Of a DNA stretch of 32,847 bases, positions 1 through 32,847 are shown in pieces. The stretch's first letter is position 1, and each line of letters opens with the position of its first letter. This DNA is from Polaribacter sp. GTDB lineage: Bacteria > Bacteroidota > Bacteroidia > Flavobacteriales > Flavobacteriaceae. The DNA is taken from contig JAQWIO010000116.1 of assembly GCA_029248845.1 (NCBI GenBank), positions 1 through 32,847 of the forward strand. The letters run 5' to 3'. A program made the position numbers and the translations under genes. The notes under the pieces are model-generated. The model was not told the origin of the DNA and did not search any database. It was given only the letters and a program-made list of their open reading frames with translations.

Positions 1-1
1 T

Positions 2-256
2 ACAGAAAACCCTTCACTTATTCATTTTTTCAATGAAGCTCAATCTAATTTTGCAGGAAAATCATTTGGTGCTGATTTAACTATAGTTGTATTCACTTTT
101 TTTGTATTTATGATTCCGGAATCTTTGAAACTAAAAATAAAATATTGGTGGATTTTAATTCCTCTGACCTTTTTCATTGCAATTGCTTTTACTTTTCCGC
201 TATTTCTTTACATGCGAGAAAAAACATTGGAAAATAACAAAAAAAATAAAATCTAA
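2..256 (+). CDS. C-terminal fragment of a small membrane protein (DUF2834-like), 5' truncated by window edge
   Basis: Open frame from base 2 to TAA at 254-256: TENPSLIHFFNEAQSNFAGKSFGADLTIVVFTFFVFMIPESLKLKIKYWWILIPLTFFIAIAFTFPLFLYMREK...; two hydrophobic segments and an FPLFLYMRE ending typical of DUF2834-like proteins. Confidence 0.6.
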   Translation, partial: TENPSLIHFFNEAQSNFAGKSFGADLTIVVFTFFVFMIPESLKLKIKYWWILIPLTFFIAIAFTFPLFLYMREKTLENNKKNKI

Positions 257-326
257 TATTAAGTTACATTTATAACAGATTTTAATCAATAATTATTGAA
301 TTGATTTTTTTATGAAGCGTTTCTAT

Positions 327-1463
327 TCATTCAGTAAGATTTTTAGCTTTTCCCTGACGTAATTGTAATATCCAATCATTGAGTTTTGTATTATTTACCG
401 TTTGATTAAAATTTTCATCACTCAAAAAAGTATGGTTATCACCATTTGCATAAAAAACTTTCCAATTATCTAGATCATCTAGAATATTATTTTTTAAATC
501 AATAAGTCCAATTTTAAAAACCTCTCCACTAATTAAGTTAGTGGGTGGATACGTACAATTATTTTGACCAAAACTATAAAACATACGAATAATTTCATCT
601 CCGTAATAACTTAAAAGACCAAAGTTAACATTTGGTAATTTTAGAGATAAATACTCATATAATTTTTGAAGATCATGCTCATAATTTTTTTGAACTGTCT
701 CATCTAAATCTGAAGGTAAGGCTACATTTATATTCCATAATGAATCCGAATTCCATATATCAGCCAAGCAAGGGGAGAGAATTGTTTCGTCCATAAAAAC
801 AGGTGCTGCATCTACCAATACAGTGGTAGGTATGTTCTTTGCTAATATGTCTGTCAATTGAAATGTATTGGACATTACCCCATATCCACCACCACTTGAT
901 CCCATAAGAACAATTTCACTAATCGTTCCATTGGCATCAAAATAATCCTTTAAGTCTTTGAGTATAATGGTAAAGTTATTGAAGCCGACCATACTTTGGT
1001 TTTTGGGCCCATTATTTGGCACATTTGCAGTTGAATTGGTACCTGAATGAACATCTCCTGTGGCATAAGGGACAAATACAAGATTCCAGTCCTTGAATTG
1101 ATTTTGATCAGAATTTCGATTGATTAAAAGAGATTTATCTGAAGCTACTCTATTTAAAAAATCTTCCTCAGAGTATCTATCTAGGTTTTGAATACATGTA
1201 AGTTGATTAAAACATGCACCACCACCATCTAGAAATATCAGTAGTTTTTTAGAGTTAGGGTTTAAAATGACGCCATAACCCATAGATTCTCCATTACGAG
1301 ACTTCATTTGACTTCTACTGACCCAAGTGGTTTCATTTGGGGTGTTGTTTGCGATTTTTAAAAGAGTAAGTTCTTCATTTAAAACTACTTCTGTAATAGG
1401 TTTGTCTTTGTTACATGAAATAAAAATAAAGAGACTGAATAAAAAAAGAAATAAATTTTTCAT
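327..1463 (-). CDS. Pectin acetylesterase-like (PAE/Notum superfamily) lipoprotein
   Basis: Lipoprotein signal MKNLFLFLFSLFIFISC; GGGACFNQLTC and nucleophile motif GSSGGGYG, C-terminal GDNHTFL; ATG start. Confidence 0.75.
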   Translation of the reverse strand: MKNLFLFLFSLFIFISCNKDKPITEVVLNEELTLLKIANNTPNETTWVSRSQMKSRNGESMGYGVILNPNSKKLLIFLDGGGACFNQLTCIQNLDRYSEEDFLNRVASDKSLLINRNSDQNQFKDWNLVFVPYATGDVHSGTNSTANVPNNGPKNQSMVGFNNFTIILKDLKDYFDANGTISEIVLMGSSGGGYGVMSNTFQLTDILAKNIPTTVLVDAAPVFMDETILSPCLADIWNSDSLWNINVALPSDLDETVQKNYEHDLQKLYEYLSLKLPNVNFGLLSYYGDEIIRMFYSFGQNNCTYPPTNLISGEVFKIGLIDLKNNILDDLDNWKVFYANGDNHTFLSDENFNQTVNNTKLNDWILQLRQGKAKNLTE

Positions 1464-1536
1464 AATGTAGGGGTTTAAAATTCATTGAAATTTATAAAAA
1501 TTAAAATAAAAGATTCTTTTATTTAGTAATATAATA

Positions 1537-2673
1537 TTACAACATTTTTGCAAAAAAAGTTAAGGTATAATTTGGAAATAGACTAGGATTGGTAATTTTT
1601 ACAATATCTTTTAAGACTAAATCGGGTCTTGTAGTTGCTAATTCATAATAAATAATCCCTCCTGTTTTTCCTTTTTTAGTTGATGATGTATAAATATGAT
1701 CATTTTGAAATGCTTTAAATCTAGCATAGAGGTTATTGCTTTTCAATAATTGTTCTTTTGATGAAAAATATCCTGGTGCAATCCAAAAATCAGCAGCACC
1801 CCCTTTGTCAAAAACACTTTCAAAACTCAAAGATAAACTTCCCTTCCCTTTGGTGTCTTTCCATAAGTAATTTAAATTAGCATCTTTTAAAAACTGTGCT
1901 TCAAAACTTTCGCCAGCAGGTAAGTTCCAGATGTCATTACTCATAATTGCACCAGACAGGATGCTCCCTTTTTTTATAGATTTTAATGCCTTTTTCTTTA
2001 CGGCTATATAATTTGCTTCTATGACATTAAAAATACTATCTGCTTGTTTTTCTTTGTCAAATAAAACACCAAAAAACTTAATCCATTCAGCTCTTCCTAG
2101 CGGGTTTTCTTCTAACCAATCTCCATTATAGACAACCTTAATTCCAGCTTTTTCTATTGTATTTAAAGTTTTATCTGCAGATGAAACGCCATAACCTACA
2201 ACTAATTCAGGATTTAAATCCAATAAAATTTCTGTATTTATTGAACTTTCGTTTCCAATTTCTGTAATCTTACCTGCCTCTAATAAATTTCTTGTTTTTT
2301 CTGAAGACACATACTTACCAAAAGGAAACCCAATAATAGCCCTTTCTTCATTTAACAACTCTACCATTGGAATATGAGTTGTAGACGTTACTACTATTTT
2401 ATTTACAGGAACTAAAATTTCTTGATTAAAAGAATCATTTAAAGTTTTATCATTATTTTTCTCAATAGTATAAATGAAAATTTCTTTAGAATTTTGAAAA
2501 GCAGATTTAATAATTAATTTTTTTATTCCATTTTCATCAATAATATCAAAACCTTTTGCGTATTTTATTTTGGAAGATTTTGTTTTTAATAATACTGTAT
2601 TTATTTCTTTTTTACAAGAAACAGAAACTATAAGAAATAGTACAGATAAAACTTTTAGAAAAAAAAAATTCAT
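1537..2673 (-). CDS. Periplasmic cobalamin/iron-siderophore-type ABC transporter substrate-binding lipoprotein (BtuF-like); start trimmed from 2706 to the ATG at 2673
   Basis: MNFFFLKVLSVLFLIVSVSC lipobox; TSTTHIPMVELLNEERAIIGFPFGKYVSSEKTRNLLEAGKITEIGNESSINTEILLDLNPELVVGYG resembles BtuF/FepB substrate-binding proteins; divergent from a riboswitch-linked TonB receptor. Confidence 0.75.
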   Translation of the reverse strand: MNFFFLKVLSVLFLIVSVSCKKEINTVLLKTKSSKIKYAKGFDIIDENGIKKLIIKSAFQNSKEIFIYTIEKNNDKTLNDSFNQEILVPVNKIVVTSTTHIPMVELLNEERAIIGFPFGKYVSSEKTRNLLEAGKITEIGNESSINTEILLDLNPELVVGYGVSSADKTLNTIEKAGIKVVYNGDWLEENPLGRAEWIKFFGVLFDKEKQADSIFNVIEANYIAVKKKALKSIKKGSILSGAIMSNDIWNLPAGESFEAQFLKDANLNYLWKDTKGKGSLSLSFESVFDKGGAADFWIAPGYFSSKEQLLKSNNLYARFKAFQNDHIYTSSTKKGKTGGIIYYELATTRPDLVLKDIVKITNPSLFPNYTLTFFAKML

Positions 2674-2767
2674 TTCATTTAATTTAATAACAAGATTACA
2701 AAACAATATTGTAATAACAATATTTAAATTATATTTGAGCCGATTTTAGGTTTTGATATAAAAATTC

Positions 2768-2960
2768 ATTTTGTATCAAATTAAAAGGGAATCTGGTGAA
2801 AATCCAGAACTGTTCCCGCAACTGTAAGTTAATGCTGTTTTTTCAGCACCTCATTAGAGGATGTTACTTAAACTCTAGCCACTGTATGTACTAAATACTT
2901 TAGTATAAATGGGAAGGCATAGTAACATAAGAACAAGTCAGGAGACCTGCCAATAATCAT
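2768..2960 (+). ncRNA. Cobalamin (B12) riboswitch
   Basis: AAAAGGGAATCTGGTGAAAATCCAGAACTGTTCCCGCAACTGTAA ... GGGAAGGCATAG ... AAGTCAGGAGACCTGCC: conserved cobalamin riboswitch elements including the B12 box, directly upstream of a TonB-dependent receptor. Boundaries approximate. Confidence 0.93.
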
Positions 2961-3052
2961 GAGTTAAAAACTTTCGGGATAAAAGTTTATGTACTACTAT
3001 TTTACTGTACACGAAATTTACCTGATTTATTGTAAATCAAATTTATTAATTG

Positions 3053-4990
3053 ATGAAAAAACAAATCTTAATTGCAGGTGTTTTGGCAAGTAGTCTTGTC
3101 AGCACAAATCTTTTTGCACAATCGCAAAATGAACAAGTAGAAAAATTAGACGAAATTGTAGTAACTGCAACGAAGTTTAATTTAAAGAAAGAAAATTCTG
3201 GAAAAGTAATTACAAAAATTACACAGAAACAATTAAAAAATAATGCAGGAAAAACAGTCATTGAAATTTTAAATACTGTTGCAGGTATAGATGTTAGAGG
3301 TGTAAACGCAAATGCTTCAGAACCAAGAAGTATAAATATTCGTGGTGGAAGAAGTAGACAAGTTTTAGTTCTAATTGACGGTGTTCCAGTTACAGATCAA
3401 TCTGCCATAAATCAAGAATTTGATTTACGTCTATTAACCCTAAGTCAAATAGAATCTATAGAGATTTTAAAAGGAGCTTCGTCTACTTTATATGGTTCTG
3501 GTGCTGCCACTGCAGTAATCAATATAGTTTTAAAGACCGCTTCTAATGATAGTGTTTCAGGATCGTTTGAGACAAGTTCAGGTACAAATAATACAGTGAA
3601 TACATCAGGAAGTATATTTTCTGATAAAAATCAAAACTTAAGCTTGAATGGAACCCTAGGGAGTCTTAATTATTTGGGTTCATTTAGTATAACTGGTGTA
3701 GATGGAATGTCGTCTTCAAAAAGTAATTCAACTTCAAATTTTGAAAATGATCGCTATTACTCAAAAAATGGATTGTTGAAATTGGGTTATAAAATGAATG
3801 AAAAACTAAGCATAAATACTTTCCTAAATTATGACGAATTTGAGTATGATTTTGATGCAGGTGCATTTTCTGATAGTGATGTAAATACGGGAAATCAAGA
3901 GCAATTTAGAATAGGAATCAAACCAAAATATAACTACAAAAATGGGGAAGTTTATTTGTTAGCTTCAGTAAATGTTGTCGAGAGAAATTTACAACAGTTT
4001 AATTCATTCTCGAATACTTTAGATGCCTATCAATTTGAAGGTAGAAGCTTAAATATTGACTTTGTTCATCAATATGAATTTTCTTCAAAGTTTCAACTTA
4101 TCACAGGACTAAATTATCAAGAACACTCAAATCATTCTACAACACCGTTTGCAACTATTGATAAAGAAAGAGCGAATTTTAATACAATAGACCCCTATGT
4201 TAGTTTTGTATACGTTTCAAATAGAGGCTTGAGTTTAAATTTTGGTGGACGTTATAACATTCACAATGTATATGGAAATGAGTTTGTTTATGATGGAAAC
4301 ACTGCGTATAACTTTCGCATAAACGATGATAATTCTATAAAAGTTTTAGCTTCATACAGCACTGCTTTTATTGCGCCAAGTTTATATCAATTATATGATG
4401 GTTTTTCTGGGAATATAAATTTAAATCCTGAGTCTAATAAAACAATTGAAGCTGGTTTTGAGTATCGTTTTAAAGATTGGTTTTCTATGGACGCTGTCTA
4501 TTTTAAAAGAACTGAAACCGATGCAATTGTTTATGATAATTCAACTTATAAATATCAAAATGGATCTTCTAATGCAGATGGATTAGAAATAAATTCTAAA
4601 ATTTCTCCTTCAAATATTTTAACTTTGATGACTTCCTATACCTATGTAAATAAAAATAAGTTAGAAGATTTTAATGACTATATTCCTAAACACAAATTGG
4701 TATCAACTTTAGAAGTTGAACCATTTAAAAATTTATTTTTTAGTCTTACATACAGAAATGTAGGAGACCGAACAATTTTTGACAGGTATGGTTCATTCGG
4801 GACTGCTGGTAGTGATGTTGTTTTACCAAAATATCAAGTAATAGATTTTATGACAAATTATAAATTGTTAAAGGATACTGTTACCTTTTTTGCTGCAGTA
4901 ACTAATATTTTAGATGAAGATTATGATGATATTTTAGGGTTTTCTACCCGAGGTAGAAATTATAAAATTGGAGTGAGATTACAATTTTAA
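3053..4990 (+). CDS. btuB: TonB-dependent outer-membrane receptor, probably for cobalamin (BtuB-like)
   Basis: Signal peptide, TonB-box-like LDEIVVTATKF, plug motif PRSINIRGGRSRQVLVLIDGVPVTD, terminal aromatic ...YKIGVRLQF; downstream of a cobalamin riboswitch. ATG at 3053 (the ORF track extends one codon to a TTG). Confidence 0.88.
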   Translation: MKKQILIAGVLASSLVSTNLFAQSQNEQVEKLDEIVVTATKFNLKKENSGKVITKITQKQLKNNAGKTVIEILNTVAGIDVRGVNANASEPRSINIRGGRSRQVLVLIDGVPVTDQSAINQEFDLRLLTLSQIESIEILKGASSTLYGSGAATAVINIVLKTASNDSVSGSFETSSGTNNTVNTSGSIFSDKNQNLSLNGTLGSLNYLGSFSITGVDGMSSSKSNSTSNFENDRYYSKNGLLKLGYKMNEKLSINTFLNYDEFEYDFDAGAFSDSDVNTGNQEQFRIGIKPKYNYKNGEVYLLASVNVVERNLQQFNSFSNTLDAYQFEGRSLNIDFVHQYEFSSKFQLITGLNYQEHSNHSTTPFATIDKERANFNTIDPYVSFVYVSNRGLSLNFGGRYNIHNVYGNEFVYDGNTAYNFRINDDNSIKVLASYSTAFIAPSLYQLYDGFSGNINLNPESNKTIEAGFEYRFKDWFSMDAVYFKRTETDAIVYDNSTYKYQNGSSNADGLEINSKISPSNILTLMTSYTYVNKNKLEDFNDYIPKHKLVSTLEVEPFKNLFFSLTYRNVGDRTIFDRYGSFGTAGSDVVLPKYQVIDFMTNYKLLKDTVTFFAAVTNILDEDYDDILGFSTRGRNYKIGVRLQF

Positions 4991-5014
4991 CATTCGATAA
5001 ATAAAGTGTAAATG

Positions 5015-5045
5015 AAAAGGCTCTAAATCTTGGAGCCTTTTCTTA
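5015..5045. terminator. Bidirectional intrinsic terminator between convergent genes
   Basis: AAAAGGCTC-TAAATCTTG-GAGCCTTTT hairpin with flanking A and T tracts, between the + strand receptor and the - strand ORF at 5043. Confidence 0.8.
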
Positions 5046-5555
5046 TAGTATTTTTTTCACCTCTCTTTTAATAATTGCAATAGCAGTTTTTGTTGGTGGT
5101 GATGTTTGAGAATAAGTGATTAAAACATTTTCTCTGAAGTTATTGGCAGTGTCTGAAGTTTCTGCAAGTTGTTTTAGTTTATTTATAATTCCATTTTTAG
5201 TTGCTAAAATAGCAACCCAAGAATCGTCGGAAATGTAGATTTGCTGAACTAAGTTATGTTCAAATTCTTGTTCTACATTCGCTAGTAGTAATTGTAAATA
5301 ATCTTGCGTGTTTTCAGAGAGTGGTTTTATTCTAACTAACATTTTTATAGGATTAATTCGCTCACAAAATAATACCATTCGCTCATATGCTTTCAGCTTT
5401 ACAGGCAGCGAATTTTTTTTACTTTTAGATAAAAGCTCTAGCTTTTTTGAAATATTTTGTTGTTTGACAAATCCATTAAACATATAATAAGATACTAAAC
5501 CTGTAACTACAGCAGGTAGAATATAAGCGAAACTTTCTACAAATGTATTTTCCAT
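5043..5555 (-). CDS. Conserved hypothetical single-pass membrane-anchored protein
   Basis: 170 aa ORF with an N-terminal TM segment (FAYILPAVVTGLVSYYMF), intact, flavobacterial composition; no confident family. Confidence 0.7.
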   Translation of the reverse strand: MENTFVESFAYILPAVVTGLVSYYMFNGFVKQQNISKKLELLSKSKKNSLPVKLKAYERMVLFCERINPIKMLVRIKPLSENTQDYLQLLLANVEQEFEHNLVQQIYISDDSWVAILATKNGIINKLKQLAETSDTANNFRENVLITYSQTSPPTKTAIAIIKREVKKIL

Positions 5556-5685
5556 TGAATACTATTTTTATAAAACAAATGTACTTTTTTAACTGTAAAA
5601 ATTGTGAATAAAAAAAATGTATCTCATATTATTAATAGTAAAGAATACTTAAATTCACATTTTAAATACTTCTAAATAAGATCTT

Positions 5686-8007
5686 TTGAATAATTACTTA
5701 AATTCATTAAACGAAGCACAAAAACAAGCTGTTCTACAAAAAGACGGTCCAATGATTATTATTGCGGGTGCAGGTTCTGGTAAGACGCGTGTTTTAACAT
5801 ACAGAATTGCACATCTAATGCAGAAAGGTGTAGATGCATTTAATATTTTATCGCTCACATTTACCAATAAAGCTGCAAGAGAAATGAAGGAAAGAATTGC
5901 AGGAGTTGTTGGTGTTAGTGAAGCTAAAAATCTGTGGATGGGTACTTTTCATTCTGTTTTTGCAAGAATTTTACGATCAGAAGCAGATAAGTTAGGCTTT
6001 CCCTCAAATTTTACTATTTATGATACCCAAGATTCTGTAAGATTGATAAGTTCGATTATCAAAGAAATGAATTTAGATAAAGAACGGTACAAACCAAAAC
6101 AAATTTTAGGCAGAATTTCTTCATTTAAGAACAGCTTAATAACAGTTAGAGCATATTTTAATAATGCTGATTTGCAGGAAGCAGATTTACATGCCAGTAG
6201 ACCAAAAGTTGGAGATATTTATAAAGAATATGTTGAGAGGTGTTTTAAGTCTGGTGCAATGGATTTTGATGATTTATTATTAAGAACCAATGAATTATTA
6301 GCACGTTTTCCAGACTCTTTAGCAAAATATCAAAATCGTTTTAGGTATATTATGGTTGATGAATATCAAGATACAAATCATTCACAATATTTAATAGTAA
6401 AAGCTTTAGCTGATCGTTTTCAGAATATTTGTGTAGTTGGTGATGATTCTCAAAGTATCTATAGTTTTAGAGGAGCAAACATTCAAAATATATTAAATTT
6501 TCAAAAAGATTACCCTGATGTTAACACTTTTAAACTTGAGCAAAATTATCGTTCTACGAAAAATATTGTCAATGCCGCTAACTCCCTAATATCAAAAAAT
6601 AAAACAAAATTAGACAAAGAAGTTTGGACAAGTAACGACTCAGGAGATGCTATCAATGTGATGCGTACAATTTCTGATGGAGAGGAAGGTCGTTTTGTGG
6701 CACAATCTATTTGGGAAAACCAAATGAACCATCAATTAAGTTCAGATAATTTTTGCGTACTTTACAGAACAAATTCACAATCTAGAGCAATTGAAGATGC
6801 TTTGCGTAAAAAAGGAATTGACTATAAAATTTATGGTGGAATTTCTTTTTATCAAAGAAAAGAAATCAAAGATATTTTATCTTATTTACGTGTTCTTATC
6901 AATCCAAATGATGAAGAAGCATTAAAAAGAATTATCAATTACCCTGCAAGAGGTATCGGCGCTACTACAATAGACAAACTAACAATAGCAGCAAATCATT
7001 ATAAAAAATCGATTTTCGACATTATAAAATACATAGACAAAATTGATCTAAAAATAAATTCAGGAACTAAAAACAAACTTCAGAATTTTATGAATATGCT
7101 TTTGCGATTGCAAATAGAGTTGCAAACAAAAAACGCATTTGAAATTGCTGAAGTAGTTGTAAAACAAACACAATTAATTAAAGATTTAGAAAAAGATGGA
7201 ACACCAGAAGCTGTAAGTAAAGTAGAGAATGTTCAGGAGCTTCTTAATGGAATTAAAGATTTTATAACTGATAAAATAGAACAAGGTGAAGATACTTCTT
7301 TAACTTCTTTTTTAGAAGATGTTGCTTTGGCTACAGATTTTGATGCCAAAAAGGATAATGCTAAACCAAGTGTATCTTTAATGACCATTCATCAATCTAA
7401 AGGACTAGAGTATTTGTATGTTTATATTGTTGGTTTAGAAGAAAACTTATTTCCATCAGCAATGAGTATGAATACTAGAAGTGAATTAGAAGAGGAGAGA
7501 AGGTTATTTTATGTAGCATTAACCAGAGCAGAAAAAGTAGCCTATCTATCTTATGCACAAACTAGATATCGATGGGGTAAATTAGTAGATGCTGAACCTA
7601 GTAGATTTTTAGAAGAGATAGATGATCAATATCTACATTATATAACTCCAAAAACCTCAGAGCCCTCAATTAATAATTTTGTCGACAAAAGCATTTTTGA
7701 CGATGCACCCAAAGGAATTCGTTTTCAAAAACCAATTCAACGTAAAAAAATAGAACGCGATTTAATAAAAAAGAAAGAAATTATACTCCCTAAAAATTTA
7801 AAAAAGGTTTCACTTACAACGTCAAAAACAAATTTATTTGATAAAAAAATAGTTATTGGAAATATCGTTGAACATAATAGATTTGGTAGAGGAGAAGTTA
7901 TTTCTTTAGAAGGAAATGGTCCAAATAAAAAAGCAGAAATTAAATTTGGAACCGTTGGAAAAAAGAAATTATTATTACAATTTGCAAAATTAAAAGTGAT
8001 TGGTTAA
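5686..8007 (+). CDS. UvrD/PcrA-type ATP-dependent DNA helicase (UvrD/REP family), TTG start
   Basis: LNEAQKQAVLQKDGPMIIIAGAGSGKTRVLTYRIAHL (Walker A), DFDDLL, MVDEYQDTNHSQY, VGDDSQSIYSFRGA, TIHQSKGLEY, RRLFYVALTRA. Confidence 0.95.
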   Translation: MNNYLNSLNEAQKQAVLQKDGPMIIIAGAGSGKTRVLTYRIAHLMQKGVDAFNILSLTFTNKAAREMKERIAGVVGVSEAKNLWMGTFHSVFARILRSEADKLGFPSNFTIYDTQDSVRLISSIIKEMNLDKERYKPKQILGRISSFKNSLITVRAYFNNADLQEADLHASRPKVGDIYKEYVERCFKSGAMDFDDLLLRTNELLARFPDSLAKYQNRFRYIMVDEYQDTNHSQYLIVKALADRFQNICVVGDDSQSIYSFRGANIQNILNFQKDYPDVNTFKLEQNYRSTKNIVNAANSLISKNKTKLDKEVWTSNDSGDAINVMRTISDGEEGRFVAQSIWENQMNHQLSSDNFCVLYRTNSQSRAIEDALRKKGIDYKIYGGISFYQRKEIKDILSYLRVLINPNDEEALKRIINYPARGIGATTIDKLTIAANHYKKSIFDIIKYIDKIDLKINSGTKNKLQNFMNMLLRLQIELQTKNAFEIAEVVVKQTQLIKDLEKDGTPEAVSKVENVQELLNGIKDFITDKIEQGEDTSLTSFLEDVALATDFDAKKDNAKPSVSLMTIHQSKGLEYLYVYIVGLEENLFPSAMSMNTRSELEEERRLFYVALTRAEKVAYLSYAQTRYRWGKLVDAEPSRFLEEIDDQYLHYITPKTSEPSINNFVDKSIFDDAPKGIRFQKPIQRKKIERDLIKKKEIILPKNLKKVSLTTSKTNLFDKKIVIGNIVEHNRFGRGEVISLEGNGPNKKAEIKFGTVGKKKLLLQFAKLKVIG

Positions 8008-8155
8008 AAATCTTCAATAAAACTAAAAATAAATTCCTATTTTGCAGTTTAAATTTTAGTAAGAGTCAAACTCGTCCCGACTAGAGCAAATCTAGACCTT
8101 AATTATAAATTTCTAAATACTATTTGATAGTAAGAGACTTCTCAAAAATAAATAA

Positions 8156-8815
8156 ATGACGTTCGATTTAGAGTACAATTCAGAAAGACCATTAATGATT
8201 ATTCCAGAATATGGAAGACATATTCAAAAATTAGTAGACCATTGTTTAGCTTTAGAAACTAAACAGGAACGAGATAAAATGGCAAAGGCAATAGTAGATG
8301 TGATGGGTAATTTACAACCACATTTACGTGATGTTCCTGATTTTAAACATAAATTATGGGATCAGCTCTACATAATGTCAGATTTTAAATTAGATGCAGA
8401 ATCTCCATATCCTAAACCATCTAAAGAAGAATTACAGGAAAAACCTGAAGCTTTAGCCTACCCAAAATCAGCATCAAGATATCGTTATTATGGAAATAAT
8501 ATACAAACAATGATAAATATTGCTTTAAGTTGGGAAGAAAGTGATAAAAAAGAAGCATTGGTATTTACAATTGCCAATCATATGAAAAAATGCTATTTAA
8601 ACTGGAATAAAGATACAGTTGATGATGCCGTAATTTTTAAGCATTTACATGACTTATCTGACGGTAAGTTAGATCTTCGAAATACTGAAGAAGCACTTTC
8701 TGAAAGTAAAAATTTATTAAGAAAACTTCGTACTCAAGGGAAAAACCACAATAACCCTAAAAATAATTACAAGAAACCACACCACAATAATCAACACAAA
8801 AACAGAAAAAGATAA
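8156..8815 (+). CDS. DUF4290 domain-containing protein
   Basis: MTFDLEYNSERPLMIIPEYGRHIQKLVDHC... is the characteristic DUF4290 start; basic Asn/Lys/His-rich tail; ends 6 bp before murA. Confidence 0.85.
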   Translation: MTFDLEYNSERPLMIIPEYGRHIQKLVDHCLALETKQERDKMAKAIVDVMGNLQPHLRDVPDFKHKLWDQLYIMSDFKLDAESPYPKPSKEELQEKPEALAYPKSASRYRYYGNNIQTMINIALSWEESDKKEALVFTIANHMKKCYLNWNKDTVDDAVIFKHLHDLSDGKLDLRNTEEALSESKNLLRKLRTQGKNHNNPKNNYKKPHHNNQHKNRKR

Positions 8816-8821
8816 GAGACT

Positions 8822-10132
8822 ATGGCATCATTTAAAATTGAAGGCGGTCATAAATTAAATGGAACAATCACTCCTCAAGGAGCAAAAAATGAAGTCTTAC
8901 AAATAATTTGTGCAGTTTTACTAACTTCAGAAAGAGTTGTAGTTCACAATGTTCCAGATATTATTGATGTTAATAAGTTAATCTTTATTCTTGGAGAATT
9001 GGGTGTAAAAGTCGAAAAATTGCATCGAAACTCTTATGCTTTTCAAGCAGATGAAATTAATTTAGAATATTTAGAATCAACAAGTTTTAAAAAAGATGGA
9101 AGCTCCTTACGAGGTTCAATTATGATTGTTGGTCCATTATTGGCAAGATTTGGTAAAGGATATATTCCTCGACCTGGAGGAGATAAGATTGGTCGTAGAA
9201 GATTAGATACCCATTTTGAAGGTTTTATTAGATTGGGTGCAAAATTTAGGTATAATAAGGAAGAGCACTTTTATGGTGTTGAAGCTGAAGAATTACAGGG
9301 TGTAGAAATGTTATTAGATGAAGCCTCTGTTACTGGAACTGCCAATATTTTAATGGCATCTGTTTTAGCAAAAGGAACTACAAAAATATACAATGCAGCC
9401 TGCGAACCTTACATTCAACAATTGTCTAAAATGTTAAATTCTATGGGTGCAAAAATTTCTGGGGTAGGTTCTAATTTATTAGTTATTGAAGGTGTTGAAT
9501 CCCTGGGTGCTACTGAACACAGAGTCTTACCAGATATGATTGAAATTGGTTCTTGGATAGGTGTTGCAGTGATGACCCGATCGGAGTTAACTATAAAAAA
9601 TGTAAGCTGGGAAAATCTAGGGCAAATTCCAAGTGTCTTTAAAAAATTAGGAATTAAATTAGAGAAAAAAGGAGATGACATCTACATTCCTAAACAAGAA
9701 TCTTACGAAATACAAAATTATATAGATGGTTCGGTTTTAACTGTTTCAGACGCTCCTTGGCCAGGCTTTACACCAGACTTATTAAGTATAGTTTTAGTCA
9801 TTGCAACTCAAGCCAAAGGGACAGTTTTAATTCATCAAAAAATGTTTGAAAGTCGTTTGTTTTTTGTGGATAAGTTAATTGATATGGGTGCGAAAGTAAT
9901 TTTATGTGACCCACATAGAGCAACTGTAATTGGTCAGAATTTTAAAAGTTCGTTAAAAGCTACAAAGATGACTTCACCAGATATAAGAGCGGGAATTTCT
10001 TTATTAATTGCTGCATTATCTGCGAATGGAACGAGTATTATTAACAACATCGAACAAATAGATAGAGGTTATGAAAATATCGAAGCTCGTTTAAAATCTA
10101 TTGGTGCTAAAATTGAAAGAATAGAAGATTAA
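8822..10132 (+). CDS. murA: UDP-N-acetylglucosamine 1-carboxyvinyltransferase
   Basis: EPSP-synthase-fold repeats, GAKN motif (PQGAKNEVLQ), loop RPGGDKIGRRRLDTH, C-terminal DIRAGISLLIAALSANGTS...IDRGYENIEARL. Confidence 0.95.
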   Translation: MASFKIEGGHKLNGTITPQGAKNEVLQIICAVLLTSERVVVHNVPDIIDVNKLIFILGELGVKVEKLHRNSYAFQADEINLEYLESTSFKKDGSSLRGSIMIVGPLLARFGKGYIPRPGGDKIGRRRLDTHFEGFIRLGAKFRYNKEEHFYGVEAEELQGVEMLLDEASVTGTANILMASVLAKGTTKIYNAACEPYIQQLSKMLNSMGAKISGVGSNLLVIEGVESLGATEHRVLPDMIEIGSWIGVAVMTRSELTIKNVSWENLGQIPSVFKKLGIKLEKKGDDIYIPKQESYEIQNYIDGSVLTVSDAPWPGFTPDLLSIVLVIATQAKGTVLIHQKMFESRLFFVDKLIDMGAKVILCDPHRATVIGQNFKSSLKATKMTSPDIRAGISLLIAALSANGTSIINNIEQIDRGYENIEARLKSIGAKIERIED

Positions 10133-10156
10133 GAATTTATAACAATGTAAAAATAC

Positions 10157-10187
10157 AAAATAGTGTCAGTTTGACACTATTTTTTTG
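10157..10187 (+). terminator. Intrinsic terminator downstream of murA (also a perfect inverted repeat)
   Basis: AAAATAGTGTCA-GTT-TGACACTATTTTTTT: 12 bp perfect arms and a T tract. Confidence 0.75.
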
Positions 10188-10188
10188 A

Positions 10189-10204
10189 TGGCAACATTTT
10201 TGCG
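10189..10204 (+). promoter_or_regulatory. Candidate sigma-54-type (-24/-12) promoter for grpE-dnaJ
   Basis: TGGCAACATTTTTGCG: GG (10190-10191) and GC (10202-10203) separated by exactly 10 nt, 35 bp upstream of the grpE ATG. Confidence 0.45.
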
Positions 10205-10238
10205 TATAAATAATGTATAATTTAATGATTGTAAACGA

Positions 10239-10787
10239 ATGAGTAAGAAAGAAGATTTAAAAGAAAAAGAAACTACTTCAGTAGATGAAGTCAGTCAAAC
10301 ACAAGATGATCAAGAGATTGTAGAAGAAAATATCAAAGAAGAGCCAACTCCTGAAGAGTTAATCAAAGTTGAAAAGGATAAGTTTTTACGTCTTTTTGCA
10401 GAGTTTGAGAATTATAAAAAAAGAACAACTAGAGAACGTATTGAACTTTTTAAGACGGCAGGACAAGAAGTAATGACATCTTTACTGCCAGTTGTAGATG
10501 ATTTTGAACGTGCTTTGTCACATATCGATGATGACAAAGAAGCAGAAGAATTAAGAAAGGGAGTTTTGCTAATTTATCAAAAATTTTACAAGACTTTAGA
10601 GCAAAAAGGGCTGTCAAAAATAGAAACCAATTCAGGAGATACCTTTGATGCAGAAATTCATGAAGCAATTACACAAATTCCAGCTCCAACTGATGATTTA
10701 AAAGGAAAAGTAATTGATTGTATTGAAAAAGGATACAAGCTAGGTGATAAAATTATACGTTATCCAAAAGTGGTAATAGGACAGTAA
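10239..10787 (+). CDS. grpE: Nucleotide exchange factor GrpE
   Basis: RLFAEFENYKKRTTRER..., LLPVVDDFERAL, C-terminal VIDCIEKGYKLGDKIIRYPKVVIGQ. Confidence 0.95.
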   Translation: MSKKEDLKEKETTSVDEVSQTQDDQEIVEENIKEEPTPEELIKVEKDKFLRLFAEFENYKKRTTRERIELFKTAGQEVMTSLLPVVDDFERALSHIDDDKEAEELRKGVLLIYQKFYKTLEQKGLSKIETNSGDTFDAEIHEAITQIPAPTDDLKGKVIDCIEKGYKLGDKIIRYPKVVIGQ

Positions 10788-10833
10788 ATAAACATACAGT
10801 AGTTGAAAAAACTGATAACTGAGATCAAAAAAC

Positions 10834-11958
10834 ATGGCAAAACAAGATTTTTACGAAGTATTAAACATTTCTAAATCGGCATCACAAGCAGAAATAAAAA
10901 AAGGCTATAGAAAAATGGCTATTAAATATCACCCAGATAAAAATCCTGGTGATAAAACTGCGGAAGAAAATTTTAAAAAAGCAGCTGAGGCTTATGAAAT
11001 TTTAAGTGACGAGAATAAAAAAGCAAGATATGATCAATATGGTCATCAAGCCTTCGATGGACCTCAGGGCGGTGGCGGTTTTGGTGGTGGCGGAATGAAT
11101 ATGGATGATATATTCAGTCAATTTGGAGATATTTTTGGAGGTGGTGGCTTCGGAGGTTTTGGCGGTGGCGGTGGTCAACGACAAGCTCGTGTAAAAGGGA
11201 GCAATTTGCGTATTCGTGTAAAACTTACTTTAGAAGAAATTGCTAGAGGAGTAGAAAAGAAAGTAAAAGTTCGAAGAAAAGTTCAAGCAGACGGAGTGAC
11301 TTATAAAACATGTCCTACTTGTAATGGTTCTGGCCAGCAAATGAGAATAACCAACACTATTTTAGGAAGAATGCAAACTGCTTCAACTTGTTCTACTTGT
11401 ATGGGGTCAGGAGAAATAATTCACAACAAACCTAATGGCTCAGACTCACAAGGTTTGATTGTAACAGAAGAAACTGTTACGATCAATATACCTGAAGGAG
11501 TTACAGAAGGAGTTCAATTAAAAGTAGGTGGAAAAGGAAACGATGCTCCAGGGAAAAAATCAATTTCTGGAGATTTATTAGTTTTAATTGAAGAAATCCC
11601 TCATGAAACTTTAAAAAGAGAAGGGAACAACATTCATTATGATCTTTATGTTAATTTTTCAGAAGCTGTTTTAGGAACAAGTAAAGAAGTTAATACGGTT
11701 ACTGGTAAAGTTAAAATTAAAATTGATTCTGGAACTCAATCTGGTAAAATATTAAGATTAAAAGGGAAAGGTTTGCCAAGCATAGAAAGTTATGGAACAG
11801 GGGATTTCTTAATTCATATAAATGTATGGACACCAAAGGAGTTAAATAAAGAGCAAAGAAGGTTTTTTGAAAAGATGTCTGACGATGAAAATTTTACTCC
11901 AAGTCCAAATAAGTCGGATAAATCATTTTTTGAAAAAGTAAAAGACATGTTTTCTTAA
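10834..11958 (+). CDS. dnaJ: Molecular chaperone DnaJ
   Basis: J domain with HPD (KYHPDKNPGD), Gly/Phe-rich linker, two CXXCXGXG motifs, C-terminal substrate-binding domains. Confidence 0.95.
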   Translation: MAKQDFYEVLNISKSASQAEIKKGYRKMAIKYHPDKNPGDKTAEENFKKAAEAYEILSDENKKARYDQYGHQAFDGPQGGGGFGGGGMNMDDIFSQFGDIFGGGGFGGFGGGGGQRQARVKGSNLRIRVKLTLEEIARGVEKKVKVRRKVQADGVTYKTCPTCNGSGQQMRITNTILGRMQTASTCSTCMGSGEIIHNKPNGSDSQGLIVTEETVTINIPEGVTEGVQLKVGGKGNDAPGKKSISGDLLVLIEEIPHETLKREGNNIHYDLYVNFSEAVLGTSKEVNTVTGKVKIKIDSGTQSGKILRLKGKGLPSIESYGTGDFLIHINVWTPKELNKEQRRFFEKMSDDENFTPSPNKSDKSFFEKVKDMFS

Positions 11959-12042
11959 ACATATGTAAATATTATATAGTTGAATACCTCTTTTTCATGA
12001 AAAATATTTTTAACAAAGGTAGTATTAAGCTATATTTACACC

Positions 12043-12114
12043 GTTGTTAAACAATTAACAACATTTCTTTTTCATAGCAATTTTTTTCCCACTCAAAGTT
12101 TGAGTGGGTTTTTT
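12043..12114 (+). ncRNA. Candidate small RNA, copy A of a tandem pair
   Basis: -7-like TATATTTA (12031-12038); 5' hairpin GTTGTTAA-ACAA-TTAACAAC (12043-12062); 22-nt block TTTCTTTTTCATAGCAATTTTT (12064-12085) identical to copy B; terminator CCCACTCAAAGTTTGAGTGGG + T6 (12088-12114). Confidence 0.65.
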
Positions 12115-12535
12115 CTTTACAAATATTGAAACAACAACAAAATACAAGATCTCTCTATCTTAAATATATTTAATTTTAACAGAAAATAAGTTCATTAGAA
12201 AACTTTATTAATCAAGTTAAAATTCGAGATACTTTGTTTTTTAAATATCAATTTTAGAACTATTTATTCAATTTTAAAAAAAAAGCTATATACGCAAATA
12301 AAATTTACAATTAATTAAGGTACTTAGTCATTTTATCAGTTAATTGATGGCAGGATATTAGCTTATTTTTTTAATAAAACTTTGTAGTTTTTTATTAGTC
12401 ATAATTTTTTATGATAAAACCCTTAAATTATTTGAATAAAATTAAAAAAACAACAATTTTATAACATTATAAGAAAAAAAAATAATTAGGTGTTTTTTTT
12501 ACACGAAAATACTTGGTTAGTATTAAATTCTATTA

Positions 12536-12543
12536 TATATTTG
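12536..12543 (+). promoter_or_regulatory. Bacteroidetes-type promoter for sRNA copy B
   Basis: TATATTTG (TAnnTTTG -7 consensus) with TTG at 12513-12515 (20-nt spacer); predicted start coincides with the first base of the copy B hairpin. Confidence 0.6.
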
Positions 12544-12547
12544 TATA

Positions 12548-12618
12548 GTTATTAAGAAATTAATAAGTTTTTCTTTTTCATAGCAATTTTTCGCACTCAT
12601 ATTTTGAGTGGGTTTTTT
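12548..12618 (+). ncRNA. Candidate small RNA, copy B of a tandem pair
   Basis: 5' hairpin GTTATTAA-GAAA-TTAATAAG (12548-12567); block TTTCTTTTTCATAGCAATTTTT (12570-12591); terminator CGCACTCA-TATT-TTGAGTGGG then T-run. Confidence 0.7.
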
Positions 12619-12649
12619 TATGAATAATGAATGATTTAAAAACAGTATA

Positions 12650-12952
12650 GAAATTGCGAATTTACCTTATCGTCACGCTATTCGTGAAGGAAAGTCCGAA
12701 CACCAAAGAGTATCATAGCGGATAACATCCGTCCAACGTAAGTTGAGGACAAGTGCAACAGAAAGAATGTACAGTTAGGCTGTAGTGAAACCAGGTAAAC
12801 TCTATGAGGTGCAATGCCATGTAAATTAGAGCTTGAGAGCTTCTCGCTCGATTCTAAAGGGTAGGCAGATAGATTCTAAAAGTAATTTTAGAACTAGATA
12901 AATGATAAGGACCTTTTAAGGAACAGAATTCGGCTTATTAATTCGCATTTTC
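12650..12952 (+). ncRNA. rnpB: RNase P RNA (bacterial class A)
   Basis: GTGAAGGAAAGTCCGAACACC, CAACAGAAAGAA, GTGAAACCAGGTAAACTCTATGAGGTGCAATGCCA, AAGGGTAGGCAGATAGA, GAACAGAATTCGGCTTAT; ends pair to form P1. Boundaries approximate. Confidence 0.95.
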
Positions 12953-13180
12953 TATACTGTTTTTAAATTAAAAATTACGAAATCTCTATTTTAATCAATT
13001 AAATTTTAAAGAATATAAAAACATTTTCTTCTTATACGTTTATAAGAGTTATCTATGTATTTGTCTTTTAAAATTGAGATAAAAAATGTAATTTTGAGGG
13101 CGTTAAATAAAACAAAAAAACTTTTAACTTCTGACATAAAATTAATTTATAATTCAGACCCAAATCAAAGATTTTTTTTC

Positions 13181-15958
13181 ATGAATATTTATAAAGATTA
13201 CCTTAAGCAAATAAAAGAACGAAAACTTCTAGGTCTTCATCCACAACCAATTGATGATTCAATATTATTAATTAAAATCATTGAGCAAATTAAAGATTTA
13301 GAAAACGAATATAGAGAAGATTCTCTCAACTTTTTTATCTACAATGTTTTGCCAGGAACAACAAGTGCTGCTGTTGTAAAGGCTGATTTTTTAAAAGAAA
13401 TTATCTTAGGAGATTCTTTCGTAAAAGAAATATCATCTTCTTTTGCTTTTGAGCAATTATCTCATATGAAAGGTGGCCCTTCAGTAGCTGTTTTATTAGA
13501 TCTAGCTTTGGGGTCTAATTTATCTATTGCAAGAGAAGCTGCAAATGTTTTAAAAACTCAGGTTTTTCTATATGAAGCCGATACAACTCGTTTGGAAAAA
13601 GCATTTAATAATGGGAATGTAATTGCGAAGGAGATCATAGAGAGTTACGCCAAAGCTGAGTTTTTTACAAAACTTCCTGAAATTCCTGAAGAAATCAAGA
13701 TTGTTACTTTTGTTGCAGGAATAGGAGATATTTCAACAGATTTATTATCACCTGGAGGTGACGCTCATTCTAGATCCGATAGAGAACTTCATGGTCAGTC
13801 TCTATTTGAGCATAACAAAGAGCAACAAAACGAATTGCTAGCTCTCCAAAAACAACATCCAGATAAGCGAGTGATGTTAATTGCAGAGAAAGGTACAATG
13901 GGTGTTGGTTCATCTAGAATGTCAGGTGTAAATAATGTTGCATTGTGGACAGGTATAAAATCAAGTCCTTATGTTCCATTTATTAATATTGCACCAATTA
14001 TTGCTGGTACGAATGGGATTTCTCCGATTTTTTTAACAACCGTTGGTGTAACAGGTGGTATTGGTATTGATCTTAAAAACTGGGTAAAGCAGAAAGATTC
14101 TGATGGTAATATTTTAAGAGATGCTGATGGAGAATACATTTTAAAAGAAAAATATTCTGTTGCTACAGGAACTGTTCTTACTGTCAATACTAAAGATAAA
14201 AAATTGTATAATGGTAATCAGGAATTAGTGGATATTTCTGCATCATTAACACCTCAAAAAAAAGAATTTATAAAAGCTGGAGGTTCGTACGCTATTGTAT
14301 TTGGTAAAAAACTTCAAACATTTGCATCAAAAGTTCTAGGGATTGACGTTATACCTGTCTATGCAACATCAAAAGAAATTTCTATTGAAGGACAGGGACT
14401 TACTGCCGTAGAAAAAATATTTAATAAAAACGCAGTTGGTATCACACCAGGTAAAGTATTACATGCTGGTTCTGATGTTCGTGTTGAGGTAAATATTGTA
14501 GGTTCGCAAGATACAACTGGTCTTATGACCTCTCAAGAATTAGAGATGATGGCTGCAACAGTAATTTCTCCAATTGTTGATGGTGCATACCAATCAGGTT
14601 GTCATACTGCTTCAGTATGGGATGAAAGGTCTAAGGCAAATATACCTAGACTTATGAAGTTTATGAATGACTTTGGTTTAATTACAGCACGTGATCCCAA
14701 AGGAAAATACCATGCAATGACCGATGTTATCCATAAAGTTCTTAATGATATAACTATCGATGACTGGGCAATAATTATTGGAGGAGATTCTCATACAAGA
14801 ATGTCTAAAGGTGTCGCTTTTGGAGCAGATTCTGGAACTGTTGCTTTAGCGTTAGCTACCGGTGAAGCTTCAATGCCAATTCCTCAATCAGTGAAAGTTA
14901 CTTTTAAAGGAGAAATGAAAAATTATATGGATTTCAGAGATGTAGTTCATGCCACCCAATCTCAAATGCTTACTCAGTTTGGAGGAGATAACGTATTCCA
15001 AGGAAGGGTTATTGAGGTTCATATTGGAACTCTTACTGCTGATCAAGCATTTACATTTACAGATTGGACTGCAGAAATGAAAGCTAAAGCTTCCATATGT
15101 ATATCTGAAGATGACACTTTAATCGAGTCTTTAGAGATTGCAAAAGGTAGAATCCAGATTATGATTGACAAAGGAATGGATAATCATAAGCAAGTTCTTC
15201 AAGGGTTAATTGACATCGCAAATAGAAGAATAGCTGAGATTAAATCAGGTGATAAACCTGCTTTAGCCCCAGATGAAAATGCAAATTACTTTGCTGAGGT
15301 TGTGATTGATCTAGACCAAATAGGAGAACCAATGATTGCCGATCCGGATGTAAATAACGAGGATGTTTCTAAACGTTATACACACGATACAATTAGACCA
15401 TTGTCTTACTATGGTGGAACTAAAAAAGTAGATTTAGGATTCATTGGATCTTGTATGGTTCATAAAGGAGATATGAAAATTTTGGCTCAAATGCTAAAGA
15501 ATATTGAATCTCAGACAGGTAAGGTTGAATTTAAAGCACCCTTAGTCGTTGCACCTCCAACGTATAATATTGTTGACGAATTAAAAGATGAAGGGGATTG
15601 GGAAGTTTTAGTGAAGTATTCAGGTTTTGAATTTGATGATAGTGCCCCAAAAGGTTTGGCTCGAACAAAATACGAAAACATGTTGTATCTAGAACGTCCA
15701 GGATGTAACCTATGTATGGGGAATCAAGAAAAGGCTGAACCAGGTGATACTGTAATGGCTACTTCTACACGTCTTTTTCAAGGAAGAGTTGTTAAAGATT
15801 CTAGTGAGAAAAAGGGAGAATCTTTATTATCATCTACACCAGTAGTTGTATTGTCTACAATTTTAGGTAGAACACCTACTATGAATGAATATGAAGCAGC
15901 TGTTGATGGTATTGTATTAACAAAATTTAAGCCTTCTTTGAAGCAATTAGTTAGATAA
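13181..15958 (+). CDS. acnB: Bifunctional aconitate hydratase 2 / 2-methylisocitrate dehydratase (AcnB)
   Basis: MNIYKDYLKQIKERKLLGLHPQPIDD (start re-assigned to ATG 13181 from the track's 13055), GGDSHTRMSKGVAFGADSGTVALALATGE, GSCMVHKGDM, RPGCNLCMGNQEKAEPGDTVMATSTRLFQGR. Confidence 0.95.
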   Translation: MNIYKDYLKQIKERKLLGLHPQPIDDSILLIKIIEQIKDLENEYREDSLNFFIYNVLPGTTSAAVVKADFLKEIILGDSFVKEISSSFAFEQLSHMKGGPSVAVLLDLALGSNLSIAREAANVLKTQVFLYEADTTRLEKAFNNGNVIAKEIIESYAKAEFFTKLPEIPEEIKIVTFVAGIGDISTDLLSPGGDAHSRSDRELHGQSLFEHNKEQQNELLALQKQHPDKRVMLIAEKGTMGVGSSRMSGVNNVALWTGIKSSPYVPFINIAPIIAGTNGISPIFLTTVGVTGGIGIDLKNWVKQKDSDGNILRDADGEYILKEKYSVATGTVLTVNTKDKKLYNGNQELVDISASLTPQKKEFIKAGGSYAIVFGKKLQTFASKVLGIDVIPVYATSKEISIEGQGLTAVEKIFNKNAVGITPGKVLHAGSDVRVEVNIVGSQDTTGLMTSQELEMMAATVISPIVDGAYQSGCHTASVWDERSKANIPRLMKFMNDFGLITARDPKGKYHAMTDVIHKVLNDITIDDWAIIIGGDSHTRMSKGVAFGADSGTVALALATGEASMPIPQSVKVTFKGEMKNYMDFRDVVHATQSQMLTQFGGDNVFQGRVIEVHIGTLTADQAFTFTDWTAEMKAKASICISEDDTLIESLEIAKGRIQIMIDKGMDNHKQVLQGLIDIANRRIAEIKSGDKPALAPDENANYFAEVVIDLDQIGEPMIADPDVNNEDVSKRYTHDTIRPLSYYGGTKKVDLGFIGSCMVHKGDMKILAQMLKNIESQTGKVEFKAPLVVAPPTYNIVDELKDEGDWEVLVKYSGFEFDDSAPKGLARTKYENMLYLERPGCNLCMGNQEKAEPGDTVMATSTRLFQGRVVKDSSEKKGESLLSSTPVVVLSTILGRTPTMNEYEAAVDGIVLTKFKPSLKQLVR

Positions 15959-15983
15959 TAAAAATAAAAACTTTATTTATTAC

Positions 15984-16016
15984 AAAAACCTAAGCTTTAA
16001 ACTTGGGTTTTTTTTA
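15984..16016 (+). terminator. Intrinsic terminator downstream of acnB
   Basis: AAAAACCTAAG-CTTTAAA-CTTGGGTTTTTTTT hairpin and T tract. Confidence 0.75.
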
Positions 16017-16113
16017 TTGTTTTTAGTTGAAGGTTAATTTTATAAACATATTTTTAAGTAAGAGGTATAGATACTACCAATACAAATAAAATTTTCGAAG
16101 CTATTATATAATT

Positions 16114-16818
16114 ATGAATTCAGAAAAATTTAATCAATTTTTAAATCAGCTATCAAAAAAGGGTTTGCCGGTAATTGATGTTAATATTTCAATGAATAAA
16201 TATATTAAAATAGATCTTTCTGTAAAAAATAAAGAAGAATTTGATTTTGATATTTCATCCTCTAGAGAATGGGAGAACTATCTTCATTCATATCTAAATA
16301 GAGGTAATTCTGAAGTAGCTTTTGGAGGTTATCTAGAACAAAGAAATATATATGATAGGAGTGATTATTTTAAAAACTTGAAAGAAGATGATAGAAGAAA
16401 TATTCATTTAGGAATTGATCTATGGTGCAAGCAAGACACCAAAGTACTAGCAGTATTAGATGGCGAAATTCATAGTTTTAGAGATAATAATAACTATGGA
16501 AATTATGGACCAACTGTAATATTAAAGCATAAAATTGATGGACAAAAATTTTATACGTTATATGGTCATTTATCTTTATCATCTATTACAAAACTTACGG
16601 AAGGTAGTAAAATTTTAAAAGGAACTACCATAGGTTTTATAGGGGATTCTTCAGTAAATGGTGACTATTCTCCTCATTTACATTTTCAAATTATTAGAGA
16701 TATAGAAAACTATTTTGGAGATTATCCTGGTGTAGCTTCTAAAAAAAATATTCAATTTTATAAAAATAATTGCCCGGATCCGAATCTTTTATTAAAGTTA
16801 AACACCCTCAACAACTAA
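16114..16818 (+). CDS. M23-family (LytM-type) metallopeptidase without an obvious signal peptide
   Basis: HLGIDLWCKQDTKVLAVLDGEIHSF...GPTVILKHKIDGQKFYTLYGHLSL...HLHFQII: M23 HxxxD and HxH motifs. Confidence 0.88.
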   Translation: MNSEKFNQFLNQLSKKGLPVIDVNISMNKYIKIDLSVKNKEEFDFDISSSREWENYLHSYLNRGNSEVAFGGYLEQRNIYDRSDYFKNLKEDDRRNIHLGIDLWCKQDTKVLAVLDGEIHSFRDNNNYGNYGPTVILKHKIDGQKFYTLYGHLSLSSITKLTEGSKILKGTTIGFIGDSSVNGDYSPHLHFQIIRDIENYFGDYPGVASKKNIQFYKNNCPDPNLLLKLNTLNN

Positions 16819-16828
16819 ATGAGTTGTT
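16810..16828. terminator. Weak hairpin between convergent genes
   Basis: AACAACT-AAATG-AGTTGTT overlapping the M23 stop region. Confidence 0.35.
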
Positions 16829-16846
16829 ATTATTTAAACCCTATAT

Positions 16847-18028
16847 TTATGAAATTACCTCATCTATAGAATTCAAAATAATTTCACAACCCATATAAAT
16901 TTCTTTATCTGAAATTGTAAGTGGAGGAGTAATTCTCATTGCTTTTCCCTCAAATAGCAAAAAGAATAAAATCAACCCTTTTTCTAAACATTTATGTATC
17001 ACTTTTGCTGCCAAATCTGGAGTATCTAAAATTGCCGCTAACATTAACCCTTTTCCTCTAATTTCTTTAATTGAAGAATGTTGTAAGTTTTTTCTGATTA
17101 TTTTTTCTTTTCTCAGAGACTCTTTAATTAAGTTAGCATTAAATATTTCGGTAACTGTTGCACAACCTGCGGCAGAAATTACTGGATGACCAGCAAATGT
17201 TGAGATATGTCCTAACTTAGGATTCTCTTTTAATAGATTCATGTTTTCAAAAGAGGAAATAAAAGCACCAATTGGCATTCCACCCCCTAAACCTTTACCT
17301 GTAACTATGATATCTGGAATTACATTGTAGTTCTGAAATCCCCAAAATTTTCCTGTTCTACCTATTCCTGTTTGTATTTCATCTAAAATTAACAAAGCAC
17401 CAACTTCTGTGCATCGTTGCTTTACTTTTAATAAAAAATCGTCTAGGGGTGTAATAAAACCTGCACCTCCTTGAATTGTTTCTAATATTATTGCAGCAGT
17501 TTTAGAAGTTATTTTATTGAGTTCTTTTGGATTGTTAAATTCGATAAACCTTGTGCCAGGAATTAAAGGTCTAAATGCTGTATTTTGTTTTTCAACACCT
17601 GAAACACTCATAGAACCCATTGTATTTCCATGATACGAGTTTTTTGCAGCGATTATCTCTGCTCTATTTGTAACTCTTTTTGCTAATTTTAAAGCGCCTT
17701 CTGTTGCTTCTGTTCCGGAATTAGTAATGTAAACAGAATTTAAATTTTTGGGAGAATTTTCCACTAATAATTTACACAATTCTACCTGTGGTTGTTGAAT
17801 AAACTCTCCATAAACCATTACATGAGTATATGCATCTAGCTGATTTTTAATAGCTTTTGTGACTTTTGGATGATTATGGCCTAAACTATTTGCAGAAACT
17901 CCAGCAACAAAATCTAAATATTTTTTAACTGAAATATCGTAAATAAAACTTCCTTTTGCTTTAGAAATTTCAATAGAAAGCGGGTGTGGTGATGTTTGTG
18001 CTTGATATTTGAAAAAATCTTTTTTCAA
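16847..18028 (-). CDS. Class III (ornithine/acetylornithine-type) PLP-dependent aminotransferase
   Basis: YLDFVAGVSANSLGHNHPKV, NSGTEATEGALKLAKR, LILDEIQTGIGRTGKFWGFQ, PDIIVTGKGLGGGMPIGA (PLP-Lys). Start codon is TTG overlapping the upstream stop. Confidence 0.9.
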   Translation of the reverse strand: MKKDFFKYQAQTSPHPLSIEISKAKGSFIYDISVKKYLDFVAGVSANSLGHNHPKVTKAIKNQLDAYTHVMVYGEFIQQPQVELCKLLVENSPKNLNSVYITNSGTEATEGALKLAKRVTNRAEIIAAKNSYHGNTMGSMSVSGVEKQNTAFRPLIPGTRFIEFNNPKELNKITSKTAAIILETIQGGAGFITPLDDFLLKVKQRCTEVGALLILDEIQTGIGRTGKFWGFQNYNVIPDIIVTGKGLGGGMPIGAFISSFENMNLLKENPKLGHISTFAGHPVISAAGCATVTEIFNANLIKESLRKEKIIRKNLQHSSIKEIRGKGLMLAAILDTPDLAAKVIHKCLEKGLILFFLLFEGKAMRITPPLTISDKEIYMGCEIILNSIDEVIS

Positions 18029-19626
18029 ATTTTATTGTTTTTAGTAAATAAATTCTGTTTAGGATCATTTTGAATCTTCTTTTTTTTATCTATTGGTTTA
18101 GAATATTCTGTTGTTTCATCCTCTTTAACAAAAATATCTTTCTTAGTTTTTGGTTGTTCGTCTTCACGCCAAACAAACCCTTTTAATTCTCTTACATCAT
18201 CTGGTAATTGTGATGGAGGGTATGTGTTTCCGTCTGAAGTTTTTAAGTATTTTATAGTTTCAATTTGACCTTTTGTAAGAGTAAATTCAATATTACTTGA
18301 AACTTCTTTTGTAATTGTTTCTAAAACCTGTGATTCTTCATTTCTGTTAAAATATACTGATTCAGCATTTCCTTTTACTAAAAGTAAACGAAGTTTATTT
18401 TTTTCGAATTTACCAAACATATTTCTACCTTTAATTTGATTGAAATCTTTTTTTGAAATAGAATCTTTAGAACTAATGAATGAATTGTTTAATACTTTTA
18501 ATGAATCTAATTTCTTTGTTTCTGTATTAGAAATTAAATGAATTGTATCTCCGGTAATTTGATTTTGATCAGACCAAATTACAGGATTTTTAAACATTCT
18601 TGTTAATCCTAATTTTTCATATGTGTGAATAGAATCACATTTACCCTGTAAATCTGATTTGAAAATTTTTACATTGTGGTAAGTTCTAATGATTCTTTTT
18701 TCAGGTTTTCCAGTTATTAATATAGTATCACCATGAATAAACATTGAGTCTTTATCTACAATTGAAATAGCAACTGCTCTTTTAACCATGAAAAGAGAGT
18801 CTTTTAATTCGAATATTTCTGCGTAGTTACCTTTTGTTATAAAATTCTTAACAGTATCTATAACTCGGATATTATTTGTGGCAGAAGCAAAACCTTTCTT
18901 TTTGTCATAATACAAACTATCTCCTTCAATAGTTCTTTCTTTTAAGTACAATTTTGCACTTTTCACAAAGTGAGAAATATCTGACTTTGTATTGTAAAAA
19001 CCTCTTTCACAAAAAATTCTATTTTCATTCTGAGTATTGGTAATTGTAGATGGCCCATATAAATAAGTGAGTCCAGAATTTGTGTAATAATCTAAATGAT
19101 TTGACTCTAAGTTATGCTCTGGGTTAACGACAGTTACTCTTGTTGTTGCTGTAAATTTTTTATTTTCTAAATAGTAATTTCCATTTTTACTTTTTAAAGT
19201 ATTTGTCTCATCTTTTATTGTTGCAAAGCTTTTGTAATACAATTTTTGATTAAGTCTGTCAAAATGTAATGTATCTGAAGTTAAAGTCATTGTTGGATCT
19301 TTCAAAACAACTTTACCCCAAGACAATGCTTGTTTAGAATTTGCATCGTAATCTGTATAGTTACTTGTTTGTGTGATGGTATCACCTTGGTTTATATAAA
19401 CATTACCAATTGCTTTAAAAAAATTTTTCTCTTTGTAGAACAAGGCTTGCTGACTTCTTAAAATAATGCCATCATGAGTCATCTTAACCTTTCCCAATAA
19501 TATAGTTGCACCAGGGTATTTTTCTTCATCGACTTCTTGAATTTCAGCTTCGTAATAAATTTTCTTTGATTGTGACAAAGTGCATAATGAAAAAAGTAGA
19601 AAAAGTAAAATAAATATTCTTTTCAA
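18025..19626 (-). CDS. OstA-like (LptA/LptD N-terminal-like) LPS-transport-type protein
   Basis: Signal peptide followed by OstA beta-jellyroll repeats (YYEAEIQEVDEEKYPGATILLGKVKMTHDGIILRSQQALFYKEKNFFKAIGNVYINQGDT...). TTG start. Confidence 0.82.
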   Translation of the reverse strand: MKRIFILLFLLFSLCTLSQSKKIYYEAEIQEVDEEKYPGATILLGKVKMTHDGIILRSQQALFYKEKNFFKAIGNVYINQGDTITQTSNYTDYDANSKQALSWGKVVLKDPTMTLTSDTLHFDRLNQKLYYKSFATIKDETNTLKSKNGNYYLENKKFTATTRVTVVNPEHNLESNHLDYYTNSGLTYLYGPSTITNTQNENRIFCERGFYNTKSDISHFVKSAKLYLKERTIEGDSLYYDKKKGFASATNNIRVIDTVKNFITKGNYAEIFELKDSLFMVKRAVAISIVDKDSMFIHGDTILITGKPEKRIIRTYHNVKIFKSDLQGKCDSIHTYEKLGLTRMFKNPVIWSDQNQITGDTIHLISNTETKKLDSLKVLNNSFISSKDSISKKDFNQIKGRNMFGKFEKNKLRLLLVKGNAESVYFNRNEESQVLETITKEVSSNIEFTLTKGQIETIKYLKTSDGNTYPPSQLPDDVRELKGFVWREDEQPKTKKDIFVKEDETTEYSKPIDKKKKIQNDPKQNLFTKNNKI

Positions 19627-19728
19627 AATTATTAGTTTAAAAAAAAAATAATGAAAAGTAGATAGCTATCCATTAAAGTATACTGAAATTTAATAATTTA
19701 GAGTAGTAGTAGATTTTAATTCTTAGAG

Positions 19729-19764
19729 AAAAAAAGCTTCTTTGTTTTATAAAGAAGCTTTTTT
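19729..19764 (-). terminator. Intrinsic terminator downstream of purA
   Basis: AAAAAAGCTTCTTT-GTTTTAT-AAAGAAGCTTTTTT; strong perfect stem with T tract on the minus strand. Confidence 0.8.
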
Positions 19765-19779
19765 AATAGATACTATCAT

Positions 19780-21051
19780 TTAACGTGTAATTGTTTGCTT
19801 TCTATCTGGACCAACAGAAACAATAGAGACTGGAACACCAGTTTCTTTTTCAATAAAAGCAACATAGTCTAGAAGACTTTTCGGCAATTGATCTGCAGAA
19901 GTCATTTTTGTTAAATCTTCATCCCAACCCTTAAATTCAGTATAATTTACAGAAACATTATCCGGTTCTATATTGTAGGGTAAATGACTAATTTTTTCTC
20001 CTTTATAATTATAAGTTGTACAAACTTTCAATGAGTCGAACCCAGATAAAACATCACCTTTCATCATCATTAATTGTGTAACTCCATTTACATCTACAGC
20101 ATATTTTAGGGCTACTAAATCTAACCAACCACATCTTCTAGCTCTTCCTGTAGTTGCTCCAAATTCATGACCAATTTTGGCCATTTTTTTTCCATCTTTA
20201 TCGAATAACTCTGTAGGGAAAGGACCAGAACCAACCCGTGTAGTATAGGCTTTAAAAATACCGAAAACTTCACCAATTCTATTTGGTGCTACCCCAAGTC
20301 CTGTACAAGCACCTGCAGCTGTTGTGTTGGAAGATGTAACAAAAGGATATGTACCAAAATCTATATCTAATAAAGAACCTTGAGCTCCTTCTGCTAAGAT
20401 TGATTTCTTTTCTTTAATAGCTGTATTTAAAAATTCCTCACTATCTATAAATGCTAAAGTTCTTAATTTGTCAATTCCTTTACAGAATTCTGCTTCTAAT
20501 TCCTTTAAATCATATTCAATTTGAACATCAAAGAATTTTAACATCTTAAGATGCTTTTCAGTCAAAGCATCATATTTATCTTTCCAATTATCTAATTCTA
20601 AATCTCCAACTCGCATTCCGTTTCTACCAGTTTTGTCCATATAAGTAGGTCCAATTCCTTTTAAAGTAGAACCAATTTTAGCCTTTCCTTTAGAAGTTTC
20701 GGAAGCAGCATCTAACAACCTATGCGTAGGTAAAATTAAATGTGCTTTTCTAGAAATTAATAATTTGGAGGTATAGTCTATATCGTGTTGATCAAGGTTT
20801 TCTAGTTCTTTTTTAAAGATTACTGGATCAATAACAACTCCATTACCAACTACATTTAAAGCTGTTTTATGAAATATTCCGGATGGTATTGTATGTAAAA
20901 CATGTTTTCTTCCATCAAAAATTAAAGTATGCCCCGCATTAGGGCCTCCTTGAAAGCGTGCAATAATATCGTAATTTTTAGTAAGTACATCTACTATTTT
21001 ACCTTTACCTTCGTCTCCCCATTGTAATCCTAGTAATAAATCTACAGCCAT
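19780..21051 (-). CDS. purA: Adenylosuccinate synthase
   Basis: LLLGLQWGDEGKGKIVDVL, GGPNAGHT, GIGPTYMDKTGRNGMRVGDL, GAQGSLLDIDFGTYPFVTSSNTTAAG. Confidence 0.96.
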   Translation of the reverse strand: MAVDLLLGLQWGDEGKGKIVDVLTKNYDIIARFQGGPNAGHTLIFDGRKHVLHTIPSGIFHKTALNVVGNGVVIDPVIFKKELENLDQHDIDYTSKLLISRKAHLILPTHRLLDAASETSKGKAKIGSTLKGIGPTYMDKTGRNGMRVGDLELDNWKDKYDALTEKHLKMLKFFDVQIEYDLKELEAEFCKGIDKLRTLAFIDSEEFLNTAIKEKKSILAEGAQGSLLDIDFGTYPFVTSSNTTAAGACTGLGVAPNRIGEVFGIFKAYTTRVGSGPFPTELFDKDGKKMAKIGHEFGATTGRARRCGWLDLVALKYAVDVNGVTQLMMMKGDVLSGFDSLKVCTTYNYKGEKISHLPYNIEPDNVSVNYTEFKGWDEDLTKMTSADQLPKSLLDYVAFIEKETGVPVSIVSVGPDRKQTITR

Positions 21052-21091
21052 TAGTTGTGATAATTTGTTGTTTGAATTGTTGTTTAGTTAA

Positions 21092-21541
21092 TTAAGATTT
21101 GTTCTTTTTTGTTCCGTAAAAATAAAGTGAATGATTATGAATGTTAATATCAAAAACTTCTTCTATTGTTTTTTTGATGATTTGAATTCTTGGATCACAA
21201 AATTCTTTGACTTCACCAGAATCTGTAAAAATTACATGATCGTGATTTTTATCAAAATAACTTTTTTCATAACGAGCCATCGATTGTCCATCAAACTGAT
21301 GTTTTCTTACTAGGCCGCAATCTAAGAGTAAATCTATTGTATTATAGAGTGTTGCTCTACTAACTCTATAATTTTTATTTTTCATTTTTATGTAGAGAGA
21401 TTCAATGTCAAAATGTTCAGCTGCTTCATATATTTCTTGTAGTATAGCATAGCGCTCTGGTGTTTTTCTATGCTTGTTTTCTTCCAAGTATGTAATAAAA
21501 ACCTTTTTAACTACTTCCTGATTTTCAAGAGAATTACTCAT
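21092..21541 (-). CDS. Fur-family transcriptional regulator
   Basis: [60 protein letters not shown] and [20 protein letters not shown]. Confidence 0.92.
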
Positions 21542-21612
21542 TTATTAATGATTTTAAAAAAACAAATTTACAGTTATTTCTGAATAAAAGAATACTTTTA
21601 ATCAAATGATAT

Positions 21613-23832
21613 TTATAAAGTATTAACACGTTCTACTTTTTTTATTCCTTCAATTTTTTGAAGGTTTTTTATTAACCTATTCAGTTGAGAACTATTTTTA
21701 ACACTTATTGAAAGTTTCCCATCAAAAATTCCCTCATCACTTTTAATATTTATGCTGTGAATAAAAACGCCCATGTTATTAGAAATAATTCGTGTTACAT
21801 CATTTGCCATTCCCTGATTGTCAACTCCTGCTATTTGCAAAATTACTTTAAAATCTTGTTTGGTAGAATCTATCCACTTAGCAGGTATAATTCTGTATGC
21901 ATAGTTCGATTGAAGTGAGATCGCATTTGAACAATTCATTTTATGAACTTTTATACCATCATTAATCGTAATAAATCCAAAAACTTTATCTCCCGAAATA
22001 GGATTACAACATTTTGAAGATGTGTAATCTAATTTTTGTTCCTCTTTACCAAAAACTAGAGCATCATATTTGTGAGAAACTTCCTCTAGATTTGAGTTCT
22101 CTTTTTCAACAGTATTCCTTCTTAATTTTGTTTTAAAGAAGTTTAAAATTTTTCTATTGCGCTGCGATACAAAAGATTTTAACTGTGAATTATCTATGGC
22201 TCCATTCCCTATTCTAAAGAATAAATCAAAACTTGTTCTTAATTTAAAATAGTTGACTAACTCATTTACAATTTTTTCATTAAAAGAGATTTTTAAATGA
22301 CGAAGTTTTCGCATTAAAATAGCTTTTCCTTCATCTGAAATTATTTTTTCTTCTTCCTTTAAAGCAGCTCTTATTTTCGCCTTTGCCCTTGCTGTAATTA
22401 CAAAGTCTAACCATCTTGAGTTGGGTTTTTTATTGGCAGTTGTAATTACTTCGATTTGATCTCCACTTTTAAGCTGATGACTCAAAGGCACAAGCTTTCC
22501 ATTGACTTTGACTCCTCTACATTTTAAACCTATATCGGTATGTATTGAAAAAGCAAAATCTAAAGCAGTTGCATCTTTGGGGAGTGATTTTAAATCTCCA
22601 TTGGGTGTAAATACATAAATTTCTTTAGAGTATAAGTTTAGTTTAAAATTTTCTACAAAATCTACTGCATTTAAATTCTGAGTTTCTAATGTTTCTTTTA
22701 ACTTATTAAGCCAACTTTCTAAACCATCGTCTTTACTTTCTACTTGTTTATATTTAAAATGGGCCGCATAGCCTTTTTCTGCAATTTCATTCATTCTATT
22801 TGAACGAATTTGAACTTCTACCCATTGTGAATCTGGGCCAACAACTGTAATGTGAAGTGCCTCATAACCTGTAGATTTAGGCTGAGAAATCCAATCTCTT
22901 AAACGAGATGGGTTAGGTTTAAAGTAATCGGTAACAATCGTATAAATCTTCCAGGCATCAAACTTATCATCATTAGAATTAGGTTCATATATAATTCTAA
23001 TAGCGTACTTATCATAAACTTCATCAAAAGTTACATTTTGAGTAATCATTTTCTTTCGAATAGAATAAATAGATTTAAATCTACCTTTTATTTCATACTC
23101 AAAATTCTCTTTATCTAAACCCGACTTTAAAGTATTTTCAAATCGTTTTAAGTATTTTTGTTGATCTGCTTTACTTTCTGTTATTTTATTTAAAATACCT
23201 TTATAAGATTCTGGTTCAGTGTATTTCAAACCTAAATCTTCTAGTTCTATTTTAATATTATACAAGCCTAATCTATGAGCTAATGGAGCATAAATATATA
23301 ACGTTTCTGAGGCAATTTTAACCTGTTTGTTAGCAGGCATTGCATCCATTGTTTGCATATTATGAAGCCTATCTGCAATTTTTATTAAAATAACTCTTAC
23401 ATCATCATTTAATGTTAAGAGCATTTTTCTAAAATTTTCTGCTTGTATAGAGGCATCTTGCTCTTTATTTAATCGTGAGATTTTGGTGAGACCCTTTACA
23501 ATTTTTGCAATAGTTTTACCAAAAAGATGCTCCATGTCTTCTGTAGTATAATCTGTATCCTCTACAACATCATGCAATAGAGCAGAAGCAATAGAAATTG
23601 CATCTAAACCAATTTCATTCGCAACAATTTTTGCAACCGCAATTGGATGAAAAATATAAGGTTCACCTGTTTTTCTTCGTTGTTTAGAATGAGCATCTAA
23701 AGAGATGTCAAAGGCTTTTCTTATCATCTCTTTATCCTCTTTAGACAACACCTCATAGGTCCCTTTTAGTAAATCTTTATAACGATTTGCTATTTCTTTA
23801 TTCTCTTCTTCTATTGTTGCTATATATTCCAA
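21613..23832 (-). CDS. Bifunctional RelA/SpoT-homologue (p)ppGpp synthetase/hydrolase, apparent TTG start
   Basis: HD hydrolase (YIFHPIAVAKIVANEIG...ALLHDVVEDTDYT), synthetase (YAIRIIY..., GYEALHITVVGPD), TGS (VFTPNGDLKSLPKDATALDFAFSIHTDIG), C-terminal ACT. Confidence 0.95.
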   Translation of the reverse strand: MEYIATIEEENKEIANRYKDLLKGTYEVLSKEDKEMIRKAFDISLDAHSKQRRKTGEPYIFHPIAVAKIVANEIGLDAISIASALLHDVVEDTDYTTEDMEHLFGKTIAKIVKGLTKISRLNKEQDASIQAENFRKMLLTLNDDVRVILIKIADRLHNMQTMDAMPANKQVKIASETLYIYAPLAHRLGLYNIKIELEDLGLKYTEPESYKGILNKITESKADQQKYLKRFENTLKSGLDKENFEYEIKGRFKSIYSIRKKMITQNVTFDEVYDKYAIRIIYEPNSNDDKFDAWKIYTIVTDYFKPNPSRLRDWISQPKSTGYEALHITVVGPDSQWVEVQIRSNRMNEIAEKGYAAHFKYKQVESKDDGLESWLNKLKETLETQNLNAVDFVENFKLNLYSKEIYVFTPNGDLKSLPKDATALDFAFSIHTDIGLKCRGVKVNGKLVPLSHQLKSGDQIEVITTANKKPNSRWLDFVITARAKAKIRAALKEEEKIISDEGKAILMRKLRHLKISFNEKIVNELVNYFKLRTSFDLFFRIGNGAIDNSQLKSFVSQRNRKILNFFKTKLRRNTVEKENSNLEEVSHKYDALVFGKEEQKLDYTSSKCCNPISGDKVFGFITINDGIKVHKMNCSNAISLQSNYAYRIIPAKWIDSTKQDFKVILQIAGVDNQGMANDVTRIISNNMGVFIHSINIKSDEGIFDGKLSISVKNSSQLNRLIKNLQKIEGIKKVERVNTL

Positions 23833-23900
23833 ATGTGTGTTTAAAAATTAAAATCTAACTCAAAGTGAAATTAGGAATAAGAATGTTAAGAAACAAGAAA

Positions 23901-25133
23901 TTAAGATTCTAAATTTTTAATTCTATTTAATAAGGTTGGATGTGAATAATATGCAAATACAAAAGCTGGATGTGGGGTTAAATTAGTCAAACTATTTTTT
24001 GACATTTTTTTAAGTGAAGTAACTAAAGCTTCTCCTTCAAAAGTGTCTTTTGCAAAATTATCTGCTTGATATTCAAATTTTCTTGACATATAATTCATGA
24101 ATAATCCCGTGAATTCTGAAATTGGTGAATACAAAATACCAAAGGCTATTAGACCGATGTGAAAACTAGGTCCAGATACTCCTAATGCCTCTGAGAGAAT
24201 AGGGGAGTTGATAAATAGTGATAATATGTAGAGTGTTAACCCTGAAAGTAAAATGGAAGATATTAGATTAAAAATGATATGCTTTTTTTTATAATGGCCA
24301 ACTTCATGTGCCAAAACTGCAATAATTTCATCGGTTTCTAAATCATTTATTAAGGTGTCATACAAGGTAATTCTTTTTTGAGAACCGAAACCAGAGAAAT
24401 AAGCATTTGCTTTCGTAGAGCGCTTAGAACCATCTATAACAAAAATGTTATTGATAGTAAAACCTACTTTTTGGGCATATATTTCTATGGCTGATTTTAA
24501 CTCTCCCTCTTCTAAAGGACTTTGCTTATTGAATATCGGAACAATTAATTTTGCATAAAACATGTTTAGAAACAAAGAAAAAGTGGCAACAAGAACCCAT
24601 GAATAAATCCAAAAATTAGATCCTGTCAATTGATAAAACCAAATAACAAGTGATAAAATTCCTCCCCCTAAAATTATACTTATAAACAGCCCTTTAATTT
24701 TATCTATACAAAATATTTTTTTTGAAGATTTATTAAAACCAAATTTTTCTTCAATTACAAAGATGTTGTAATAGGATATAGGTATCGATAAAAACGTTGA
24801 ACTTATAATAATAATTCCAAAGAAAATTAAAGCGATTAAAACGGGGTTATTTGTAAAAGTTCTAGCATAAATATCTAAAAATTTAAACCCATCAACTAGA
24901 AAGAAAACTAAGGTTAAAAGAGTGGTTAAGAATGAAGTTATTTTCGAAAACTTAGCACTTGTCTTTTTATATGCTTGTGATTTTTCGTACTCTTTTTGAT
25001 CATAAATATCACTTAACTCTTCAGGTATCTTTTTATCAAAATATTTTTCGTTTAGAGTAGCTAAAATTTTATCAATAATAAAATTTATAATTAAAATTGA
25101 GATGATGACAAAAAATAGGGTAGTTGAGTTCAT
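23901..25133 (-). CDS. M48-family (Ste24/CAAX-protease-type) membrane metallopeptidase
   Basis: Multiple TM helices, VLAHEVGHYKKKH (HExxH), FEYQADNFA third ligand region. Confidence 0.92.
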   Translation of the reverse strand: MNSTTLFFVIISILIINFIIDKILATLNEKYFDKKIPEELSDIYDQKEYEKSQAYKKTSAKFSKITSFLTTLLTLVFFLVDGFKFLDIYARTFTNNPVLIALIFFGIIIISSTFLSIPISYYNIFVIEEKFGFNKSSKKIFCIDKIKGLFISIILGGGILSLVIWFYQLTGSNFWIYSWVLVATFSLFLNMFYAKLIVPIFNKQSPLEEGELKSAIEIYAQKVGFTINNIFVIDGSKRSTKANAYFSGFGSQKRITLYDTLINDLETDEIIAVLAHEVGHYKKKHIIFNLISSILLSGLTLYILSLFINSPILSEALGVSGPSFHIGLIAFGILYSPISEFTGLFMNYMSRKFEYQADNFAKDTFEGEALVTSLKKMSKNSLTNLTPHPAFVFAYYSHPTLLNRIKNLES

Positions 25134-25136
25134 TCG

Positions 25137-25934
25137 TTATTCCTTTAAATTTCTTTGTCTTATTGCTTCAAATAAAATAATTGCGGCAGAAACAGAAACA
25201 TTCATAGAATCTATTTGTCCTTGCATTGGTATATTTATATTTTGAGCTGCCGCATCTCTCCAGGTTTCTGTTAAACCAGTAGCTTCTGTACCAACAACAA
25301 TTGCAGCACTTTTGGTATAGTTCTCTTTGAAATATTGGTTTGAATTTTGCAAAGTTGCGGCATAAATATTAATTTTCTTTTCTTTTAAAAAAGCAACTAT
25401 TTCCGCTGAAGTCCCTGTAGCTATTTTATTGGTGAAAACACATCCAATACTAGCTCTTATGATGTTTGTATTGTATAAATCACTTTTAGGATTTGCGATA
25501 AAAACAGCAGCAACATTTGCAGCATCAGCAGTTCTTAATAGAGCACCAATATTTCCTGGTTTTTCAATACCTTCAGCAACTAAAATTAACGGGTTATCAT
25601 CTTTAAATTGAATATTTTTAAGAGAGAAATCTTTTATTTTTGCTACAGCTATAATTCCTTCTGTTGAATCTCTATAAGCTAATTTTTTATAAACATCTCT
25701 AGAAATTTCTATTCTATTGATATTTAAATTAAACAAGTGTAAAATTTTATTTTCTGAAATAATTTCGGGACAAAATAGGATTGTATCAAACTCATAATTT
25801 GAAGAAATTGCGAGTGAAATTTCTCGTTTACCTTCAATAATAAATAGGCCTTGCTTTTTTCGTTCTCGCGCTTTTTCTTGAAGTTTTAGCAAGTTTTTTA
25901 TATAGGTGTTTTGAATGCTGGTTATTTCTTTCAT
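25137..25934 (-). CDS. TrmH/SpoU-family RNA 2'-O-methyltransferase
   Basis: LVAEGIEKPGNIGALLRTADAANV, VVGTEATGL, IPMQGQIDSMNVSVSAAIILFEAIRQR. Confidence 0.93.
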   Translation of the reverse strand: MKEITSIQNTYIKNLLKLQEKARERKKQGLFIIEGKREISLAISSNYEFDTILFCPEIISENKILHLFNLNINRIEISRDVYKKLAYRDSTEGIIAVAKIKDFSLKNIQFKDDNPLILVAEGIEKPGNIGALLRTADAANVAAVFIANPKSDLYNTNIIRASIGCVFTNKIATGTSAEIVAFLKEKKINIYAATLQNSNQYFKENYTKSAAIVVGTEATGLTETWRDAAAQNINIPMQGQIDSMNVSVSAAIILFEAIRQRNLKE

Positions 25935-26134
25935 CAGAACAAATATAGTTATTTATAGGTATTGACACTCATGCAAAAAACAATTTACTTGTTCTTTAAA
26001 TACTAGTTGAAATTTTAAATTAAATAGCAATAATGGACAATAAAAAAATTTCTTATAGCCTCTCTATTTTATTTATTTAAAAAGGTTTATTTTTTAAGAA
26101 ACCATCATATAGTCAGTCTATTTAAAAAAGGATG

Positions 26135-27430
26135 TTATTTTGTTTTATATTTATTGGAATATCGTTTCCAAAGCTTTGTTTGATGCGTTTCTAAACTAAT
26201 TTTTCTTCCTTGAATAAAGGCATCCGTAAGTATATTCCCTCTCATATCTAAAGCATCTCCTTTAGAAATAAACAACGTTGCATCTTTACCAACCTCTAAA
26301 GTTCCTACTAGATGATCTATTCCTAAGATTTTTGCCGTATTAGAGGTTAGTAATTGTAAAGCGACTTCTTTCCCTAAACCATGTGCTGCAAATGTTCCTG
26401 CATAAAAAGGCAAGTTTCTTGTGTTCATTCTTTCCATTTGCCCTTCCATACCTATACCTACTAAAATACCCTTATCTGTTAATGATTTCGCAATTGTGTA
26501 AGTATAATCATAGGCATCGTCTTCACTATTTGGATTTCTATGAGGTCTATCTAAAATAATAGGAATATTGTTTTTAATTAATAAATCTGAAATATTATCT
26601 GCACCTTCACCATTGACAATAACAATATTATTAATTCCTAGTTTCTTGCTAATATGAATAGCGTCTGTAATTTCTTTTTGTCCATTTGCATGGATAAAAA
26701 GTTTTTGAGAACCCTCAAATAATCCTTTAGTTGCTTCAAAAGGTATGTTTTTTTGAAATTTATCACTAGCTAGATAATTTTTAGCATCCTTAAAATAAGA
26801 GGTAATTTTTGATATATTTTTAATGTAATTTTTGTCTGGTTTTAATGATGGATCTTCACCAAGCCACCACCTACCTCTTTTAAAACTACTTGGCCAATTT
26901 AAATGAATTGCATCATCTATTTTGAGACTTGCATCTTCCCAGTTCCATGCATCTAATTGCATGATTGAGGATGTCCCTGAAATTGTACCTCCTCTTGGAG
27001 TAACTTGTGCTATAAAAACACCATTCGGACGCATGGATTCAACGATTTTACTCTCAGCGTTGTAGGCTATTAAACTTCTAATATGTGGATTCATAAATCC
27101 AGTTTCTCTTTCATCTGAAGAGGCTTTTACGGCATCAATTTCAACCAACCCTAGAGAGGTATTTGCAGCAATGAAACCAGGATACACATGTTTCCCATTT
27201 GCTTTGATCACTTTGCCGATTCGTGCAATTTTTGTCATTGCACTTCCAACAAAAATAATTTTACCAGCTTTAAACATAATTAAAGAATTGGTAATTACTT
27301 TTCCATTTCCTAAATGAGCTATACCACCTTCAATTGAAATAGGCTCTAATTGATCGTTTGCGGGAGTTTGTTGTGCTATTATGTTCACAGACAATGAGAA
27401 GAACATCAAACTACATATAATTTTTTTCAT
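26135..27430 (-). CDS. Amidohydrolase-superfamily protein, secreted, metal motif degenerate
   Basis: Signal peptide; KHVYPGFIAANTSLGLVE in place of the usual GxxDxHxH; C-terminal TSNTAKILGIDHLVGTLEVGKDATLFI typical of amidohydrolases. Confidence 0.85.
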   Translation of the reverse strand: MKKIICSLMFFSLSVNIIAQQTPANDQLEPISIEGGIAHLGNGKVITNSLIMFKAGKIIFVGSAMTKIARIGKVIKANGKHVYPGFIAANTSLGLVEIDAVKASSDERETGFMNPHIRSLIAYNAESKIVESMRPNGVFIAQVTPRGGTISGTSSIMQLDAWNWEDASLKIDDAIHLNWPSSFKRGRWWLGEDPSLKPDKNYIKNISKITSYFKDAKNYLASDKFQKNIPFEATKGLFEGSQKLFIHANGQKEITDAIHISKKLGINNIVIVNGEGADNISDLLIKNNIPIILDRPHRNPNSEDDAYDYTYTIAKSLTDKGILVGIGMEGQMERMNTRNLPFYAGTFAAHGLGKEVALQLLTSNTAKILGIDHLVGTLEVGKDATLFISKGDALDMRGNILTDAFIQGRKISLETHQTKLWKRYSNKYKTK

Positions 27431-27441
27431 GATTTTTAGTT

Positions 27442-30399
27442 TTATATTTCTTCTGTATCACAATGAAAGTTTCTATCTTTTCTTCTCATTGGAACTTGGG
27501 TTTTTTCACCTCCAATTTTTTCTTTTAACATCATATCGATTAGTTTACTTTTTTCAGCTTTTATTGCGATGCGTTTTTCTATATCAGTAGAGATATCAAA
27601 ATACACTTTTCCTTCAATAATCGTTTTTTCTACTTTTGTGTATATGGATAATGGATGACCACTCCAAAGAACAACATCTGCATCTTTGCCAATTTTTATA
27701 CTTCCAACTCTATCTTCTAAATGTAATAATTTTGCTGGATTAATAGTTATCATTTTCCAAGCTTCAAGTTCACTCATACCTCCATATTTAATAGTTTTTG
27801 CAGCTTCTTGATTTAATCTTCTCGACATTTCTCTATCATCCGAATTAATAGCTACAGTAACACCTTCTTTAGCCATAATGGCAGCATTGTATGGTATTGC
27901 ATCATTTACTTCGTATTTATATGCCCACCAATCAGAAAAGGTAGAAGCTCCAACGCCATGTGCTTTCATTTTATCAGCAACTTTATATCCCTCTAAAATG
28001 TGTGTAAAAGTGTTGATTCTAAAATTAAATTGGTCTGCAACTTTCATTAACATATTAATTTCTGATTGCACATATGAATGACATGAAATAAAACGCTCTT
28101 TATTGATTATCTCAGCTAAAGTTTCTAGTTCTAAATCTTTTCTAAATGCTTTTCCACTTTTCTTTAGAGCGTCATATTCTTTGGCTCTTTGAAAATAATC
28201 TACATATAGTTGTTCAACTCCCATTCTTGTTTGTGGAAATCTAAAACTCGAATTAGAACGAGATTGTTTTACATTTTCACCTAGTGCAAACTTTATAAAT
28301 TTCGGGGTATCTTTATAGAGCATTTCTTTTGCATTCTCACCCCACTTTAACTTTATAATTGCAGAACGACCCCCAATTGGATTTGCAGAACCGTGTAAAA
28401 TTTGAATTGAAGTTACACCACCAGATAAATTCCTGTAAATATTAATATCTGTTGGGTCTACAACATCTTCAATCGTAACTTCAGCAGTTGAGTTATGTCC
28501 GCCTTCATTAATAGCAGAAGCTGCAATATGTGAATGTTCATCTACAATTCCTGCGGTTAAATGCTTTCCTGTTCCATCAATGATAGTTGCGCTATTATCT
28601 TTAAGGTTTTTACCTATTTCTATAATTTTACCCCCTTTTATTAGGACGTCGGTATTCTTGAGTATTCCCTCATCTTCGCTTGTCCAAACAGTTGCGTTTT
28701 TAATTAAAATTGTTTTTTGTACAGGTTGTGAGAAATTGCCAAATCCTGAATTTGGATAACTAACCTTTTGTATCGTAATGGCAACATCTTTAGATTTTTC
28801 AGCACCTTTCTTTTTAGTGTCTTTTTTAAAAATTTTTGATGCTGACCAAAAAGATTCATTTCCAGCACTATCATAAGCAGTTCCTTTCATTACATTAGAC
28901 GAATTGATAGTTTGACCAAGCAATCTAGTATATTTATTATTTTCATTCAATATAATCGAAATCCAATTGTCTTTGTAAGAAAATTTTGATTTTACTACTT
29001 TTTCACCCTCTTTAATAAAACCTGTTTGATTGGTTCCTTTGCCTGAGATAGATAAATTATAGGTTTTATTATTTACATACAATTTATAATTTCCAGAAAG
29101 ATTTTTAATATGCATGGAGTTGATTACATTTTTTTTACCCTGAACCCAATTTTCATAAATGGTAGTTTTAGAATCAAAAACGTCTCCAGAAGTAATAATA
29201 AAGTTAGCATAACTGCCTTCATTTAAGTTTCCTATTTTATTGTTTTTAATAATTTTTGCTGGAATTGAGGTTAAAGATTGCAAAGCAATTGTTTTATCAA
29301 AACCATATGCAATTGCTTTTTGAAGGTTCTTATGAAAATCTCCTAGTTTTTTTAACTTATGAGTTGTTAATGCAAATGTAACTCCACTTTTAGAAAGTAA
29401 TTTTAAATTTGAGGGCTCTTGGTTCCATCTTCTCATATCTCCTAAATCAATATATTGAGTATATAGTGGATTAGAAACATCATAAGCAGCTCTAAAATTA
29501 ATAGGGATAATAAAGTTTGCGTTTGTTTCTTTAATATCAGTAATTCTCTCAAATTCATCTCCAGATCCAACAATTGTATATTGTATCCCAAATTCATCTC
29601 CTACTTTATCAGCTCTTAATGCATCTAAATGACTTCCTGTCTCAAAAATTTGTATTGCATCTTTATTTCTATTAAGTGCTTCTAAAGATAAATCTCTATT
29701 GTTTACTTTACCGGATGCATACCAATTTGCGTCCATATAAGTTTGCCTCAATAAAGCCATTGCACCCATTTTTGAAGTTGGATACCCTTGCTTGGATAAG
29801 GCACTTTTGTTAAATGACAAATAATGTCCAGATTTGTTGTCTAAAATTCTGTAAGCATCAGTGGAATTAGGGTTTAGAGCTATTAACATGCCAGTTCCTC
29901 TCATAATACCATCTTGTAAATGAGTATTTACAACACCAAAACCAGCTTTTAAATAATCAATTGCTTTTTTAGAATCAAATTTAAAAAAAGCAGATGCTTC
30001 TGTCTCCGATCGAATATGGTCATTCCAATAATACCCATTTCTTTCAGCATCATATTGTGGTTTTGACCCTTCATTATGTATGAGTGATTTTTTTGGTTTT
30101 GGGATACCAAAGCTAGAATAAAGATCAATAAAAGAAGGATAAATCGTTTTTCCTTTTAAATCAATTATTTTTGCTCCTGCAGGAATTTGAACCTTTTTGC
30201 CAACAGCAATTACTTTGCCATCTTGAATAAGTAGAGTTCCTTTTTTAATTATTTTTAGTGGAGTGATATAAATAGTAGCATTTTTAAAAGCTACTATGTT
30301 AATAAAGCTTGTCTTTACCTCTGTATTAGTTGGAAAGTATTCTTGTGCTTGCAAAGAAATTACGAATAAAAACAAGTAGAATGAGAGTAGTTTTTTCAT
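27442..30399 (-). CDS. Large secreted amidohydrolase-superfamily protein with two amidohydrolase-like units
   Basis: Signal peptide; first unit KTIYPSFIDLYSSFG...SLTSIPAKIIKNNKIGNLNEGSYANFII; second unit KHLTAGIVDEHSHIAAS...ITINPAKLLHLEDRVGSIKIGKDADVVLWSGHPLS. Confidence 0.88.
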   Translation of the reverse strand: MKKLLSFYLFLFVISLQAQEYFPTNTEVKTSFINIVAFKNATIYITPLKIIKKGTLLIQDGKVIAVGKKVQIPAGAKIIDLKGKTIYPSFIDLYSSFGIPKPKKSLIHNEGSKPQYDAERNGYYWNDHIRSETEASAFFKFDSKKAIDYLKAGFGVVNTHLQDGIMRGTGMLIALNPNSTDAYRILDNKSGHYLSFNKSALSKQGYPTSKMGAMALLRQTYMDANWYASGKVNNRDLSLEALNRNKDAIQIFETGSHLDALRADKVGDEFGIQYTIVGSGDEFERITDIKETNANFIIPINFRAAYDVSNPLYTQYIDLGDMRRWNQEPSNLKLLSKSGVTFALTTHKLKKLGDFHKNLQKAIAYGFDKTIALQSLTSIPAKIIKNNKIGNLNEGSYANFIITSGDVFDSKTTIYENWVQGKKNVINSMHIKNLSGNYKLYVNNKTYNLSISGKGTNQTGFIKEGEKVVKSKFSYKDNWISIILNENNKYTRLLGQTINSSNVMKGTAYDSAGNESFWSASKIFKKDTKKKGAEKSKDVAITIQKVSYPNSGFGNFSQPVQKTILIKNATVWTSEDEGILKNTDVLIKGGKIIEIGKNLKDNSATIIDGTGKHLTAGIVDEHSHIAASAINEGGHNSTAEVTIEDVVDPTDINIYRNLSGGVTSIQILHGSANPIGGRSAIIKLKWGENAKEMLYKDTPKFIKFALGENVKQSRSNSSFRFPQTRMGVEQLYVDYFQRAKEYDALKKSGKAFRKDLELETLAEIINKERFISCHSYVQSEINMLMKVADQFNFRINTFTHILEGYKVADKMKAHGVGASTFSDWWAYKYEVNDAIPYNAAIMAKEGVTVAINSDDREMSRRLNQEAAKTIKYGGMSELEAWKMITINPAKLLHLEDRVGSIKIGKDADVVLWSGHPLSIYTKVEKTIIEGKVYFDISTDIEKRIAIKAEKSKLIDMMLKEKIGGEKTQVPMRRKDRNFHCDTEEI

Positions 30400-30492
30400 T
30401 TAATTACTTCTATTTTAATTAGATTGGTAATTTAAATAGAAGAAATCAATAATCTCTTATAATCTAGTAATTTAACATATTATTAAAAAAAT

Positions 30493-31569
30493 CTAAAAAG
30501 TTTTTGAAGTTTCAAAATAAGAAATCAATAAATCCACCACATAATTGTAAGAAGCAACTCCTTTGTCTTGATTGTTTGCTTTTAAATAAGCATTGTAACC
30601 TTTTTTTATAATAGGTTCAAAAGGATTCTTATAAGACTTCCAAAAAATATTGCTATTTCTAAAATCTTTTATAATTCCTGTATGTAGAGTTCTTAGAAGT
30701 TTTTTTGAAAGTTCATTATCACGCTTTTTGATTTCTGATAAACAATATCCAAAGGCCATTCTATAGCTCGCGTATTTAAAATAGAAATTTTCATTGTGAT
30801 TAGCTGCCAAAAAACCAACAAAATTAGCTTCATTTTCAGCAGCATATCCTATTTGATGTGCCATTTCATGACAGGTGGTTGTAGGAGAACTCGATTTAGG
30901 TATTTTATCATTTATATGAGCTTCACCTGTAAGAGGATTTAGATAACCAGAAGTTCCAATATAGGATTGTATTACGCTCATTAATGAGCTTTTTACAGAA
31001 GGATATTGATAATTTAATTGCGGATAAATTTCTGATAAATTGTCATACCCGGAAACAGCCATTGTGTAAATTTCTTTATAAGAATAAGGGTTTTCTACAA
31101 TTAAAGAATCATTTTTTGTTATTTTAAAATGATATTCATTTAATTTTTCTATGATATGTTCAGTAACAATTTTTAGTTGTTTGATAGAATACTTTTGATG
31201 TTTATAATTTAAATTCTTCGCGAGTGGTAGTCTGAAATAATTCAATCCCCAAAAAAGATAAAAACAAAAGTAAATGATTGATAAAATTGAGGTAAGGTGA
31301 AAAATTTTTGGAAATAAGTTTTTAAATTTTTCCTTAATTAATCTATATATAAAACGAAAAAAAACAACCCCTCCAAAAGCCAATAAAAAATCCCCTACTG
31401 AAAAAGGAATCCAGCCTAAAGTAATTCTTAAAAACCCAGAAATGATTGGGTAGATTCCATTGGAGTAATAGTGCTCAATAAACTCAGCGTTTCTTGCCGC
31501 TAATCTCATCAATACCATTTGAAATGGTAGGAAAAGGGTCAAAAGAATATGTTTTTTATTCCATTTCAT
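30493..31569 (-). CDS. DUF3810-family membrane protein with an HExxH motif
   Basis: Three N-terminal TM segments (GFLRITLGWIPFSVGDFLLAFGGVVFF, LTSILSIIYFCFYLFWGLNYFRLPLAKNL); TTTCHEMAHQIGYAAENEANFVGF. Confidence 0.82.
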   Translation of the reverse strand: MKWNKKHILLTLFLPFQMVLMRLAARNAEFIEHYYSNGIYPIISGFLRITLGWIPFSVGDFLLAFGGVVFFRFIYRLIKEKFKNLFPKIFHLTSILSIIYFCFYLFWGLNYFRLPLAKNLNYKHQKYSIKQLKIVTEHIIEKLNEYHFKITKNDSLIVENPYSYKEIYTMAVSGYDNLSEIYPQLNYQYPSVKSSLMSVIQSYIGTSGYLNPLTGEAHINDKIPKSSSPTTTCHEMAHQIGYAAENEANFVGFLAANHNENFYFKYASYRMAFGYCLSEIKKRDNELSKKLLRTLHTGIIKDFRNSNIFWKSYKNPFEPIIKKGYNAYLKANNQDKGVASYNYVVDLLISYFETSKTF

Positions 31570-31705
31570 ATGTGTAAAAATAGCATTTCATTTTAGAAGT
31601 TGATTGGTTATTAACAAGATAATAACATTTTTATTTACATTTAGTGTTCACAAATTAAAGTAGTATATTAGAAAGTAGTTTTAAGCTAAAAAAAGTACAT
31701 TTGTA

Positions 31706-32847
31706 ATGATGGAAAAAACAACTTCTTTAACAGCTAAAAAAATAGATAAATCAAGAATCATTAGTCTTGAAAAAGGTAAAATTCCTCCTCAAGCAGCAGA
31801 ATTAGAAGAAGCTGTATTAGGAGCAATGATGATTGATAAAAAGGGAATAGATGATGTAATAGATATTTTAAGCTCAGATGCTTTTTACGATTCAAAACAT
31901 CAAGAAATCTATGCAGCAATTTATGAGTTATTTCAAAATTCTGAACCCATAGATCTTTTAACTGTATCAAATTTATTAAAAAAGAACGGCAAGTTGGAAT
32001 TTGTTGGTGGAGATTTCTTCCTTATTCGTCTTACACAAAAAGTAGCATCTTCCGCACATATTGAATTTCATGCAAGAATTATTCTTCAAAAATTCATTCA
32101 GCGAAGATTGATCTCAATTTCAAGCGAAATTATAGAAAATGCATACGATGAAAGCACCGATGTTTTCGATTTATTGGATGATGCAGAGGGAAAGCTTTTT
32201 GAGGTTACACAAGGAAACTTAAAAAAGAGTTCGGAAGACGCTGGTTCTCTTGTAAAACAAGCTCTTAAGAAAATTCAAGAAATCGGAAATCAAGAAGGAA
32301 TGTCTGGTTTGGCAACTGGATTTACCAAGTTAGATGCCTTAACTTCAGGATGGCAACCCTCAGATTTAGTCATTATTGCTGCTCGTCCAGGTATGGGTAA
32401 AACTGCTTTTGTAATTTCAATGGCCAAAAATATGGCAATCGATTTTAATCACGGGGTCGCAGTGTTCTCATTAGAGATGTCATCTGTTCAGTTGATTACT
32501 CGTATGATTTCATCTGAAACAGGATTAACATCCGAAAAACTAAGAAAAGGAAATTTGGAACCTCACGAATGGGAACAACTTAACGTAAAAGTTAAAAAAT
32601 TATCAGATGCTCCAATTTTCATTGATGACACTCCTTCCTTATCAATTTTTGATTTACGTGCTAAAGCGAGAAGGTTGGTATCTCAACACGGTGTAAAAAT
32701 AATTGTAATTGATTATCTACAATTGATGACTGCCGGTGGTAAAGCAGGTGGAAATCGTGAACAAGAAATCTCAATGATTTCGAGAAACCTAAAAGCATTG
32801 GCAAAAGAATTAGCAGTTCCTGTAATTGCACTTTCTCAATTATCACG
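31706..32847 (+). CDS. dnaB: Replicative DNA helicase DnaB, N-terminal part; truncated by window end
   Basis: Translated from 31706: MMEKTTSLTAKKIDKSRIISLEKGKIPPQAAELEEAVLGAMMIDKKGIDDV..., LATGFTKLDALTSGWQPSDLVIIAARPGMGKTAFVISMAKN (Walker A), VIDYLQLM. Absent from the supplied ORF list because it has no stop within the window. Confidence 0.95.
   Translation, partial: MMEKTTSLTAKKIDKSRIISLEKGKIPPQAAELEEAVLGAMMIDKKGIDDVIDILSSDAFYDSKHQEIYAAIYELFQNSEPIDLLTVSNLLKKNGKLEFVGGDFFLIRLTQKVASSAHIEFHARIILQKFIQRRLISISSEIIENAYDESTDVFDLLDDAEGKLFEVTQGNLKKSSEDAGSLVKQALKKIQEIGNQEGMSGLATGFTKLDALTSGWQPSDLVIIAARPGMGKTAFVISMAKNMAIDFNHGVAVFSLEMSSVQLITRMISSETGLTSEKLRKGNLEPHEWEQLNVKVKKLSDAPIFIDDTPSLSIFDLRAKARRLVSQHGVKIIVIDYLQLMTAGGKAGGNREQEISMISRNLKALAKELAVPVIALSQLS

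Follow-up and report, generated by a model that had tools for sequence, protein, structure and literature searches.

A dnaJ-linked small RNA family of Flavobacteriaceae with comEC as a candidate target in the Polaribacter/Tenacibaculum clade

Two repeat units between dnaJ and rnpB

The window, that is, the whole stretch of 32,847 nt of Polaribacter sp. that was analysed (contig JAQWIO010000116.1, assembly GCA_029248845.1), carries two units of ~72 nt, defined by direct reading of the sequence, in the interval between dnaJ and the RNase P RNA gene rnpB (Table 1). Both units follow one plan, in which a TAnnTTT(G) box is succeeded by a 5′ hairpin, a 22-nt linker that is the same in the two, and a terminator; the copies also have GG(T)TAGTATTAA upstream in common. 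No ORF of ≥40 aa is present from the dnaJ end (11958) to position 13006, in agreement with the first-pass annotation, which had seen no credible ORF in the gap.

That annotation had described two paralogous repeats made of box, hairpin, linker and terminator, and the units are indeed present in this form, the identity of their 22-nt linkers being confirmed by direct comparison. The 8-4-8 hairpin geometry that it had assigned to both copies is complete in copy A, where 8 of 8 pairs are formed, but not in copy B, where the outermost (basal) pair is G-G and 7 pairs are left. Both terminators exist as claimed, with the reservation that the second pair of the copy B stem is G-G. The change at the fourth hairpin pair, G-C in copy A and A-T in copy B, was found as stated.

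Table 1. Features of the dnaJ–rnpB region, with one further RNA element of the window
Feature	Position	Strand	Evidence and remarks
Cobalamin riboswitch	2731–2968	+	RF00174, 91 bits
dnaJ, conserved upstream neighbour of copy A	10834–11958	+	Synteny; ORF
Copy A promoter box, −7-like, TATATTTA	12031–12038	+	Sequence; TAnnTTTG similarly spaced in orthologs; inferred, without transcript data
Copy A, sRNA gene, dnaJ-linked ortholog	12043–12114	+	R1 61.1 bits, R2 60.7 bits; dnaJ immediately 5′
Copy A 5′ hairpin	12043–12062	+	Arms GTTGTTAA (12043–12050) and TTAACAAC (12055–12062), loop ACAA
Copy A linker, proposed seed, single-stranded	12064–12085	+	Same in copy B; core invariant in alignments A1 and A6
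Copy A terminator	12088–12114	+	Stem 12088 to 12108, then T6
Copy B promoter box, −7, TATATTTG	12536–12543	+	Sequence; inferred
Copy B, paralogous sRNA gene adjoining rnpB	12548–12619	+	R1 69.4 bits, R2 44.5 bits
Copy B hairpin	12548–12567	+	Arms 12548–12555 and 12560–12567
Copy B linker, proposed seed, invariant	12570–12591	+	Identical to copy A linker
Copy B terminator	12592–12619	+	Stem 12592–12612, then T7
rnpB (RNase P RNA), downstream neighbour in Polaribacter group	12653–12953	+	Rfam RF00010, 193 bits

An RNA family found throughout the Flavobacteriaceae

In much of the genus a genome contains up to several exact copies of the 16-nt core of the units, against 0–2 for the reversed control. 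Alignments made with MAFFT only misplaced the hairpin; the first covariance model, R1, was made from five clean copies, all from other genomes, with the copies of the window left out. R1 finds both window copies (Table 1) and has matches in each of the 60 genomes of the genus, 1–16 per genome. At the family level 134 of 151 genomes are matched, for the most part once only; they represent 133 of 150 Flavobacteriaceae genera. The genus (g1 of the search set) includes both Polaribacter and Tenacibaculum; Lutibacter and Aureivirga are also among the organisms identified with the RNA. A second model, R2, had no match outside Flavobacteriaceae among 248 genomes from the class. The fast filters used in this search lose weak matches, as is seen from genomes G218 and G183, which carry the RNA and were missed by R1.

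In the alignment of copies the 5′ hairpins are very different in sequence yet paired, the terminator is present and the linker, with the consensus C-U5-CAUAGCAA-U4+, is unpaired and invariant. The covariation that the first-pass annotation had read from a single pair is supported across orthologs: in the alignment of dnaJ-linked copies, double-sided changes affect 8 of the 9 pairs of the 5′ hairpin, 93.7% of the hairpin cells pair (35–53% with the partner slid), and the covariation score was reached by none of 500 shuffles. The hairpin was seen in 19 of 20 folded orthologs, the 20th sequence being cut inside it, and the folded orthologs have two stem-loops only.

None of the 4227 Rfam models matched the sRNA at the gathering score, and thus no clear known family emerged from the comparison that had been proposed. 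The best sub-threshold match, Ref84, reached 34.2 bits against the 52 required; as indications of identity the sub-threshold matches were rejected as chance-like only. At the gathering score the window and its relatives gave only RNase P and, in the window, the cobalamin riboswitch. Neither of the two RNAs that the first-pass annotation named for comparison agrees with it. Flavo-1 (RF01705), itself a flavobacterial structured RNA candidate, scores below gathering. Rfp18 of Flavobacterium psychrophilum, likewise a conserved flavobacterial sRNA, has at least three stem-loops, the third of which pairs with its targets, metalloproteases (PMC9723704), while the dnaJ-linked sRNA has two. We found no published description of the RNA in open papers; supplements, subscription papers and preprints were outside the literature search, and therefore an unnamed entry in some sRNA list is possible. 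We have little doubt that the sRNA family is real and, as far as can be told, undescribed.

The search for homologues that the first-pass annotation had suggested thus shows linker and hairpin conserved across Flavobacteriaceae, and its reading of the units as paralogous sRNA genes with a covarying hairpin, an invariant linker serving as seed and promoters and terminators of their own is upheld by the comparative evidence. Absent from it were the orthology of copy A, the near-universality of the RNA in Flavobacteriaceae, the phage copies and the candidate target comEC.

comEC as a candidate target

We scanned the start regions of 979 genes, from 1.2 of the 2.31 Mb of Polaribacter genome G023, for pairing with the linker. 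The best site (−18.0 kcal/mol) belongs to a gene whose product is ComEC, as judged from the Pfam Competence domain PF03772 and the motif LAVSGLH; the linker CUUUUUCAUAGC pairs with GCUAUGAAAARG, covering the comEC start codon. This gene was picked as the top of 979, and the set of orthologs is a separate test. The first 25 comEC orthologs read in the genus all lie at or below −11.5 kcal/mol (range −11.5 to −18); with four added starts 29 of 29 pair, at −11.5 to −18.3 kcal/mol with a mean of −15.4. The 29 starts are related and do not amount to 29 independent events, and the match is in part coding sequence. Twenty further gene families from the clade had means no lower than −8.9 kcal/mol, with at most 18% of their members at −11.5 or less. 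The site is also present in genomes G094 and G137, both of which have several sRNA copies.

The comEC match was equalled by none of 300 shuffled linkers and by one of 300 core permutations. Bases −3 to −1 of comEC are GCT, conserved at 96, 93 and 89%, compared with 48–59% at positions −7 to −4. GCT precedes ATG in 8 of the 979 G023 genes. It sits where transcription may start, and a promoter role is not excluded.

In G023 itself the comEC frame (L279:6854) stops after 351 aa, versus ~675 in relatives, and is truncated or frameshifted; its start site is intact. In many genera (L337–L392) a TAnnTTT-type box was observed ~7 nt before the comEC ATG, which suggests a nearly leaderless comEC mRNA family-wide.

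The comEC genes of the single-copy genera that were read have no pairing site, and comEC therefore cannot explain the family-wide conservation of the RNA. Genome G122, with seven sRNA copies, has no comEC site either. That the site was gained in the clade with extra sRNA copies is suggestive, not proven.

Broader rules of targeting were considered and rejected. A general action against start codons fails, since UUGCU before AUG is at chance level and the G023 start regions overall pair with the linker no better than internal coding windows do. A general attack on genes starting AUGAAAAAG, a sequence contained in the linker complement, has little to act on: only 5 of 979 genes start so, and 74 start AUGAAAAAA. 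Exact UUGCUAUGAAAA sites outside the sRNA number ~100 in 37 genera, close to the 71 of the control, and the loci read revealed no further target that recurs. When GCTATGAAAARG was sought in 16 genomes of this genus, no gene except comEC recurred at the start codon among the loci read, and no other com gene was found by motif in the scanned half of the G023 genome. The looser GCTATGAAAARR gave very many matches over 25 genera; in some single-copy genera (e.g. G114, G103 and G109) it is clearly commoner than the reversed control. The G of codon 3 of comEC, at one time taken as proof of selection, lost weight: AAG stands before Leu codons in other genera too, and the G may be ancestral.

A conserved unpaired linker together with a conserved complementary site, here the comEC start of the clade, is what is asked of a base-pairing sRNA. 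We consider base pairing the probable mode of action, in the absence of binding data, and with rather less assurance favour comEC as a target in the Polaribacter/Tenacibaculum clade, for which neither expression nor binding data exist. The main competitor, unlikely in our judgement though not to be neglected, is a regulatory RNA whose linker binds a protein or a structured RNA instead of mRNAs, the comEC match being then a promoter or start-site signal. U-rich single strands are typical protein sites, and the linker is such a strand; it is also more rigid than changing targets would need and is retained in genera without the comEC site. Pairing with comEC is nevertheless favoured by the coincidence of the conserved part of the comEC start with the linker core and by the specificity of the match to the real order of that core. 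A mere start-site signal is further disfavoured by the lack of GCT in the other near-leaderless genes, i.e. those with a promoter box just before ATG (0 of 98).

Linkage to dnaJ, loss and duplication

Twenty copies from other genera were inspected, and all 20 sit immediately 3′ of dnaJ and in its orientation; a TAnnTTTG-like box comes soon after the dnaJ stop codon. The next genes are in most cases two adjacent ORFs of ~310 and ~440 aa; where its sequence was read, the ~310-aa product looks like an ABC-transporter ATPase. In Polaribacter rnpB follows in place of the two ORFs, as it does at one of the 20 other-genus loci (L212), and it also adjoins loci L006, L008, L014, L019 and L024. The placing of the units upstream of rnpB in the first-pass annotation therefore holds for the Polaribacter group, but the neighbour conserved family-wide is dnaJ. 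Since linkage to dnaJ is conserved in other genera, it is copy A that is the ortholog, copy B being a duplicate close by. As judged by sequence comparison, an RNA gene with box, covarying hairpin, invariant linker and terminator is thus orthologous after dnaJ in almost all Flavobacteriaceae.

Because copy A directly follows dnaJ, with no terminator-like site between them, its terminator is probably the end of the dnaJ mRNA as well. In genus g133, inferred to be probably Flavobacterium, a bare terminator follows dnaJ in four of five genomes (L263, L265, L268 and L270) and the whole RNA is present in one (L266). As those four keep the terminator alone, box, hairpin and linker were lost as a single unit.

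Named contigs yielded 119 exact copies, of which 59 show linkage to dnaJ and/or rnpB; the other 60 are elsewhere. The dispersed copies occupy recurrent sites after the same upstream genes: 27 follow a transferase-like gene in Tenacibaculum and 10 follow a carA-like gene (both gene names come from reading the sequences). At L221 (genome G122) and L076, four to five sRNA copies stand in tandem at spacings of a few hundred bases; the hairpins are nearly identical inside each array.

A position closely 3′ of dnaJ, with no other terminator before it, would also suit an elaborate terminator or a stabilising 3′ UTR element of dnaJ only, copied together with its terminator. This is improbable given the TAnnTTTG-like box before most copies, the many paralogs away from dnaJ and the persistence in g133 of the terminator alone where the rest is lost; viral copies, conversely, vary the terminator sequence and keep the linker.

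Copies in viral contigs

The sRNA core was found in 23 viral contigs, 17 of which are matched by the full model at E ≤ 0.002. Several viral copies have a promoter-like box, a hairpin of their own and a different terminator, with the linker unchanged; own hairpins and unrelated terminators were seen in contigs L174, L178–L183, L189–L192, L195 and L196. Neighbouring genes encode an integrase (L174, L183 and L196), a NinB-type recombination mediator (L180) and a transcriptional regulator (L182). A blastn search of INPHARED phages gave no convincing match. In L183 and L196 the copy is right beside the integrase, so that it might double as an attachment site.

Multiple copies, and viral ones next to integrases, could point to a mobile repeat (MITE- or REP-like) or a phage attachment sequence. 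We give this very little credence: the position after dnaJ is fixed and orthologous in genera throughout the family, paralogs recur after the same genes, the hairpin covaries, and no integrase of the L183 or L196 type lies near the chromosomal paralogs. Least credible of all are short MKK... leader peptides encoded on the opposite strand, with hairpins on that strand; the complement does read UUGCUAUGAAAAAG, but it is the + strand that carries the promoter boxes and T-runs, and the frame after AUG differs between copies in length and content.

Proposed mode of action and relation to known systems

On the basis of the conservation, structure, synteny and complementarity seen in the compared sequences, we propose, with a probability of roughly 0.6 and without expression or binding data, a trans-acting, base-pairing small RNA of ~70–85 nt that has comEC as a main target in the Polaribacter/Tenacibaculum clade. 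Its transcription is inferred: the RNA would be made from its own promoter and would probably double as the 3′ terminus of the dnaJ transcript. The 5′ hairpin may protect the 5′ end and present the linker, which as antisense seed would cover the start codon of target mRNAs, the resulting block of initiation being likewise an inference. In Polaribacter and Tenacibaculum the predicted duplex would form where a nearly leaderless comEC mRNA begins; single-copy genera would have a different target, not comEC. In the flavobacterium Riemerella ComEC is required for transformation (PMC8459023), therefore lower ComEC should mean less DNA uptake, and a comEC block would lower it; this effect on transformation, too, is inferred.

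FopS of Bacteroides thetaiotaomicron, reported from Bacteroidaceae, comprises paralogous multi-copy sRNAs with a standard promoter, a single-stranded seed and a terminator; it represses by pairing near start codons, targets SusC/PUL mRNAs, has its sequence also in a phage and has as partner the RRM protein RbpB (PMC11697453). The flavobacterial sRNA is similar in its copy number (1–16 per genome), TAnnTTTG-like boxes, terminator and viral copies, and would be so in start-codon pairing, which is predicted here for comEC only. It differs in its 5′ hairpin, the FopS 5′ end being unpaired. RRM_1 (PF00076) proteins were found in 0 of 12 genomes, with a positive Bacteroides control. Because of the 5′ hairpin and the lack of an RRM partner in the 12 genomes, the sRNA should not be filed as a FopS member. 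A search for a FopS-named Rfam model gave no match up to E = 10 on 11960–12660; the presence of a FopS model in our Rfam copy is unconfirmed.

In Legionella, the chromosomal sRNA RocR, assisted by RocC (ProQ/FinO), base-pairs with the 5′ UTRs of DNA-uptake mRNAs, and RocRp, a copy on mobile elements, silences transformation (PMC7973641, PMC11472951). The predicted pairing with a DNA-uptake gene and a silencing role of the full copies in 17 viral contigs would be the counterparts here; phylum and sequence are unrelated, and the predicted pairing covers the start codon of one gene. Enterobacterial-type 3′-UTR sRNAs lie after a coding gene, have an internal promoter and share the terminator. The dnaJ-linked sRNA resembles them in position and in its inferred shared terminator and own promoter, but is fixed family-wide and was later dispersed to other loci.

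That phage copies imitate the sRNA to silence competence is an inferred role, and a tentative one. We would be just as guarded about a wider scenario, in which a family-wide sRNA with ties to the grpE-dnaJ heat-shock operon was co-opted and amplified in Polaribacter/Tenacibaculum as a silencer of comEC and transformation, with temperate-phage mimics shutting host DNA uptake, as an independent parallel to RocR/RocRp.

To our knowledge, few base-pairing sRNAs are known in Bacteroidota. Within Flavobacteriaceae the dnaJ-linked sRNA has the distribution of a core gene, yet no earlier description of it was found. An orthologous sRNA in >130 genera offers a test case for how sRNAs gain targets, as a target site for this one linker can be recognised only in the clade with multiplied gene copies. 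Should the comEC pairing prove functional, DNA uptake would be controlled by RNA in a dominant marine bacterial group, and the phage copies would be a means by which phages steer the competence of their hosts.
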